Source: Methanocaldococcus infernus ME (GTDB lineage: Archaea > AGJL01 > Methanococci > Methanococcales > Methanocaldococcaceae). Taken from it: DNA of 64,000 nucleotides. The position numbers were made by a program, and so were the translations under genes. The stretch spans positions 1,054,001 to 1,118,000 of the forward strand of contig NC_014122.1 in NCBI RefSeq assembly GCF_000092305.1, read 5' to 3'. This document shows, one piece after another, positions 1-64,000 of this stretch. A model generated the notes under the pieces. It was not told where the DNA came from and did no database searches. It saw only the letters and a list, made by a program, of their open reading frames with translations. Within the stretch, counting starts at the first letter, position 1. Each line of letters begins with the position of its first letter.

Positions 1-1
1 T

Positions 2-181
2 GGAATAGTTCTTAACAAATTAGGGAAATATGATAAAGCTATAGAATACTTTGATAAAGCTTTAAGTATTAATCCTAACTTAGTAGAAGCTTGGAATGGT
101 AAAGGCTTGGCTTTAGAGAAATTAGGTAGATTAGAAGAAGCTTTAGAGTGTTATAATAGAGCATTTAGTTTATTGGAGTGA
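2..181 (+). CDS. TPR-repeat protein, C-terminal end (5' part outside window)
   Basis: An open frame runs in from the left edge and stops at TGA 179-181, giving 59 residues. It contains one full tetratricopeptide repeat and part of another, with the typical spacing of small and aromatic residues (YDKAIEYFDKALSINPN, then AWNGKGLALEKLGRLEEA). TPR proteins are protein-interaction scaffolds and are abundant in methanocaldococci. The partner is unknown because the rest of the gene is missing. The stop lies 3 nt before the ATG of the RecJ-like gene, so the two are probably cotranscribed. Confidence 0.8.
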   Translation, partial: GIVLNKLGKYDKAIEYFDKALSINPNLVEAWNGKGLALEKLGRLEEALECYNRAFSLLE

Positions 182-184
182 ATT

Positions 185-1549
185 ATGCTGAGGGAAATAG
201 AGAGAGCAAGGAAATTTATATTAAAGAATTTGGACAAAAAATTCTTAATTGTTACTCATGTTGATACTGATGGGTTAACTTCAAGGGTTATTTTACAAAA
301 GTTAGCTGAAAGATTAAACTTAGATGCTGACTATCTCTTTTTGACACAATTAACACCCAGTACTGTAGAAGAGGTTCCATTTAATGACTATGACATCATA
401 ATTATGGCTGATCTTGGTAGCTCTCATTTAAGCCTGTTAAAAGAAGTGAGGAAGAAAATTATTATCTTAGATCATCATCAGCCAGAGAATATAAAGTTAA
501 GTAATATTATTCATGTAAATCCTCATTTAGAGGGAAGAAGTAGCTTAGATCTCTGTGGAGCCAGTGTCTCTTACTTGTTAGCAAGAGCTTTTGGAAATAA
601 TATAGATCTTGCTAAGTATGCCATCTTAGGAGCTGTTGGAGATGTGCAAAACATTTGGGGAAGGTTAGAGGGCTTAAATAGAGCTATTTTATCAGATGCT
701 ATTCTCTCAGGAGACTTAGTGGTTAAGAGTGATCTACAACTCTATGGAAGATGCTCAAGGCCCCTCTATATCTCTCTAAGATACTGGAGTGATGTTAGGA
801 CAGATCTACTAAACAATGATGAAAATATAATTAAATATATTAAGTATATAAATAAAAAGCATAACTTAAACATTGATCCTACTTCAAGCCTCTCAGAGAT
901 TGATTACAATGAAAAAAAGATCCTTGGAAATGAATTGATAATTAAAGCCTTAAGATATGTGCCAAAGGGATGGGTTAGATTTTTACCCAAGGTTGTGTTT
1001 GGAGAGGTTTATGAGTTGAGAGATGAGGAGGAGAAGATATTAATTGACTTATCAGAATTCTCAACCTGTATAAATGCCTGTACAAGATATGGGGATTATG
1101 AAACAGCATTAAGAGTTTTGATGGGAGATAGAGGAAAGTATTTAAAAAGGATCAAAGAAAATCTAAGAGAGCATAGGAAAAATTTAAGGGAAGCTTTAAA
1201 GCATGTTAAAAATGATGTTGAAATTATTGAGGAGAAAAAGTTTCAATACTTTGTAACAGATAAGATAGAAAAAAATATTATTGGAATAGTGGCAAGTCTA
1301 AGCTATGGAATTGATGAGATTAACTGGCTTAAGCCAATCTTAGCCTTCTCTGAGCTTAGTGAAGGATATAAAGTTTCAGCAAGGTGTCCAAGGCTAATGT
1401 GTTTGGCTGAAAATATAAACTTAGGAAGAGCTATAAAGTTGGCTTCTTTAAAAGTTAATGGCTCTGGAGGAGGGCATAGCTTTGCCTCTGGAGCTTACAT
1501 ACCAGAGGAAAAGGAGAGGTTTATAAAATACTTTGGAGAGTGCTTATAA
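185..1549 (+). CDS. RecJ-like DHH/DHHA1 single-strand nuclease
   Basis: A 454-residue protein of the archaeal RecJ (GAN-like) family, Mn-dependent single-strand exonucleases linked to replication and repair. The N-terminal DHH domain shows [10 protein letters not shown] (about residues 24-33), a metal-binding Asp in ADLGSS (about 76) and the DHH triad in ILDHHQPE (about 95-102). The C-terminal DHHA1 domain ends with the substrate-binding loop [12 protein letters not shown]. All catalytic motifs are intact. Its stop abuts the next ATG with no gap, which suggests an operon with the DUF63 gene. Which archaeal RecJ paralogue it represents (GINS-associated or not) cannot be told from sequence alone. 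Confidence 0.85.
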
Positions 1550-2347
1550 ATGCTAAAAGAGTTAAAAGAATTTATATATAAATACTATATTGAGCCAGCT
1601 GAAACTGGTAGTGGCTACAACTTAGTTCAGGAAATAACCTATGGCTTAATCTTAGCCCTCTCTTTATATCTTTTTTATAAAGGGCTGAAGAAGTTAAATA
1701 TAAAAATTGATGAAAAATTTGCCATCCCAGGGGTTATTTTCACTATCTTAATAGCTTTAATGAGAGCCTTAGTAGATTTAGGCTACATAGAAAGAAGCTT
1801 CTTAACCATAACTCCTGGCATTGTTTTTTTAGTTGGAGGCTTCTATATCTTAACTATATTAGTAACTGGCTACTTTTTTAGAGATAACTATTATAAAGTC
1901 TCTTCAGTTGTTGGCTTAATTCCACTAATATATTTTTTTATTATTTTTTTACAGCATGTTAAAACAGTTCTTCCAATAATATTATCCTTCTTTTTAGTCA
2001 CTATCTTCTTGGGAATAGCTTATTTAATAAACAAAAGATTTAAGATATTTAATAGTAAAATAGATTATTTAACCTTACTTGGACAGTTAGTTGATGGAGC
2101 AGCAACAACTATAGGGATAGGGATTTATGGTTATTTAGAGCAACACCCAATCCCAAGATTTTTAATGGAGCACTTCACCCCCATCTCTTTTATTGTTGTC
2201 AAATTTACAATTACTATACTTATTTTATACATTTTAAATAGGGAAGAGATGGATCCCAACTTAAGAAATATTATTAAGCTAATTATAATGGCTCTTGGTT
2301 TAGCTCCTGGGTTAAGGAACTTGTTTAGAACTATTATGGGAGTTTAA
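1550..2347 (+). CDS. DUF63 family multi-spanning membrane protein
   Basis: A 265-residue protein with about seven hydrophobic segments. It matches the archaeal DUF63 pattern: an N-terminal [15 protein letters not shown] stretch, a central [14 protein letters not shown] segment and a [14 protein letters not shown] motif near residue 185. DUF63 is an archaeal membrane family with no established function. The ATG follows directly on the recJ stop and the gene ends 2 nt before the next ATG, so it sits inside a tightly packed operon. The family assignment is from memory of conserved motifs and the function is unknown. Confidence 0.75.
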
Positions 2348-2349
2348 TA

Positions 2350-3129
2350 ATGATAACTCTAATTATTATAGGCTCAATAATTGGTTTAATCTCAAGCCTC
2401 TTAGGGATCAGTGGAGGTTTCCTCTTAGTTCCTATTCTCTATCACTACTTCATTTCCTTAGGAGTTCCTTCAACTACAGCTATAAAAATGGCTATTGGCA
2501 CCTCTCTCTTTACAATTTTTTTAAACTCCCTCTTCTCTTTATATTTTTCAAGACATCAGTTAGACTTAAGATCTTCTCTACACATAGGCATCTTTGGCAT
2601 CTTTGGCTCCTTTATTGGAGCTTATCTAACTATAAAGGTGTTTCCAGAGTATGTAATAAAAAAGATCTTTGGCTTTTTTCTAATTATTTTGTCAATATAC
2701 TTAATTTTCAAAAAACATAAAGATATAGAAAATTTTCAAGGGAACATTTGTAATAAAAAGTTGTCTCTTTTAGGTTTTATTACTGGAATACTCTCCTCAA
2801 TGTTGGGTATTGGTGGAGGGATAATAGTTATTCCCTCTCTAAACATTCTTTTAAGTGTCCCAATAAAAAGAGCTATAACCATTTCAATTGGAATGATTAG
2901 CATAATAACCTTCCCTGGAGTTATTATCTATATGTTCTCCTCTATTGGAGAATTTGACAGCCTTTATAATATTGGCTATGTCTCACTTTCAACCTCTTTA
3001 ACATTACTTCCTTTCTGTATAACCTTCTCAAAGGTTGGGGCTCAAATAAAGGATAAAATAAATACCAAATATTTAAGATATTTATTAGCCATCTTTATCC
3101 TAATAGGTGGGCTGAGAATGATAACATGA
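2350..3129 (+). CDS. TauE/SafE (DUF81) family permease
   Basis: A 259-residue integral membrane protein with two homologous halves of about four helices each. Each half starts with the family signature (GLISSLLGISGGFLLVP near residue 12 and GILSSMLGIGGGIIVIP near 146). TauE/SafE proteins are putative exporters of sulfur-containing or organic anions such as sulfite or sulfoacetate. The substrate here cannot be deduced. The terminal ATGA overlaps the start of queE, so the two are translationally coupled. The permease could be purely an operon passenger. Confidence 0.8.
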   Translation: MITLIIIGSIIGLISSLLGISGGFLLVPILYHYFISLGVPSTTAIKMAIGTSLFTIFLNSLFSLYFSRHQLDLRSSLHIGIFGIFGSFIGAYLTIKVFPEYVIKKIFGFFLIILSIYLIFKKHKDIENFQGNICNKKLSLLGFITGILSSMLGIGGGIIVIPSLNILLSVPIKRAITISIGMISIITFPGVIIYMFSSIGEFDSLYNIGYVSLSTSLTLLPFCITFSKVGAQIKDKINTKYLRYLLAIFILIGGLRMIT

Positions 3130-3830
3130 TCACAGAGATATTTAGCTCTATCATGGGAGAGGGAAAGTATATAGGAAGGAGATATATCTTTATCAGATTC
3201 CCTAAGTGTAATTTAAACTGTATCTATTGTGATGAGAGGAAAAATTATAAGAATAGGGTTGAGGTTGAGCCAGGAAGTGGAGTTTTTGAGGAGAGAGAAA
3301 TTAGAGATGTAAAAGATATTGTTAAAGAGGTTGAGAGGTTAAAAACTGATGATCTTTTTGCCATTTCATTTACTGGAGGAGAACCTCTACTATTTGATAA
3401 GTTAGATGAGCTAAACAAACTTCTAAAAAAGAAAGGGTTTAGAACTCACTTAGAAAGTAATGGTACTCTTCCAGAGAGGTTAGTTTTTACAGATATAGGG
3501 TCAATAGATATTAAGTTAAAGGGACATATCCCCAACTATAAGGAAGTTTATAATAAAGAGTTAGAGAGTATTAAAATACTATATGAAAATGGAGTAGATG
3601 TCTATGCAAAGGTAGTTATATTAAGTAGTAATACAGTTGAAGAGATTGAGAAGGTTGCTAAGGACTTGTCAGAGATTGGCTCCATCCTTCTATGCCTCCA
3701 GCCAGTAACTCCAACTAAAGATATAAAAGGAGTTTCCAAAAAAGTTATTTTTAAAATGATGGAGAAAGCTGGGAAGTATGTTGATGTTATGACAACCATA
3801 CAAATGCATAAATATATGAAAATACTATAA
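3126..3830 (+). CDS. queE: 7-carboxy-7-deazaguanine synthase (radical SAM)
   Basis: QueE converts 6-carboxy-tetrahydropterin to 7-carboxy-7-deazaguanine, the ring-contraction step toward preQ0 and, in archaea, archaeosine in tRNA. At 234 residues it has the usual compact length. The N-terminal FSSIMGEGKYIGRR segment binds substrate, and the radical SAM cluster cysteines lie at C28, C32 and C35 (KCNLNCIYCDE, CX3CX2C). The SAM-binding FTGGEPLL follows at about residue 82. The start overlaps the permease stop by 4 nt, and the stop shares one base with a possible upstream start of the next gene. No other archaeosine gene is nearby. Confidence 0.92.
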   Translation: MITEIFSSIMGEGKYIGRRYIFIRFPKCNLNCIYCDERKNYKNRVEVEPGSGVFEEREIRDVKDIVKEVERLKTDDLFAISFTGGEPLLFDKLDELNKLLKKKGFRTHLESNGTLPERLVFTDIGSIDIKLKGHIPNYKEVYNKELESIKILYENGVDVYAKVVILSSNTVEEIEKVAKDLSEIGSILLCLQPVTPTKDIKGVSKKVIFKMMEKAGKYVDVMTTIQMHKYMKIL

Positions 3831-3841
3831 TGGTTGATAGT

Positions 3842-4432
3842 ATGAAGAAAGAGATCTTAGAGAAAGTCTTAGAGCTAAAAAATAGTGGTCTCTCCATTGG
3901 AGAGATTGCTGATGAACTCAACATTTCAACAGACACAGCAAGATACTTAGTCTTAAATGCTGAGAAGTTGTTAGAAAAGTCTGAGCCTATAGATCTTGAT
4001 ATCTATGTAGATTGGAGAAATATTGGAAGCTCTGGGGAGAGGTTAAGATATCTAAGCCTAATAATGGCTGACATAATAAAAAGTAGGAATATAGATTTTG
4101 ACATTGTCATAGGAATTTCAAATAGTGGCATTCCCTTAGCAACCTTAATAGCCTCAGAGCTTAAAAAAGAGTTTGGAGTCTATATAACTAAGAAGGATGA
4201 AAATAAGGGATCATTGTCAAAGAATTTCTCCCCAGCCACTTATAAAAAAGCTATTATTATAGATGACATTGTTACAAGTGGGAAAACATTAACAGAATGT
4301 ATAAAAAAGTTAAAAGAGGTTTGCTCTCCTAAGTTAATAGTTGTCCTAATTGACAAAAGTGGGCTAAATGAGATTGAGGGAATTCCATTAGTTCCTCTAA
4401 TAAGAGTTAGTGGAATCAAAGTTGAGAAATAA
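3842..4432 (+). CDS. GfcR-like regulator: HTH fused to a phosphoribosyltransferase domain
   Basis: An N-terminal helix-turn-helix (LSIGEIADELNISTDTARYLV) is followed by an orotate-phosphoribosyltransferase-like domain. The PRPP-binding loop is IIIDDIVTSGKTL (about residues 138-150 of the longer frame). This architecture is that of GfcR, a sugar-metabolism regulator in haloarchaea, and of PyrE-like orphans in methanogens. I chose the ATG at 3842 because GGTTGAT precedes it at good spacing and homologues begin near MKKEIL; a start at 3830 would overlap queE. The 3' end overlaps the convergent DUF1890 gene by 17 nt. Whether it binds PRPP or DNA here is inference. Confidence 0.75.
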   Translation: MKKEILEKVLELKNSGLSIGEIADELNISTDTARYLVLNAEKLLEKSEPIDLDIYVDWRNIGSSGERLRYLSLIMADIIKSRNIDFDIVIGISNSGIPLATLIASELKKEFGVYITKKDENKGSLSKNFSPATYKKAIIIDDIVTSGKTLTECIKKLKEVCSPKLIVVLIDKSGLNEIEGIPLVPLIRVSGIKVEK

Positions 4433-4853
4433 TTTTATCAATAGTTTTAACTAATGGATAAGGGTTATGAAAGGCTCTAACTGGGAAGACTTTAATATCA
4501 TTTTCTTCCAAGGTTTTTTTAAACTCTTCATTTATTTTTCTTCCAAATAGTATGGCTAAGCATTCTTTTTTATACTTATTTTTATATGTTACTGTATAAC
4601 TAACCCCTCCATCATTGTGGACAAAGCTCACTATTTTTTCCACTCCTTCTAACCCTCTAAGACCTTCATCTATGTCTATACAAGCTACTCCTTTTAAGTA
4701 GTGCCTCTCAACATCTGAAACATCTAAGAGCTTTAAAGCTGCATGGTTTCCAGCTATGACTATATCTTTTAACTTTCTTAACTTAGCTATTAAATAGAGA
4801 GCTGAAGGGATCATAGCTGGAGGCTCAGGACAGCCAAGCAGGATTAATATCAA
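4416..4853 (-). CDS. DUF1890-like conserved methanogen protein
   Basis: A 145-residue soluble protein that opens with a Rossmann-like strand-loop (MILILLGCPEPPAMIPSALY). It contains FVHNDGGVSYTVTYKN at mid-length and VRAFHNPYPLVKTIDKI at the end. I recall this pattern from the small methanogen-specific DUF1890 family, whose function is unknown. It is transcribed leftward and overlaps the 3' end of the GfcR-like gene. No regulatory element is evident. The family label is recalled, not searched. Confidence 0.6.
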   Translation of the reverse strand: MILILLGCPEPPAMIPSALYLIAKLRKLKDIVIAGNHAALKLLDVSDVERHYLKGVACIDIDEGLRGLEGVEKIVSFVHNDGGVSYTVTYKNKYKKECLAILFGRKINEEFKKTLEENDIKVFPVRAFHNPYPLVKTIDKIISQL

Positions 4854-4960
4854 GCTCTCACCAATTTTAATTACTTGATTAAGAAAGCCACTTATATGTT
4901 ATAAAGGGAATTTATTTTATATTTAGTTTTAGTATCGAATGGAGTATGAAGAGGGAAAAT

Positions 4961-6013
4961 ATGAAATTCTTTAACCGAGAGAAAGAAATTAGAGAAATTC
5001 TTTCTATTTTGGAGTTTGAGCCTAATTTTATCTATTTTATTTACGGCCCTATTAATAGTGGAAAGACGGCTTTAATTAACGAGGTTATTAATAAACTTGA
5101 TGAGGAATATGTGGTGTTTTATTTTGACTTAAGAGAGATTTTTATTTCCAAGTATGAAGATTTTATAGAGGTTCTCTTTGAGGAGTATGAGGAAGATAAA
5201 AATCCTATAGAATTGGTTAAGAGCTTAATTAAAGACTCTTCCATTCTTTTTGGAATTCCTACACCAAAGAATACGTTAGAAACTTTACTAAGTAAAAAGA
5301 AACCTAAAAATGTTTTTAAATATATAACTAATATTTTATTGGAGCTTAGGAAAGAAGGAAAACAACCAATTATTATCTTGGATGAACTTCAAAAGATAGG
5401 AGATTTAAAAATTAACGGCTTTTTGATTTATGAGCTTTTTAACTATTTCATAAGTTTAACTAAGCATAAACACCTATGTCATGTCTTTTGTCTATCTTCA
5501 GATTCTTTATTTATTGAGAAGGTTTATAGTGAAGCGATGCTGAAAGGTAGAGCTGATTATATCTTAGTTGATGACTTTGATAAAGAAACAGCCTTAAAGT
5601 TTATGGACTTTTTAGCTGAAAACATTTTAAATAAAAAACTCTCAAATGAAGAAAAAGAATTAATTTATTCATACGTTGGAGGGAAACCAGTACTAATAAT
5701 AAATGTAATAAATAAGCTAAAAACTAAAAATTTGGATGAAGTTTTAAATTACTTACTAAATGTAGAGATCTCTGACATTATGAACTTGTTAGTTAAAGCT
5801 AAAAATAATAAAGAAAAAGTTGTTAATGCTTTAAAACTCTTTAAAGATAGATATGAGATAGATGCTTATAGCATAGAAGAAGACATAAAAGAACTTTTAG
5901 TTAAAAGGAATATTCTATTTTTAGACCCTATTAAGAGGATTTTAAGGCCACAGAGCTTTTTAACTTGGAGAGCCATAAAGATTTTATTAGAATCTAAACA
6001 ATTTTTCAATTAA
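4961..6013 (+). CDS. Archaeal-type P-loop ATPase (Arch_ATPase family)
   Basis: About 350 residues that begin with the family's [12 protein letters not shown] segment. The Walker A loop GPINSGKTA lies near residues 29-37 and Walker B in IIILDELQ near 137-144. The rest matches the expanded archaeal ATPase family of methanocaldococci, with a C-terminal winged-helix-like region. These AAA-related ATPases are of unknown role and often belong to mobile or variable gene sets. I chose the ATG at 4961, not 4946, because GAGGG lies 5 nt upstream. The first 700 bp carry about eight CpG dinucleotides, whereas neighbouring genes have none or one, which hints at recent acquisition. The 3' end overlaps the next convergent gene by 27 nt. 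Confidence 0.8.
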
Positions 6014-6289
6014 ACCCTTCTTTTTCTTCTTCTCCTCTTTCTTTTTCTCCTCTAACATTAGCTTTATAACAAATGTTCCATAGCAGGGTTTGGTGTATGG
6101 GAAGATAATATAGTTGTCTCCATAAACCACTGGAATTGGAGGAATGCCAATTAAGAAAACTCCTTCAATTATCTCCTCTCCAGCCTCTTTTTCTACAACA
6201 TCTTTAAAGTTCTCTCTTATAAACTTGGCACAGTCCTTAAAGCTACCTCTAAATAAAATTTCATAGTTCATCTGATCTATACAAGCCAA
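5987..6289 (-). CDS. DUF1894-like small methanogen protein
   Basis: A 100-residue protein beginning [20 protein letters not shown], with the core [27 protein letters not shown] split by a short loop and a lysine/glutamate-rich tail. It resembles the family I remember as DUF1894 (MTH1880-like), a small alpha/beta fold conserved in methanogens with no proven function. The start lies 2 nt from the end of cbiF on the same strand, so it is probably the second gene of a cbiF operon. A role in cobamide metabolism would be guilt by association only. Confidence 0.6.
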
Positions 6290-6291
6290 GC

Positions 6292-7041
6292 CTATCCCCT
6301 GTAGCTGTGCTTAAACTCTTTATCATAGAGTTTAGAGTAACTATACTTCTTTGGCTCTAAAATGTCTCCAACTATAATTAAGGCTGTCCTCTCTATATTC
6401 TCTTTCTTAACCTTCTCAGCTATATCTTTTAAGGTTCCTCTAACTATCTTCTCCTCAGGCCATGAGGCTTTATAAACTATGGCCACAGGAGTCTCCTCTG
6501 GATAACCTCCTTCAATTAGCTCATTAACAACCTTATCTATAAGAGAAGCTCCTAAGAAGATTACCATGGTAGATCTATGCTTAGCCAACTCTTTAATTTT
6601 TTCTCTCTCAGGAACTTTAGTTCTTCCCTCAGGCCTTGTTATAATAACTGTCTGAGATACATCTGGGAGAGTTAACTCTACCTTTAAAGAGGCTGCAGCA
6701 GCAAAGAGAGAAGAAACTCCAGGGATTATTTCAACCTCTATCCCTCTCTTTTCAAGCTCATCAATCTGTTCCTTTATAGCTCCATAAATTGAAGGGTCTC
6801 CAGTATGTAGCCTAACCACTTTCTTCCCTTTTTTAACAGCATCCACCATTACATTAATAATTTCTTCCAAGTTTAGTCTTGAGCTATCATACTTTTCAGC
6901 CTTTTCATTGTAGTTGAGAATCTCTTTATTTATTAAAGAGCCTGCATAAACAATAATATCAGCCTCTTTTATTAATTTTAGAGCTTTTAAGGTTATTAAT
7001 TCCTTATCTCCTGGTCCAGCACCAACAATATAAACTTTCAT
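6292..7041 (-). CDS. cbiF: Cobalt-precorrin-4 C11-methyltransferase
   Basis: CbiF transfers a methyl group from SAM to C-11 of cobalt-precorrin-4 in the anaerobic route to cobamides, which methanogens need for methyl transfer. About 249 residues, the normal family length. Visible motifs are the N-terminal [27 protein letters not shown] near residue 78, [13 protein letters not shown] near 105 and VIFLGAS near 160, all typical tetrapyrrole-methylase loops. The ATG at 7041 is preceded by AGGTGG; the upstream TTG at 7044 is less likely. Further cobamide genes cbiG and cbiC occur elsewhere in the window, so the pathway is dispersed. Confidence 0.92.
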
Positions 7042-7069
7042 CAAACCACCTAAATATTTAATACAATAA

Positions 7070-8605
<1,536 letters not shown>

Positions 8606-8608
8606 GTT

Positions 8609-8884
8609 ATGAGATTCTTAATTCCCTTAGGAATTCTTTTAATATTCTTAGGCTTCATTATACTAAGCTTAGGCTTATTTTTTTACACTTTAGAAAATAT
8701 AGAGAAAAGTAAGGAGGAAAAAAATTTAAAGAAAGAGAATATTGAATATTCTGGAATTATTATGATTGGCCCTATCCCTATAGTTTTTGGAAACTCAAAG
8801 AGCTTAACTTTATTCTCTATACTGATAGCTATGCTTATGCTACTTTGGTTTATCCTAATGGTGTTAAGTATAAGAAAAGTCTAA
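8609..8884 (+). CDS. DUF131 (TIGR00304) small membrane protein
   Basis: A 91-residue protein with an N-terminal hydrophobic helix, a charged segment (EKSKEEKNLKKEN), the conserved GIIMIGPIPIVFGN motif near residue 49 and a second helix at the C-terminus. This is the layout of the archaeal DUF131/TIGR00304 family, function unknown. It begins 3 nt after guaB and is likely cotranscribed with it. Nothing in the protein suggests an enzyme. Confidence 0.8.
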   Translation: MRFLIPLGILLIFLGFIILSLGLFFYTLENIEKSKEEKNLKKENIEYSGIIMIGPIPIVFGNSKSLTLFSILIAMLMLLWFILMVLSIRKV

Positions 8885-8948
8885 ATAGTTAATTTTAAAT
8901 AAATGAAGTTTAAATTTCAAACAATCCTTAAATAAAAGAGGTGATAGC

Positions 8949-9410
8949 TTGGCTGAGATGATTATCCCATATCCTCAGTTAAAGAAGTTGATGAATGTAA
9001 CCTGTGAAGTTGACCTATACAAGACTGAAGCTGAGGACATGATGGATGTTGTGGAGAAAAAGGTAGCTGATCTATTTGAAGTAGCCTATAAAAATGCTAA
9101 GGAAGAGAATGCAAAAATTATAAAGATGAGACATATCCCATTAACAAAGGGGATGTTAAACTCTATGGAGCTATTTAAAGAGGTTATTGAAGAGGAAAAT
9201 ATTATAGCTGAAACTATTAAGAAGTATGTTATGAAAAAGATTCCTGGGGATTTACCATTAGATGATAATGTTGTTGATAACCTTCCTTTAATAACTGGAA
9301 CTATATTCATCATCTTAGGAAGAGTTATTAAAGCTTTACATGAAGACATAGAGAGAATAAGAAGAGAGCATATAGAAGAGGCTAAGAAGGTTTTAGACTA
9401 CACCTTATAA
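8949..9410 (+). CDS. DUF1931 histone-fold-like protein
   Basis: A 153-residue, highly charged, mostly helical protein. It has two halves that look like successive histone folds ([20 protein letters not shown]... and [18 protein letters not shown]). This is the DUF1931 pattern, a 'double histone-like' archaeal family with unclear function. I accept the TTG at 8949 because AAGAGGTGAT lies directly upstream with suitable spacing; the next ATG is at 8958. A 64-bp AT-rich gap separates it from the DUF131 gene, so it may have its own promoter. Confidence 0.7.
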
Positions 9411-9432
9411 AAAAGTTAAAAAGTGAGCCTCT

Positions 9433-9861
9433 ATGTTTGTGTGCTTACACAACACTTACAGTGCTAAACAAGTTGAAGAGTTTGGAAGAATAGCCTATGG
9501 TTTTGATGTTAATACAGTAGTTATTACAAAAGCAACAGCCTCAGCTGCTCAGACAGGGGTGCCAACACTTCAGAAGATGGCTTACAAATTAAAGAAAAAT
9601 ATTCTATTCTTTGAAGATTTGGATGATGCTATTGAAGTTCTCAGGCCTGAGAAGGTTATTATGATAGGAAATAAAAATATTTGTGAGAAGAAGTTAGACT
9701 TTAAAGAAGTTGGAGAAAATGATCTAATAGTTTTCTCTGGAGTTAGTACAGGCTTCACTCAGATAGAGTTGGAGAAGGGTTTAGGAAGATACATAGTTGA
9801 GAATGAAATAGGAGCTTTAGGAAACTTGGCCATTTTCCTATATGAAATAAGTAGGATGTGA
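9433..9861 (+). CDS. COG4080-like (SPOUT/RecB-related label) conserved archaeal protein
   Basis: A 142-residue protein beginning MFVCLHNTYSAKQVEEFGRIAYGF. It has an alpha/beta pattern reminiscent of SPOUT methyltransferases (VIMIGNKN, then a late GLGRYIVENEIGALGNLAIF, resembling a trefoil-knot SAM site). I recall homologues carried as 'SpoU-related RecB-family' proteins (COG4080). No experimental function is known to me. Its last 24 nt overlap the 3' end of cbiG on the other strand. Confidence 0.6.
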   Translation: MFVCLHNTYSAKQVEEFGRIAYGFDVNTVVITKATASAAQTGVPTLQKMAYKLKKNILFFEDLDDAIEVLRPEKVIMIGNKNICEKKLDFKEVGENDLIVFSGVSTGFTQIELEKGLGRYIVENEIGALGNLAIFLYEISRM

Positions 9862-10782
9862 AGCTATTGCCACTGTAACCCCCCTAACCCTTAACTTTTT
9901 TAAAATTAGCTTTCCTTTTATTTTTAAGCTTTCTAAGCCTAAAAGAGCTGAAGGTTCAGCTACTCCATAGGTGCCAACATGCTTATAAACAAACTCTGAT
10001 CTTTCTAAGTTATATCTTTTTACAGCTTCATTAAGCTCTTCTTTTGTGAAGGTTAAGATCTCTCTATTGAATCTTTTACATCCCTCTCTAACTTCCCTCT
10101 TCCTTAAATTTATTGTTCCTATTATATCAATTCTCCAACTTGGGATATTCCTTAAATATAGAGCTTTTTTAACAGCCCAGTAAATTTTAAAGCTCTCTAT
10201 CCCTCTTCTACATCCAACTCCAACAGAAACCTTTAGGGGCTTTAGTTTTACATCTTCCACTTTCACATAATCTTTGTCATGATAGCTAACTTTATATCCA
10301 TTTATTTTTATATTCCAACCTTCTGGTAAGTAAAGTTCTAAATCTCTCTCTAAAAGCTCTTTATTTAACCTTAAGATATCCTTCTTCTTAGGAAGTTCTA
10401 AAAAAAGGGTTCTGCAGAGTTCATCAACTCCAACCTTTCCCTTTAAGTCTGTAGCTGTAGAATAAACTATTTCTTTATTTAAATTAATTGCTAAAATCTT
10501 TCCTATGTAGTTTCCTCCTCCTATATGATTAGAGAGGAGAGGAATAACATAATTATTATTAACAACTATTAAAAAAGGATCTCTCAACTTATCTTTAATT
10601 ATCTCCTTAACTTTCCTTATAGCTATCCCTGTTGAGCTTAAAAATATGTAACCTTCAACATCCTTAGAGAGGGAAAACTCTTTAATATCTATTAAAGTAT
10701 AGTCATACTTATAATACTCTAAGATCTTACTAATCTCTTGGGCTAACCTTTTATTGTTAGTTGTATAAACTATGGTTATCAA
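9838..10782 (-). CDS. cbiG: Cobalt-precorrin-5A hydrolase
   Basis: CbiG opens the delta-lactone of cobalt-precorrin-5A and releases acetaldehyde in anaerobic cobamide synthesis. The 314 residues show the N-terminal region with FLSSTGIAIRK and LLSNHIGGGNYIGK. The C-terminal domain has GVGCRRGI near residue 190 and GVAEPSALLG near residue 275. All are family hallmarks. It starts 27 nt from the divergent ppsA, so the two promoters must overlap. It converges with the COG4080-like gene. Confidence 0.9.
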   Translation of the reverse strand: MITIVYTTNNKRLAQEISKILEYYKYDYTLIDIKEFSLSKDVEGYIFLSSTGIAIRKVKEIIKDKLRDPFLIVVNNNYVIPLLSNHIGGGNYIGKILAINLNKEIVYSTATDLKGKVGVDELCRTLFLELPKKKDILRLNKELLERDLELYLPEGWNIKINGYKVSYHDKDYVKVEDVKLKPLKVSVGVGCRRGIESFKIYWAVKKALYLRNIPSWRIDIIGTINLRKREVREGCKRFNREILTFTKEELNEAVKRYNLERSEFVYKHVGTYGVAEPSALLGLESLKIKGKLILKKLRVRGVTVAIASHPTYFI

Positions 10783-10809
10783 TGTTCAAAACCTCCTAAA
10801 GGTGGGACA

Positions 10810-13800
10810 ATGAAATTTATAGCATGGTTAGATGAGGTTACAAATAAAGATATTGGCTTAGTTGGTGGGAAAGGGGCTTCATTAGGGGAGATGTGGAATG
10901 CTAAACTTCCAGTACCTCCAGCCTTTATAGTGACTTCTGAAGCATACAGATACTTCATTAAAGAGACTGGTTTAATGGATAAGATAAAAGAGATATTAAA
11001 AGATTTGGACATCAATGATACTAAGAAGTTGGAAGAAGCTTCTAAGAAAATTAGAGAGTTAATAGAGAGTAAGGAGATGCCTGATGAGTTAAAAATAGCT
11101 ATAGTTGAAGCTTACAATAAATTGGGAGAACTTGTAGGGGAAGAGGAGCCAGAGGTTGCTATAAGAAGCTCAGCAACAGCTGAAGACTTACCAGATGCAA
11201 GCTTTGCAGGACAGCAGGAAACTTATCTAAATATTAGAGGAGCTGACAATGTTGTTAAGTATGTTAAAAAGTGTTTCTCTTCACTCTTCACTCCAAGAGC
11301 TATTTTTTACAGAGAGGAGAAAGGGTTTGATCACTTCAATGTAGCCCTTGCTGCTGTTGTTCAAAAGTTGGTTAATGCTGAAAAAGCTGGGGTTATGTTC
11401 ACTGTCAACCCTATTAATCAGAACTATGATGAGCTTGTTATAGAGGCTGCCTGGGGTTTAGGAGAGGGAGTAGTTAGTGGCTCTGTCTCTCCAGACACTT
11501 ACATAGTTGATAAAAAAACCCTTGAAATTAAGGATAAGCATATAGCTAAGAAAGAGAAGATGTTTGTTAAGGATGAAAAGGGAGAGGTTAAAGTTATTGA
11601 TGTCCTTGATGAGATGAAGGAGAAGCAAGTTCTAACTGATGATGAAATTAAAGAGCTTGCAAAGGTTGGGATAAGGATAGAGAAGCATTATAAAAGACCA
11701 ATGGACATAGAGTGGGCTATAGAGAAAAATAAGATATATATGCTACAGGCAAGGCCAATAACAACCCTTAAGAAGGAGAAGAAGGAGAGAGAGGAAGAGA
11801 TAGAAGGGAAAATATTATTAAAGGGAATTGGAGCCTCTCCAGGAATAGCTTCAGGAGTGGTTAAGATAGTTAAAGATATTAAAGAGCTTGATAAGGTTAA
11901 AGAAGGAGATATCTTAGTTACTGAGATGACCACTCCTGACATGGTTCCAGCAATGAGAAGAGCTGCTGCTATAATTACTGATGAGGGAGGTTTAACCTGT
12001 ATAGAAGGAGACGCAAAGATCCTTACAGACAGAGGATTTATAACTATGAGAGAAGCCTATGAGTTAGTTAAAAATGGAGAAAAAATAAGAGTTTTAGGAT
12101 TGAATGCTAAAACATTAAGAACAGAGTGGAAAGAAATTATAGATGCTCAGAAAAGAGAGGCTAAGAGGTTTGAGGTTGGAGTTTATAGAAAGAATAAGAA
12201 TACTAAGGATACAATAAAGATAACTCCAGATCATAAATTCCCAATAATAAAAGATGGTAGCTTAAAGAAAGTCCCATTAGCTGAGATAATAGAAAATAAC
12301 TACTCTGTTTTAAGTATTGATTACATCCCTATGATCTCTGAGAAGTTTGAGACATTATCCAATATTATGTATCTCTGTGGAGCTATCTTATCAGATGGGC
12401 ATGTTGAATATCAAACAAGTAAAATTATGCCATCAAAGATATTAGGGTTTGTTGAGGACAACATAAATACAATTCCTTTATATGCTACAGAGGAAGAGCT
12501 AACTGACTTCTTAGCTGGATATGTTGATGGAGATGGATACTTAAGTGGAAAGGCAAGAATTGAGATCTATGAAAATTCCAAACATGTTAAGAAAATAGAG
12601 GGGCTTATCCTCTCCTTGTATAGGGTAGGAATAGTTCCAAAGATGAGAATTAAGAATAATACAGCTGTTATTTACTTCAAAGATAACTTAGAGAAGATAC
12701 TTTCAAAGACTAAAAGGATCACTATTGAAAAGTTAAACCAGCTAAAGGCTGAGGTAAGAGAGGATAATAAGTTAATAGATATTTCTCAGATGTTCCCTGA
12801 ATGTAAAGAGTATGACTATAGAGGATATCTCTACAACCACTACAAAAATAGAGCATTTATTGGAGTTGAGAAGTTATACAATTACTTGAAAGAAAGAGCA
12901 GATGGCTCTTTAATTAAGAAGATAGAGTTAATAAGAAACTCCAATATCTACAGTATAAGGTTAATTAAGGTTGGTGAAGACTATGGAGAGGTTTATAATT
13001 TAACAGTTGATGCTGATAATGAGTTTGATCACAACTATATAGTTTGGACTAAATACTACACTCCAATAGTTGTATTTAACTGTCATGCAGCTATAGTTTC
13101 AAGAGAGCTTGGAGTTCCTTGTGTTGTTGGGACTAAAAAGGCTACTAAGATTTTAAAGGATGGAATGGTTGTAACAGTTGATGGAGAGAAGGGAATAGTT
13201 TATGAAGGAAAAGTAGAGAAAAAAGAAGAGGAAAAGAAAGAGGAGAAAGTTGTTTATCAAGCTCCAATTATCACAGCTACTGAAGTTAAAGTCAATGTCT
13301 CAATGCCAGAGGTTGCTGAGAGGGCAGCAAAGACTGGAGCTGATGGGGTTGGTTTATTAAGAGCTGAGCACATGATCTTAGGCTTAGGGAAGCATCCTAA
13401 GAAGATTTTAGAAGAGGAAGGAAGAGAGGCTTTAATAGAGGCTCTAATGGAGGGAATAAGGAAGGTTGCTGATGCATTCTATCCAAGGCCTGTTACCTAT
13501 AGAACCTTAGATGCTCCAACAGATGAGTTTAGGGGCTTAGAAGGAGGAGAGAATGAGCCTATAGAGCACAACCCAATGCTTGGATGGAGAGGGATAAGAA
13601 GAGGTTTAGATGAGCCAGAGATCTTAAAGTGTGAGCTTGAAGCAATAAAGAGGTTAAGAGAGGAAGGTTACAAAAATATAGAAGTTATGATTCCATTGGT
13701 TACATATGTTGATGAAGTTAGAAAGTTTAAAGAGATTGCTAAAGAGGTTGGCTTAGAACTTGGAAAAGATATTAAGTTTGGAGTTATGGTAGAAACTCCA

Positions 13801-14163
13801 GCAGCAGCTTTAATAATTGAGGATCTTATTAAGGAAGGGATAGATTTTGTTAGCTTGGGAACCAATGATTTAACTCAATACACATTAGCAATAGATAGAA
13901 ATAATGAACTTGTTTCCAAATACTATAAAGAGGATCATCCAGCAGTGTTAAAATTAATGAAGTATGTTATAGAAACCTGTAAAAAGAATGGGGTTAAAAC
14001 TTCCATCTGTGGACAAGCTGGAAGTAGGCCACATATTGTTGAAAAGCTAATAGAGTGGGGAATTGATAGTGTCTCAGCTAATATAGATGCTGTTGACACT
14101 ATAAGAAGAGTTGTAGCAAGAACTGAGAGGAAAATTATTTTAGAGCATATAAGAAAGAAATAA
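10810..14163 (+). CDS. ppsA: Phosphoenolpyruvate synthase precursor with in-frame intein
   Basis: PEP synthase converts pyruvate and ATP to PEP, AMP and phosphate, the entry to gluconeogenesis from fixed carbon. The precursor has 1117 residues. The ATP-grasp-like domain (RSSATAEDLPDASFAGQQE near residue 119) comes first. The phosphohistidine domain DEGGLT-CHAAIVSRELG is interrupted by a 361-residue intein at residues 397-757, and the PEP/pyruvate barrel (LGTNDLTQYTLAIDRN) is at the C-terminus. The catalytic His is residue 759, the second residue after the insertion, so splicing is needed for activity. The mature enzyme would be about 756 residues, normal for the family. The ATG at 10810 is preceded by AAAGGTGG. 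Confidence 0.95.
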   Translation: MKFIAWLDEVTNKDIGLVGGKGASLGEMWNAKLPVPPAFIVTSEAYRYFIKETGLMDKIKEILKDLDINDTKKLEEASKKIRELIESKEMPDELKIAIVEAYNKLGELVGEEEPEVAIRSSATAEDLPDASFAGQQETYLNIRGADNVVKYVKKCFSSLFTPRAIFYREEKGFDHFNVALAAVVQKLVNAEKAGVMFTVNPINQNYDELVIEAAWGLGEGVVSGSVSPDTYIVDKKTLEIKDKHIAKKEKMFVKDEKGEVKVIDVLDEMKEKQVLTDDEIKELAKVGIRIEKHYKRPMDIEWAIEKNKIYMLQARPITTLKKEKKEREEEIEGKILLKGIGASPGIASGVVKIVKDIKELDKVKEGDILVTEMTTPDMVPAMRRAAAIITDEGGLTCIEGDAKILTDRGFITMREAYELVKNGEKIRVLGLNAKTLRTEWKEIIDAQKREAKRFEVGVYRKNKNTKDTIKITPDHKFPIIKDGSLKKVPLAEIIENNYSVLSIDYIPMISEKFETLSNIMYLCGAILSDGHVEYQTSKIMPSKILGFVEDNINTIPLYATEEELTDFLAGYVDGDGYLSGKARIEIYENSKHVKKIEGLILSLYRVGIVPKMRIKNNTAVIYFKDNLEKILSKTKRITIEKLNQLKAEVREDNKLIDISQMFPECKEYDYRGYLYNHYKNRAFIGVEKLYNYLKERADGSLIKKIELIRNSNIYSIRLIKVGEDYGEVYNLTVDADNEFDHNYIVWTKYYTPIVVFNCHAAIVSRELGVPCVVGTKKATKILKDGMVVTVDGEKGIVYEGKVEKKEEEKKEEKVVYQAPIITATEVKVNVSMPEVAERAAKTGADGVGLLRAEHMILGLGKHPKKILEEEGREALIEALMEGIRKVADAFYPRPVTYRTLDAPTDEFRGLEGGENEPIEHNPMLGWRGIRRGLDEPEILKCELEAIKRLREEGYKNIEVMIPLVTYVDEVRKFKEIAKEVGLELGKDIKFGVMVETPAAALIIEDLIKEGIDFVSLGTNDLTQYTLAIDRNNELVSKYYKEDHPAVLKLMKYVIETCKKNGVKTSICGQAGSRPHIVEKLIEWGIDSVSANIDAVDTIRRVVARTERKIILEHIRKK
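11998..13080 (+). other. Intein with LAGLIDADG (DOD) endonuclease domain in ppsA
   Basis: The inserted segment begins with Cys (CIEGDAKILT, block A), has block B as TPDHKF, and carries two DOD-type endonuclease motifs (LCGAILSDGH and LAGYVDGDGYLSG). It ends HNYIVW...VVFN just before the +1 Cys of the extein. Both motif aspartates are kept, so the homing endonuclease may still be active. The penultimate residue is Phe instead of the usual His; I recall the same substitution in the M. jannaschii PEP synthase intein, which is reported to splice. The insertion is next to the catalytic Cys-His, a typical conserved intein site. Confidence 0.93.
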
Positions 14164-14197
14164 GTTAATAGAGTTAGTACTAATTATATTATTACTA

Positions 14198-14221
14198 TAT
14201 TTCTTTTCTTCTTTTTTATAT
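14198..14221 (+). terminator. Pyrimidine-rich tract after ppsA, likely U-tract terminator
   Basis: About 35 nt after the ppsA stop is a run of T broken by a few C (TTTCTTTTCTTCTTTTTTATA). Archaeal termination commonly occurs at U-rich tracts, assisted by FttA, which is itself encoded at 15881-17776. No stable hairpin precedes it. The next gene is codirectional, so a terminator here is plausible but not proven. Confidence 0.4.
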
Positions 14222-14394
14222 TACCTAATAATAGTAAGTTTTATATAAATATATAGTCTATTTTTATGCTAACTAAACAAAAAATTGATATTAATTTTTA
14301 TTAATTGGACATTAAAAACATTAATAAAACAAGGACTAAATATAAGATTTACACAAGAACTTTATTTTGTGCTTACAAAATTTTAGGGATGGTA

Positions 14395-15081
14395 ATGGCA
14401 ACACCTATGAAAATTATAGAATCTCTTAAGGTTATTGATTCAAGAGCTAAATTTATGGGAATTAAATTAACAATGATTAGAAATTTATTAGAAAAATATA
14501 GAGATGATAAAGATCTCTTAAAAGAAGTTTTAAAAGCTTTAAGAGGATCTCATTTATATGACTTGGTTTTAGAAGCTTGTCCCTATTTAAAAGACCTTGA
14601 AAATGAAATATTAGAAGAGGAATTAACTGGGCATATTGAATCCAAAATAAAGAAAGAAGAGCCTGTTGAAGGCTGTATTTTAGAAGGAGAGGTTCCAATA
14701 TTTGTTTATATGAAAGAATACCTTAGAAAATATTATTTTAAAGATAACACTCCAAAAATATTTTATGACATTGGTAAAGATTATGCTCTATTTTTAGAGG
14801 TTAAAACCTTTGAAGAGATGGAAAATAAGATTAAAAAATATTTTGGAAATATGAGAGTTGAAAGCTCTGAACCATTAATAATAGTGATTGAAAATAATAA
14901 GGAATGTGAAAATTGTAAAGCCACTGAACCTATTTGCTATTTTACCTCTGGCTTTATAGCTGGCTGTTTAGAGTCTATAGCTGATAAGTTATATATTGTC
15001 AATGTTGAAGAAATTAAGTGTAAAGCTAAGGGAGATGAATACTGCTCTTTTAAGGCTAAAAGAGTTGCAAGGTTAGCCTAA
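14395..15081 (+). CDS. V4R-domain protein
   Basis: About 228 residues. The N-terminal half is helical and charged. The C-terminal half is a 4-vinyl-reductase (V4R) ligand-binding domain with the cysteine-bearing pattern ECENCKATEPICYFTSGFIAG and the closing GDEYCSFKAK. V4R domains bind small hydrocarbons or metals and often act as sensors. I chose the ATG at 14395 because AGGG lies 6 nt upstream; an alternative ATG is at 14389. The longer TTG frame from 14305 has no ribosome site and encodes an unconvincing lysine/threonine-rich lead. TATA-like boxes lie near 14238-14252 and 14338. Ligand unknown. Confidence 0.7.
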   Translation: MATPMKIIESLKVIDSRAKFMGIKLTMIRNLLEKYRDDKDLLKEVLKALRGSHLYDLVLEACPYLKDLENEILEEELTGHIESKIKKEEPVEGCILEGEVPIFVYMKEYLRKYYFKDNTPKIFYDIGKDYALFLEVKTFEEMENKIKKYFGNMRVESSEPLIIVIENNKECENCKATEPICYFTSGFIAGCLESIADKLYIVNVEEIKCKAKGDEYCSFKAKRVARLA

Positions 15082-15603
15082 CTTCCAAATTATGGAGAAG
15101 TCTTTAACAGCCTTTTTAACTCTATCAAGAGAGCCTTCAATAGTTATCTTATAGTTATCTTCTGAGCTATGGTTAAAAATAACTCCATACCACTCACTTA
15201 AATCTTTTAATCTATCAATATCAATATATGAATTAACTTTTATTCTTATACATTCAACCTCTCCAACTTTTTTAACCTCTGGGTTAAACTCAGATTTATC
15301 AAGAGGAAACTCAATATTTAGCTCACTTCTCAAAGCTTTCTCCATTAGGTCTAAGTATTTTCTTAATAACTCTTCATCACAAAGAGGAAAAAGCTTAGAT
15401 TGAATATAATTTAACTCTCTCTCAACATCCCTAAGCTTCTCTAAGCCAACATGCTCATCTAAAAGATAGTAAGAAATTAGAGCTTTAGTTATCCTTAACC
15501 TTTCAAAAACCTCCTCAGGAACTAAGATATTTTTATTAGCTAACTCTATAGCCAAGTTGGAAAGAACAACCCAGAGCTTATCTAAACCCTTGCAGTCTTT
15601 CAT
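15073..15603 (-). CDS. DUF2096-like conserved methanogen protein
   Basis: A 176-residue soluble protein. The N-terminal half is helical (KGLDKLWVVLSNLAIELANK), and the C-terminal half is an alternating alpha/beta stretch with IRIKVNSYIDIDRLKDL and NYKITIEGSLDRVKKAV that looks like a small ferredoxin-like or KH-like fold. It resembles the DUF2096 family as I remember it; function unknown. The start overlaps the stop of the 93-residue gene by 4 nt, and that gene touches fttA, so all three form one leftward operon. Its stop region overlaps the V4R gene by 9 nt. Confidence 0.55.
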   Translation of the reverse strand: MKDCKGLDKLWVVLSNLAIELANKNILVPEEVFERLRITKALISYYLLDEHVGLEKLRDVERELNYIQSKLFPLCDEELLRKYLDLMEKALRSELNIEFPLDKSEFNPEVKKVGEVECIRIKVNSYIDIDRLKDLSEWYGVIFNHSSEDNYKITIEGSLDRVKKAVKDFSIIWKLG

Positions 15604-15881
15604 CTTTTTAACCCTTCTAAGTATCTTTTTATAGCTTTTTCACTATCATAGTTTAGCCTTACATTAATATTTTTTAATTCCTCTTTTATATGCTCTAACC
15701 CTTTGTCTAAGAAAAAGACTTGAAAGCTTGTAGTATTTACAATATTTAAAACCACTATCATATCATCCTCTCTTAATTCCCTATTTTCTTCTTTAGCCTT
15801 AATTTTAACATAGTATCCATACCCAGCATCTATGGCCTCTTTAACAGTCATTATTCCTGTTAGAGTAGCAACAAATTCCAT
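15600..15881 (-). CDS. DUF749-like small protein
   Basis: A 93-residue protein starting MEFVATLTGIMTVKEAIDAG, with a beta-rich centre (DDMIVVLNIVNTTSFQVFFLD) and a helical end. It matches the small archaeal DUF749 family from memory; function unknown. It shares one base with the fttA stop and overlaps the following gene by 4 nt, so translation is probably coupled through the three genes. A role linked to transcription termination would be speculation from position only. Confidence 0.55.
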   Translation of the reverse strand: MEFVATLTGIMTVKEAIDAGYGYYVKIKAKEENRELREDDMIVVLNIVNTTSFQVFFLDKGLEHIKEELKNINVRLNYDSEKAIKRYLEGLKR

Positions 15882-17776
15882 TATTTCACCCTTATACAGT
15901 CTAAAACTCTTGGAGCATAGGTTTCCTTTTTAAATAGCCTATTAACAGTTGAGGAGAAGTCTAAACACTTACTTTCTTCACCATGAACCATTATTATCTT
16001 CTCAGGAGAAGGTTTAACTTTCCTCACATATCTTATTAGTTGTTTTCTATCACTATGCCCAGAGAATCCTTCAACTGTATAAACTCCCATATTTATAGGG
16101 ATAGATTTAGTTTTACCATTCTTAGTTACTATAGGAATTTCCTTCCAACCCTTCTGAACCTTTCTTCCTAAGGTTCCTTCTGCCTGATAACCAACAAAGA
16201 TAATAGCATTTTTCTCATCAGGTGCTAAGTTTTTGAAATACTCTAAACTTGGTCCTCCTGTGAGCATTCCAGAGGTTGCTAAGATAACACAGGGCTCACT
16301 GTCATCTATAATTCTCCTTCTATCATTTGTATTCCTAACCCTCTGGAAGACATCAGATAGAAATGGATTGTCTCCCTCTTGGAAAATTTTTCTTCTCATG
16401 TCCTTTGATAGATACTCTGGGTAAGCTGTATGTATAGCTGTAGCCTCCCAGATCATCCCATCTAAATAGACAGGAGCATTAAATATTCCTTGGTTGTAAC
16501 CCTCTTCTAAAACTAACATTAACTCCTGAGCTCTTCCAACTCCAAACACAGGAATTAATATTTTTCCCCCTTTCTCTATATGTTCTATAACTATCCTTAA
16601 TAACTCTTTCTCAGCCTCAGCCCTATCTGGGAGTACATCATCATAACCTCCATAGGTAGATTCAATAATTAAAGCCTCTAATCTTGGAAATTGACAAACT
16701 GCTGGCTCTAAGAGTCTTGAGGTGTCAAATTTTAAATCTCCTGTATAGGCTAAGTTATAAAGCCCTTCCCCAAAATGTAGGTGAGCTATTGCTGAGCCTA
16801 AGACATGTCCAGCATTGTGTAAGGTTAACTTTATTGATGGACTTATGTCAGTTGTAACTCCATAGTCTAAGGGAATAACATGCTTAACACACTCTTTTAT
16901 CTCCTTACTTGAGAATGGCACCGGCTTCCCTTCCTTCTCAGCAATATCTAAATAATCTTTCTGTAAGAGGGTCATTAAGTCCCTTGTTGGCCTTGTACAA
17001 TACACTGGTCCATCATAGCCATATCTAAACAATCCAGGAAGAAATCCACAGTGGTCAAGGTGGGCATGGGTTATAATAACAGCATCTAAATCCTCAATGG
17101 AAAACTCTGGAGCATCAAATTGAGGATACATCTTTTCCTCATAGGCTATATTAACTCCACAGTCAAGCAAAACCTTAGTGTCTGGAGTTTGTAACAATAG
17201 ACAAGATCTCCCAACCTCTCTGGCTCCACCTAAAAAAGAGACTCTTATCCAATAATCTCCTTTTTGTATAACTTCTCTATGTATCCTTCTTCCAATTCTT
17301 CTTAATATTTCTTTAACTTCATCCCTCTCCCTAAATAATGTAGCCCTAATAGCCTTTATTGTCTCTGATGGGATTGGTGGAGCTCTAACAGGCTTTGGTG
17401 CCCATCTTATAGCTTTCTTTATAGCCTCTAAGGTTTTTCCCTCTTTCCCTATAACCAATCCTGGTTTTTTAGACTCTATTATTACTTCTCCAGTGTTTGC
17501 ATCAAAAATAATATCTGTGATTCCAGCATCCTCTGGAACTATCTCTAAAATCTTCTTCTTAGCAAGCTCTGGCTCCATCAAAACAGAGGGATCTGGCCTA
17601 ATAACTATTCTCTTTCTTAAATCTTTTGCTAACTGTTTAATAATATCATTTGTATAAATTTCAGGATTTTTCACATAAATAACTAATTCAGGCCCTTCAA
17701 ATTGAACATCTATAATTTTAGCTCCCTTTGGAGATTTATTTATGATCTCCTCTTTTAATCTTTCTAAAACTTCCAA
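15881..17776 (-). CDS. fttA: Transcription termination factor FttA (aCPSF1) ribonuclease
   Basis: FttA is the archaeal CPSF73 homologue that cleaves nascent RNA and releases RNA polymerase. The 631-residue protein has two N-terminal KH-like regions (the second with VIGKEGKT at 108-115). A metallo-beta-lactamase domain follows with the zinc motif HAHLDH at residues 237-242 and HNAGHVLGSA further on. The beta-CASP domain includes GVGRAQELM and the late FSGHSDRKQL and VHGEESKC. Every catalytic motif is intact. It starts a leftward operon with the two small downstream genes. Confidence 0.95.
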   Translation of the reverse strand: MEVLERLKEEIINKSPKGAKIIDVQFEGPELVIYVKNPEIYTNDIIKQLAKDLRKRIVIRPDPSVLMEPELAKKKILEIVPEDAGITDIIFDANTGEVIIESKKPGLVIGKEGKTLEAIKKAIRWAPKPVRAPPIPSETIKAIRATLFRERDEVKEILRRIGRRIHREVIQKGDYWIRVSFLGGAREVGRSCLLLQTPDTKVLLDCGVNIAYEEKMYPQFDAPEFSIEDLDAVIITHAHLDHCGFLPGLFRYGYDGPVYCTRPTRDLMTLLQKDYLDIAEKEGKPVPFSSKEIKECVKHVIPLDYGVTTDISPSIKLTLHNAGHVLGSAIAHLHFGEGLYNLAYTGDLKFDTSRLLEPAVCQFPRLEALIIESTYGGYDDVLPDRAEAEKELLRIVIEHIEKGGKILIPVFGVGRAQELMLVLEEGYNQGIFNAPVYLDGMIWEATAIHTAYPEYLSKDMRRKIFQEGDNPFLSDVFQRVRNTNDRRRIIDDSEPCVILATSGMLTGGPSLEYFKNLAPDEKNAIIFVGYQAEGTLGRKVQKGWKEIPIVTKNGKTKSIPINMGVYTVEGFSGHSDRKQLIRYVRKVKPSPEKIIMVHGEESKCLDFSSTVNRLFKKETYAPRVLDCIRVK

Positions 17777-17867
17777 ATAAGATCACCTTTTAAAATAATT
17801 TGTATATTTAAAATAAGAAATTTAGCTTTTAAAATAGAAATTATTACAAATATTTAAAATAAAAAAT

Positions 17868-18485
17868 TTATTTTTTCTTGATTAATTTCTTTATCTCATC
17901 ATCCTCATAAATCTTTACTCCATCTTTAGTTATTAAGGCTAAACTAACCCCATTCCCTGAAAAAGTATCTCTCTCCATAGCAGCCTGTAAAGCCTTTAAA
18001 ACTAATGAAACTCCTTTTTTATAGTCCATATCTTTCTTGTATCCAGCCTCTAACACCCCATAAGCAATAGGAGATCCTGAACCTGTTGCTGTAAAGTCTT
18101 TCTCTTCATTAACCCCTCCCAAGGGATCTAAGGAATAGAGCTTAAAGCCCTTCTCATCAAAACCTCCAACAATCATTTGAACTAAAAAAGGGAAGTATCT
18201 GCTTGAGTGTAAGATATTACTTAACAGTGTTGTACAAGCCAAAGGAGACATTAACTTTCCTGTCCTCATTCTATAAAGCTTAGCCTCAGCTGTTAGATAT
18301 CTAACCAATGACTGAGCATCCCCAACACTTCCAGCAATGGTTAGGGCTAAGTTATCATCTATCTTATAAATTTTTTTAGCATTTTTGTCAGCTATTAGAT
18401 TTCCTAATGAGGCTCTTTTATCAGCAGCCAAAATAACTGCATCTTTGCATATTAAACCAATAGTTGTAGTTCCTTTCATTTCCAT
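17868..18485 (-). CDS. psmB: 20S proteasome beta subunit
   Basis: The catalytic subunit of the archaeal 20S proteasome. The peptide begins [13 protein letters not shown], and autocatalytic cleavage before Thr6 would expose the N-terminal threonine nucleophile. The family lysine ([11 protein letters not shown]) and [10 protein letters not shown] motif are present. I moved the start to the ATG at 18485 because AAGGTGA lies 5 nt upstream; the GTG at 18494 is inside that ribosome site. The short propeptide resembles that of M. jannaschii. The alpha subunit is encoded separately at 32273-33016. Confidence 0.94.
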
Positions 18486-18525
18486 CAATTTCACCTTAAA
18501 AAATGTAAAAAAGAAGTTTGAGAGA

Positions 18526-19314
18526 TTAAAGATAGTTTCTATAATATAAGGAGTAGGCTCTTAAAATGAATACTGAAAGATAAAAGGAAATAAAATATTG
18601 TATGAAACTACTTAAAGTGTTAAGGAATATATAAACATTTAGGTTATCTACAAAGAAAGCTGGTAGATGTATAGCTAAGGCTATAATAGTTATTATTATT
18701 CCTATACCTACACCTATTAAAATAAGAAGGAGCCACAATATAATATAGTTTAAGTTAAACACCATTTTAAATATTTTTCCAAATTCAAAGAATCCAAAGA
18801 AGCCCTTCACTGAGAAATTAACCTGAGCTAATGGCTGATATAAAGCAAGAAGTATAAGAGAAATAATAAGTAAGACAATCCCAACCCCTATAAAAACTAT
18901 GCCAAATCCTTTAATTATTAAGGCTCCTATAATAAATAAAATAATTGGGACTATCATAAAAATTAAGGCTACTATGAAAGACCCTATAGAAAATAGAAAA
19001 CCTTTTATAATTAGATCTAAAAAATTGTCCCAATCTGGAGCTTTATCAGAGTTTTCAACACTACTTTTCATAATCCTAACAAAATATCCAGCAACTATTA
19101 AAGAAACTATAATAGCAACCATAATTAAGATAGCAAATATAATTATAACTGTGCTATTAATATTAAAGAAATATGATGATACCTTAAAAGAAAGATAACC
19201 ATTTAAAGCTCCTATCATGGCTCCAAAAATTCCATAGAGTATAGAGCCTAAGCTTAGCTCTTTAAAATTTGATCTTACATACTCAAAAGAATCTGTTAAG
19301 ATTTCTTTAATCAT
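18526..19314 (-). CDS. DUF4013 family membrane protein
   Basis: A 262-residue, strongly hydrophobic protein with about six helices. A cytoplasmic-looking segment [23 protein letters not shown] near residue 75-97 matches the DUF4013 signature of R-[IV]-[IM]-..-P-.-W-D. Function unknown. Its ribosome site is weak. It lies between psmB and the translin-like gene, all leftward, with gaps of about 40 nt, so a shared transcript is possible but not clear. Confidence 0.65.
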
Positions 19315-19351
19315 AAAATCCCCTTTAAAAAATTTTAATTAAAATATATAA

Positions 19352-19936
19352 TTATTCTTTATTTAAAGCTTTTCTTAATTTGAGATTTTCTATAAAATAG
19401 ACTAAGTCTCCATAACTTCTTTCTAAGATTCCTCTTGCTATATCCTGCTTTCTTCTTAGGTTATCTACAACATAGTAGTGGTCAAAGCTCATAATAAAGT
19501 CATAGAGCTCTTCCATAAATTTGTAGTATCTCTCAGCCTCCTCTTTGTCATCTTCCTTTATAGCCTCTAAGAACTCTCTCCTTAACTCTCCAATAGTGTC
19601 AGCTATCCCTAAAATATAGTTCTCCTCTTTTATAATCTCAAAGTCTTCAAACTTTGGAACTGTGTTGTAAAACTTAATGCTGTATAAAGTGTAGGCTTCA
19701 ACAAACTCCTGCTCTGGAGTTGATAGATAGTGAATAAATTCAGGATATTGAGTTAGCTCCTTTAATTTTATGATCTTCTCTCTTATACTTTTAAAATCTT
19801 CTTTAAAAACATCTTCCTTACTCTTATGTATTCTCCTTATAAGCATGGCACAATCTCTAACTATCTCTCTTGCCAATTTTAAGATTTCCTCCCTTGTTTG
19901 GTCTTTCTTTGTTAAATATTCTATTAAATAATCCAT
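19352..19936 (-). CDS. Translin-family RNA/ssDNA-binding protein
   Basis: A 194-residue, all-helical, acidic protein with the translin/TRAX pattern. It opens with TREEILKLAREIVRDCAMLIRRIH. The central YILGIADTIGELRREFLEAI corresponds to the conserved G-I-x-D-x-x-GE-[LI]-RR core, and SFDHYY...NLRRKQDIARGI lies near the C-terminus. Eukaryotic translin-TRAX (C3PO) is a small-RNA nuclease, and archaeal homologues bind or cut RNA. It starts 18 nt after the cas6 stop on the same strand, so it may be cotranscribed with the cas interference operon. Whether it acts on CRISPR RNA is unknown. Confidence 0.75.
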   Translation of the reverse strand: MDYLIEYLTKKDQTREEILKLAREIVRDCAMLIRRIHKSKEDVFKEDFKSIREKIIKLKELTQYPEFIHYLSTPEQEFVEAYTLYSIKFYNTVPKFEDFEIIKEENYILGIADTIGELRREFLEAIKEDDKEEAERYYKFMEELYDFIMSFDHYYVVDNLRRKQDIARGILERSYGDLVYFIENLKLRKALNKE

Positions 19937-19954
19937 AAAGAGATCACCTTCTTT

Positions 19955-20623
19955 TTACTCTTCAACTCTAACAACACTACCAAAACCTTTAGAAACTTTT
20001 CTACCAATTCCTAAGTAGTTTGGGATATTAAAATTAATTAAAAATTCTCCTTTAAAACCTATAAATTTATTTCCCTTATATTTAACTATAAAATCCTCCA
20101 ATTCTAAGACCTCAGCTTTTAGTTTTTCCTTAACATTATAATCTAAATATTTGCTCATTGATAATACATTTCCAACTAATATTTTCTCTAACAACTCTTT
20201 TTTCCCTTCATTGTCTAACTCTTTATATTTGGAATAGTTTTTCTCATTTAAGGCTAACCATGGAGATATAAACTTATACTTAACCATTTCTTTAGTGGTT
20301 CCAAAGTCTTCAAATCTAACTTTAGCATAGCCATTAACAACCTTATAAATTTCTCCTTTTAGCTCTAACTCTTTAATATTTAAAATAATGTCTCCTAAGA
20401 TATTGATCCCTTCCTTTATTCCTAATAAAATAGCATCTCCACCAATAATTTTATACTGTATTTTTGGATATGTGTAAATAAAGCCATTACCACTGTGGTT
20501 ATGTAACTCCTTATATTCCTCTTTATTAAATTTATTGAGTATATACCCCCTTACATAAGGAGTTTGAGACTTTTTTAAAGGCTTGTTTGTTTTTAACCTG
20601 CAAATTAGAATAGGTAGTTTCAT
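19955..20623 (-). CDS. cas6: CRISPR RNA endonuclease Cas6 (Cas6b type)
   Basis: Cas6 cuts the pre-crRNA within each repeat, leaving an 8-nt 5' handle. The 222-residue protein has two RAMP-like halves and the hallmark C-terminal glycine loop GIGRKVSKGFGSV near residues 205-217. The histidine-containing LHNHSGNGFIY near residue 40 may supply the active site. The handle predicted from the repeat here would be ATGGAAAC. The start follows GGTGAAAGAATT. It is the last cas gene of the leftward interference operon, 18 nt after cas3. Confidence 0.88.
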   Translation of the reverse strand: MKLPILICRLKTNKPLKKSQTPYVRGYILNKFNKEEYKELHNHSGNGFIYTYPKIQYKIIGGDAILLGIKEGINILGDIILNIKELELKGEIYKVVNGYAKVRFEDFGTTKEMVKYKFISPWLALNEKNYSKYKELDNEGKKELLEKILVGNVLSMSKYLDYNVKEKLKAEVLELEDFIVKYKGNKFIGFKGEFLINFNIPNYLGIGRKVSKGFGSVVRVEE

Positions 20624-20641
20624 AATTCTTTCACCAAACCT

Positions 20642-22894
20642 CTATAATATTATTGTCTTGTCTTCAATGACTCTAAAGCCAGTTTCTCTATCATAGTATT
20701 TTTCATCAATTTTATCTAAATTCTCTAAAGGTATTTCTTTACCTTTAAGAGCATATTCAGGGACACTTATAACATAATCATAAAAATCTTTTTTTATCTT
20801 TAGAAATTCTTTTCTTCTTTTAAACACATCTTTTATTTCTTTAATTTCTTCATATTTTTTCCAAATTCTCTTAGCTTCATCTTCAACACAGACAAATAAG
20901 TCAAGGGATGGAATATTCTCAATTAATTTAAATTTATTTTCAACATCTTCATACCTAAAGTTTTCAATGGTCTTTAGAATTTCTTTAGATTTATCTTTAT
21001 AAATACTCAATTTTTTAAAGTACAAATTATTTAACCTCAAAAACTCTTTTTCTTCAATTATTTCATAATCATTTAATAACTCCTCAGTCTTGGTTATAAG
21101 GTGATTTTCATAGATGTAAGAAGAAAATCTTTTCCCATTATCATCAATTAACTTAACAATATTTACAATTCCTTTTTTCCCTTCATTGTGCCTATTACAC
21201 CTTCCAGCAGTTTGATTTAGACAGTCTAATGGTGCTATATCTCTATATACAATATCAACACTAATATCAACACCAGCCTCAATTAGTTGAGTAGAAACAA
21301 TAATTTTCCTATTTTTATTTTTATTAATTTTTTTAATTCTTCTTAGTCTTTCCTTTGGGTAAATATTTGTTGATAGGTAGTAGAAATCTCCATCTAAACC
21401 CATCTCCTTTAAAGATTGATAGACTTCTTTAGATGATCTTATTGTATTTAAAACAATGAGAAAATCTTTATGAGGGTTTTTTTGGATATCTTCACTAACT
21501 AAATCAATAAACTCTTTTAAATTCATTTCATTTTTATGAATTCTCATCTTTATTCTGTTCATTTCTTTGAAGTATTCCTCTTTATTTTTTAAAATTTCTA
21601 TATTATTCTTAAAAATCATTGGTAAAGTTGCTGTACATAAAACAAAATAAATGTTATATTCCTCTGCTAAGAAGCTAAATACTTTATTTATAGCAAACCA
21701 ATATTTGTAAGGAATAGCTTGAATTTCATCTAAGATGATTATTGAATTACTCAAAGATTGGAATTTTTTTAGATTTTTATTTTTATTACTAAAAATAGAG
21801 TAGAATAGTTGCATAAAGGTAGTTACTATTATTTTAGAGTTCCATGTTTCTATAAGATGAAGAGCCTTATCTTCATCTAAAACTTCTTCATCAACTTTAT
21901 AATAAATTTCACTTAAATGGTGATGCTTTAAAAGCATGTCTGAGTCCAAATTTTTTAATATATAACTTAGAGCTTTTTTTAACACTTCATAATTTTGATC
22001 AATAATGCTTAAAAAAGGCAAACAATAAATAATTCTCATGTCGGTCTTTTTCTCCTTCTTTATTCTATTTGCTAATTTTAGAGCAAAGTTAAAGACTGTT
22101 AAAGTTTTACCCATTCCAGTTGGAGCATTTAAAGAATAAATTTTATGATTTAAATTAAGTTCATCAACTCTTTTAGCCACTTCAAAGAACATTTTTGTTC
22201 TTAAATAGTCAATTTTATTCTTTTTTAGAAATGTTTTGATATAGCATTCTATACTATCAGGAACATTTAGATTAGAGCTTAAAAACTTTCCTCTAAATAT
22301 GACATCCTCTTTATCTGAGCTTATTAGTAAAGAAAATAGGTAGATGTATAAAAAATAGAATTCATATTTTAAATTATTCTCTTCATATTCAATTTCATCA
22401 TATACATCTTCCAATTCTCTAAAAGAATCCCATAAGTCATCAAAGTCACATTTAATTACAGGAAATTTATTTTCATCTAAAACTTTATTTATAAAGTCTA
22501 TATTTAACTCATTAAATTGCTTTTCTAAAATCTCTTTATCTATGTTAAAATCATGAATAGGATTGCTTAAAAAAGAATGATGATTTTTCACACATAAAGA
22601 AAAGAGTTGATAGTAGTTATTTTCAATTGTTTCTCTAATTACCCAATTGGTTAGTAAGAAGGATATTGCTGAATGTCTCTTTAGAGAACTTTTAACTTTT
22701 TCCCCTCTAATATATCTCTGAAAATAAGAAGTAGCCTTTCCAAAGTCATGAGTTAGAGCAATAATTTTCAAAGTACCTTTAACTAACTTCTCATTAAAGT
22801 ACTTTAATTTAGGAGGAACATATTTTTTTAATGCTCTTTTCATTGTGTTTGTTAAATGATCCTTCAGTGGATAATTAGGATGAGATAAGAGCAT
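20642..22894 (-). CDS. cas3: CRISPR-associated Cas3 HD nuclease-helicase
   Basis: Cas3 is recruited by Cascade to unwind and degrade target DNA. The 750-residue protein carries an N-terminal HD domain (H13, then THDFGK with H49-D50). A superfamily 2 helicase follows: Walker A APTGMGKT at 257-264, DEIQ at 389-392 and motif VI QTAGRCNRH near 550. The DEIQ variant of the DExH box is normal in Cas3. Both nuclease and helicase motifs are intact, so interference should be functional. The gene lies between cas5 (12-nt gap) and cas6 (18-nt gap). Confidence 0.95.
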   Translation of the reverse strand: MLLSHPNYPLKDHLTNTMKRALKKYVPPKLKYFNEKLVKGTLKIIALTHDFGKATSYFQRYIRGEKVKSSLKRHSAISFLLTNWVIRETIENNYYQLFSLCVKNHHSFLSNPIHDFNIDKEILEKQFNELNIDFINKVLDENKFPVIKCDFDDLWDSFRELEDVYDEIEYEENNLKYEFYFLYIYLFSLLISSDKEDVIFRGKFLSSNLNVPDSIECYIKTFLKKNKIDYLRTKMFFEVAKRVDELNLNHKIYSLNAPTGMGKTLTVFNFALKLANRIKKEKKTDMRIIYCLPFLSIIDQNYEVLKKALSYILKNLDSDMLLKHHHLSEIYYKVDEEVLDEDKALHLIETWNSKIIVTTFMQLFYSIFSNKNKNLKKFQSLSNSIIILDEIQAIPYKYWFAINKVFSFLAEEYNIYFVLCTATLPMIFKNNIEILKNKEEYFKEMNRIKMRIHKNEMNLKEFIDLVSEDIQKNPHKDFLIVLNTIRSSKEVYQSLKEMGLDGDFYYLSTNIYPKERLRRIKKINKNKNRKIIVSTQLIEAGVDISVDIVYRDIAPLDCLNQTAGRCNRHNEGKKGIVNIVKLIDDNGKRFSSYIYENHLITKTEELLNDYEIIEEKEFLRLNNLYFKKLSIYKDKSKEILKTIENFRYEDVENKFKLIENIPSLDLFVCVEDEAKRIWKKYEEIKEIKDVFKRRKEFLKIKKDFYDYVISVPEYALKGKEIPLENLDKIDEKYYDRETGFRVIEDKTIIL

Positions 22895-22906
22895 AGTCTC
22901 ATCAAT

Positions 22907-23626
22907 TTAGATAAATGTTATATTTTCATTCAATTCTTTTAGTTTGAAGAATTCATTAACTTTACATCTTATAGGATATCCATTTTTTTCATAAAATATG
23001 TCTACGTACTCAGTGGTTACCCTTTCAAGATTCATGTCATTAGGAAACTTTGAAAATAAATATTCTTTATTTTCTTCAAAGAGGATATCTTTTATATGAT
23101 CTTTTCTGATAACTGAATTTATTTCTACAAAGTTATTACTATTCAAATTTTTTATAGCTTCAAATTCCCCAATATATTTAAAGTTGGCTATTAACTCACT
23201 AATACCCATATACAATGTATAAACAGTTTTATGCTCTTCTAAGAGATTTTTTAGTTTTTCATGTAGTTTATCATCTTTTAAGCTAACATAAATTCTATAT
23301 TTTGGATTTTTTAACATTTCAAACCTTATTTGTGTTCTTGGTTCATGTCCTGTTTTTTTCACTGGAATAAAATAGTTATCCTTTGTATTTATTAAATTTA
23401 TACCAAAATAACATTTCTTTATAGGGTTTAATATTCTTAATCCTATATAGCTTGTGCTACCATTTATATATTTTAAATATTCATTTTTTTTCAATCCAAG
23501 GATAGCCCCTAAAATTCCATAAATTGTAGTTTTTGGTATTATATCATAAGTTAATGGGCTTGTTGTTGTGTATATTTTTTTAAAATGTCCATAATCAGCC
23601 CAGATATCAAAAACTAAAACATTCAT
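22907..23626 (-). CDS. cas5: Cascade subunit Cas5 (type I-B)
   Basis: Cas5 caps the 5' handle of the crRNA in the type I-B Cascade. About 239 residues. It begins with the Cas5 N-terminal pattern VLVFDIWADYGHFKK...TTSPLTYDIIPKTTIYGILGAILG and contains RTQIRFEML, with a C-terminal RAMP-like half. I start it at ATG 23626 because GGTGAAGGAT lies just upstream; the GTG at 23638 is part of that ribosome site. It sits between cas7 and cas3 in the operon. Confidence 0.9.
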   Translation of the reverse strand: MNVLVFDIWADYGHFKKIYTTTSPLTYDIIPKTTIYGILGAILGLKKNEYLKYINGSTSYIGLRILNPIKKCYFGINLINTKDNYFIPVKKTGHEPRTQIRFEMLKNPKYRIYVSLKDDKLHEKLKNLLEEHKTVYTLYMGISELIANFKYIGEFEAIKNLNSNNFVEINSVIRKDHIKDILFEENKEYLFSKFPNDMNLERVTTEYVDIFYEKNGYPIRCKVNEFFKLKELNENITFI

Positions 23627-23652
23627 ATCCTTCACCAAAAAATAAAGAAAGT

Positions 23653-24540
23653 TTATAAAGTTATCTCTTTAAATGGTAAGTCTGAAGTTTTAAAGTCAAA
23701 TTCTTCTCCATTATAAACTAACTTTAATCTCTTGTCCCAAATATACTCAATACTTTCAATTTTATCTTTATTCTCTTTTAGTAGGTTAATTAGCTCAGTT
23801 AAATCTAATTTGTAATCCTTAACATCCCTAATTTTTTCATCTTCTACATTAGAGATTAATTTTAAACTCCTATCTAAGTCTCCAATATGGTAGTTTTTCT
23901 CTTTATAGTTAACCTTTATCAACAATCTTGGAGTATGCCCTACTTTACTTCTACTAATAAGATTTTTTGTTCCATTCCACATAGCTTCAATTAATTTTTT
24001 AATATCCTCTTCTGTCAATTTTGTAGTTTTTGCAGCATTCTCATTAATTATCCCATAAAATGCTATTAATGAATATGGAACTACCCAATATTCTGTAAAA
24101 GTTCCCTGGCTTTTTCCTTCTTTTGAAGGCATTACAGTAGTTCCCTTTATTAATTTTAAAGAAACTCTGTGTAAGCTTCTCCCAAACCTAAATTGAACTG
24201 GTCCTGTAAGAGCTATAGGATTTCCTTTAACAGCTATTGTAGCCCCAAATAGTCTAATATCAATTAATTTTAGTAAGTCTTCTTCTTTTTCTATTTTTAA
24301 CTCTTTTAGCCTATCTTCCTTTGTTTTTAATTCACCTTTTTCATCTCTTACTTCTTTTATAAATATATCTTCTCCAATACTGTCTAAGTAATCTCTAATA
24401 GTTCTTTTCAACCTTACATCTGTAACTATATTGATCCCAGTTTCTTCATCAATTCTTGGCTTGTTCTCATCTAATGGATCTCCATTTGGATTGGCATCTT
24501 TAACATCATATAAGAATAAAATTTCACTTCTTTTTATCAT
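23653..24540 (-). CDS. cas7: Cascade backbone subunit Cas7 (Csh2, type I-B)
   Basis: Cas7 polymerises along the crRNA spacer to form the Cascade backbone. The 295 residues begin RSEILFLYDVKDANPNGDPL, the classical Cas7/Csh2 opening, followed by TDVRLKRTIRDYL and the glycine/threonine-rich central region (ALTGPVQFRFGRSLHRV). The ATG overlaps the cas8b stop by 4 nt (ATGA), so the two are translationally coupled. The Csh2 signature assigns the system to subtype I-B. Confidence 0.94.
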   Translation of the reverse strand: MIKRSEILFLYDVKDANPNGDPLDENKPRIDEETGINIVTDVRLKRTIRDYLDSIGEDIFIKEVRDEKGELKTKEDRLKELKIEKEEDLLKLIDIRLFGATIAVKGNPIALTGPVQFRFGRSLHRVSLKLIKGTTVMPSKEGKSQGTFTEYWVVPYSLIAFYGIINENAAKTTKLTEEDIKKLIEAMWNGTKNLISRSKVGHTPRLLIKVNYKEKNYHIGDLDRSLKLISNVEDEKIRDVKDYKLDLTELINLLKENKDKIESIEYIWDKRLKLVYNGEEFDFKTSDLPFKEITL

Positions 24541-26333
24541 TCTTCATCCCCTCCTTTTCCTTTAAACCTATCACTCATAGCCATACCCAAAGAAAAGATA
24601 TATGAGATTTCATTATTTGTTAATTTCCAATCGTCTCCAGCTTTAACAAAATATTCAGCAACTTTTTCTCTTAATTTTTTGTAGTATAAAGTATTATCTT
24701 CTTGTTCATATTCCATAAGCTTTTGAATAGCTTCTTTAAAAATATATTCAACTCTCTTTTTATCTAACTTTAAGCCATAAAGTTTGGATTGGAAAGGTTT
24801 TGATCCTCTCTTTTTATATTGAAGAGAGAGGAGTTTATTCACTAAAATACCTAATAAAAAGACACATTTTTTCTCATCTCTATCAAAAAATCCTTTATAA
24901 TTATTAAAGAATTCATCAATTTCATCATAAAGATAGTATTCTTTATTGTCTCCCATGATCTCACCATTCAGGATATTCAAGTTTATCAAGAAAAGGAGAA
25001 TCATAAATGACTTGTATGCTGATAATTCAAAAGGCTCATCTTTGACAAACTTGGCTCTAATTTTTGATATAAAACCATTTATTAATTGATAGTAATCAAC
25101 TTTTTTATTTGATATTATAATATTTAATAATCTTAAAAAGTCCTCATTGCCAAAAAATTCTTTTATGTATCCAAGTCTGAATCTTAAGCCTTCCCTATCA
25201 TCAAAATTTTTTAATATATTTTTGAAATATTCTCTTTCTTTTTTTGAGAGTTTCTTATATTTTAATTTAAAATATTTGAATATACCATAGTTTTCTACTC
25301 TATCAATTTCAGCATATAATTTAGCAAATCTTGATGGAAGAATATCTTCAATCATTTGTGTAATTTTAAAATCATTTCCTTCTTTAAAGAACATAAATGT
25401 TATGTACATGTAAATATCTTTTTTTGAAAGATTTTCAAATAGCTTTTTCTCTCTATAGGAATAGTCTTTAGTTCCAAATTCTTCAGCCATCTTCTCTAAT
25501 CTCTTTAAAACATCTCCAATATACTTTTCATCTAAAACTTTTGGGATAATGTAAAGATCATTGCCATAAAATTTTACTCTTAAATGTTCATCTAAGTAGT
25601 TCTTTCCCTCTTTAATATATAAGGCACACTTTAAACATATTGGAAAGGTTTTCCAAGCTTCATTTGGCTTTAAACCACTAACATTTCCAATCTTATCTAT
25701 AGTATAAAATTTAAATTCTCTAAATAGTCCAAAAACCTCCCCTTCTTTGTTACAAATTGAACAAACCCCTTTTCCTTTTGCAACAACATTCCCTGTTTTC
25801 ATGTAATAATAGTCCATAGTGGCTTTATATATGAAGTATTCTTTAAATTCTTCTATATCTCCAACATATATTTCCTCATTTCCTCTTTTAAAAGTCAGAG
25901 TTAAAATGATTCCCTCATTTGGATATCTTTTTTTTAATTTTTTAATATCTTCAATTATTTGTTTCTCCTTTTCTTTAAGTACTTGTTCTAATTTTTTTAA
26001 AAATTCAGTTTCTTTATATTTTTTTGCATCACTAACAGCTTTTAATATTTTATTTTTAAATGTTTTTTCTGGTTCTGTTAACTTAGATGTTGGACTTAGG
26101 TCAGCTCCTCTTGCAGATCCTTTTTTGTAAAGTAATTTTAATATTAGAGATTTATCAAAACTATCATCAAAAACCCCTAAATAGTTAAAATTTTCATCAA
26201 AGGTTATTTTAAAAATAATATTATATTTATTGTCAATATTTGGATTCTCTACAAGTATTGATAAGGGATTGTTAATATCTTTTTCTTCTTTTTTAATGAT
26301 GTATTTACCAATTGCTGCTACACTTGATAGCAT
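24537..26333 (-). CDS. cas8b: Cascade large subunit Cas8b (Csh1)
   Basis: Cas8b recognises the PAM and helps recruit Cas3. The protein is about 598 residues, typical for Csh1, with a zinc-ribbon-like pair of cysteine knuckles (CSICNKEG and FPICLKC) near residues 205-250. The frame is open to an ATG at 26393, but I start it at ATG 26333, which has GGTGAT 5 nt upstream; the longer version would run through the divergent promoter. It is the first gene of the leftward interference operon. Confidence 0.88.
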   Translation of the reverse strand: MLSSVAAIGKYIIKKEEKDINNPLSILVENPNIDNKYNIIFKITFDENFNYLGVFDDSFDKSLILKLLYKKGSARGADLSPTSKLTEPEKTFKNKILKAVSDAKKYKETEFLKKLEQVLKEKEKQIIEDIKKLKKRYPNEGIILTLTFKRGNEEIYVGDIEEFKEYFIYKATMDYYYMKTGNVVAKGKGVCSICNKEGEVFGLFREFKFYTIDKIGNVSGLKPNEAWKTFPICLKCALYIKEGKNYLDEHLRVKFYGNDLYIIPKVLDEKYIGDVLKRLEKMAEEFGTKDYSYREKKLFENLSKKDIYMYITFMFFKEGNDFKITQMIEDILPSRFAKLYAEIDRVENYGIFKYFKLKYKKLSKKEREYFKNILKNFDDREGLRFRLGYIKEFFGNEDFLRLLNIIISNKKVDYYQLINGFISKIRAKFVKDEPFELSAYKSFMILLFLINLNILNGEIMGDNKEYYLYDEIDEFFNNYKGFFDRDEKKCVFLLGILVNKLLSLQYKKRGSKPFQSKLYGLKLDKKRVEYIFKEAIQKLMEYEQEDNTLYYKKLREKVAEYFVKAGDDWKLTNNEISYIFSLGMAMSDRFKGKGGDEE

Positions 26334-26404
26334 AGTTATCACCAGTTTGATATATATAACTGAATAATCATATATAACTTTTAAGATTTTCAACTGGTGA
26401 AGTT
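26334..26404. promoter_or_regulatory. Divergent cas promoter region with perfect 8-bp inverted repeat
   Basis: This 71-bp gap separates cas8b (leftward) from cas1 (rightward). Each start is served by GGTG, and these ribosome sites are the two arms of a perfect inverted repeat, CACCAGTT at 26340-26347 and AACTGGTG at 26392-26399. Between the arms are TATA-like stretches for both directions (GATATATATAAC and CATATATAAC). Two opposed promoters in so little space imply very short leaders or shared control. The symmetry may be simple ribosome-site duplication or an operator. Confidence 0.65.
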
Positions 26405-27403
26405 ATGGACATTATATTAAAATCTTATGGATTTTTTATATATAAAAAAGGAGATAGGTTTATTTTTGAAGTTAAAGAAAATGGAGAAGTAAAGAAAGTT
26501 GAGATCTCTGCAAGTAAAGTTAAAAGAATAATTTTAGGAAAAGATGGAACTATTACTACATCAGCAATTAACTTAGCAATAGAATACAATATTCCAATAA
26601 TATTTTTAAAAAATGAGGATCCTACAGCAATGATATGGCATTGTAAGTTAGGTAAGACTGGAAAAATAAGAAGAAATCAGATAAAGTTTTCAGACACTAT
26701 TGAAGGAATGAAATATGCATCAAAATGGATTGAAAGAAAAATGAAAAATCAAATAGATTTTTTAAAAGAGCTTAAAAAGAACCATGGTAAGAAAGGAGAT
26801 TTTAACAAAATAATTGATAATATAAAAGAGTGTATTGATGATTTAAATAGATACTTAAATAATACAAAGGAAAATTTAGGGACTGTTAGAGACACTATTA
26901 TTGGAATTGAAGGGACTGCCTCAAAATACTATTTTAAAGGAATTAATTTAGCTCTTCCAGAAAAATATAAATTTAGTGAGAGAAGTAGAAGACCTGCAAA
27001 GGATAGGTTTAATGCTCTACTAAATTATGGTTATGGAATGCTTTATCCAGTTGTAGAAAAAGCTTGTATAGTTTCTGGTTTAGATCCATATATTGGATTT
27101 ATACATTCTGATGGATATAATAAGAGGTCATTAGTCTATGATATAATAGAGATATATAGAATTTATGTGGATAAAGGAGTTGTAAGTTTTATAAATAAAA
27201 AGAAAGTAAAAGATGAGTTTTTTATTAAACTACATAATGGAGTAGCCTTGTCAGATACAGGAATTAAAGAGTTTGCAGCATTCATAAATGAATATATATT
27301 TGATAAAGAGCTTGAGATTTATAAAAAGAGATATAAATTTCCTGATGCTATACAAAAGGAATGTTATAAAATTGCAAATGATATAAGGGAGAGATATTTA
27401 TGA
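26405..27403 (+). CDS. cas1: CRISPR adaptation integrase Cas1
   Basis: Cas1 integrates new spacers at the leader-repeat junction. The 332-residue protein has the N-terminal beta domain and the C-terminal catalytic helical domain. The metal ligands are visible as E169 (GIEGTASKYYF), H234 (GFIHSDG) and E249 (YDIIEIYR), all intact. The ATG follows GGTGAAGTT. The stop overlaps the cas2 start by 4 nt (ATGA). The rightward adaptation operon cas1-cas2-cas4 leads straight into the leader of array 1. Confidence 0.95.
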   Translation: MDIILKSYGFFIYKKGDRFIFEVKENGEVKKVEISASKVKRIILGKDGTITTSAINLAIEYNIPIIFLKNEDPTAMIWHCKLGKTGKIRRNQIKFSDTIEGMKYASKWIERKMKNQIDFLKELKKNHGKKGDFNKIIDNIKECIDDLNRYLNNTKENLGTVRDTIIGIEGTASKYYFKGINLALPEKYKFSERSRRPAKDRFNALLNYGYGMLYPVVEKACIVSGLDPYIGFIHSDGYNKRSLVYDIIEIYRIYVDKGVVSFINKKKVKDEFFIKLHNGVALSDTGIKEFAAFINEYIFDKELEIYKKRYKFPDAIQKECYKIANDIRERYL

Positions 27404-27684
27404 TTTATGTAATTTATGATATAAGTGATGATAAAATTAGAAAAAAAGTTTCTGATAAGTGTTTAAATTATGGATTATTAAGAATCCAAAAAAGTGTATT
27501 TGCGGGAAATCTAAACAAAAATAGAATTGATGAATTAAGAGTTTTCTGTGAGAATATTATTGAAGAGAATGACAAAGTTTACATAATTGAAGTTTGTGAA
27601 AAGTGTTTTGGAAAGTTAATTTGTATTGGTGAAGAATTTGATAAGGAGTTAGTTAATGACTCTAAAAAAACTATGGTGCTCTAA
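27400..27684 (+). CDS. cas2: CRISPR adaptation protein Cas2
   Basis: Cas2 forms the Cas1-Cas2 complex that measures and inserts spacers. The 94 residues show the ferredoxin-like Cas2 opening MIYVIYDISDDKIRKKV with the conserved Asp at residue 7, followed by LNYGLLRIQKSVFAG. The ATG is coupled to the cas1 stop. The normal length and intact first strand argue for function. Confidence 0.94.
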   Translation: MIYVIYDISDDKIRKKVSDKCLNYGLLRIQKSVFAGNLNKNRIDELRVFCENIIEENDKVYIIEVCEKCFGKLICIGEEFDKELVNDSKKTMVL

Positions 27685-27685
27685 A

Positions 27686-28276
27686 ATGGAATTTGATATG
27701 ATAACAGTGTCAGATGTTATTGAATACTTATACTGTCCAAGATTTGTTTATTTTGAGAGAGTTTTAGGAATTCTTCAACATGAGGAAAAAAGAGAAAAAG
27801 TTTTAATTGGAAGGCATATTCATGAGCTGAAAGAAAAAATAAATAAAAACTATATCAGAAAATCAATAAATGCTAAATCAAAATATTCAAATGTTTATCT
27901 ATCATCTAAGAAATACAAAATAGTTGGGATTGTAGATGAAGTTTTAGAATTAAATGATGGAAGCTTTTCACCTCTAGACTATAAGTTTGCAGAGTATAAA
28001 AGTAGATTATTTAAAACATATAAGTATCAATCTGTTTTGTATGGCTTATTGATTAAAGAAAATTTTAATGTCAATGTAAATAAAGGGTTTATAGTTTATG
28101 TGAGAAGTGGAAATCTTATTAAAGAAATTAAATTCAAAAAAGAAGATTTTAAAAAAGCTATTGAATTCATTAAACTTATATTTGAGATTATTGAAGATGA
28201 AAAATTTCCCATAGATATTAAAGTTAATAAAAAGAAATGTATTGATTGTTGTTATAGAAATTTATGCTGCCTTTAG
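27686..28276 (+). CDS. cas4: CRISPR adaptation nuclease Cas4
   Basis: Cas4 trims prespacers and helps select the PAM and orientation. About 196 residues. It carries a RecB-type nuclease core (GIVDEVLEL, SPLDYKFAEYK, then the YKYQS motif) and the Fe-S cysteines, one near the N-terminus (LYCPRFVYFE) and three near the end (KKCIDCCYRNLCCL). I chose the ATG at 27686, just after the cas2 stop and behind ATGGTGC; the longer frame from 27656 lies inside cas2. It ends 16 nt before the leader hairpin. Confidence 0.9.
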   Translation: MEFDMITVSDVIEYLYCPRFVYFERVLGILQHEEKREKVLIGRHIHELKEKINKNYIRKSINAKSKYSNVYLSSKKYKIVGIVDEVLELNDGSFSPLDYKFAEYKSRLFKTYKYQSVLYGLLIKENFNVNVNKGFIVYVRSGNLIKEIKFKKEDFKKAIEFIKLIFEIIEDEKFPIDIKVNKKKCIDCCYRNLCCL

Positions 28277-28728
28277 AAGGAAACTTTTATAAGAAACTTT
28301 TAGAAAAAGTTTCATCAAAAGGAATTAGTTTGATGGGTTTTTATTTTTTTGTTATTAGTTATTTGGATATCGCTATTAACGTTTTTAATTAAGTTTTCTT
28401 GCTTTTATATAGGGGTTGTTGAAAATTGGTACGAGAAAATTGGGGAAAAGTAATACTGATTTTTTCGTTGGAGAATTGTGATTTTTTAGTTTTTTGGTTT
28501 GTTTGCTGTTATTTTATATGTTTTAGGTTTAGTTAGGAGTTGTTTTTAGTGAAATAAGGGTTAATTGCTGAGCTTTATTTTAACGGTTGTGCATAGTATT
28601 TTTAAATGGAGGGAACAATCTTTCTTACTTTTATATAGGGGTTCAATAATCAACCAGTAAGAAAACTCGGGTTTAAAAAGAAAGTTTTTTATAGGAGTTT
28701 TGATATAAAATAAGGACAGACATTAAGG
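28277..28728 (+). promoter_or_regulatory. CRISPR leader of array 1 (long-repeat element, copy 1)
   Basis: A gene-free AT-rich stretch between cas4 and the first repeat. From about 28293 to 28728 it matches 56621-57055 almost base for base. It resembles the roughly 400-bp long segment (LR) that I recall preceding short repeats in M. jannaschii. It contains two copies of CTTTTATATAGGGG (28402-28415 and 28628-28641), each a good archaeal TATA element. The second, 87 bp before the first repeat, is the likelier array promoter. The leader ends GACAGACATTAAGG, where new spacers should insert. I see no convincing reading frame in it. Confidence 0.85.
28293..28313 (+). repeat. 21-bp perfect hairpin at leader 1 boundary
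   Basis: GAAACTTTT and AAAAGTTTC form a perfect 9-bp stem with a 3-nt loop, 16 nt after the cas4 stop. The same element occurs at 56520-56540 and 56621-56641, plus a mutated copy at 56495-56515. It marks the outer edge of the homologous leader block. It could serve as a terminator-like structure or be a scar of element duplication. Confidence 0.7.
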
Positions 28729-29274
28729 GTTTGAATCGCCAGTCCATTAAAACAAGGATGGAAACTAAGTATCAATTTCTAATGTACCTTGGGTATCTGG
28801 GTTTGAATCGCCAGTCCATTAAAACAAGGATGGAAACCTTGTGCTTTTTCTTCTTGCCATTATCTCATTCCTCGTTTGAATCGCCAGTCCATTAAAACAA
28901 GGATGGAAACAGATGGACGGGTTGTTTTCTCATATCAATGATTTGTGTTTGAATCGCCAGTCCATTAAAACAAGGATGGAAACTTCACAGGAGTATGTTT
29001 AGGTGGTGGAAAATCAGATTCGTTTGAATCGCCAGTCCATTAAAACAAGGATGGAAACATAAAATAAGAGCGTATTCTCTAAAAAACTTTGGCTTGTTTG
29101 AATCGCCAGTCCATTAAAACAAGGATGGAAACCCCAGCAGATCTATGTCCTCCATTCCCGAGGAAAATGTGTTTGAATCGCCAGTCCATTAAAACAAGGA
29201 TGGAAACCTTTTGCAGTTTTTAGGATGTGCATTTAACCAAACAAAAGTTTGAATCGCCAGTCCATTAAAACAAG
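28729..29274 (+). CRISPR. CRISPR array 1: 7 full repeats plus 1 truncated, 7 spacers
   Basis: The 37-nt repeat begins GTTTGAATCGCC and ends GGATGGAAAC. Full copies start at 28729, 28801, 28874, 28947, 29022, 29096 and 29171 and are identical. The eighth at 29247 keeps only its first 28 nt and then breaks into AAAAAATG. Spacers are 35, 36, 36, 38, 37, 38 and 39 nt. The leader and cas1-2-4 lie upstream, so transcription is rightward. The repeat end fits a type I-B handle ATGGAAAC. The truncated repeat marks the old, leader-distal end. Confidence 0.98.
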
Positions 29275-29288
29275 AAAAAATGAAAAAC

Positions 29289-29662
29289 ATGATAGAAATT
29301 AGAGGAAAAAACAAGGAAGAAATTCTAAAGAAGATTGAGAGCTTAGGAGAGCATGAGGAAATATATATAAATAAAGAGCTTGATAGAGATATAGCTATAG
29401 CTCTCCTGGAAAATGTTGAGCCTTCTAAAATATATATCCCCATATCTAAATATAAAAGAAGCTCAAAGAAAATTCTTAAAGCTCTTGAGAAAATAGGAGT
29501 TGAAGTAATTCCAATTAAAGCCAAGGTTGGGAAGCCAACAAATATAGATAAAATTATAAAAAAATACTTAGATAAGAAGCCTAAGGAAATAGCTGAGCTT
29601 ACAGGAATTAACTTAAAAACTGTTGAATATCACTACTACAAGCTAAAAAAGAGGGAAAAGGG

Positions 29663-29687
<25 letters not shown>
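29289..29687 (+). CDS. HTH protein (DUF1699-like), abutting CRISPR array 1
   Basis: A 132-residue protein from ATG 29289 (another ATG lies at 29280). The first part is alpha/beta with PSKIYIPISKYKRSSKKIL near the middle. A helix-turn-helix follows (PKEIAELTGINLKTVEYHYYKLKK, residues about 100-123). It resembles DUF1699-type methanogen regulators, a tentative label. The truncated last CRISPR repeat ends only 14 nt before the start, and I see no GGTG-type ribosome site. The 3' end overlaps trkA by 25 nt, so it leads an operon with trkA, thrB and the VWA gene. Confidence 0.65.
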
Positions 29688-32272
<2,585 letters not shown>

Positions 32273-32280
<8 letters not shown>

Positions 32281-33016
32281 CCTCTTCTTCCTTCTTATGC
32301 TCTTCAAGAATCTTATCTAAAACCTTGGCTATCTTATCACAGCTTAACTTCTCCACCCTTCCATCAATGTGTATAAAGCAGGCATCAACATTTTCTGCCT
32401 TAATGTTCTCATTAACCTTATATAGTGAATATAGAGCTAACCTTAATCCCTCTTCTAAGTCCATGTCTTCCTTATACTCCTTTTCTAAGATTTCCATAAC
32501 TGTCTGTCTTCCACTACCTATAGCTGTGGCTTTATACTCTATTAAAGCTCCACTTGGGTCTGTTTCAAATAACCTTCCTTCTCCTTTATCTATCCCAGCA
32601 ATTAAGAGAGAAACTCCAAATGGTCTAACTCCTCCATGTTGAGTATAGGCCTGTTTAATATCACAGATCTTCTTAGCCAACAACTCTATAGAGATCTCTT
32701 CTCCATAGGTAACTCTATAAATTTGAGCCTCTAACCTTGCTCTATCAATTAAAACTCTTGCATCAGCCACCAACCCAGAGGTTGCAGCAGCTACATGGTC
32801 ATCAATTTGGTAAATCTTCTCTATAGACCTTATCTTAATTAACTTACTTGTAACTCTTCTATCCACAGCTAAGATAACTCCATCCTTACAAACTATTCCT
32901 ACTGCAGTAGTTCCTCTTTTTACTGCCTCTCTTGCATACTCAACTTGATATAACCTACCTTCAGGGCTAAATACTGTTATAGCCCTGTCATAAGCAGTTG
33001 GTGGTACAGCTTGCAT
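32273..33016 (-). CDS. psmA: 20S proteasome alpha subunit
   Basis: The structural outer-ring subunit that gates the 20S proteasome. The N-terminal [24 protein letters not shown] signature starts at residue 9. The protein then has the proteasome fold ([20 protein letters not shown]) without the N-terminal nucleophile. It has 247 residues and an acidic C-terminus ending in EEEAK. It converges on the VWA gene and has its own upstream region shared with wecB. It partners with PsmB encoded at 17868-18485. Confidence 0.95.
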
Positions 33017-33092
33017 ATTTAATCACCAAGATTTTATTATAATTAAGGGAACATAATTTCTTAAGATAAAAAATTTTCTAAAGTGATTGGGA

Positions 33093-34160
33093 ATGATATC
33101 AATAGTCTTAGGAACAAGGCCAGAAATTATAAAGCTCTCCCCTATAGTTAGGGCATTGGATGAAATAGAGTATTTTATTGTCCATACCAATCAGCACTAC
33201 TCTGAGAACATGGATAGGGTATTTTTTGAAGAGCTTAACCTTCCAGAGCCAAAGTATAATTTAAATGTTGGTTCTGGTAACCATGGAGAACAGACAGGAA
33301 AAATGTTAATAAATATAGAAAAAGTTCTATTAAAAGAAAAGCCTAAGGTTGTTATAGTCCAAGGAGATACAAACTCAACACTATCTGGAGCCTTGGCAGC
33401 TTCAAAGTTACATATTAGAGTGGCTCATGTTGAAGCAGGTTTAAGAAGCTATGACAAAAGAATGCCTGAAGAGATTAATAGAATTTTAACTGATCATATT
33501 AGTGACTATCTATTTGCTCCAACTGAGATAGCTAAGGAGAACTTAATTAAGGAAGGAATTGAGGAAAATAAAATTTTTGTTGTAGGAAATACAATAGTTG
33601 ATGCCACTCTGCAAAATTTAAAAATTGCTGAGAAAGTTATTAAAGATTTTGACTTAGAAGATTATTTTTTATTAACCCTACATAGGGCTGAAAATGTTGA
33701 TAACAGAGAGAGGTTAAAGAAGATAGTTGAAGGAATATTAGAGGTTAGTGAAGTATATGAGAAAGATATTATCTTCCCAATCCACCCAAGAACCAAAAAG
33801 AAATTAAAAGAATTTAACTTATTTGATAAGCTAAAGGATAATGAAAGGATAAAAATCATTAATCCAGTAGGATATTTGAAATTTTTAATGTTAGAGAAGA
33901 ATGCTGAATTAATATTAACTGACAGTGGTGGAGTTCAGGAAGAGGCTTGTATATTAAAGGTTCCATGTATAACCTTAAGGGACAATACTGAACGACCAGA
34001 AACTATAAAAGTTGGGGCTAATATCTTAGTAGGAGCCAATAAAGAGAAGCTAATTAAAGCTATAAGTGTTATGCTAAATAAAAAGAGAGATTGGGAAAAC
34101 CCATTTGGAGATGGAAAGAGTGGAGAAAGAATAGTAAAAATATTGAGGGAAGAGCTATGA
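33093..34160 (+). CDS. wecB: UDP-N-acetylglucosamine 2-epimerase
   Basis: WecB interconverts UDP-GlcNAc and UDP-ManNAc, precursors of archaeal surface glycans. About 355 residues. It opens SIVLGTRPEIIKLSPIVRAL and has TNQHYSENMD, VQGDTNSTLSGALAA, HVEAGLRS and the catalytic-site DSGGVQEEA with TERPETI, all family signatures. The ATG at 33093 is behind GTGATTGGGA; the TTG at 33087 is too close to that site. The stop overlaps the next ATG (ATGA). The product may feed the N-glycan transferred by AglB. Confidence 0.93.
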   Translation: MISIVLGTRPEIIKLSPIVRALDEIEYFIVHTNQHYSENMDRVFFEELNLPEPKYNLNVGSGNHGEQTGKMLINIEKVLLKEKPKVVIVQGDTNSTLSGALAASKLHIRVAHVEAGLRSYDKRMPEEINRILTDHISDYLFAPTEIAKENLIKEGIEENKIFVVGNTIVDATLQNLKIAEKVIKDFDLEDYFLLTLHRAENVDNRERLKKIVEGILEVSEVYEKDIIFPIHPRTKKKLKEFNLFDKLKDNERIKIINPVGYLKFLMLEKNAELILTDSGGVQEEACILKVPCITLRDNTERPETIKVGANILVGANKEKLIKAISVMLNKKRDWENPFGDGKSGERIVKILREEL

Positions 34161-34537
34161 AGTTATCCTTAAAAACACCATGTACAACTTGGACATTTGA
34201 TGAACTAATGGCTTGTGTCTTTGGGATTAAAGTTTTTGATGTTCACCTCTACTTCTATCTTTTAAAGCATGGTCCATTTAAGGTTAATGAGTTAGCTGAG
34301 AAATTAAATAAGAATAGAAGTACAATTCAGAGATCAGTGCAAAATTTAATGAATGCTGGCTTAGTTTATAGGAAACAGGTTAATTTAAAAGATGGTGGCT
34401 ACTTCTATCTTTACTATGCTGTTCCATTTGAAGAAGTTAAAGAGAGAATGAAAAGAGAGATTGAAGGATGGTATAAGAAGATGAAGGATTGGATTGATAG
34501 CATAGAGTTAGAGGATCTGAGGGATTTACATTGTTAG
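34157..34537 (+). CDS. Winged-helix transcriptional regulator (TrmB/MarR-like)
   Basis: About 126 residues with a winged helix (FKVNELAEKLNKNRSTIQRSVQNLMNAGLVYRKQ split across two helices and wing). A DGGYFYLYYAVPFEEV wing/strand and a C-terminal amphipathic helix suitable for dimerisation follow. I set the start at ATG 34157, inside the wecB stop, behind GAGGG. The longer frame would run through wecB. It also overlaps rnz by 7 nt. Target unknown; it may autoregulate this operon. Confidence 0.75.
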   Translation: MKLSLKTPCTTWTFDELMACVFGIKVFDVHLYFYLLKHGPFKVNELAEKLNKNRSTIQRSVQNLMNAGLVYRKQVNLKDGGYFYLYYAVPFEEVKERMKREIEGWYKKMKDWIDSIELEDLRDLHC

Positions 34538-35460
34538 AAATAACCTTCTTAGGCACTGGGGCAGCAATTCCATCTAAGAGAAGGAACCACATGGGAATAG
34601 CATTAAAATTTAATGGAGACATCTACTTACTTGACTGTGGTGAAAATATACAGAGACAGTTTTTATATACAAACCTCTCACCTATGAAGATAAAGGCTAT
34701 TTTTATCACTCACTTACATGGAGATCACATCCTTGGCATTCCTGGGATTATTCAGAGTCTCTCTTTTATGGGAAGAACTCAGAAGTTAGAGATTTATGGA
34801 CCTAAGGGGATTAAGGAGATTGTTGAGATGGCTAAAAATTTTGGATACAACTGTATAGAGTATGAGGTAGAGGTTAAGGAAATTAAAAAAAATAAAGAGG
34901 TTAAAATTTTAGAGGAAAAAGATTTTTGTTTCTATGCTTATCCCACTAAGCATTACATTCCTTCCTATGCATACATATTTAAGGAGATAAAGAAGCCAAG
35001 GCTTGACATAAATAAGGCTAAAGAGCTTGGCATAAAAGTGGGGCCTGACTTAAAAAAGTTAAAGGAAGGGATCCCAGTTAAAAACATTCATGGAGAAACT
35101 ATTTTCCCTGAGCAAGTTCTTCTGCCCCCAAAAAGAGGAATTTGTGTAGCCTACAGTGGAGACACCTTACCAATAGAAGACTTTGCCCTATTTTTAAAAA
35201 ATTTAGATTGCTCTCTTCTTATTCATGAAGCCACCTTTGACAGCTCTGAGAAGAGCTTAGCAGAAGAGACTTATCATTCAACTGTTGAAGATGCTTATAG
35301 AATATTCAAGCTTTCCCAAGCTGAGAAGTTGATATTAACACACATCTCAGCAAGATATGATAAAGAGGAGAACTTTTTAATTTATAAGAGAGATGTAGAG
35401 AGATTTAATGACAATATAGAGATATCAGAGGATTTAAAGAAGTATGAGGTGAGAGTTTGA
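34531..35460 (+). CDS. rnz: Ribonuclease Z
   Basis: RNase Z removes the 3' trailer from tRNA precursors. The 309-residue metallo-beta-lactamase protein opens EITFLGTGAAIPSKRRN. It has the zinc motif THLHGDHILGIPG near residue 62-74, YSGDTLPI, and the late HEATFDSS and LTHISARY, all conserved in RNase Z. The start is a TTG at 34531 with GAGGGA upstream. The stop shares bases with the TTG of the next gene, so translation is coupled. Confidence 0.94.
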   Translation: MLEITFLGTGAAIPSKRRNHMGIALKFNGDIYLLDCGENIQRQFLYTNLSPMKIKAIFITHLHGDHILGIPGIIQSLSFMGRTQKLEIYGPKGIKEIVEMAKNFGYNCIEYEVEVKEIKKNKEVKILEEKDFCFYAYPTKHYIPSYAYIFKEIKKPRLDINKAKELGIKVGPDLKKLKEGIPVKNIHGETIFPEQVLLPPKRGICVAYSGDTLPIEDFALFLKNLDCSLLIHEATFDSSEKSLAEETYHSTVEDAYRIFKLSQAEKLILTHISARYDKEENFLIYKRDVERFNDNIEISEDLKKYEVRV

Positions 35461-36200
35461 TAGCCATTATAGGAGGAACAGGAATGGCTGAAATTTTGAA
35501 TGAAGGAAGAGAAAGGATAATCTATACAAAGTATGGAAAGGCTAAGATTTTAGAAGATGATAATGTTATTATCTTACTAAGACATGGTTTAAAGCATAAC
35601 ATTCCACCACATAGGATAAACTATAAAGCTAATATCTATGCTCTAAAGCTCTTAGGAGTAGATAAAATTTTAGCTATAAACTCTGTTGGTTCCCTAAAAA
35701 AAGAGATAAGGCCAGGAACTTTTTTTATTCCAAATGATTTTATGGAATTTACAAAGAGAAGAGATGACACTTTTTACAATGATAGGGTTGTTCATGTTGA
35801 CCTCACTGAACCTTACTGTCCAGCTATGAGGAAAGAGCTTAAAAAAATTTTAGACAAGTTTAACTTTGAGTATCAAGAAGGGGTTTACATTTGTACAGAG
35901 GGGCCAAGGTTTGAAACTAAGAGTGAAATAAAATTCTATTCTAACCTTGGAGATGTTGTTGGAATGACTGGTTATCCAGAGGTTGTTTTAGCCAGAGAGC
36001 TTGGTTTATGCTACTCCTCTCTCTGTAATGTTACAAACTATGCCTGTGGAATCTCTGAAGATCTGTTAAGTGTTGAAGAAGTCTTTGAGACCATAAAGAA
36101 GATGGAGGAGAAGATAGTTAAGGTGGTTAGAGAGTTTATAAACTCTAATTTTGAAAGCTGTAAGTGTAGAGAAGCCTACGAGAGGGGGATAATTTGTTAA
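35457..36200 (+). CDS. Purine nucleoside phosphorylase of the MTAP/MTIP type
   Basis: A 247-residue phosphorylase with IAIIGGTGM at the N-terminus, LRHGLKHNIPPHRINYKAN, AINSVGSLKKEI and ICTEGPRFETKSEI, the MTAP family pattern. In Methanocaldococcus the homologue is reported to act on 5'-methylthioinosine, salvaging the methylthio product after deamination. I expect that activity here but cannot prove it from sequence. The start is a TTG overlapping the rnz stop. The C-terminal cysteine pair (ESCKCREAYERGIIC) is unusual. Confidence 0.85.
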   Translation: MIAIIGGTGMAEILNEGRERIIYTKYGKAKILEDDNVIILLRHGLKHNIPPHRINYKANIYALKLLGVDKILAINSVGSLKKEIRPGTFFIPNDFMEFTKRRDDTFYNDRVVHVDLTEPYCPAMRKELKKILDKFNFEYQEGVYICTEGPRFETKSEIKFYSNLGDVVGMTGYPEVVLARELGLCYSSLCNVTNYACGISEDLLSVEEVFETIKKMEEKIVKVVREFINSNFESCKCREAYERGIIC

Positions 36201-37327
36201 TAGTTACTGTTGATGAATTTAAAAAGATGATAAGGAACAATGATGAGAGAATAGAGGAGGTTGATATAGTTACAACAGGAACCTGTGGCATCATGTCAGG
36301 AACTTTAGGAATCTTTCACATCCCTTTCAATGAGATTTTTAAAAGAGCTGAAAAGATATTTTTAGACAACATTGAGGGAAAAGTTGGAGTTTGTCCTAAT
36401 GAATATCTTGGAAAGGTTGATGCTCTATTTTATGGAGAGGTTGGCTTTCTATTTAAAAGATTGGTGAGAGGGGAAGAATTAGAGGCTAAAGCCATAGCTG
36501 ATGGGAAAGTTTATAGAAATATTGTAAACATAGATGAGCTTCCAACAGCTAAGATGTTAGGGACAAGGATGGCATTTAAGAATTATATGGCATTCACAAA
36601 CTTAGGGGAGCCAGTAAAGACAATATTCCACAGATTTGAGCTAAAAAGAGGAGAAGCTACTTTCTCAGGATGTGGAGAAATTAATCCCTTAGAAAATATG
36701 GTTATTAAAAGTGAGAAAGATATTATAGGGAAGAAAGCTTTATTAAATGGTGCTGAAGCTTTAATCTTAGGGTTTGGAACAAGATCAAGCTTAGAGAGGC
36801 CAAATATAATGATCTCAGCTGATATGAAGGAGATGGACAGTTATTATTTAGGGGGCTTTTACACTTCAGGAGGAATTGAGATTTATAATACTGTAGCTAT
36901 AGCTGTTGATGTTAGAGAGCATAGAGAGGCTTTGATGAAGTTAGATAAAGATATAGCCCTTCCTCTGGTTAATATCTTTGGAAGGGAAATAATTGATAAG
37001 GGAAAGTATAGTGAGGTTTGGGAAGATGTTGATCTAAGACCAAAGGTTCATGTTGAGAGATGTAAGAATTGTAAAAGTTGTGTCTCTGAAATCTCATGTC
37101 CTACTGAAGCCATAAAAAGAGAGAATGGCAAAATAAAAATTTCAGAAGATTGCTTTGGCTGTGGAGTTTGTAAAATATGCCCATATAATGTTTTTGAAAT
37201 AAAGCTTGGCTCTATCTGTGGAATCCCTATAGTTTGTAGGCAATCTGACAGAAAAAGAGCTTTAGACTTAGCTAAAGAATTAAAGAGGAGACTAAAAGAT
37301 GAGACCAAAGAGAATAGAGATTATTAA
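36194..37327 (+). CDS. Methanogenesis marker 16 metalloprotein (DUF39 plus ferredoxin)
   Basis: A 377-residue protein. An N-terminal DUF39/HcyBio domain (VTTGTCGIMSGTLGIFHIPF; the central FSGCGEINPLENM) is followed by two [4Fe-4S] ferredoxin motifs (CKNCKSC..., CFGCGVCKICP) at about residues 288-330. Related DUF39 proteins with ferredoxin partners make homocysteine from aspartate semialdehyde. Marker 16 is a methanogen-restricted version of unproven role. The TTG start at 36194 has GAGGGGG upstream and overlaps the phosphorylase. The 3' end overlaps comE by 29 nt. Confidence 0.8.
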   Translation: MLIVTVDEFKKMIRNNDERIEEVDIVTTGTCGIMSGTLGIFHIPFNEIFKRAEKIFLDNIEGKVGVCPNEYLGKVDALFYGEVGFLFKRLVRGEELEAKAIADGKVYRNIVNIDELPTAKMLGTRMAFKNYMAFTNLGEPVKTIFHRFELKRGEATFSGCGEINPLENMVIKSEKDIIGKKALLNGAEALILGFGTRSSLERPNIMISADMKEMDSYYLGGFYTSGGIEIYNTVAIAVDVREHREALMKLDKDIALPLVNIFGREIIDKGKYSEVWEDVDLRPKVHVERCKNCKSCVSEISCPTEAIKRENGKIKISEDCFGCGVCKICPYNVFEIKLGSICGIPIVCRQSDRKRALDLAKELKRRLKDETKENRDY

Positions 37328-37856
37328 AAAGATTGTTGAGAATGTTAAGGATGAAATAATAGTCTGTAATATAGGAATTCCCTCAAAAGAACTTTATCAC
37401 TTAAAAGATAGGGAGAGAAATTTTTATATGCTTGGTTCAATGGGCTTAGCTTCATCTATAGGCTTAGGCTTAGCTTTAAATGTTGATGAAAAGGTTATAG
37501 TTATTGATGGAGATGGCTCAATATTAATGAACCTTGGTTCCCTTGCTACTATCTCTTACTGTAAGCCAAAAAATTTAATCTTGGTTATAGTTGATAACTC
37601 TGCCTATGGCTCTACAGGGAATCAAGAGACAAGTGCAAAGGTTGTTAAGTTGGAGAAGATAGCTGAGGCTTGTAATTTAAATGTGGAGAAGAGTGAAACA
37701 CTTGAAGAATTTGAAGAAATATTTAAAAAAGCTCTAACTAAGGATGAGTGTTTTGTTATAGTAGCTAAAGCTATCCCTTACAATGAAAAAGTGCCAAACA
37801 TTCCTTTACATCCTGTTGAGATAAAGTATAGATTCATGAAATCCATAAATCAATAA
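37299..37856 (+). CDS. comE: Sulfopyruvate decarboxylase beta subunit
   Basis: ComE is the ThDP-binding subunit of sulfopyruvate decarboxylase, which makes sulfoacetaldehyde for coenzyme M. The 185 residues carry the ThDP motif beginning GDGS (71-74), followed by LMNLGSLATI and an Asn at about residue 100 (VIVDNSAYGSTGNQ). The alpha subunit ComD is not adjacent, so the complex must form from a distant gene. The ATG lies inside the end of the marker 16 gene. A related thiamine enzyme half such as phosphonopyruvate decarboxylase is possible but less likely in a methanogen. Confidence 0.85.
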   Translation: MRPKRIEIIKKIVENVKDEIIVCNIGIPSKELYHLKDRERNFYMLGSMGLASSIGLGLALNVDEKVIVIDGDGSILMNLGSLATISYCKPKNLILVIVDNSAYGSTGNQETSAKVVKLEKIAEACNLNVEKSETLEEFEEIFKKALTKDECFVIVAKAIPYNEKVPNIPLHPVEIKYRFMKSINQ

Positions 37857-37882
37857 ATTTAATATTAGTTTTTCTAATAGCT

Positions 37883-37897
37883 AAGTTTATATATCTT
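37883..37897 (+). promoter_or_regulatory. TATA box/BRE upstream of tusA-dsrE
   Basis: AAGTTTATATATCTT lies about 45 nt before the tusA ATG, in the only gap of this stretch (37857-37936). It has the archaeal TATA consensus with a purine-rich BRE side, and start of transcription would fall near 37915-37920. It suggests that tusA and dsrE form a separate transcription unit from comE. Confidence 0.55.
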
Positions 37898-37936
37898 AAA
37901 TACCTTTTTTAAATAAAAAGCTCAAGTGTGAGCCTT

Positions 37937-38155
37937 ATGAAAAAATTGGATGTTACTGGAGACATCTGTCCAATCCCTGTTTTGAAAACAAAAAAGGCTT
38001 TAGAAGAGTTAAACTCTGGGGAAGAGTTGGAAGTGGTTGGAGACTATAAACCTGCATTAGAGAATATTAAAAGATTTGCAGAGAATAATGGTTATATAGT
38101 GGTTACTGCCGAAGAAACTGAGAATGGATTTAGAATAGTAATTAAAAAACCTTAA
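37937..38155 (+). CDS. TusA/SirA-family sulfur carrier
   Basis: A 72-residue protein with the TusA fold. The sulfur-carrying cysteine is in DVTGDICPIPVLKTKKAL (CPxP motif near residue 10-13), and a VVGDYKPALENIKRFAENNGY segment follows. TusA-like proteins relay persulfide sulfur to acceptors. I start at ATG 37937 behind GTGAG; the GTG at 37928 is less likely. The DsrE-family gene begins 10 nt downstream, and TusA-DsrE pairs commonly act together. Confidence 0.85.
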   Translation: MKKLDVTGDICPIPVLKTKKALEELNSGEELEVVGDYKPALENIKRFAENNGYIVVTAEETENGFRIVIKKP

Positions 38156-38165
38156 GAGGGAAAAA

Positions 38166-38510
38166 ATGAAGGTTACTGTTGTTATAACCTCTGCTCCTTA
38201 TGGTAGGGAGAGAGCTTACTCAGCCTTAAGGTTTGCTCTAACTTCTCTATTAGAAGGGTTGGAAGTAAATATCTTCCTAATTGAAGATGGAGTTTATGTT
38301 GCTAAGAAGGGACAAGATCCTTCAGAGGTTCCTAACTACTTGGATTTATTAAAAAATGCCATTGAACTTGGAGCTAAGGTTAAGGCCTGTGGTCCTTGTT
38401 GTAAGGCAAGAGGGTTAAAAGAAGAGGATCTTATTGAAGGTGTTGAATTGGCAACAATGCATGACCTTGTTAGCTTTGTAAAAGAGAGTGACAAAGTTAT
38501 CTCATTTTAA
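38166..38510 (+). CDS. DsrE/TusD-family sulfur transfer protein
   Basis: A 114-residue protein starting VTVVITSAPYGRERAYSALRFAL. It has the DsrE-type FLIEDGVYVAKKGQ and the cysteine cluster VKACGPCCKARGL near residues 75-85. One of these cysteines is the likely persulfide acceptor. It pairs with the TusA-like gene just upstream. The 3' end overlaps the convergent DHH gene by 9 nt. The sulfur target (Fe-S clusters, thio-tRNA or cofactors) is unknown. Confidence 0.85.
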   Translation: MKVTVVITSAPYGRERAYSALRFALTSLLEGLEVNIFLIEDGVYVAKKGQDPSEVPNYLDLLKNAIELGAKVKACGPCCKARGLKEEDLIEGVELATMHDLVSFVKESDKVISF

Positions 38511-39485
38511 GGCTTTTTTATACTCTTCAACAAAGGTTTTGTAGCAAAGGTTTAAAACTTCTTTTATAACCTCTTCCTTCTTCTTTTTCTTATCATAAGG
38601 AGCATTCAACCCACCAGCTTCACTATGCCCTCCTCCAGAGCCATTAAGCTTTTTAGCTATCTTCTCCATAAGTTCTCCTAAGTGTATATATCTTGAAACA
38701 TTCTTCCTACATCTTGCACTAACCCTTATCTCTCCTTCTTTCTTTCTAACTGCTACAACAAAGGCTAAGTCTGCTCCAATGCTGACAAGGGTTTTAGCAC
38801 AGGAAGCTTCATGAGAGCTGACATGAGAGAGAGCTATATTTAGCCCATCAAACTCTTTTAAGACCATTCTACTACATGCCTTTAAGTGGGCTGTTCTCTT
38901 ACTGTAGTCACTCTCTAAATTTAACATCCCTAAAATTTTGTTAAAAGAGATATCTTTTAAGAGATAACTTATCCTCTCAAAGGTTTGGGCATTTGCCAGC
39001 TTTAAATGCTTAGTGTCATAAACTATACCACAGAGAAGAGCTATTCTAACAGGCTTAGGAGGATATATATTTAACTCTCTGAAAATGTCTACCAAAATCT
39101 CAGAGGTTGAAGGATACTCCTTTATGATGGCTAACTTACACATGTCAGCAAGATCAGTCCTCTTATGATGATCAATTAAAATAACCTCTCTCTTCTTCAA
39201 CTCTTCCTCATTAACCTTCAGCTGATTTATTGATGAGGTGTCAACTATAAAAACAGTGTCAGACAGCTTAGGATAACTTTCTACAAAGATAGCTTCATTA
39301 ATTTCATTTAAAACATTCTTTGAAACCTTACTTATGGAGTCAGCATATATCTTACAGTCTGCATTTGGATTGTATTTATTAATTAAATATTTTAAAGCTA
39401 TGGCACTTGCAATAGCATCAGGATCAGCATTGTGGTGGCATAAAATAGTATAACTATCTCTATTCAAATAATTTAATAGCTCCAT
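38502..39485 (-). CDS. DHH/DHHA1 phosphoesterase (RecJ/NrnA-like)
   Basis: A 327-residue protein with the N-terminal DHH motifs CHHNADPDAIASAIAL, the Asp in FIVDTSS and the DHH triad in ILIDHHKRTD near residue 105. The DHHA1 loop [13 protein letters not shown] is near residue 290. The set is complete. Proteins of this shape are nanoRNases, pAp phosphatases or short-ssDNA exonucleases, and the archaeal RecJ2 group fits. It differs from the longer RecJ-like protein at 185-1549. It is transcribed leftward and converges with dsrE. Confidence 0.82.
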   Translation of the reverse strand: MELLNYLNRDSYTILCHHNADPDAIASAIALKYLINKYNPNADCKIYADSISKVSKNVLNEINEAIFVESYPKLSDTVFIVDTSSINQLKVNEEELKKREVILIDHHKRTDLADMCKLAIIKEYPSTSEILVDIFRELNIYPPKPVRIALLCGIVYDTKHLKLANAQTFERISYLLKDISFNKILGMLNLESDYSKRTAHLKACSRMVLKEFDGLNIALSHVSSHEASCAKTLVSIGADLAFVVAVRKKEGEIRVSARCRKNVSRYIHLGELMEKIAKKLNGSGGGHSEAGGLNAPYDKKKKKEEVIKEVLNLCYKTFVEEYKKALK

Positions 39486-39509
39486 AGTTATCCCAAAAAG
39501 TTAAAAAAT

Positions 39510-39860
39510 TTATTGAGCAGCTGGGATAACACTCTGTAATTTCTTCTGGATCTCTTCTAACTTCTCCTTTAACTTGTCCTCCTGCTTTTGTAAAGTTTTT
39601 AACCTCAACTCTAAGGTTTCCAATTTCTCCTTAAGTTCATTTATAACTTCATCCTTCTTTCTCTTTACAAATAGGCCACCAACTAACTTATAAACCTCTT
39701 CAGCACTACTCTTCTCTAACTCCTCTAAAGCCTTCTTAGTCTCATTTAGCTCAGCTTCAACTCCCTGCTTCTGTAAAATGATCATCTGTAATTGCTGCTG
39801 AAACTGCTGAAATTGCATAAGTTGAGCTTGAACTTGTGGAGGGATTTCCAAAAACATCAC
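39510..39860 (-). CDS. pfdB: Prefoldin beta subunit
   Basis: Prefoldin captures unfolded proteins and hands them to the thermosome. The 116-residue protein is a long coiled coil broken by the beta-hairpin region VYKLVGGLFVKRKKDEVINEL. It begins EIPPQVQAQLMQFQQFQQQL, typical of the archaeal beta subunit. The first codon pair offers two ATGs, and the second may be used. The alpha subunit is not in the window. Confidence 0.93.
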   Translation of the reverse strand: MMFLEIPPQVQAQLMQFQQFQQQLQMIILQKQGVEAELNETKKALEELEKSSAEEVYKLVGGLFVKRKKDEVINELKEKLETLELRLKTLQKQEDKLKEKLEEIQKKLQSVIPAAQ

Positions 39861-39908
39861 CTATTTATCTTTTGTGTTTTTTAATTTTACTTAATCATAT
39901 ATAAACCT

Positions 39909-40304
39909 TTATTTTTTAAACCATTCTGGAAATCCTATAATTTTATAGCCACCAAAGGCACCTGATTTACTCTCAATTTCAAAGCCTAATTTTTTCAAAT
40001 CTTTAATTCTATTATGTACAGCAACCCTACTTTTTCTATTTATATATTTTTTTAAAAATTCTCCTGAAATGTAGTTAGAGTCTTTAGCAAAAATTTTATA
40101 GTTTCTAAAAATTTCCTTACTCTTCTCTTCTCCAATTTCCTTAGAAAGTTTTTCATAAAGCTTAGGAATTTCTATTAAAATATTTAATAATATAAAATGG
40201 CCTATATCTAATTTAACCCCTGATTCATAAGCCTTTTCAAGAAATGTCCAAAAGTCATAATCTTTCTTTTTAATAACTTTCTCAATCTCCTTCTCTATTA
40301 TCAT
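39909..40304 (-). CDS. Uncharacterised protein with C-terminal winged-helix-like region
   Basis: I do not recognise this 131-residue protein. It is mostly helical. The C-terminal part (FLKKYINRKSRVAVHNRIKDLKKLG followed by ESKSGAFGGYKIIG) reads like a winged helix: recognition helix plus a beta wing. It overlaps the start-side CBS gene by 4 nt (ATGA), so the two are translationally coupled. A transcriptional role responding to the CBS protein is a guess. Confidence 0.6.
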   Translation of the reverse strand: MIIEKEIEKVIKKKDYDFWTFLEKAYESGVKLDIGHFILLNILIEIPKLYEKLSKEIGEEKSKEIFRNYKIFAKDSNYISGEFLKKYINRKSRVAVHNRIKDLKKLGFEIESKSGAFGGYKIIGFPEWFKK

Positions 40305-40936
40305 GTTTTTCTCCTCTTAGCCACTTTCCTGGCTAATGCTACTCTACCTATCTCAATTAACCCAATGAAAAATTTTTCCAAACCTCCACAAGACCATATA
40401 GCCTTTCCAAAGGTAGTATTTTTAATTCTCTTCTCATACTCCTCTGGAGTTATCTCTTCTCCAGTCATCTTTTTAGTTACTATAGCTGAAGCTTCCATAA
40501 GCTCTTCCCAAGTTATATCTCCAAGATACTTCTGTAAGCTCTTAAAAATTTTATAAACAGGGATTTCATAAAGTTGAGCTAAGGTTCTAACAATGTCACA
40601 GTGTCTAACCATCCCTACAACTCTCTCCTCTCTATTTAATACTGGAATACTAACAACCTTATACTTAACAAACTTTAAAACTACCTCTCTTGCTTCATCA
40701 TCTTCATAGACAACAATAACCTCTTCCTTGTTTCTCATATATTTACAAATGTTATCATCTAAATCTTTAACTCCAAGAAGTTCTAAGGTTGTGATCCAAC
40801 CATATAACTTATCATTATCATCCAAAATAGGAGCTGCAAACCTCTTTTTCTTCTTGAACAACTCAATGGTCTTTTTTACAGAATAATCTTTATAAATCTT
40901 AATAAAGTTTCTATCCATTAAGTCCTTGACTTTCAT
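40301..40936 (-). CDS. Two-CBS-domain protein with C-terminal extension
   Basis: About 211 residues. Two CBS domains (MKVKDLMDRNFIKIYKD... and DNICKYMRNKEEVIVVYED...; the second ends VVGMVRHCDIVRTLAQL) are followed by a conserved-looking helical extension with GKAIWSCGGLEKFFIGLIEIG. CBS pairs bind adenosyl ligands such as AMP, SAM or MTA and regulate partners. I start at ATG 40936 because GGTGAAGAGC precedes it; the GTG at 40948 is the ribosome site itself. It is coupled to the small HTH-like gene downstream. Confidence 0.8.
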   Translation of the reverse strand: MKVKDLMDRNFIKIYKDYSVKKTIELFKKKKRFAAPILDDNDKLYGWITTLELLGVKDLDDNICKYMRNKEEVIVVYEDDEAREVVLKFVKYKVVSIPVLNREERVVGMVRHCDIVRTLAQLYEIPVYKIFKSLQKYLGDITWEELMEASAIVTKKMTGEEITPEEYEKRIKNTTFGKAIWSCGGLEKFFIGLIEIGRVALARKVAKRRKT

Positions 40937-40973
40937 GCTCTTCACCAAAAGAAAAAATAAAAAAGAAAAAAAT

Positions 40974-41219
40974 TTAGAGTCTCTTCTTTATAGCTTCTAT
41001 TAATGCCTCCTTTGTAGGTGCTCCTATAAACTCTATCTCTCCATCTATAACTATTGTAGGAACAGCCATAATTCCATATTCCATAGCCTTCTGAGGGTTT
41101 TGAGTAACATCAATATATTCAACCTCTATAGGCATCTCTTTAGCTACTTCTTCAACAACTCTCTTAGCTGCTGGACAGTGAGGACACATTGGGGATGTGA
41201 AAACTTCTACCTTAACCAT
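40974..41219 (-). CDS. Small thioredoxin/glutaredoxin-like protein
   Basis: An 81-residue redox protein with the active site TSPMCPHCPAAKRVV (CPHC, residues 12-15) and the cis-proline in GIMAVPTIVID. The length and CPHC motif match the small methanogen thioredoxin of M. jannaschii (MJ0307 type). It reduces disulfides in target enzymes, probably fed by a ferredoxin- or F420-dependent reductase not seen here. The start ATG follows GAGGTGG. Confidence 0.88.
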   Translation of the reverse strand: MVKVEVFTSPMCPHCPAAKRVVEEVAKEMPIEVEYIDVTQNPQKAMEYGIMAVPTIVIDGEIEFIGAPTKEALIEAIKKRL

Positions 41220-41238
41220 CTAACCACCTCAAAAATTT

Positions 41239-41748
41239 TTAAAGAGCTATATACTTATTGTCCATATATAATATTTCACCCTTCCCTTCTAATTTTTCTA
41301 ATATCTCCTTTAACTTATCTTCAGGAATCTTTACCATCTTACTAATATCGTCAAATGTTAGCTCTCCAAACCTTTTAATGATTTCTAATACTTTTTTCTC
41401 TATATCTTCATCAGTTGGAATCTTATCTAAGTATTTCCTTGTAGCCCTAATTTCCAACTCTCTCAGTAGTATCCAACTTCTCCCTCTCTTTCTTACAAGC
41501 TCAGCCTCTATATATCTATCATTGTCATTTTTAACATAGCCAATAACATCCAGAAGATCATCTTTATTTATTCCTTCTTTATCCATCTTAACCTTAACCT
41601 TATCAACTATTACATAATCTCCTTCAAATCCTTCAACATATCCCAATATTCTAACCTTCTTAATTTTTTTGCCATTTATTATTAAGTAGTTATCAACAAC
41701 TTCATTAGTTAAAAACTCCTTTGGATAAATTTTTATAGCAACTTCCAT
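41239..41748 (-). CDS. OB-fold plus winged-helix protein (RPA32-like layout)
   Basis: A 169-residue protein. The N-terminal half looks like an OB-fold (KVRILGYVEGFEGDYVIVDKVKVKM... DVIGYVKNDNDRYIEAELV). A linker with the basic KRGRSW is followed by a C-terminal winged helix (ELTFDDISKMVKIPEDKLKEILEKLEGKGEI, broken here by eye into helices). This OB-then-wHTH order is like RPA32 and the archaeal RPA-associated COG3390 proteins. Single-strand DNA binding is a reasonable inference, not shown. Confidence 0.55.
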   Translation of the reverse strand: MEVAIKIYPKEFLTNEVVDNYLIINGKKIKKVRILGYVEGFEGDYVIVDKVKVKMDKEGINKDDLLDVIGYVKNDNDRYIEAELVRKRGRSWILLRELEIRATRKYLDKIPTDEDIEKKVLEIIKRFGELTFDDISKMVKIPEDKLKEILEKLEGKGEILYMDNKYIAL

Positions 41749-41782
41749 TTATTACACCCTATAAAAATTCTTGGTAATGAAT

Positions 41783-42151
41783 ATGAACTTAATAATTATA
41801 GGGATTGGTGGATTCTTTGGAGCTATTTTAAGATATTTAATAAGTTCCTATATAACTAAGTTTAACTTCCCACTGGGAACCTTAATAGTGAATATCTTAG
41901 GTAGCTTTATCTTGGGCTTTATTATGTACTTCTCTCTCTACTCAACTATAAACCCTGAATATAGATTATTCATAGCCACTGGCTTCTGTGGAGCTTTAAC
42001 AACCTTCTCAACCTTTTCATATGAAACCTTTCTCATGATAGAGGAAGGACTTTATATAAAAGCTCTTTTAAATATTTTGTTAAATATTATTCTTTGCCTA
42101 ATCTCTATCTACCTTGGAAGAGTCTTAGCTTTATTCTTGGTGAGAGTGTGA
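41783..42151 (+). CDS. crcB: Fluoride ion channel Fluc/CrcB
   Basis: CrcB exports toxic fluoride as a dual-topology dimer. About 122 residues with four membrane helices and the signatures GGFFGAILRYLIS, GTLIVNILGSFILGF and GFCGALTTFSTFSYE, including the pore Asn and Phe-box residues. I prefer ATG 41783 behind GGTAATGA; a TTG at 41771 is an alternative. The stop overlaps the GTG of the DUF190 gene by 4 nt. No fluoride riboswitch is recognisable in the short upstream gap. Confidence 0.9.
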   Translation: MNLIIIGIGGFFGAILRYLISSYITKFNFPLGTLIVNILGSFILGFIMYFSLYSTINPEYRLFIATGFCGALTTFSTFSYETFLMIEEGLYIKALLNILLNIILCLISIYLGRVLALFLVRV

Positions 42152-42444
42152 AGCTCTTAAAGATTTATATAAGAGAGGGAGATAAGTATGAAGGTGAGCC
42201 CTTATATAAATACATAATAAGGGTTTTAAAAGAAAATAACATTTCAGGAGCTACAGTAGTAAAGGGAATTTATGGCTATGGAGAAAGAGGAATTTCAGAC
42301 TTTAACATCTTATCCTTATCTGTAGATTTGCCAATTATTGTTGAAGCTGTTGATGAAGATGAGAAGATAAAGAAAGTTTTTAAAAAGATTAAGGAAATCT
42401 TAGGGAAAAATGGGTTAGCAATAATAATAAGTTGTGAGAAGTGA
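42148..42444 (+). CDS. DUF190 (PII-like) protein coupled to crcB
   Basis: A 98-residue protein starting LLKIYIREGDKYEGEPLYKYII, with the glycine loop ATVVKGIYGYGERG and LPIIVEAVDEDEKI. This is the DUF190 pattern, a PII-like ferredoxin fold. I start at GTG 42148, which overlaps the crcB stop (GTGTGA) and follows GGTGAGA; the longer frame lies in crcB. DUF190 genes often sit beside crcB, so a regulatory role in fluoride export is plausible but not established. Confidence 0.85.
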   Translation: MKLLKIYIREGDKYEGEPLYKYIIRVLKENNISGATVVKGIYGYGERGISDFNILSLSVDLPIIVEAVDEDEKIKKVFKKIKEILGKNGLAIIISCEK

Positions 42445-42450
42445 TCAAGT

Positions 42451-45192
42451 ATGATAGAGAGGGTTAAGGAATTTTTTGATAAAAAACCTTGGCTTTTGAC
42501 AGTAGTAATTATCTTGTTACTAATGTTCCTAAGTTTTCAGCTTAGAGCCCAAACTGCAGATATGAAATTTGCCAAAAATGAGGAAATAAAAAAGTTATTT
42601 TCAGATGAGCATGGAAGGATGTATCTCTTGGCCTTAGATCCTTATTATTACTTAAGATTAACAGAGAACCTTTATAAGCATGGCCATGTTGGAGAAACTT
42701 TAAAAGTTGTTGATGGTAAGCTTGTTCCTTATGACACTTGTCAATATGCTCCTCCAGGCCATCCTGTTCCTTGGGAACCTCCAGTTATATGTTTAGTAGA
42801 GCTCTTAATCTATTATATCTGGCATTCAATTGATCCAACAGTAACCATAATGAATGCTGCCTTCTGGTTTCCACCACTGTTAAGTATGCTCCTCCCAATC
42901 CCAGTATTCTTTATAGTTAGGAGAATAACTAATAGTAACCTTGGAGCATTGGTTGGTTCAATAGTTATAATTTCAGCCCCTTCCTTACTTTATAAAACCT
43001 GTGGAGGATTTGCAGACACTCCAATTTTTGAAGTTCTTCCACTACTCTTTATAGTGTGGTTTATCTTTGAAGCTATCCATAATATCAATAATTCTAAAAT
43101 AGTAAATAAAGAGCTCAAGTCCTTCCCAACTTTATACCTAATAGTTTCAATTGTATTAGTAGGAATAGTTGGAGCACTGCTTAATAACTTAGATGGAGAG
43201 ATAGTTGTTAAGTTAGCTATTTCTTTTTACTCATTGTCAGTACTTCTAATCTTATTAGGGTTAGTTTATGTTGCTAAGAGATATTTAGAAAATAGAGAGA
43301 TAGAGTTTGAAGTCTTCCTAACCTTAGCTTTATTAGTAACTCTCTTAGCCCCAAAAATGTGGGGCGCTTGGTGGTATGGCTTTGATATAGTCTCATTATT
43401 CTTAATTGTATATGCTGGAATCCAGTACTTTATAAATAAGAGTAAGGTTAAGATCCTTGAAAGATTGGAGATGAAAAATACTGTCTTCTTAGCAGTTTCT
43501 TACATTTTACTATCTTTCATCCTACTAACTTTAGTTTATGGAATTAACTTAGCTCTATCTCCAATAACATCACCAATTGGTTATCAGAAAGTTTTATCCT
43601 CCTATTCTTTATCAGTTGGTTGGCCAAATGTATTTACAACTGTTTCTGAGTTAGCTAAGCCAAATTCTTGGAATGAAATTTTCTACAATGCTATTGGCTC
43701 TCCATACATAGCACTCTTAGGAATCTTTGGATCCATACTTTCAGTTATCCTACTAAGAAAGGAGAAAATAGGAGTTGATATTAAATACTCTCTACTTCTC
43801 CTTATTTGGCTTGTTGTAACTTTATATGCAGCTACAAAGGGGATAAGGTTTGCTTCCTTAGCAACATCTCCATTAGCTATAGGCTTTGGAGTTTTTATAG
43901 GGCAGATGATTAATTTACTAAGAAGAGGAGACATCTTCCTCTATATTATAGCCCTTCCTTCTGTTATTATAGGGCTTATTATATTAATTAAAAGCTATAC
44001 TAAAATTCCTTTAATTTTAGTTCCTACAACTTATGTTCCTTACATGGCCATAGGATTTTTAGTTACTTTAGCTATCTTAATAGTCTATAAGTTAGCTGAT
44101 TTAATTAAAAGTAAGGATAACAAAAAAGAACTCTTTATAAAAGTCTCAGCTCTACTTCTCTGTATCTCAGCTATCTTACCACCATTAGCTATGGCTGTTC
44201 CTTTCTCAGTGGCTCCAACATTTAACAATGGCTGGAAAGAGAGTTTAGAGTGGATCAAGGAAGAGACTCCTAAGAATGCTGTCATAACTTGCTGGTGGGA
44301 TAATGGACATATCTATACTTGGACAACAAGAAAGATGGTAACTTTTGATGGAGGTTCTCAGAACACTCCAAGAGCTTACTGGGTTGGTAGAGCCTTTGCT
44401 ACATCAAATGAGAATTTATCAATAGGAATTTTAAGAATGTTAGCTACAAGTGGAGATGAAGCTTATAAAGAGAATGGAATATTGTGGAACTACACTAAAG
44501 GAAACATCTCTAAGATTGTTAAAATATTAAATGAAATTCTTCCTGTAAAGAGAAGTGAAGCTTACAAGATATTAACTGAGAAATATAAGTTAAAAGAGAG
44601 TGATGCCTTAAAGTTGTTGAACTACACTCATCCAGAACATCCAAATCCTGATTATTTAATAACATACAATAGAATGACTGACATAGCTCCAGTTTGGAGT
44701 ATGTTTGGCTTCTGGAACTTCTCTTTACCTTCAAATACCCCAAATGAGAAGAGAGAGAAAGGCTATTTCCTTAAGGGAATATGTACAGTAAGAGGAGACA
44801 TTATTGTAAGTAATATAAAGCAAAACCCATATATTTATGCTACACTGGTAAACTTAAGTAGTGGTAAAGTCTTCAGCTATGTTATTTACAACAACCAACC
44901 AGTGGGAACAATAAATATTCACAAAGTCTATATAAAGTCAGGAGACTTTGTTAAGGTGATTGAAGTAAATAACTCTGGAGAATTCTCAATCTTTGTTAGA
45001 CCAGATAAAGGAATTTCTTGGTTATCAACAAGAAACTTGGAAGATAGTATTTATGCTAAACTCCATTTCTTAGATGGATATGGCTTAAAGCATATTAAAT
45101 TAGTTAAAGCCTCCTTAGATCCTACAAACTTTGGAATCCAGCCAGGGTTTAGAGTTTATGAAGTTGATTATGGAAAGGAATATTTAAACTAA
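42451..45192 (+). CDS. aglB: Oligosaccharyltransferase AglB (STT3 family)
   Basis: AglB moves a lipid-linked glycan onto Asn of N-X-S/T sequons outside the membrane. The 913-residue protein has about 13 N-terminal membrane helices with the first catalytic loop LALDPYYYLRL (Asp63) and a long C-terminal periplasm-facing domain. The sequon-binding motif is WWDNG (residues 615-619) in place of the more common WWDYG, as I recall also for M. jannaschii. WecB at 33093 may feed its glycan, and the sequon-rich protein at 52205 is a likely substrate. Confidence 0.93.
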   Translation: MIERVKEFFDKKPWLLTVVIILLLMFLSFQLRAQTADMKFAKNEEIKKLFSDEHGRMYLLALDPYYYLRLTENLYKHGHVGETLKVVDGKLVPYDTCQYAPPGHPVPWEPPVICLVELLIYYIWHSIDPTVTIMNAAFWFPPLLSMLLPIPVFFIVRRITNSNLGALVGSIVIISAPSLLYKTCGGFADTPIFEVLPLLFIVWFIFEAIHNINNSKIVNKELKSFPTLYLIVSIVLVGIVGALLNNLDGEIVVKLAISFYSLSVLLILLGLVYVAKRYLENREIEFEVFLTLALLVTLLAPKMWGAWWYGFDIVSLFLIVYAGIQYFINKSKVKILERLEMKNTVFLAVSYILLSFILLTLVYGINLALSPITSPIGYQKVLSSYSLSVGWPNVFTTVSELAKPNSWNEIFYNAIGSPYIALLGIFGSILSVILLRKEKIGVDIKYSLLLLIWLVVTLYAATKGIRFASLATSPLAIGFGVFIGQMINLLRRGDIFLYIIALPSVIIGLIILIKSYTKIPLILVPTTYVPYMAIGFLVTLAILIVYKLADLIKSKDNKKELFIKVSALLLCISAILPPLAMAVPFSVAPTFNNGWKESLEWIKEETPKNAVITCWWDNGHIYTWTTRKMVTFDGGSQNTPRAYWVGRAFATSNENLSIGILRMLATSGDEAYKENGILWNYTKGNISKIVKILNEILPVKRSEAYKILTEKYKLKESDALKLLNYTHPEHPNPDYLITYNRMTDIAPVWSMFGFWNFSLPSNTPNEKREKGYFLKGICTVRGDIIVSNIKQNPYIYATLVNLSSGKVFSYVIYNNQPVGTINIHKVYIKSGDFVKVIEVNNSGEFSIFVRPDKGISWLSTRNLEDSIYAKLHFLDGYGLKHIKLVKASLDPTNFGIQPGFRVYEVDYGKEYLN

Positions 45193-45344
45193 ATTTATTT
45201 TTTTAATAACTCTTTTAGCTATTAGATTTTCTAAAAAGTAAAATTTTTATAAAAAATTTTTGTAAAAATTTAAGTTGTCTCTCTTTTAAAAATAAGTTGT
45301 TAAGGAGAAAAAGGAGGTATTAAAATTCCTAATATGGTGATCTT
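45193..45344. promoter_or_regulatory. AT-rich gap after aglB with T-tract and promoter for the YedE genes
   Basis: This 152-bp stretch begins with a T-run directly after the aglB stop, a likely U-tract terminator. It continues as A/T-only sequence including TTTTTATAAAAAATTTTTG, which could contain the promoter of the next gene. GGAGGT near 45314 and GGTGAT just before ATG 45345 are purine-rich ribosome-site-like motifs; only the second is correctly placed. No RNA structure is evident. Confidence 0.4.
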
Positions 45345-45806
45345 ATGAGAATCTCTCCATTAGTTGCTGGGCTCATAGGAGGCTTTGTAGCTGCTTTGTT
45401 ACAAGCATTCTTTAATGTCTTCCCCCCTCCAGCTTATGGAGTTTGTATAGCATGTCATACAAGAGATTTAGTTAATTGGATTGTTAATAATTTATTTGGA
45501 AGTAATTTAGGCTTAGCTCCTGTTTCTAAAGCCTTTCCAGTTTTAACAGTTGTTGGCATATTCATAGGAGCCTTTATAGCAGCCAATGCTCATAAGGAGT
45601 TTAAATTAAAAGAAACTCACAACCCTATAGTTGGCTTTGTTTTAGGAATCTTAGTTATTATCTTTGCCCTACTAATGGGAGGTTGTCCATTGAGAGAAAC
45701 AATAAGAACAGCTTATGGAGATATTATAGCTTTCATAAGTTTAATAGCCATGTTCATTGGGGTTATAGTTGCAAGTGAGGTTTATCTAAAAAGAAAGGCT
45801 TGGTGA
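45345..45806 (+). CDS. YeeE/YedE-type transporter, first half
   Basis: A 153-residue membrane protein with about four helices. It contains CIACHTRDLVNW near residue 35 and the family motif LLMGGCPLRETIRTAYG near residue 110. YeeE/YedE proteins import thiosulfate or move selenium/sulfur species. Bacterial versions are one long chain with two such halves; here the halves are separate genes. The ATG follows GGTGATCTT. The second half begins 4 nt after its stop with its own ribosome site, so this is a true split, not a frameshift. Confidence 0.8.
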   Translation: MRISPLVAGLIGGFVAALLQAFFNVFPPPAYGVCIACHTRDLVNWIVNNLFGSNLGLAPVSKAFPVLTVVGIFIGAFIAANAHKEFKLKETHNPIVGFVLGILVIIFALLMGGCPLRETIRTAYGDIIAFISLIAMFIGVIVASEVYLKRKAW

Positions 45807-45810
45807 AAAA

Positions 45811-46278
45811 ATGCTTCATGTCATAGGAACTTTTATTTTTGGGATAATATTGGGCTATCTCTTCCAAAGGGCAAGGATGTGCTTTATTGGAGGGATGAGA
45901 GATCTATATCTAATTAGAGATACTTGGCTAATTAAGGGACTTTTTGGTTTCTTCATTGGAGCTTTGATAGGTTATATAATATTTAGTGCTATTGGAAAAA
46001 TTCCTGCTTTCCCATGGTTTGTAGCAAAAGGCTTAACTCCAATTCCAGGAGATCCTTTAGGAGCAAAAGGTTCTTTAATTGGCCATCTAATTTTAGCCAT
46101 TATAGGAGGCTTTGGAGTGGGCTTTTTCTCAGTTATCCAAGGGGGCTGTCCATTAAGAAACTATGTAATGGCTGCTGAGGGAAATAAGACAGCTATGGCT
46201 TATATAGTTGGGCTGTGTGTTGGAGCTATTATCTTCCATACTGTTGTAGCTCCACTTGTTAAAATGCTCTTATTATAA
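45811..46278 (+). CDS. YeeE/YedE-type transporter, second half
   Basis: A 155-residue membrane protein with about four helices. It starts with GTFIFGIILGYLFQRARMCFIGGMRD, the YedE pattern with a cysteine in the pore-lining helix, and has VIQGGCPLRNYVMAAEG near residue 110. It pairs with the preceding half to form a pseudo-symmetric transporter. GGTGAAAAA precedes its ATG. The DUF3343 gene follows 20 nt later, an association typical of selenium/sulfur trafficking clusters. Confidence 0.8.
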   Translation: MLHVIGTFIFGIILGYLFQRARMCFIGGMRDLYLIRDTWLIKGLFGFFIGALIGYIIFSAIGKIPAFPWFVAKGLTPIPGDPLGAKGSLIGHLILAIIGGFGVGFFSVIQGGCPLRNYVMAAEGNKTAMAYIVGLCVGAIIFHTVVAPLVKMLLL

Positions 46279-46298
46279 ATTTTTTATTTTGTGGGACT

Positions 46299-46844
46299 AT
46301 GATCTTGGAAAAAGTTAAATCTCTATTTTCAAAAAGAGAAGATAGTAAAGAAGGAAAGGGATTAATTATTTTTAAAAGTGTTAAAGATGCTATGAAAGCT
46401 GAGAAGGTGTTAAAGGATTTTAATATAAGGGTTGTAGCTCCTCCTCCAGAGATTAGAGAGGGATGTGACTTAGCTATAGAGTATGAGTTAGTTGATGAAA
46501 TAGGGATTAAAAGAATACTGAAAGAGAATAAAATAGAGCCTTTAAGGTTTATCTCTTTAAATGACTACTCTTTAAAGCCTTTAGAGCTTGTTAAGGTTAA
46601 ATATATTGGAAACTTTGTTATGGTTAGATGTGGGAATATGAAAATAACCCTCAATAGAGAAGGGAAGATAGTCAATATCTCTGGTGGAGGTTGTCCAGAT
46701 GTTCCTTATCTATCTTTGAAGTTGTTGGGAAAAAATATTTACAATAGTGAAGAGCCTAAGGATATTGGATATTCTCTCTGTGCATATACACTTCAGAAAG
46801 CCTTTGAAAGGGCAAGGGAAGAGGTGAAAAAATTAAGAGAATAA
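46299..46844 (+). CDS. DUF3343 domain protein with extra C-terminal domain
   Basis: A 181-residue protein. The N-terminal part matches DUF3343 (GLIIFKSVKDAMKAEKVL, then RVVAPPPEIREGCDLAIEY), a small putative sulfur/selenium carrier family often next to YedE. A second domain follows with VRCGNMKITLNREGK and the cysteine motif SGGGCPDVPYL near residue 130, which I do not recognise. Two cysteines (in REGCD and GGGCPD) could carry sulfur or selenium. Its end overlaps the apparent start of the cyclophilin-like gene. Confidence 0.65.
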   Translation: MILEKVKSLFSKREDSKEGKGLIIFKSVKDAMKAEKVLKDFNIRVVAPPPEIREGCDLAIEYELVDEIGIKRILKENKIEPLRFISLNDYSLKPLELVKVKYIGNFVMVRCGNMKITLNREGKIVNISGGGCPDVPYLSLKLLGKNIYNSEEPKDIGYSLCAYTLQKAFERAREEVKKLRE

Positions 46845-47224
46845 AGATAAAATTTAAAGACTTTGAGATTGAGGCTGAGCTTTATGAAGAGCTTGCTCCA
46901 AAGACAGTTAGGAAAATATTGGAAGGTCTTCCTATTAAAGGAATAGTTAATAGATGGGGAGATGAGATATATTTTGAAACTGAGGTTATTGTTGATGAGG
47001 AAGAAAATTCTAAAGAAGTTGTTGAGCTTGGAGACATTGCCTACTGGATCCCTGGGAGAGCTATTTGCCTATTCTTTGGGAAGACCCCAATAAGTGATGA
47101 TAAAATAAGGCCTGCAAGTGCTGTTAATGTTATAGGAAAAATAATTAACATAGAAAAATATATTGATAAATTAAGAGAAGTTAAAGATGGAGAAGTTGTT
47201 GAAGTTAGAAGTGATGCTCAATGA
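46832..47224 (+). CDS. Cyclophilin-like (DUF369 type) protein with apparent ATT start
   Basis: The core (LPIKGIVNRWGDEIYFETEV ... GDIAYWIPGRAICLFFGKTP) fits the archaeal cyclophilin-like family. The first good start in frame is TTG 46919, but it would cut off a conserved first strand and helix encoded upstream (IKIKFKDFEIEAELYEELAPKT). No ATG, GTG or TTG exists between the stop at 46805 and 46919. ATT at 46832 lies 5 nt after GAGGTG and gives a 130-residue protein of normal family shape. The 3' end overlaps the next ATG by 4 nt. Function unknown. Confidence 0.6.
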   Translation: MKRIKIKFKDFEIEAELYEELAPKTVRKILEGLPIKGIVNRWGDEIYFETEVIVDEEENSKEVVELGDIAYWIPGRAICLFFGKTPISDDKIRPASAVNVIGKIINIEKYIDKLREVKDGEVVEVRSDAQ

Positions 47225-48042
47225 TCATAGCTGGAACTTTGCCAATAAAAGGCTTAGACTTAGTTAGAGGAAAACCAAGGTTAGAGGGAAATAAATTAAT
47301 CTTAAATAACTTGGAGATTCCAATATCTATGGGTACTTCTACACTTATAGCAAGTGCTATAAAAACCTTAGAATACTTTGGAGAGAATGAGTTAGAGGTT
47401 ATAACTGCTGGAGATATAGGAGAAGGAGATGGAAGCTTAAAGATTTACAATGAGTTGAAGGAAGTTAATGATGACTTGTTAGTTATTCATTACATAAAGC
47501 CAAAGATCTCAAAGATTAGGGAGATAGACTTTTCTCCAAAGATTATAGCTGATGCTGGAGGAATGTATGCTGCTAAGGCTGCAAATATTGGAGATAAATT
47601 TTTTCTCTTCCTTCCAGATGTTGGAGAACTCTCTTTCTTAGCTGATGAAAAAGCATATCATCCAGCATATGTTAGAGGCTTCATCTCTGAAGTTGATGAT
47701 AGGGAAGTTCCTAAGCTAATTGAGAGAGCTTACAAAAATGTAAAGATGCCAAAATACTTAGTTGTTAAGGGAGAAAAAGACTATGTTGTTAGTGAGGGAA
47801 AGATTATTAAAACTATTGAAGAGCCTAAGATAGAAGCTATGGAGTGTATAGGAGGAACTGGAGACAGCTTAACAGGAATTATTTCCTCTTTAATTTCTCT
47901 CAACTTTAAGCCAGAAGAGGCCTGTATTTTGGGGTGTAAAGTAAATAGAGTTTTAGGAGAAATAAGTGAAGTGAAGCCTGATACAAAAATTGAAACTTTA
48001 ATAAAAAATATTCCAAAAGCTTTAAAAATTTTAAAGATTTAA
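47221..48042 (+). CDS. Ribokinase-fold protein resembling NAD(P)HX dehydratase
   Basis: A 273-residue protein. The C-terminal motif MECIGGTGDSLTGIISSLI near residue 209-227 is the anion hole and catalytic Asp of ribokinase/YjeF-C-type enzymes. ITAGDIGEGDGS near 60 and IIADAGGMYAA near 110 support the fold. ADP-dependent NAD(P)H-hydrate dehydratase is one possibility, but it lacks the YjeF N-terminal epimerase domain and diverges elsewhere, so the substrate is uncertain. It is coupled to the cyclophilin-like gene (4-nt overlap) and converges with cdhC. Confidence 0.6.
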   Translation: MIIAGTLPIKGLDLVRGKPRLEGNKLILNNLEIPISMGTSTLIASAIKTLEYFGENELEVITAGDIGEGDGSLKIYNELKEVNDDLLVIHYIKPKISKIREIDFSPKIIADAGGMYAAKAANIGDKFFLFLPDVGELSFLADEKAYHPAYVRGFISEVDDREVPKLIERAYKNVKMPKYLVVKGEKDYVVSEGKIIKTIEEPKIEAMECIGGTGDSLTGIISSLISLNFKPEEACILGCKVNRVLGEISEVKPDTKIETLIKNIPKALKILKI

Positions 48043-48048
48043 TTAAGC

Positions 48049-50232
48049 TTATTTTTTCATATTTATGTTTATGACTATTTTAACATTCTTCATAATAATC
48101 TGTATGCCTCTCTCTTTTATAATAGATTTAATATCTTCAAACTCCAACCCTTCTTTTTCCTCTTCTTCTTTCTCTTCCTTAACCTCTTCAACTTCTTCCT
48201 TACCAAGGGATTCAACGATCGGATGACCTTTCTCTTTTAAGAATTTAATTAGTTCGTCAACGCTACTTACATCTTCCTCTGTTGCTATCTTGTCATAGAG
48301 CTCTTCAGGGATAGCTTCTTTAACCCTCTCTTTCAACTCCTTAGGTAGCCACACTACTCTCTTCCAACCGCCATCTCCTTGTAAGAACTTAGGAGACATC
48401 ATATAGCCAATAGAAACGCCAACAAAGCCAGGAACTTGCTTTCCTCCACTACACTGTCCAGCTATTGAAGAGAAAGGCAAGCCGAGAGGAGTTTCTCCTT
48501 TAAAGTTTCTATGCACTACTCCAAAGCCATCCACTTCTGGAATGTAAAAGACGACAGCTTCAAAGCAACCACAGGAAGTACAAGGATTATTTAAAGCTGA
48601 GTGTAGGCAGAAAGACTCTACAGAGCCTTGAGATCTTTCAGAGACAACTTCATTAACTCCACTATAAACGCCAAGGGTTTCATCTAAGCACTCTCCCTTA
48701 GGAATTTCAAATATTGGTCCATTAGGATCTATCTTAGCCGCTGCTCTTGCGTCTAAGTAGTTTATCCCTCCACATAACGCTGGCCTATCTGGAGTTATAA
48801 CACAGACATGAGTAGGAGCGAAACTTTGGCACATTATACAGCCATAAAACACGTCAACATCTTCCTCTTTTAAAGCCCTTGTTCTCTCGTCTCTCTTTTT
48901 ATAAATCTCCTTAGCCTTCTCCAACTCTTCCTTTATCTTCTCAGGATCTGTAATTATTGTAACTTCACAGCTCTTTATAAATGGGAACTCTTCCTTGAAG
49001 AGTTGTTTAACGACTTCTCCAATATGTTTTAATCTCAAACCCTTTTTAAAGCTCTCCTTTCCTATTCTAATCCATATCTGATCTCTCTGATTTAAGTGCA
49101 TAACTCCCTCTATGTAGTTAAAGAACTCGTGTATCCTCCTCTCTAAAACTCCTTCTAACTCCTCTTCTAAGTTGTCTCCACTAACCTTAACAATAATAGC
49201 GAATGGATACCTCTCCCCTTCCTTCATCTCATCTAACTCTTTTCCAATAACCTCAACCTTATCCTCAGCGTTATCAACAACCTTAACCAACTCAAAACCG
49301 AAACTCTTCGGCCCAGCGAGTTCAACATACATATCAGGCTTTCTTATCCTCTCTCCCTCATTCATCGGCCCTACTGAGACTGGAATCTTAAATTCTGAAA
49401 CCTTAACCTCAATGCCCTTCATCTTTAAAGCTTTATCTACAATTTCATCTAAACTTGCCTTCTCTAAAGCTCCTTCAATTACTGGAACATCATTATCAGT
49501 GATAACAGGAATTCCAGCCTTTATACATCCAGCTCCAGCTGATAAAGTTATATTATCCAACTCTCCCAAGGCTAAGACAACAGCAGGAACCCTTTCTTTC
49601 AAATACTTTATAATTTCTTCAGTGTCTCCAGGCTTGACATTTCCAAAAATAAGAGGAGCCCTTATAGCTAAGTTAGCTGCATGTGAAGCTTTAGTTATCT
49701 CTTCTCCAATAGGAACTAATAATTTATCTAATCCAACCTCTATATTAGCCTCTTCAAGCTCTTTAACTATCTTTCCAACAAAGAGAGCTAATATATTTCT
49801 CTTCTGAATTTCTTCAATTAACTTCTTCAACTTTTCTTTATCTCCAACACTTCCCACAACCACAAAAATAGCTGGAATCTTCTTCTCAACCAATGGAACC
49901 CCAAGCCCTCTTAAAACTTCATCAGGAATAAACCCTGAACCTTCTCCTTTAGCATACTTTAAAGCCTCAAGAGCTTCAGCACAGATTAAGGTTATTACTC
50001 CAGCATTAAGAGCATTTTCTAAGCTTTTTTCATCTTCAATTTTTAAGCTTTTTATTAATTCTTTTAAATCTTTAACATTTTCAACTTTCTTCCCTAAAAG
50101 TCCATAGATTATAGGTAAGTTATAACTTGTTCCAGGATAGCCTAACTTTAAGTTGTCATCTTCATCTTTTATAGTATTCCATGTCAATTCTAACACTTTT
50201 TTAGCACCATCAATTATATTCTCAACTACCAA
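48049..50232 (-). CDS. cdhC: Acetyl-CoA synthase / CO dehydrogenase complex beta subunit
   Basis: CdhC carries the A-cluster and condenses CO, a corrinoid-borne methyl group and CoA to acetyl-CoA, the core of autotrophic carbon fixation. The 727-residue protein has an N-terminal domain of about 300 residues like that of bacterial AcsB, which the short Methanosarcina CdhC lacks. The A-cluster cysteines follow (GCIMCQSFAPTHVC, PALCGG, CTSCGCF). The acidic tail EEKEEEEKEG ends in a short conserved-looking helix. The block 48215-49370 is CpG-rich, unlike the rest of the gene. The other cdh genes are not adjacent. Confidence 0.92.
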   Translation of the reverse strand: MVVENIIDGAKKVLELTWNTIKDEDDNLKLGYPGTSYNLPIIYGLLGKKVENVKDLKELIKSLKIEDEKSLENALNAGVITLICAEALEALKYAKGEGSGFIPDEVLRGLGVPLVEKKIPAIFVVVGSVGDKEKLKKLIEEIQKRNILALFVGKIVKELEEANIEVGLDKLLVPIGEEITKASHAANLAIRAPLIFGNVKPGDTEEIIKYLKERVPAVVLALGELDNITLSAGAGCIKAGIPVITDNDVPVIEGALEKASLDEIVDKALKMKGIEVKVSEFKIPVSVGPMNEGERIRKPDMYVELAGPKSFGFELVKVVDNAEDKVEVIGKELDEMKEGERYPFAIIVKVSGDNLEEELEGVLERRIHEFFNYIEGVMHLNQRDQIWIRIGKESFKKGLRLKHIGEVVKQLFKEEFPFIKSCEVTIITDPEKIKEELEKAKEIYKKRDERTRALKEEDVDVFYGCIMCQSFAPTHVCVITPDRPALCGGINYLDARAAAKIDPNGPIFEIPKGECLDETLGVYSGVNEVVSERSQGSVESFCLHSALNNPCTSCGCFEAVVFYIPEVDGFGVVHRNFKGETPLGLPFSSIAGQCSGGKQVPGFVGVSIGYMMSPKFLQGDGGWKRVVWLPKELKERVKEAIPEELYDKIATEEDVSSVDELIKFLKEKGHPIVESLGKEEVEEVKEEKEEEEKEGLEFEDIKSIIKERGIQIIMKNVKIVININMKK

Positions 50233-50360
50233 AATCTCACCTAAATTTTTTATTTTATTAAAGCTTTTAATCTAAAATAAAAGCCTATTTAATAAGCTTT
50301 AAAAATCAGTTATTCAAATAATATGAAAAATCTCTACATTTGTAATACTTAGGTGGTATA

Positions 50361-51239
50361 ATGTCTCTAATTCTTTGTTACTTTGGAAATAATGGGGCTA
50401 TAATCTTAGGAGATAGGAGGGAAATGTTCTTTAGAGGAAATGAGGAGAAGAGGAAAGAGTTGGAAGAACTACTATATAGTGGAGAAATAAAGAGTGAGGA
50501 AGAGCTTAGAAAAAAAGCTGAAGAGCTTGGAGTTAAGATAATTATTGAAGATAAAAGAAGAAAGGTTTGGAAAATAAAAAATGTTGTTGTAGGGGAGGTT
50601 AGAAGCTTAGGGTTGGATGCTAAAAGAAGGAGAGTTTATGCTACAAAAAGAAAAGCTAAGATATTAGAAATTCTAAATGACCAAATTATTGGGGAGAAGA
50701 ACTTAGAAGGGTTCAGCATTATCATCTTCTCAAACAAATTTATTAAGGAGGAGATTAACAAATATCTAAAGGAGTATTATAGAGTATTACCAATGAAAAG
50801 AATTGATGAGGTTGGGGAAATCTTTAAAGAGATATATAAAAAGGTCTCTTGGCATCCTACTTTAAGTGAAGAGTTTGATGTAGAAAAGACAGATAAGGAA
50901 GAGGAAGACTTTGAAGAGGTTATAGAGGAAGATGTTAAAAAGTTATTTGAGTATAGGGAAGAATTGAAAAAGAAGTTAGTGGATTTTGGTAAGGTTATGG
51001 ACATAGTTAATAGAATAGTCAAAAATGGAGAGATAGGAGAAGTGAAAAATGGAAAGCTACATTTATTTGATGACTATATAGCAGTAGATTCAATAAAACC
51101 AAATCCTAAAACCTATAAGGTTATAGATATTGAAGGAGCTGAGGATGGAGACATAATAGTTATAGAAAATGGAGAAATGAAAGTAAAAGGAAAAGATAAA
51201 AAGGTTAACACTAACTATATTATTATAAAATCATGGTGA
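50361..51239 (+). CDS. DUF2121 protein, Ntn-hydrolase-like N-terminus
   Basis: A 292-residue protein whose start ([20 protein letters not shown]) resembles the first strands of proteasome subunits. A long charged helical region follows ([23 protein letters not shown]), then a beta-rich end. This matches the archaeal DUF2121 family from memory, which is conserved in methanogens and has no known role. It begins a rightward set with minD 7 nt downstream. The conserved pairing with MinD suggests a cell-surface or division role, but this is inference. Confidence 0.65.
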
Positions 51240-51246
51240 TTAAGAT

Positions 51247-52035
51247 ATGGCTGTTGCTATTGCTATTGCTTCTGGAAAAGGAGGAACTGGGAAAACAACA
51301 ATTGCTGCTAACCTTGCTGTTGCATTAGCAAAGTTTGGGAAAAAGGTGGCTGTTTTAGATGCTGATATAGCTATGGCTAACTTAGAGCTTATCATGGGTT
51401 TGGAAGGGAAGCCAGTAACTTTAAATGATGTTCTTGCAGGGAAGGCAAGTATTAAGGAAGCTATCTATAAAGGGCCTGAGGGAGTTTTAGTCATTCCAGC
51501 AGGGGTTTCCTTAGAAAAATTTAGAAGAGCAAACCCTGAAAAGTTGGAAGAGGTTTTAAAAGAGATTCATGACTTAGTTGATATTTTAATTATAGACTGT
51601 CCTGCAGGGATAGGGAAAGAGACCCTTATAGCCATATCATCAGCTGATGGGCTTATCTTAGTGGTGAATCCTGAAATCTCTTCCATCTCTGATGCTTTGA
51701 AGGTTATAGCTATAGCAAAGAGGTTAGGAACTGAGATAATAGGGGCTATAGTTAATAGAGTATCTAATGAAAGTACTGAGCTTAGTGTTAAGGCAATCCA
51801 AACAATTTTAGAGATTCCAGTCCTTGGAGTGGTTCCTGAGGATCCACATGTAAGAAAGGCTGCAGCCTTTGGTACTCCTTTAGTTGTTATGTATCCAGAT
51901 TCTCCTGCAGCTCAGGCTATAATGGAGATAGCTGCTAAGTTAATTGGAGCTAAGTATGAAGCTAAATATAAAAAGAAGAAAAAAGAAAGCTTTATCTCAA
52001 GACTTATTAAGGGACTATTTGGTGGTAGAAAATGA
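51247..52035 (+). CDS. minD: MinD-like P-loop ATPase
   Basis: A 262-residue ParA/MinD ATPase. The deviant Walker [16 protein letters not shown] lies at 9-23, with [19 protein letters not shown] and the Walker [10 protein letters not shown] near 117. The C-terminus has a basic stretch and a short amphipathic helix ([18 protein letters not shown]) suited to membrane binding. Archaeal MinD homologues position surface structures rather than divisome inhibitors, and no MinC or MinE is here. The stop overlaps the ATG of the tiny membrane protein by 3 nt. Confidence 0.9.
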
Positions 52036-52202
52036 TTTTATATATTGTGGTTGCAGCAAGTATTCTTTTGAATATTATATTATTAATTAAAGTTATACAA
52101 CTACAGAGGGAGTTAGATGAATTAAAGAAAGCTACAAGATTAACTAAGGAAGAGGTTGAAAAGCTTAATGAGAGAATTAGAAGGTTAAAGCTTGGTGGAT
52201 AA
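52032..52202 (+). CDS. Small membrane/coiled-coil protein (56 aa)
   Basis: This ORF overlaps the minD stop (ATGA at 52032-52035) and ends TAA at 52200-52202. The product has one N-terminal hydrophobic helix ([20 protein letters not shown]) followed by a charged heptad-like helix ([20 protein letters not shown]...). Its start is coupled to minD, and the next gene begins 2 nt after it, so it belongs to the operon. I know no family for it. It could be a membrane anchor or partner for MinD. Confidence 0.75.
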
Positions 52203-52204
52203 GT

Positions 52205-52858
52205 ATGAAAAAACTGATAATAATGTTTTTACTATTCTTAGCTTTTCAAGCTACTTTAGCAGAAAATTTTTATGTTGATCTAACTCCAAAAACTTGTAGC
52301 TTAGGAGATCAAGTTTATCTAATTCTTAAAATTCCTGAGGGATTGAAAGACATTAAAATAAAAATTATCTCAGAGAAAGTGAATTTCTCTGACCAATATA
52401 TTTATATCCCAAAGACTCAGAAAGAGATGGATAAGGTTATAGTGGGAAAAGCTACTGAAGAAGGAACTGGAGAGGTTTATGTAACAATCCTATACTTTAA
52501 AAATGGAAGCTCATTTATTGGGACATATAGGTTTTCTATCAATATAGTTGGTAGTAAAGAAAAAAGCTTAGTGGAGGAGAACAAAACTGAGGAAAAAGTG
52601 GAAAAAAATGAAAAGATAGAAGAAAGCAATATTACAGTTAATAACACTTTAATTAATAATAAAACTGAAATTAATAAAACTAAGCCTATAAATAAAAGTG
52701 AAGTTAATCTAACAGGAAAGCTTAACATTACTATAAAAACAGAGGAAAATAATAAAGAAGTTATAGAAGTGAATTATATTATTTATGCTATCCTTGGGCT
52801 TATATCAGGAGGAATCTTTGGATATCTATTAGGTTATGTAATTAACATAAAAGCTTAA
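52205..52858 (+). CDS. Secreted, membrane-anchored, sequon-rich surface protein
   Basis: A 217-residue protein with an N-terminal signal peptide (KKLIIMFLLFLAFQATLA), a beta-rich extracellular domain of about 110 residues and a low-complexity segment at about 120-185. That segment is packed with N-X-S/T sequons (NKT, NIT, NNT, NKT, NKT, NKS, NLT, NIT). A C-terminal membrane helix (IIYAILGLISGGIFGYLLGYVI) follows. It is probably heavily N-glycosylated by AglB. The operon position after minD and the small membrane protein suggests a shared surface structure. I do not recognise the extracellular domain. Confidence 0.75.
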   Translation: MKKLIIMFLLFLAFQATLAENFYVDLTPKTCSLGDQVYLILKIPEGLKDIKIKIISEKVNFSDQYIYIPKTQKEMDKVIVGKATEEGTGEVYVTILYFKNGSSFIGTYRFSINIVGSKEKSLVEENKTEEKVEKNEKIEESNITVNNTLINNKTEINKTKPINKSEVNLTGKLNITIKTEENNKEVIEVNYIIYAILGLISGGIFGYLLGYVINIKA

Positions 52859-52869
52859 TAAGATGGCTT

Positions 52870-53550
52870 ATGATTGTTGCAGTGGTTCCAGCATACAATG
52901 AGGAGAAAAATATTGAGAAGGTTTTAAAGGAGTTGGATGAAATAAAGATAGATGCTATAGTTGTGGATGATGGCTCTGAGGATAGGACAAGTGAGAAGGT
53001 AAAAAATTTTAAGCCAAAGAATATAAAAATCTTTTTAATAAGGAATAATAAAAACTTGGGAAAGGCTAAAGCCTTGGAGTTAGGAACTAAAGAGGCTTTG
53101 AGGTTAGGCTATAAATATATAGCATACATAGATGGAGACTATCAGCTGAAGCCAAGGGATATTTTAAAGCTCTACAAACTCTTAAAAGAGAGAGAAGCTG
53201 ATGCTGTTTTTGGAGTTAGAAAATTTGATAACATTCCCTTCCCAAGAAAGATAACCAATTTTTTAGCAAATCTTTTAGTGTCTTTTGCTATTCTTGTACA
53301 TACTAAAAGATTTTACTTTTTAAGAGATGTACAGTGTGGTTTAAGATTGATAAAGGCTGATCTCTTAAAAGATATTTACTTTGGGAAAGATTATTCAGTT
53401 GAGCATATTGTAGCTATACAGCTTATTAAAAAAGGGGCTAAGATCTTAGAGGAAGAGATAGATGTTGAATACCATGAAGATGCTGTCTCATATCTAAACT
53501 CTAAAAAAGTCTTAGATGTTATTAAAGAGGTTTTAAACTTTATATTTTGA
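52870..53550 (+). CDS. Family 2 (GT-A) glycosyltransferase
   Basis: A 226-residue soluble glycosyltransferase with the GT2 signature VAVVPAYNEEKNIEKVL, the nucleotide-binding VVDDGSEDRT and the DXD-type motif YIDGDYQLKP near residue 98. The missing membrane helices and short length fit dolichyl-phosphate-sugar synthase or surface-glycan enzymes. It lies 11 nt after the sequon-rich surface protein, so it may modify that protein or make its glycan precursor. The donor and acceptor cannot be told. Confidence 0.85.
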   Translation: MIVAVVPAYNEEKNIEKVLKELDEIKIDAIVVDDGSEDRTSEKVKNFKPKNIKIFLIRNNKNLGKAKALELGTKEALRLGYKYIAYIDGDYQLKPRDILKLYKLLKEREADAVFGVRKFDNIPFPRKITNFLANLLVSFAILVHTKRFYFLRDVQCGLRLIKADLLKDIYFGKDYSVEHIVAIQLIKKGAKILEEEIDVEYHEDAVSYLNSKKVLDVIKEVLNFIF

Positions 53551-53561
53551 GGGGGTACTAA

Positions 53562-54188
53562 TTGTTTATGGGAGCCTCTACTGATGAAGGTTTAGAGATA
53601 GCTAAGAGGTCAAGAGATATAGTTAGAGAGAAGATAAAAGAGTATATAAAAAATTTTAGTGAAGAAGAGCTTGAAATAGTTGAGAGAGTTGTCCATGCTA
53701 CAGCTGACCCAGAGTTTGCCAAGCTCTTGGTTTTTAAGAATGATCCTATAAAAGAGGGGGTAAGAGCTATTAAGGATAGAGTTCCTATAGTTGTTGATGT
53801 AAATATGGTTAAGGCTGGAGTTAGATATGAAAATATTATTTGCCCAATAAATAATAAAGAAACTTTGGAGTTGGCTAAGAAAGAGAATATAACAAGGGCT
53901 AAGGCTTCTATGAGAGTAGCTAAGAATTATATAGATAATGGAATAGTGGTTATTGGTAACTCTCCAACAGCTCTTTTAGAGGTTATCAATTTAGTTGAGC
54001 ATCATAATGTGAAGCCAAGGCTCATTATAGGAGTTCCTGTAGGGTTTGTTAAGGCTGAGGAGAGTAAGGAAAAGTTATTAAATTTAGATTTGCCAATAAT
54101 AACTTGCAAAGGAGCCAAGGGAGGAACTCCTGTAGCTGTCTCTATTATAAATGGAATTATAGCTAAAGCTCTTGGAGGGAAAGCTTAA
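53562..54188 (+). CDS. cbiC: Cobalt-precorrin-8 methylmutase
   Basis: CbiC shifts the C-11 methyl to C-12, giving cobyrinate in cobamide synthesis. The 208-residue protein has the N-terminal RSRDIVREKI, the catalytic-site histidine in RVVHATADPEFA and the C-terminal IIGVPVGFVKAEESKE, all hallmarks of the family. The TTG start at 53562 follows GAGGGGG; an ATG at 53568 is an alternative. The stop overlaps the thiI start by one base. It is the third cobamide gene in the window. Confidence 0.93.
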   Translation: MFMGASTDEGLEIAKRSRDIVREKIKEYIKNFSEEELEIVERVVHATADPEFAKLLVFKNDPIKEGVRAIKDRVPIVVDVNMVKAGVRYENIICPINNKETLELAKKENITRAKASMRVAKNYIDNGIVVIGNSPTALLEVINLVEHHNVKPRLIIGVPVGFVKAEESKEKLLNLDLPIITCKGAKGGTPVAVSIINGIIAKALGGKA

Positions 54189-55303
54189 TGGACATCTTAG
54201 TTAGATATGGAGAGATTGGACTAAAGTCTAATGTTATAAGAAAAAAATTAGAAGAAATTTTAAGAAAAAATATTATCAAGAGCTTAAGAAGATATGAGAT
54301 AGATGCTGAAGTTGAAATTTTACATAGAAGGCTGTTAGTCAAGGTTAATAAGGATGAAGGGAAAGCTTTAGAACTTTTAGGAAAAACTCCTGGGATAGTT
54401 TCCTATAGCCCTGTCTACATCTGTAACTTAGACATAAATGAAATTGTTAGCTTAGCCTTACAAGTGATGAGGAAGAAGTTAAAGGAAATAAAAAAAGAAG
54501 ATGTAAAGTTTGCAGTGAAAACTAAGAGAAGTAATAAAAAATTTCCTTATAACTCAGTTGAGGTTAATGAAATTGTTGGAGAGAAGATAATAGAGAAGTT
54601 TAACCTAAAGGTTGATTTAGAAGAGCCAGATGTTGTTTTGGGAATAGAGATCTCTGATAAAGCCTATATATTTACAGAAACCTATAAAGGAGTTGGAGGA
54701 CTTCCTGTTGGTAGCCAGGGAAGAGCTGTATGCTTAGTTTCTGATGGTATTGACAGCCCTGTAGCAGCCTTTATGATGATTAAGAGAGGATGTAGGGGGG
54801 TGATATTACACTTAAAAATTACTGAAGAAGCTCTCAACAAGGTTAGGAAGATTGTTGAAGTCTTAAATGACTATGATCCTGAGTTAGAATTTGTTGTTTA
54901 TGATTATAAGAAAGAGCTTGAAGAGATCAAGGAGAAGTTAAAAAGCATAAAAAAGGAGGAATATACTTGTATATTCTGTAAGAAAAAGATGTTAAAGATA
55001 GCTGAAAAGTATGCTAAGTATCTTAACTGTGATGCTATTGTTACTGGAGACAACTTAGGACAGGTGGCTTCACAAACATTAAAGAACTTGAGAGTTATAA
55101 GCTCTTCTATAGAGTTTCCAATTTTAAGACCTTTAATAGGCTTTGATAAAAATGAGATCGTTGAAATTGCTAAAAGTATAGGGACTTACAACATTTCCAT
55201 AGAGAAAGAAATTAAGTGTCCCTATCTCCCAAGATTTCCAAAAACTATATGTAAGTTAGAAGAGGTTAAGAAAGTTCAGGAAAAGGCTAACATAAAAATT
55301 TAG
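54188..55303 (+). CDS. thiI: tRNA 4-thiouridine synthase ThiI
   Basis: ThiI makes 4-thiouridine at position 8 of tRNA. The 371-residue protein has an N-terminal ferredoxin-like and THUMP region ([14 protein letters not shown] at the start, then [16 protein letters not shown]) and a PP-loop domain with [13 protein letters not shown] near residue 183. [13 protein letters not shown] and CIFCKKKM follow. It lacks the C-terminal rhodanese domain, as usual for archaeal ThiI, so the sulfur must come from another donor. The start overlaps cbiC; argG follows 10 nt later. Confidence 0.93.
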
Positions 55304-55313
55304 AGGGAGGGAA

Positions 55314-56480
55314 ATGAAGGCTGTCTTAGCATACTCAGGGGGTTTAGATACAAGTTGCTGTCTAAAGCTCTTAGAGGATCAGGGTTATGAAGTTATCTCT
55401 GTCTGTGTAGATGTAGGCCAGCCAGAGGAGGAGATTAAAGAGGTTGAAGAGAAAGCTAAGCTCTTAGGGGCTAAGCACTATACTATAGATGCTAAGGAAG
55501 AATTTGTTAAGGACTATATTTTTAGGGCTATAAAGGCAAATGCTCAGTATGAAGGCTATCCATTATCAACAGCCTTAGCAAGGCCATTAATAGCTGACAA
55601 GGTTGTAGAGGTTGCCAAAAAAGAAGGAGCTGAAGTTATAGCCCATGGTTGTACTGGAAAGGGGAATGATCAGTTTAGATTTGAAACAGCTATAAGAATT
55701 AAGGCTCCAAATATAAAGATAGTTGCTCCAATAAGAGACTTGAATTTAACAAGGGCTGAGGAAATTGAGTATGCTAAGAAAAAGGGAATTCCAATTCCAT
55801 CAGAGAGTAAGAAGTGGAGCATTGATGAGAACCTATGGGGGAGAAGTATAGAAGGTGGAGAATTAGAGGATCCTAATTTTATTCCTCCAGAGGAAATATA
55901 CAGTTGGACTAAAAACCCTGCTGAAGATAGAGAGGAGGAAATAGTTGAAATAGAATTTAAGGAAGGGGTTCCTATAGCTATCAATGGAGAGAGGTTAGGT
56001 TTAGTAGAACTAATAAAGAAAGCTAATGAGATTGCTGGAAAACATGGGGTTGGAAGAATAGACATTATGGAGGATAGAATTATAGGACTAAAATCAAGGG
56101 AAAACTATGAATGTCCTGGAGCTATCTTATTGTTAACTGCTCATAAAGCCTTGGAACAGTTGGTTTTAACAAGAGACATTTTAAGATTTAAAGAACTTGT
56201 TGATTCTTTATATGGAGAGTTAATTTATAAAGGTCAGTGGTTCTCTCCATTTAGAGAAGCTTTAGATGCTTTCATAGATAAGACACAAGAGAGAGTTACT
56301 GGAACAGTAAAGGTTAAGCTATTTGGTGGCAGTGTAAGAGTTGTAGCAAGAGAAAGTGAATTCTCCCTATACAGTAGGGAGATGGTTTCCTTTGATGAGA
56401 AAGACCTTGACCAGAGAGAAATTGCTGGAATGGTTAAGTATCACTGCTTACAGGATTTATTATATTATATGAGGAAGTAA
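55314..56480 (+). CDS. argG: Argininosuccinate synthase
   Basis: ArgG joins citrulline and aspartate with ATP in arginine synthesis. The 388 residues begin with the PP-loop [18 protein letters not shown]. They contain [28 protein letters not shown]-like [17 protein letters not shown], and the C-terminal [15 protein letters not shown]. It has normal length and is complete. GAGGGAGGGAA precedes the ATG. The gene ends 14 nt before the first (mutated) hairpin of the second CRISPR leader block. Confidence 0.95.
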
Positions 56481-57055
56481 GTTGTCTTTGAAATGAAACT
56501 TTTAGAAAAAGCTCCATCTGAAACTTTTAGAAAAAGTTTCATCAAAAGAGTTAGCTTAATGAGTTTTTGTTATTAGTTATTTAGATATCGTTATTAATGT
56601 TTTTAATTAAGTTTTTCTTTGAAACTTTTAGAAAAAGTTTCATCAAAAGGAATTAGTTTGATGGGTTTTTATTTTTTTGTTATTAGTTATTTAGATATCG
56701 TTATTAACTTCCCTAATTAAGTTTTCTTGCTTTTATATAGGGGTCGTTGGAAATTGGTACGAGAAAATTGGGGAAAAGTAATACTGATTTTTTCGTTGGA
56801 GAATTGTGATTTTTTAGTTTGTTGGATTGTTTGCTGTTATTTTATAGTATTAGGTTTAATTGGACTTTATTTTTGGTTAAATAAGGGTTAATTGTTGAGC
56901 TTTGTTTTTACGGTTGTGCATAGTATTTTTAAATGGAGGGAACAATCTTTCTTACTTTTATATAGGGGTTCAATAACCAACCAGTAAGAAAACTCAGGTT
57001 AAAAAAGAAAGTTTTTTATAGGAGTTTTGATATAAAATAAGGACAGACATTAAGG
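56481..57055 (+). promoter_or_regulatory. CRISPR leader of array 2 (long-repeat element, copy 2)
   Basis: A gene-free AT-rich stretch between argG and array 2. Bases 56621-57055 match the array 1 leader nearly throughout, including two CTTTTATATAGGGG elements at 56730-56743 and 56955-56968 and the closing GACAGACATTAAGG. The extra 140 bp at its left side is a diverged second copy of the leader's first 100 bp plus a partial hairpin. No open frame is convincing. It should drive rightward transcription of array 2 and act as a spacer-insertion site for the shared Cas1-2-4. Confidence 0.85.
56520..56724 (+). repeat. Tandem duplication of a 101-bp leader module
   Basis: Copy a (about 56520-56620) and copy b (about 56621-56724) both begin with the 21-bp hairpin GAAACTTTT-AGA-AAAAGTTTC. 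Both contain ATCAAAA, TTATTAGTTATTTAGATATCGTTATTAA (split by a few changes) and TAATTAAGTTTT. Copy b is closer to leader 1 than to copy a. A mutated third hairpin lies at 56495-56515. Leader 1 has only one copy, so the duplication belongs to this locus. Confidence 0.75.
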
Positions 57056-57998
57056 GTTTGAATCGCCAGTCCATTAAAACAAGGATGGAAACCGATGGTT
57101 TAGAAGCCCTAACACAATTAATAGAAAAGTTTGAATCGCCAGTCCATTAAAACAAGGATGGAAACCTGGAGTTCCAACAACATACTTTTTTCTCCAAGGC
57201 ACGTTTGAATCGCCAGTCCATTAAAACAAGGATGGAAACAAGCAGAGGTAAATACAATAGATAACGAATTAGTGAGTTTGAATCGCCAGTCCATTAAAAC
57301 AAGGATGGAAACAAATTCTTCTTTTTAACTTTTCTACTATCTCCTGATAAGGTTTGAATCGCCAGTCCATTAAAACAAGGATGGAAACGCATTAGTTACC
57401 ATATCTGCATATCTCAACGTAAACGTTTGAATCGCCAGTCCATTAAAACAAGGATGGAAACTGAATGTTCATTTTAAATATAAACATCTTGGATTAAAGT
57501 TTGAATCGCCAGTCCATTAAAACAAGGATGGAAACATGGATAAGATAAATCAAGCTCCTCCAGAACTTTCTTTCTCAATGTGATCTCAACAAAAGACATG
57601 TTTGAATCGCCAGTCCATTAAAACAAGGATGGAAACTTTTTGTTGGCTCAGGAGTTGGTGGGAAGATAATTGTTTGAATCGCCAGTCCATTAAAACAAGG
57701 ATGGAAACACACTAACTTTGGGATTTTGTCTAGGGGTATTCTGGTTTGAATCGCCAGTCCATTAAAACAAGGATGGAAACATCTTGACGAAAGAACCCAA
57801 GAATCCCATATCCATTGTTTGAATCGCCAGTCCATTAAAACAAGGATGGAAACTCAACATAAATTCTCTTAGCACATATGTATTCCTCAGTTTGAATCGC
57901 CAGTCCATTAAAACAAGGATGGAAACACGTGGATAAGAGGTATGTGACATACTACATCATAGTTTGAATCGCCAGTCCATTAAAACAAGGATGGAAAC
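57056..57998 (+). CRISPR. CRISPR array 2: 13 identical repeats, 12 spacers
   Basis: Repeats of 37 nt start at 57056, 57129, 57203, 57276, 57352, 57425, 57499, 57600, 57672, 57744, 57817, 57890 and 57962. They are identical to each other and to array 1. Spacers are 36, 37, 36, 39, 36, 37, 64, 35, 35, 36, 36 and 35 nt; the seventh (57536-57599) is an outlier. The leader is on the left, so transcription is rightward. The last repeat is intact and its final base is also the last base of the helicase gene's stop codon. Confidence 0.98.
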
Positions 57999-59932
57999 TA
58001 AAATGATGCCCACTTCAGCATCTCATTATAAATTGTATCTTTTTTCAGTAAATTTTCATTACCAATTAAAATAAGCTTTCTTTTAGCCCTTGTTATAGCC
58101 ACATTTAACCTTCTATAATCTTTTAAAAAACCAAAGTTTTTAGTTCTGACAAAAGAGATGACTATAGCTTCATTTTCCCTTCCCTGGAAGCCATCTACAG
58201 TGTTAACCTCAACATCTAAGCCTTCTTCTTCAAACATTCTTCTTAAGAGTCTAACCTGAGCATCATATGGAGTTATAACACTCACAGGAATTTTATACTT
58301 AACCAACTTCTTCACAACCTCTAAAACCTTCTTAGCCTCTTCCTCATTGTAGTAGGATGGAGAATCCTTATCTCTCTTCTCCTCTCCATCCACATGAAAG
58401 AATTGGACAGGAATCTTATTTATAATGTCTTTATCTTCCTCATCAACTTCCTTAACAAGATCCATTAAAGTTATATTCTTAACACTCTCAGCAGCCTTTA
58501 GCTTATTTTCATAAAACATCCTATTAGGAAATTCCATAATCTTCTCATTCATTCTATACTGAATCTCTAAGATTGATGAGAACTCAGGATACTTCTTTAT
58601 AAGCTTTTCAAATAGTGTCTTTTTAAGCTCTTCATTATCACTTAAAACTGTTGGTGGCAACTGCTTATGATCTCCAGCCATTATTAGCTTCTCTCCCTTT
58701 ATTATAGGGATTAAGCAAGATGGTTCCATAGCTTGGCTACCTTCATCTATAACCACAACATCAAAGAAGTAATCCTTTAAAACTTCAGAGCCAGCCATTG
58801 AGTTAGTTGAAACAATAACATCAGCCTCTTTAATGATTTCGTCAGCTATCTCCTTAGAAAGCTTTTCCAACTTATCAACTAAAACTTTTATCTTAGCATT
58901 CTTTTTAATCCACTGAGCCATGCTCTTTATCTTCTCCTTAGGAACTCCTCTATAGTCTTTATTTTTCTTAGCCACCTTTAAAATTTGGTCATCACTCATT
59001 CCCCTTCTCCATCTTGGAGATGGCTTTAAAAACTTGTCCCTCTCTTCTTTAATCTCAGAGATCTTCTCCTTTAACTTCAAAACCTTCTGATACTTTGGAT
59101 GACACTCTATTAAGTAAGGAAGGGAATGCTCTATCAAATCCTTACTTATCCTTGTTGGATGACCAATTCTAACAACCTTTAAAAAAGGATACTTCTTTAT
59201 CAAATACTCTAAAATGTTATCTGCAGCTATGTTAGAGTCTGCTGTTGCTAAAACCTTATGCTTATTAAATTTAACCTCCTGAACTATCACTTCAGTTAAA
59301 GTTCTTGTCTTCCCTGTCCCTGGAGGACCATGGATTAGGTAGAGGTCTTTACTTAAAATAGCTCTTTTCACAGCCCTCTTTTGAGATTCATTTAGCTCTT
59401 TATCATAAAATTCCATCTCAATATCTTCCTTTAAAGGTTTCTCTGGCTTTTCTATTCCTAAAATAATATTAATTAGCTTAGGCTTCTCTTTTTCAATGTA
59501 TCTTAAAGCTTCCTTCATTCTCTTGAAGGTTATGTCATTTATGAAGAGATCTATCCTAACTCTCTCCTTAAAAACCCATCTTGGAACATCAACATCAAAG
59601 GCTACATCAATAAAGTTTTTCCCAACATAGATGACATTGGCATAGAGATCACTCTTTAAAGGATCTCCCTTACTAACTAAAACAACATCTCCTGGAGAGA
59701 TCTCAGTCTTTATCTCTTTACTTCTCCCAAATCTTACTAAAGTACAGCCTAAGCTTTGCCCTAAAAATTTTCCCTTTAGATTTAAAATAGCTCTTCCAAC
59801 CTCTTCTCTTTTCCTCCCAAGTCTTTTTATCTCTTCCTTGTGAAATTCCATTTCATACTTTCTCTCAAGCTCTATCAAATTTAGAAATTTTCTAACATAC
59901 ATGTCTATTAAGTTCAACCTTTCCCCTCTCAC
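57998..59932 (-). CDS. Superfamily 1B (UPF1/IGHMBP2-like) helicase
   Basis: A 644-residue helicase with an N-terminal OB-like domain and the SF1 motifs: Walker A LIHGPPGTGKTRTLTE near residue 200, DEGSQAMEPS (motif II), GDHKQLPPTV (motif III), IQYRMNEKIMEFPN (motif IV), VDGFQGRENEAIVIS (motif V) and NVAITRAKRKLILIG (motif VI). It resembles the M. jannaschii MJ0104-type helicases acting on DNA or RNA. The TAG stop at 57998-58000 uses the last base of array 2. The gene follows aroD directly on the same strand, with no gap. Confidence 0.9.
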   Translation of the reverse strand: MRGERLNLIDMYVRKFLNLIELERKYEMEFHKEEIKRLGRKREEVGRAILNLKGKFLGQSLGCTLVRFGRSKEIKTEISPGDVVLVSKGDPLKSDLYANVIYVGKNFIDVAFDVDVPRWVFKERVRIDLFINDITFKRMKEALRYIEKEKPKLINIILGIEKPEKPLKEDIEMEFYDKELNESQKRAVKRAILSKDLYLIHGPPGTGKTRTLTEVIVQEVKFNKHKVLATADSNIAADNILEYLIKKYPFLKVVRIGHPTRISKDLIEHSLPYLIECHPKYQKVLKLKEKISEIKEERDKFLKPSPRWRRGMSDDQILKVAKKNKDYRGVPKEKIKSMAQWIKKNAKIKVLVDKLEKLSKEIADEIIKEADVIVSTNSMAGSEVLKDYFFDVVVIDEGSQAMEPSCLIPIIKGEKLIMAGDHKQLPPTVLSDNEELKKTLFEKLIKKYPEFSSILEIQYRMNEKIMEFPNRMFYENKLKAAESVKNITLMDLVKEVDEEDKDIINKIPVQFFHVDGEEKRDKDSPSYYNEEEAKKVLEVVKKLVKYKIPVSVITPYDAQVRLLRRMFEEEGLDVEVNTVDGFQGRENEAIVISFVRTKNFGFLKDYRRLNVAITRAKRKLILIGNENLLKKDTIYNEMLKWASF

Positions 59933-60592
59933 TTATATAGTAATTTTCAATTTTCTCCAAATTTCTTTAAGTTCCTCTATTTCTATTTGTCCAGGGGCTG
60001 AACTCTTCCCTTTGTAGGAGGCAAAGGTTAAGATAGAGCCAAAGTAAGGGGCTAAGATTCTTGTTAATCTCCCTTCTTCTCCCATTCCTATGGCTATAAT
60101 TCTTCCCCTATATTTATTTGCAAGGTTTAAAATCTTTAGCACATCTTCCTTATCCTTAACCATAGTGGCAATCTTAGCAATATCTCCAATCTTTAAAGAA
60201 TTCTCAACAACCTCACAAAGTTTTTCAAAAGAAGGAGTTTCCTCAAAGTTGTGATAGGAAATAATTACTTTAGTTTTTGACCCTATTCTATTCCTAAATT
60301 CAACTAACTCTTTATTTTTTTCTTCTCTTAACTCAACATCTATAAATTTTGCATTCTCCTCAATGGCTTTTTTAAACAACTCTACCCTCTCTCCCTTATC
60401 CCAATAACCTCCTTCCCATGTTGGTCTTATGGTTATAATGCTATTAAATTTACAAAACTTACCTATATCCTCTAAGCTAACCTCTTCTAAGTAGTCTAAT
60501 CTAAACTCTACAATGTCAGCCACTTTCAAATACTCTTCAGCAACTCTTAGAGAATCTTCTACTTTCCTCTCAACAACCGGCAGAGCTATCAT
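59933..60592 (-). CDS. aroD: 3-dehydroquinate dehydratase, type I
   Basis: AroD removes water from 3-dehydroquinate in the shikimate pathway. The 219-residue TIM barrel has [11 protein letters not shown] near residue 28, the catalytic His in [12 protein letters not shown] near residue 113-124 and the Schiff-base Lys in [13 protein letters not shown] near residue 140. The C-terminus has [21 protein letters not shown]. All are type I signatures. Its start overlaps the methyltransferase stop by 4 nt, so the genes are coupled. Confidence 0.94.
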
Positions 60593-61179
60593 TCTCTCAC
60601 TTTCTTAGATTTTAAAATTCTATAGCCTCCCTTTATTTTCACAGTTTCAACATTTCCAAACACTTCCTCCATATATTTAGCCATTGACTTAGCCCCTTGC
60701 TTGGTTTGGATAACCATCCAAAGCTCTCCACCATCTTTTAAATGGTTTAGAGCTTCACTAACTATTTTTTTAACCACATCCTTCCCAGCTCTAATGGGAG
60801 GGTTGGTAATAATTTTATCAAACTTTTCATCTACATTCTCATACAAATCTGAGAATCTAACTTCAGCATTCTTAATATTGTTTAACTTCACATTCTCCTT
60901 AGCTAACTTTAAAGCTCTTCTGTTAATATCAACCATTAAAACCTTCTTAACCTCATCAGCTAAGGCTATCCCTATTGCTCCATAGCCACAGCCTAAGTCT
61001 AAGATTTCATCTTCTTTATTAACTTCAACTGTTTCAATTAAGAGCTTTGTCCCCTTATCTATCTTATTATGAGAAAAAACTCCAGAGTCTGTTTTAAATT
61101 TAAAAAGCTTTCCTCTTAAAATTTCTTCTATCACTTTAATCTCTGACTTTGATGTTGGCTTCTCAGAAAAATAGTGCAT
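60589..61179 (-). CDS. Class I SAM-dependent methyltransferase (RsmC/MJ0882-like)
   Basis: About 196 residues. The SAM-binding motif [15 protein letters not shown] is near residue 60. [18 protein letters not shown] and the N6/N2-methyltransferase motif [11 protein letters not shown] follow, the last near residue 125. The pattern is that of RsmC-type guanine-N2 rRNA or MJ0882-like enzymes. I chose the ATG at 61179 behind GGTGAGGTTC; the GTG at 61191 is inside the ribosome site. The substrate is probably RNA but not proven. Confidence 0.85.
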
Positions 61180-61200
61180 GAACCTCACCAAAAATAAAAA

Positions 61201-62610
61201 TTAGCCTTGCCCCTCTCTAACTCCCATAACCTCAAGTATCTTTTTAGTTATGGCTTCTTCAACAAGCTTCCTTAAAGATTCTTTATCTGAGACTGAGGCA
61301 AAGATTCCCAATGGAATAGTGGCTGCTGCAGCTGTTTGATGCCCTCCTCCTCCAAAGGCTTCTCTTAAAATCTCTCCTAAGTTAATTCTTAAATCCTTTG
61401 TTCTTGCAGAAATATGTATTTTATCTCCAACAATTCCATAAACAAATGTTGTAGAAATCCCTTCCATCTTTAAGAGAAAGTCAGCAGCTTGAGGAAGAGC
61501 GTCTCTATTACTTATCTCTTCAACATAGGCTAAAGCTATATTTCCTTTTATTATCTTTCTGTTCATAATAGCTTTAGCTATAACCTCCATCACTTCAGTA
61601 GAGATCTCAGGATTCTCAATCATATTCAGGATGGTAGCATCTATATAAGGCTGTAAGTAAGAGGCTGCTTCAAAGTCCAACTTAGAAACATTCCTTTTAA
61701 AGTAGTCAGTATCTGTCTGTATCCCATAAAAGAGAGCTGTAGCTAACTTCCTTGTTGGCTCTATGTTAAGTTCCATAAGATACTGGGTTAAAATAGATGC
61801 TGTAGCTCCAACATTTCTAACATCCATATACCTTGCTGAGATATCAGGATTTTGGTGATGGTCAATAACTATATCTATCTTCTCTGGGTCTATGTCAATA
61901 TATTTACTTGATGAGCTATCAACTAAGGCAATGACACAGTATTTATTAATGTCAATATCTTTAAGATTTAATATTTCCACTTCTAATAGGTTTATCATAG
62001 CTTTGTTTTCATCATAGCCAATATTCCCACTGTATGCTATGTCAGAAGTAACTTCCCACTTCTCAGCAATGGTTTTTAAAGCCATGGCACTGGCTATAGC
62101 ATCAGGATCAGGATTCCTATGGGTTATAATTAGTAACCCCTTCTTCCCATTCTTAGAAGAACAAAATTCTTTTTTCTTTTCAATTAAGATATTCTTTAGT
62201 TGAGTGAGCATTCTTTTTAGCTTAGCCTCCTCAACATCTTTAGCTATATCCTTAGCCCCACTCTCTAAGACATCTATTATTTTATCAATATCTAAGCCTT
62301 CATAGAGATCAGGCTGTCCTGGGATGTGTCTAACTATTTTATAGGCTGAAGGGTTTAAGTTACAGACAAGCTCAGCTATTCTTCTATTAACCTCTGGCTC
62401 ATTGGTTAGCACTAAAATAATGTCAGCCTTTTCAATATTTGCCTTCTTTAGCACTTCCTCTTTAGTAGCATCTCCAATAACTATATTAAAGTCACTTTCC
62501 AGTTTCTCCTTATCATTAATTTCTTTATCAACTATAGTTATTTCTTCCTTCTCTTTAATAAGATTAGCAACTTTTTTACCAAATCTACCATAGCCTATAA
62601 GAAGTATCAT
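61201..62610 (-). CDS. TrkA-N (RCK) domain fused to DHH/DHHA1 phosphoesterase
   Basis: A 469-residue fusion. The N-terminal RCK_N domain (LIGYGRFGKKVANLI, then TIVDKEI) is about 130 residues. A DHH domain follows (IITHRNPDPDAIASAMAL near 162, the DHH triad in IVIDHHQNPDIS near 250, and LFYGIQTDTDYF near 310). The DHHA1 end is GGGGHQTAAAATIP near 432. All catalytic motifs are intact. Such fusions resemble bacterial nucleotide phosphodiesterases such as GdpP in logic: a ligand or redox sensor controlling a phosphoesterase. The substrate is unknown. Confidence 0.85.
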   Translation of the reverse strand: MILLIGYGRFGKKVANLIKEKEEITIVDKEINDKEKLESDFNIVIGDATKEEVLKKANIEKADIILVLTNEPEVNRRIAELVCNLNPSAYKIVRHIPGQPDLYEGLDIDKIIDVLESGAKDIAKDVEEAKLKRMLTQLKNILIEKKKEFCSSKNGKKGLLIITHRNPDPDAIASAMALKTIAEKWEVTSDIAYSGNIGYDENKAMINLLEVEILNLKDIDINKYCVIALVDSSSSKYIDIDPEKIDIVIDHHQNPDISARYMDVRNVGATASILTQYLMELNIEPTRKLATALFYGIQTDTDYFKRNVSKLDFEAASYLQPYIDATILNMIENPEISTEVMEVIAKAIMNRKIIKGNIALAYVEEISNRDALPQAADFLLKMEGISTTFVYGIVGDKIHISARTKDLRINLGEILREAFGGGGHQTAAAATIPLGIFASVSDKESLRKLVEEAITKKILEVMGVREGQG

Positions 62611-62718
62611 GATTCCCCACTTAAGTTAAGACTTATAATTAATCTTGATATCAAATTATCACTTTGGATATATACTTTACCATTTATTGGAGATTGTTGA
62701 AAGCTAATTTTGGTTTTG

Positions 62719-63060
62719 TTAAAATTTGTAGATTTCATTAATAACATTAATGAATTTTTTGTCAACATCTCCTTTTATTAAAGTATCTAAATCATAAGTT
62801 AAAATATATAATTTTAAACCATCAAAAAATATCCCTTTTCCAACTATTCTTTTATCAAAGTTGTTATAGCTTTTTGATTTTGGGAAAATTAGGGCTGAGG
62901 CAATATCTTTATTCACATTAGAGTAATATCTTGCATAGGTATAAATTTGTCTAAGAATGTCTGGAGATAAAATAATTTCATTTTCCTTTTTAATTTCTTG
63001 ATATTTGGCATCTAAAATTAGTATTGGCTTATTTTCTTTGTAAATTACATTATCATAAAG
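62719..63060 (-). pseudogene. Truncated PD-(D/E)XK nuclease (McrC/DUF2357-like) remnant
   Basis: A frame of 113 codons is open from just after TGA 63061-63063 to the stop at 62719, but it has no ATG, GTG or TTG in its first 48 codons. The upstream part reads YDNVIYKENKPILILDAKYQ, with D, then D-A-K of a PD-(D/E)XK core, and then ILRQIYTYARYY, like the Q-motif helix of McrC-type nucleases. The 5' half, with start and DNA-binding region, is missing. It is thus a relic of a restriction component; a short product from GTG/ATG-like codons near 62916 would lack the active site. Confidence 0.6.
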
Positions 63061-63171
63061 TCATTCTATCTAAACATTAACTTTTATATATTTAATTTCC
63101 TTTAAAATAAATTTTTTGATCTTCTATTACCATAATCTAAATTTTAGAAAATTTGTAAGGGGTTGGTTGTG

Positions 63172-63771
63172 ATGAAGAAAAATGATAATAGAGGAATGAA
63201 AAATTTTGATAAAATTGAATTTCTAAGGAGAATTAGTAATATGAATAAGTTTGAGCTACATAGATACTACAAAAATATTGTAAAAGGTAGGCCTCTTGGA
63301 GATCCTTCTCTAAATGATATTGAGAGATTTAAGGCTTCAGAAATATTAATGAAAATGTTTGAGCCTGAGATAACAGATATTATTAGGCAAAAGTTAGTTT
63401 GCTCAAGGGTTTATTTTGATACTGAGATTATGCATGACTATATGGGCATTGATGCGGTAACTGACTTTGGAGATAGGATACAAATAAAATTAACTGACAA
63501 GGGAAAGAGAAAGCTGTTTGATGTTTTAAAGGTTAGCTTTAGTGAGAGAGAATACTTAAAGATTTTATTAAATGACTATCATGCTGATTACTACTTTAAA
63601 TTTATTATAGAAGATGCTATAGAAAAGCCAAGGATTATAGCTTATTTGTGGTGTCCAATGGATTACATAAGAAAAAATATAGACAAGTTTAGAAAGAGGA
63701 AAAACAAAGCTGGAAAGGCATTTTATGAAGCTACCTTTAGAGAGTTGAACTTAACTATTTCTTCCCCTTAA
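63172..63771 (+). CDS. Uncharacterised protein with possible PD-(D/E)XK core
   Basis: A 199-residue protein that I do not recognise as a named family. The central YMGIDAVTDFGDRIQIKLT (about residues 90-108) fits the G-I-D-x(8-10)-[QE]-x-K pattern of PD-(D/E)XK nucleases (D94, Q104, K106). The N- and C-terminal parts are helical and basic, e.g. RKRKNKAGKAFYEA. I start at ATG 63172 behind AAGGGG; TTG 63163 and GTG 63169 are in frame upstream. It lies beside the broken nuclease remnant, with its own AT-rich promoter region, and overlaps the end of purB by 17 nt. Confidence 0.6.
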   Translation: MKKNDNRGMKNFDKIEFLRRISNMNKFELHRYYKNIVKGRPLGDPSLNDIERFKASEILMKMFEPEITDIIRQKLVCSRVYFDTEIMHDYMGIDAVTDFGDRIQIKLTDKGKRKLFDVLKVSFSEREYLKILLNDYHADYYFKFIIEDAIEKPRIIAYLWCPMDYIRKNIDKFRKRKNKAGKAFYEATFRELNLTISSP

Positions 63772-64000
63772 GCTCTTTTATAACATTCTCTACAATCCGT
63801 GGAGCTAAGCCAATATAGGTTTTTGGGTTCATCAACTCTTCTAACTCCTCTTTTGTTAAATACTTCATAACTTCTTCATCTTCTAAGAGAACATCTTTTA
63901 GATGCCTTCCTTCCTCATAAGCCTTCATAGCATTTCTTCTAACAACTTCATAAGCTCTCTGTCTTCCCATCCCTCTCTTGGCCAACTCTATCATTATTCT
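63755..64000 (-). CDS. purB: Adenylosuccinate lyase, C-terminal part (gene continues past window)
   Basis: The last 81 codons of a leftward gene that enters from the right edge. The segment IELAKRGMGRQRAYEVVRRNAMKAYEEGRHLKDVLL matches, in two parts, the ADSL C-terminal domain, with the conserved GMGRQ-AYE and R-NAM motifs. It ends PKTYIGLAPRIVENVIKELK. Adenylosuccinate lyase acts twice in purine synthesis. The catalytic part lies outside the window, so completeness cannot be judged. It overlaps the end of the PD-(D/E)XK candidate. Confidence 0.88.
   Translation of the reverse strand, partial: RIMIELAKRGMGRQRAYEVVRRNAMKAYEEGRHLKDVLLEDEEVMKYLTKEELEELMNPKTYIGLAPRIVENVIKELKGKK

Follow-up and report, generated by a model that had tools for sequence, protein, structure and literature searches.

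The decay of terminal CRISPR repeats is in itself well known and ordinary. Degenerate repeats accumulate at the distal array end in P. abyssi (PMC3124441), altered last repeats are also treated in CRISPRDetect (PMC4869251), and the tendency of the oldest repeat to degrade is given as a common fact in work on extraneous crRNA (PMC12080349). According to the same source, a spare repeat yields an RNA that carries part of the repeat and no acquired guide, and mutation of the repeat prevents this; the systems studied were of types II-A and II-C, and application to a type I-B array is an extrapolation. Work on Cbp1 and Cren7 describes archaeal arrays transcribed from a promoter in the leader, to which spacers can add promoters, and is concerned with crRNA yield (PMC10883916). 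In Haloferax volcanii, the small RNA s479, whose coding sequence has a CRISPR locus on one side and cas genes on the other, is reported to be linked to zinc transport (PMC8155600).

Here we analysed an array, array 1, which lies in a window of 64,000 nucleotides of the Methanocaldococcus infernus ME chromosome (all positions below are those of the window unless stated otherwise). The host is a heat-loving, methane-making archaeon, and its genome (1,328,194 bp) holds six CRISPR arrays. As in the degenerate terminal repeats described for P. abyssi and in CRISPRDetect, the last repeat of array 1 is altered while the inner ones are identical. In contrast to those cases, as far as these sources describe them, only 14 nt separate the point of loss from a conserved start codon. 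What is unusual at array 1 is that no trailer stands between the remnant of the repeat and the gene. If array transcripts enter that gene, array 1 would serve cellular genes as their 5' region, a matter apart from the crRNA yield addressed for Cbp1 and Cren7; the case proposed is also one of direct transcriptional fusion, whereas s479 is a small RNA.

A comparison can also be made with crRNA-like regulatory RNAs of the CreTA type. There, a pseudo-spacer between degenerate repeats partly matches the promoter that it represses, and a small toxic RNA gene lies beside it, between cas genes. By comparison, the last spacer of array 1, spacer 7, has no second copy in the whole M. infernus genome at up to three mismatches, a search that would miss short partial matches. 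Among the open-licence papers listed for leader read-through into genes, CRISPR rearrangement, the CRISPR of this species and degenerate-repeat crRNA-like regulators, none was found to report this arrangement.

Array 1 ends in a truncated repeat

The array lies next to a type I-B locus in which cas8b, cas7, cas5, cas3 and cas6b are on the minus strand and cas1, cas2 and cas4 on the plus strand, all of them nearby. It has the identical repeats, the unique spacers of similar length and the adjoining conserved leader of a type I-B array. The features are as follows.

19955..20623, minus strand: cas6b of the type I-B locus (Pfam Cas6b_N and Cas6b_C)
26405..28276, plus strand: cas1-cas2-cas4, upstream of the leader
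28729..29274, plus strand: array 1, eight repeats at spacings of 72-76 nt, sited after cas4
28729..29207, plus strand: repeats 1-7, intact and identical 37-mers with six complete spacers between them (sequence comparison)
29171..29207, plus strand: repeat 7, the last with hairpin and 8-nt handle (repeat comparison and fold; handle rule from PMC3945376)
29208..29246, plus strand: spacer 7, 39 nt, with T4 at 29209 and T5 at 29217
29247..29274, plus strand: what is left of the terminal repeat (28 of 37 nt), lacking the handle and the Cas6 hairpin arm (repeat comparison and fold)

The same-strand neighbours of cas6b (15881-20623) are a Translin-family gene, a DUF4013 gene, a proteasome subunit and aCPSF1, the archaeal termination factor.

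The initial annotation had the eighth repeat keeping 28 of its 37 nt and losing the end that holds the predicted Cas6 site, and this was borne out. The repeat matches at 28 of 28 nt (29247-29274), after which AAAAAATGAAAAAC stands in place of GATGGAAAC. The nine 3' nucleotides that are missing carry the 8-nt handle as well as one hairpin arm, the hairpin being the only one in the repeat. Repeat 7 folds into a 6-bp hairpin of -5.6 kcal/mol, unremarkable against shuffled sequences (z -0.8); the remnant reaches -0.1 kcal/mol and the hairpin cannot form. Copies of the 28-mer (80 at up to three mismatches, against none for the reversed-pattern control) lie nowhere in the genome but in its six arrays, and a chance match is thereby ruled out. 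An artefact of repeat calling is likewise ruled out, since the match is complete up to 29274 and the next stretch does not match. We also considered a remnant expanded by insertion, with GATGGAAAC hidden in AAAAAATGAAAAAC; this was not supported, as 65 of 437 gene-upstream 14-mers align equally well.

Three of the six terminal repeats in the genome are intact, one has a single substitution near its 3' end, one diverges from about its last five positions, and that of array 1 lacks nine nucleotides. With the 3' end thus altered in three of six, and its own inner repeats conserved, array 1 belongs with the arrays having a degenerate terminal repeat. Of the remaining five arrays, four meet a convergent gene at their ends, and one is followed at about 95 nt by a gene on its own strand.

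Some features of the other arrays were recorded on the way. In array 2 one spacer measures 64 nt (57536-57599) where the others have 35-39 nt; it may be a fusion of two units that lost the repeat between them. Two spacers of the 23-repeat array are each present twice (L064:1268-1305 and 1491-1528; L064:2389-2430 and 2468-2509), a sign of internal recombination or duplication. At position 10 of the repeat, four arrays carry G and two carry A (L064-L068 and the window arrays), with no variation inside any one array.

The remnant runs into a helix-turn-helix gene

Downstream of the remnant, a gene for a helix-turn-helix protein (HTH) and three further genes follow on the plus strand.

29275..29288, plus strand: A-rich junction AAAAAATGAAAAAC, 14 nt (11 A), holding an upstream in-frame ATG at 29280
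29289..29687, plus strand: HTH gene, 132 aa, C-terminal helix-turn-helix (start by homology)
29663..30310, plus strand: trkA-like gene (TrkA_N and TrkA_C), TTG start inside the HTH frame, SD-like GAGGG
30315..31187, plus strand: thrB, homoserine kinase
31168..32280, plus strand: VWA-domain gene, overlapping the end of thrB

The HTH frame can open at ATG 29280, 5 nt past the remnant, or at ATG 29289, 14 nt past it, so that the gene does start within 15 nt of the remnant, as first annotated. In an alignment of homologues from the order, 23 of 26 start at the column of ATG 29289. Neither ATG is preceded by a Shine-Dalgarno-like (SD) motif, in keeping with the earlier remark that no ribosome site is visible; this says little about the gene, because 131 of 437 scored genes fail the same test. 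Because gene starts in the training set came from a simple rule that favours starts with an SD, the SD frequencies are inflated.

The HTH protein is intact and 68-75% identical to the HTH of 12 congeners, which argues that it is not decaying. A PDB sequence search with it gave weak matches only. Its last eight residues read into the start of trkA (29663-29687) and have no counterpart in relatives: the gene seems, from its sequence, to have lost an ancestral stop. The HTH/trkA junction is as tight as that between array and HTH. A scan of the sequence collection with the TrkA protein returned just three distant bacterial loci.

Comparison with relatives points to rearrangement at both junctions

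We compared the locus with 13 congeners (Methanocaldococcus). An HTH homologue was found in 12 of them and none in one fragmented genome. At one congener locus the HTH call was over-long, and the upstream neighbour was taken from a separate neighbourhood listing. HTH has a same-strand upstream gene in all 12 congeners, and in 10 of them this gene is one that we take to be Nob1 from its PIN and zinc-ribbon sequence; the gap between the two genes is at most 15 nt in 11 of the 12. Nob1 also lies 3 nt upstream of HTH in two genomes of another genus of the order, so that Nob1-HTH is probably the older arrangement. Downstream of HTH, eight of 12 congeners carry a gene (cluster c3) that, from its sequence, is presumably TrmJ. 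As for trkA, it was found in 12 of 13 congeners, in every one behind one conserved gene (cluster c1) and before thrB, and adjoining HTH in none of the 12. Among these genomes, an array beside HTH and HTH beside trkA occur only in M. infernus.

In the M. infernus genome the former neighbours are elsewhere: Nob1 (548825), the c1 gene (1007618-1008142) and TrmJ (249273; genome positions) all lie at least 75 kb from HTH at 1083289. That the array/HTH and HTH/trkA junctions are rearrangements is therefore a well supported reading of the gene orders. HTH has thus been parted from the gene once upstream of it, and trkA from the DNA that used to precede it. There is only a hint that array-to-array recombination was the cause. 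TrmJ (L152:9580-11950) is sited some 1.6 kb beyond another array's 3' end, a possible trace of array-mediated rearrangement that was noticed after several looks. We also considered spacer 7 as ancestral HTH upstream DNA; its near-normal spacer length and the lack of another copy in its own genome do not support this.

Promoter candidates for the array and the operon

The leader upstream of array 1 contains the following TATA-like sites.

28395..28728, plus strand: CRISPR leader, about 300 nt of it conserved beside all six arrays (sequence comparison)
28630..28637, plus strand: leader TATA box TTTATATA, scoring 10.2 with the matrix and sited at the same 99-nt distance from the first repeat in all six leaders
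28686..28693, plus strand: second TATA-like site TTTTTATA in the leader, overlapping T6 at 28685 (score 8.7)

The leader also holds two near-identical copies (22/23) of TTTCTTGCTTTTATATAGGGGTT, at 28395-28417 and 28621-28643, each with a strong TATA box.

Scores were obtained with a matrix of 13 columns built from 89 sites at most one mismatch from TTTATATA, which were collected from 182 first-of-operon genes in about 0.56 Mb of the genome. The matrix of a first motif search was discarded, its gene sets being kept: that search had settled on a C-rich pattern, under which HTH received a spurious score of 10.9 at 29143 and the leader no more than 4.2. The cross-validated median of the best score is 5.1 for first genes versus 2.4 for operon-internal genes. 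The leader's 10.2 is reached by 11 of 182 first genes and by none of 255 internal genes, and TTTATATA is the best promoter candidate for array and operon, with a start site that would fall at about 28657.

Upstream of HTH, this genome-trained matrix found no recognisable TATA box. The best score is 0.9; among first genes 160 of 182, and among internal genes 188 of 255, reach or exceed it. As a control, the same matrix does find a TATA box before HTH where HTH is a first gene in some, not all, genomes of the Methanococcaceae type (sister family), with scores up to 11.8. The initial annotation saw no room for a promoter of HTH's own, and the contrast between 0.9 and the leader's 10.2 agrees with this; HTH is closely packed in the congeners too. 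The missing TATA is nevertheless weak evidence, since scores as low as that of HTH occur in 14 of 133 first genes with an SD versus 67 of 255 internal genes, a likelihood ratio of just about 2.5.

Those 14 genes, whose TATA scores are no better than that of HTH, lend weight to the main rival to read-through from the leader. The operon may be transcribed from its own promoter, one that is weak, poor in TATA or leaderless and lies in spacer 7, the remnant or the junction; the CRISPR neighbour would then be irrelevant to its transcription. The nearest candidates would be TTTGAATC at 29248 and the T-rich element at 29217. AT-rich spacers of archaea can contain cryptic promoters, and in Sulfolobales such promoters in spacers are documented (PMC10883916). 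However, a score of 0.9 is nothing unusual for a repeat-spacer unit, being matched or beaten by 30 of the 74 units in the six arrays, and the gene has no SD either. We regard an own promoter as a real possibility, at somewhat worse than an even chance.

A promoter inside HTH that drives trkA-thrB-VWA and leaves HTH nearly silent appears unlikely. Its candidate, TATATATA at 29362, about 300 nt before trkA, is the best site inside the HTH frame, but its score of 4.1 is under the median of 4.7 for random 380-nt coding stretches and is no strong TATA; the conservation of HTH described above also speaks against a nearly silent gene. That array and operon are fed from cas1-cas2-cas4, upstream on the same strand, and not from the leader is very improbable given the T7 at 28344 after cas4 and several T6 runs between cas4 and the leader TATA.

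Termination and predicted Cas6 processing of array transcripts

Between the leader TATA and HTH there are three T-runs that could terminate array transcripts: T6 at 28685, within the TATA-like site, T5 at 28845 and T5 at 29217. This makes three runs of T5 or longer in a transcribed stretch of 632 nt, a higher density than the 1.7 per kb on the coding sense strand. Runs of T5 or longer stand at 43% of 176 convergent gene ends versus 18% of 275 intra-operon junctions. Termination in Methanococcus maripaludis is described as depending on polyU tracts and aCPSF1, with most sites 30-80% terminated (PMC10450193). From these counts and the M. maripaludis data, partial rather than complete termination is expected.

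In P. abyssi, Northern probes to ultimate spacers flanked by degenerate repeats are described as having given no signal (PMC3124441), and in Pyrobaculum reads came mostly from the 5' part of larger arrays (PMC3396285). Both results caution against taking it for granted that transcripts from the leader get to the distal end of an array. The shortness of array 1 (eight repeats) helps the case for read-through.

We conclude that read-through from the leader is the likeliest source of operon RNA. It is only modestly favoured, at about an even chance, because of the TATA likelihood ratio of about 2.5, possible termination at the T-runs and the P. abyssi result on last spacers. Decay of the transcript might likewise keep leader RNA from the operon.

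Such RNA was at first thought to enter the operon unprocessed, which is probably wrong. Repeat 7 (29171-29207) is intact and keeps its Cas6 site, 89 nt upstream of the HTH start, and the analysed Cas6 enzymes leave an 8-nt 5' handle (PMC3945376). Read-through RNA should therefore be cut between 29199 and 29200. The cut RNA would be an operon mRNA, detached from the pre-crRNA, with the handle, spacer 7 and the remnant as an 89-nt 5' region before ATG 29289. Translation from an untranslated leader of this length without an SD might be poor.

Discussion

The model that we propose as a whole comprises a rearranged HTH gene, loss of 9 nt from the repeat, read-through from the leader into the operon and a cut by Cas6b in repeat 7; we consider it as probable as not. 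Comparison with relatives indicates that a rearrangement in this lineage brought HTH from its passenger place behind Nob1 to a position between trkA-thrB and the end of the array away from the leader. It appears to have left no promoter DNA between array and HTH. The terminal repeat, whose 3' end was presumably no longer needed, has lost its last 9 nt, probably through decay or through breakage at the junction. The operon would then be transcribed at least partly by read-through from the leader promoter, about 630 nt upstream. Cas6b would cut the read-through RNA in repeat 7, giving the mRNA a 5' end in which spacer 7 follows the 8-nt crRNA handle. Provided that the array is transcribed, a last repeat without a Cas6 site would mean that no Cas6 cut falls right at the start of HTH.

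A stronger form of this model can be stated. The array would be both promoter and 5' leader of HTH-trkA-thrB-VWA; Cas6b would make the mRNA 5' end of crRNA handle and spacer 7, where Cascade could bind; the expression of the potassium regulator and the homoserine kinase would be governed by how active the leader is, by the level of Cas6 or by spacer turnover; and the last Cas6 site would have been lost by selection, sparing the HTH start codon. We consider this form unlikely. The coupling of immunity to potassium or threonine genes that the initial annotation had in mind is a testable possibility.

Should the leader feed the operon, a locus of adaptive immunity would double in M. infernus as the promoter region of housekeeping genes, and Cas6 would serve as an mRNA-processing enzyme for them. 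The locus would then show how a leader-bearing array can capture genes after a rearrangement.

Follow-up and report, generated by a model that had tools for sequence, protein, structure and literature searches.

A conversion tract between two acetyl-CoA synthase genes of Methanocaldococcus infernus and its richness in CpG

The long acetyl-CoA synthase (ACS) gene of Methanocaldococcus infernus (G000) has an A2/A3 core which, with near certainty, was replaced through gene conversion from the short cdhC gene of the same genome. The converted tract contains all CpG dinucleotides of the gene. The explanation that best covers the data as a whole is probably a conversion tract in which CpG is retained via recombination with a bias toward CpG. 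The window, by which we mean the whole 64-kb stretch of DNA analyzed, corresponds to positions 1054001-1118000 of the complete circular chromosome of 1,328,194 bp.

The CpG block and the second copy of the core

The long gene and its parts are located in the window as follows.

48049..50232, minus strand: long acetyl-CoA synthase gene, bifunctional alpha/beta, three-domain type, 727 aa (NF007078 and NF040764)
49390..50232, minus strand: A1 part (N-terminal, CODH-contact), outside the converted tract, 0 CpG
Residues 19-93: CODH_A_N (PF18537), a conserved N-terminal domain in A1, by profile match
48934..49386, minus strand: CdhC domain (PF03598), residues 283-433, within the converted tract
48211..48903, minus strand: ACS/CODH beta C-terminal domain (PF19436), residues 444-674
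48049..48149, minus strand: acidic C-terminal tail, specific to the long gene, outside the tract, 0 CpG
48216..49367, no strand assigned: CpG-rich block, 23 CpG
48150..49389, minus strand: tract common to the long gene and the short cdhC (short-gene side at genome positions 72153-73392), from self-BLAST

In profile searches the long gene product scored 1020.7 bits against NF007078 (cut-off 809) and 907 bits against NF040764 (cut-off 800), and both matches cover residues 1-674. PF18537, PF03598 and PF19436 are all above their cut-offs, so the protein combines CODH-contact, CdhC and ACS C-terminal domains. The A-cluster cysteines, CIMC...C...C and CGC, were read from the translation in the PF19436 region. 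Judged by family, the gene is predicted to encode a three-domain bifunctional alpha/beta acetyl-CoA synthase. The name cdhC, which it had received in the first-pass annotation, is imprecise. The converted core of the gene is of CdhC type. The long and short genes are both ordinary members of the NF040764/TIGR00316 families, and compared with known alpha/beta and CdhC proteins neither product has anything unusual.

The M. infernus genome is strongly depleted in CpG, with 3214 in total, an observed/expected ratio of 0.086 (about twelvefold depletion) and no CpG in the median gene. The window contains 97 CpG in 64 kb (observed/expected 0.058). About 23 CpG had been reported for the block and none for the rest of the gene, and our recount gave exactly these figures: 23 CpG, all at 48216-49366, with 0 in 48049-48215 as in 49368-50232. 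CpG is also absent from each of the seven nearest genes on either side (45345-48042 and 50361-52035), in line with the earlier estimate of nil to one. By codon phase, the 22 CpGs of the strict core fall into 17 at NNC|G boundaries and 5 in NCG codons, with none in a CGN arginine codon. We rejected the idea that a stable RNA underlies the block, because the window gave no Rfam match and no tRNA.

Self-BLAST revealed a second copy of the core, 1240 bp long and 97.9% identical, with 26 mismatches and 0 gaps. The partner is a short TIGR00316 cdhC gene (455 aa, genome positions 72150-73517) which consists of the A2/A3 core only, directly follows a 4Fe-4S ferredoxin-like gene, and is separated from the long gene by about 298 kb round the circular chromosome. 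The match extends from codon 2 of the short gene to the acidic tail of the long gene and therefore takes in all alignable sequence. There are 23 CpG in the long copy of the match and 21 in the short copy; outside it, neither the 944 bp left of the long gene nor the 128 bp left of the short gene contain any. For the long gene, the placement of all 23 CpG inside the 1240 of 2184 bp that match the second gene has a probability of 2e-6 under a uniform binomial model.

The direction of transfer was read from 27 diagnostic residues that separate unconverted long cores from short cores. The long gene of the outgroup (Methanococcaceae) is long-type at 23 of the 27, and that of M. infernus is short-type at 22 of the 27. 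The short gene is thus the donor, and its core replaced that of the long gene. Gene conversion or domain replacement of the A2/A3 region had been proposed from the base composition; the 98% identical paralogue, the conflict between A1 and core trees and the diagnostic residues all bear this out.

Homogenization of the two genes across the genus

Long and short ACS genes are both present in seven genomes read (G000, G001, G003, G004, G005, G006 and G013), and match counts hint at an eighth, fragmentary genome with both. In six of them, the long and short cores of one species are each other's partners, with 89-100% identity; in G005 they stand apart (85%). In the core DNA tree the long gene pairs with the short gene in G000, G001, G003, G006 and G013 with 99-100% bootstrap support, and in G004 the two genes are identical across the core. 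The data reject a tree in which the cores of the long genes form one clade (p-AU 4e-42). G004 offers the clean case, in which both ends of the tract are visible. Before the junction, its long gene and that of G005 agree at 97-100%; past it, their identity is 66-96% over most of the tract, where the G004 long and short genes are 100% identical. Two separate 100% tracts occur in M. jannaschii (G003), in a core that is otherwise 76-89% identical. Over the tract only, paralogues are more alike than orthologues, and the flanks are discordant, as in concerted evolution.

Separate phylogenies of A1 and of the core, the check suggested in the first-pass annotation, are discordant and support recombination; the concordant trees and the same CpG step in all orthologues, which it had named as evidence against its own reading, were not found. 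The single-copy orthologue in G012, an equally CpG-poor genome, has 1 CpG in the core compared to 20-22 in M. infernus. Since CdhC/ACS phylogenies of Methanocaldococcus mix two histories, A1 and A2/A3 need separate analysis.

G002, G009 and G012 have only one ACS gene, of the short type (the G009 assembly is fragmented), and the three-domain ACS was likely lost within the genus in some species. In M. jannaschii the short cdhC seems to adjoin an rRNA operon, as ORFs of the locus L086 match rRNA-antisense ORFs. A CpG-dense stretch, perhaps an rRNA operon, lies beside the short cdhC in G002, G004, G005, G006 and G012. The short cdhC of M. infernus does not adjoin an rRNA operon.

In the same order of methanogens, the Methanococcales, mtrA-1 and mtrA-2 have undergone concerted evolution through long-lasting gene conversion (PMC4632066). 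As in that system, ancient ACS paralogues are homogenized per species and the trees pair paralogues by species. Unlike mtrA-1 and mtrA-2, the ACS partners differ in domain make-up, lie far apart on the M. infernus chromosome and share a tract marked by CpG. A term search of PMC4632066 found no mention of CpG.

CpG and self-identity in the whole genome

We binned the coding DNA of two genomes, read whole or nearly so, by the identity of its best self-match. In M. infernus the density is 0.75 CpG/kb without a self-match and 0.80 with a match of 70-80%; it is 7.1 at 80-85%, 14.0 at 85-90%, 17.2 at 90-95% and 16.5 at 95-100%. The trend is alike in G012, with 1.3, 1.9, 6, 8 and 12.4 CpG/kb in order of rising identity (a 79-bp bin at 85-90% left out). 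Many of the repeats in this table are probably mobile or recently acquired, and the test was therefore limited to native genes, defined as those that form a reciprocal best pair with a gene of G012, a relative that is also poor in CpG. A density of at least 5 CpG/kb was reached by 10 of 14 duplicated native genes as against 12 of 1004 single-copy ones (p = 2e-15). In partly duplicated native genes, the matched part is CpG-richer than the unmatched part in 14 of 14 cases (p = 6e-5, the genes not all being independent).

The step seen in the ACS gene recurs in three kinds of native gene (MCP, methyltransferase and AmtB), where it is confined to the stretch with a paralogous counterpart; for MCP and methyltransferase it is seen in two species. 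Chemoreceptor signaling domains have 20.9 CpG/kb versus 0.0 in the remainder of one of the genes, and the RlmI-like methyltransferase pair has 6.3 and 10.4 CpG/kb versus 0; both patterns are repeated in G012. The thermosome gene has 19 CpG/kb in M. infernus, where it is duplicated, and 2.4/kb in its single-copy G012 counterpart, which has 4 CpG in all.

G000:C1:722620-724251 and 879870-881501: thermosome gene pair, identical proteins, DNA 99.7% identical, 31-32 CpG each

The other CpG-rich stretches of the window are an AAA-ATPase gene and two CRISPR arrays.

4946..6013, plus strand: AAA-ATPase of a multicopy family, 8 CpG, DNA identity to other copies up to 86%, with several CpG-rich relatives of about 80-90% DNA identity across the chromosome
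28729..29283, plus strand: CRISPR array, 8 visible repeats GTTTGAATCGCC...GGAAAC, CpG-rich
57056..57998, plus strand: CRISPR array, 13 visible copies of the same repeat, CpG-rich

Both arrays have the repeat GTTTGAATCGCCAGTCCATTAAAACAAGGATGGAAAC, with one CpG per repeat, and their spacers are CpG-rich. Genes at 27400-28276 resemble cas2 and cas4 by reading of the sequence.

CpG richness is likely tied to the presence of a second copy. The data suggest that CpG pairs survive mainly in near-identically duplicated DNA, where recombination between copies protects or restores them. No earlier report of this pattern was found in the literature searched, mostly outside subscription journals. There are exceptions. 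The G012 glnK pair is 100% identical with CpG as low as in its flanks, and the G004 ACS pair is 100% identical with background CpG; both would fit recent conversion or duplication, and they weaken a simple rule. In the long genes of G004, G005 and G013, A1 is richer in CpG than the core, and in less CpG-depleted species the ACS effect is two- to threefold or absent.

The composition of the block had also been attributed to a donor with different base use. In its fullest form, this would be an ACS copy from an unsampled, CpG-normal relative, which was then copied over and whose CpG is undecayed donor composition. The probably mobile or recently acquired CpG-rich repeats are in its favor, as is the frequency of C before G in the core, which is similar to that in relatives whose CpG suppression is weaker (G008, for example). 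The core, however, nests in Methanocaldococcus as a vertical gene would, with 74-77.6% DNA identity to every genome tested, and a scan of the genome collection for relatives of the core gave only Methanothermococcus, Bathyarchaeota and Baldrarchaeota, at 56-75% protein identity. With no genome above 77.6% in the core, we rejected this origin. The identical step in native MCP, methyltransferase and AmtB genes would demand many independent imports, each ending exactly at the border of paralogy. The donor is the cell's own cdhC, CpG richness is common to most recombining repeats, and a foreign source appears improbable.

Selection on codon use would explain the block if high expression of the short cdhC had maintained its C-ending codons ahead of G and the long gene then received them by copying. 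Single-copy EF-1a, mcrA and the S-layer gene have high CpG in both of the CpG-poor species, so strong expression does appear to raise CpG. The following CpG-rich single-copy genes of M. infernus have no DNA paralogue.

G000:C1:1298654-1299940: EF-1a
G000:C1:258350-260020: mcrA
G000:C1:630673-631134: ribosomal protein S13
G000:C1:953504-955507: S-layer gene

These four genes have no or few NCG codons, and their CpG probably results from expression-related codon selection. In EF-1a and mcrA, NCG is 0 and C-ending codons are raised before any base, whereas the ACS tract combines an NCG fraction of 0.24 with ordinary use of C-ending codons. A1, on the same mRNA as the core, has no CpG, and we rejected plain codon selection on this ground. 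The low count in the core of the single-copy G012 cdhC also speaks against it, and the chemoreceptors and the methyltransferase, for which high expression is not expected, behave like ACS. Codon selection is thus a very unlikely source of the block.

The effect is specific to CpG. At codon boundaries (pyrimidine-ending cases), C precedes G in 24% of cases in the ACS tract versus 1.1% in single-copy genes, and NCG makes up 24% versus 0.9% of NCR codons. The frequency of C before bases other than G is 0.337 in the tract and 0.329 in the genome. Because CpG is up while C before non-G is flat, it is CpG suppression that is lifted and not GC content that is raised. G-ending codons amount to 0.458 in ACS and 0.308 in MCP versus 0.383 in the genome, and the thermosome is also below average. 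General GC-biased conversion was rejected, as C before non-G is unchanged and silent sites have no general rise in G/C.

Possible mechanism of CpG retention

Through recombination within the genome, the short core was copied over the long core, recently and probably repeatedly. In the mechanism we propose, CpG suppression, extreme in unique DNA, would be lifted where DNA recombines with a second copy. Ectopic gene conversion would most likely be biased, such that a heteroduplex of CpG versus TpG or CpA would be restored to CpG. We infer both the causal role of recombination in CpG retention and the repair chemistry.

Bias is needed in this scheme, as unbiased conversion cannot shift equilibrium composition. 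Conversion might instead be unbiased and CpG depletion incomplete for other reasons, for example if repeats were younger on average, and the link to CpG would then be a correlation with age. The association of CpG is observational, and identical pairs without CpG such as G012 glnK, which indicate that identity alone does not set CpG, would agree with this reading. Against it, the ACS pairs have existed for as long as the genus, and still their CpG is unsuppressed in M. infernus. We regard unbiased conversion as having little likelihood.

The behavior of repeats can be compared with two known processes. Repeat-induced point mutation (RIP) in fungi destroys C in repeats and acts above about 80% identity to a near-identical copy. 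Biased conversion as proposed here resembles RIP in that composition depends on a near-identical copy with a threshold near 80% identity, but the sign is opposite, with CpG kept in repeats and lost from unique DNA. In GC-biased gene conversion in bacteria, the base composition of recombining DNA is shifted, which has been ascribed to biased mismatch repair (PMC4450053). The composition of recombining DNA is shifted here as well, but only CpG is up, with C-ending codons before other bases at genome level and G-ending codons up little or down. The sole archaeal data set in that study (Sulfolobus) was uninformative.

That ectopic recombination specifically restores or protects CpG in CpG-starved hyperthermophilic methanogens, so that CpG reads out recombining genes and Archaea have CpG-specific biased conversion, is to us an evenly balanced proposition. 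If true, CpG islands in such genomes would directly show where gene copies are still recombining. It would also provide evidence of biased gene conversion in Archaea, for which PMC4450053 had no usable data, and make the cause of CpG depletion in Methanocaldococcus testable.

Several enzymes were considered for the repair step. NucS/EndoMS is absent from G000 and G012, and a UDG-superfamily glycosylase (PF03167) is absent from G000; both were rejected on these grounds. Two HhH-GPD glycosylases are present in M. infernus. None of the enzymes considered was identified as a mismatch-repair enzyme specific to CpG, which counts against the proposed mechanism. The genome also encodes two DNA methyltransferases.

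G000:C1:190030-191100 and 1249060-1249974: two C5-type DNA methyltransferases, found genus-wide, most fully in complete genomes

Where a fourfold site lacks C ahead of G, both A and T take its place. As both are raised, this is not the signature of simple deamination alone.
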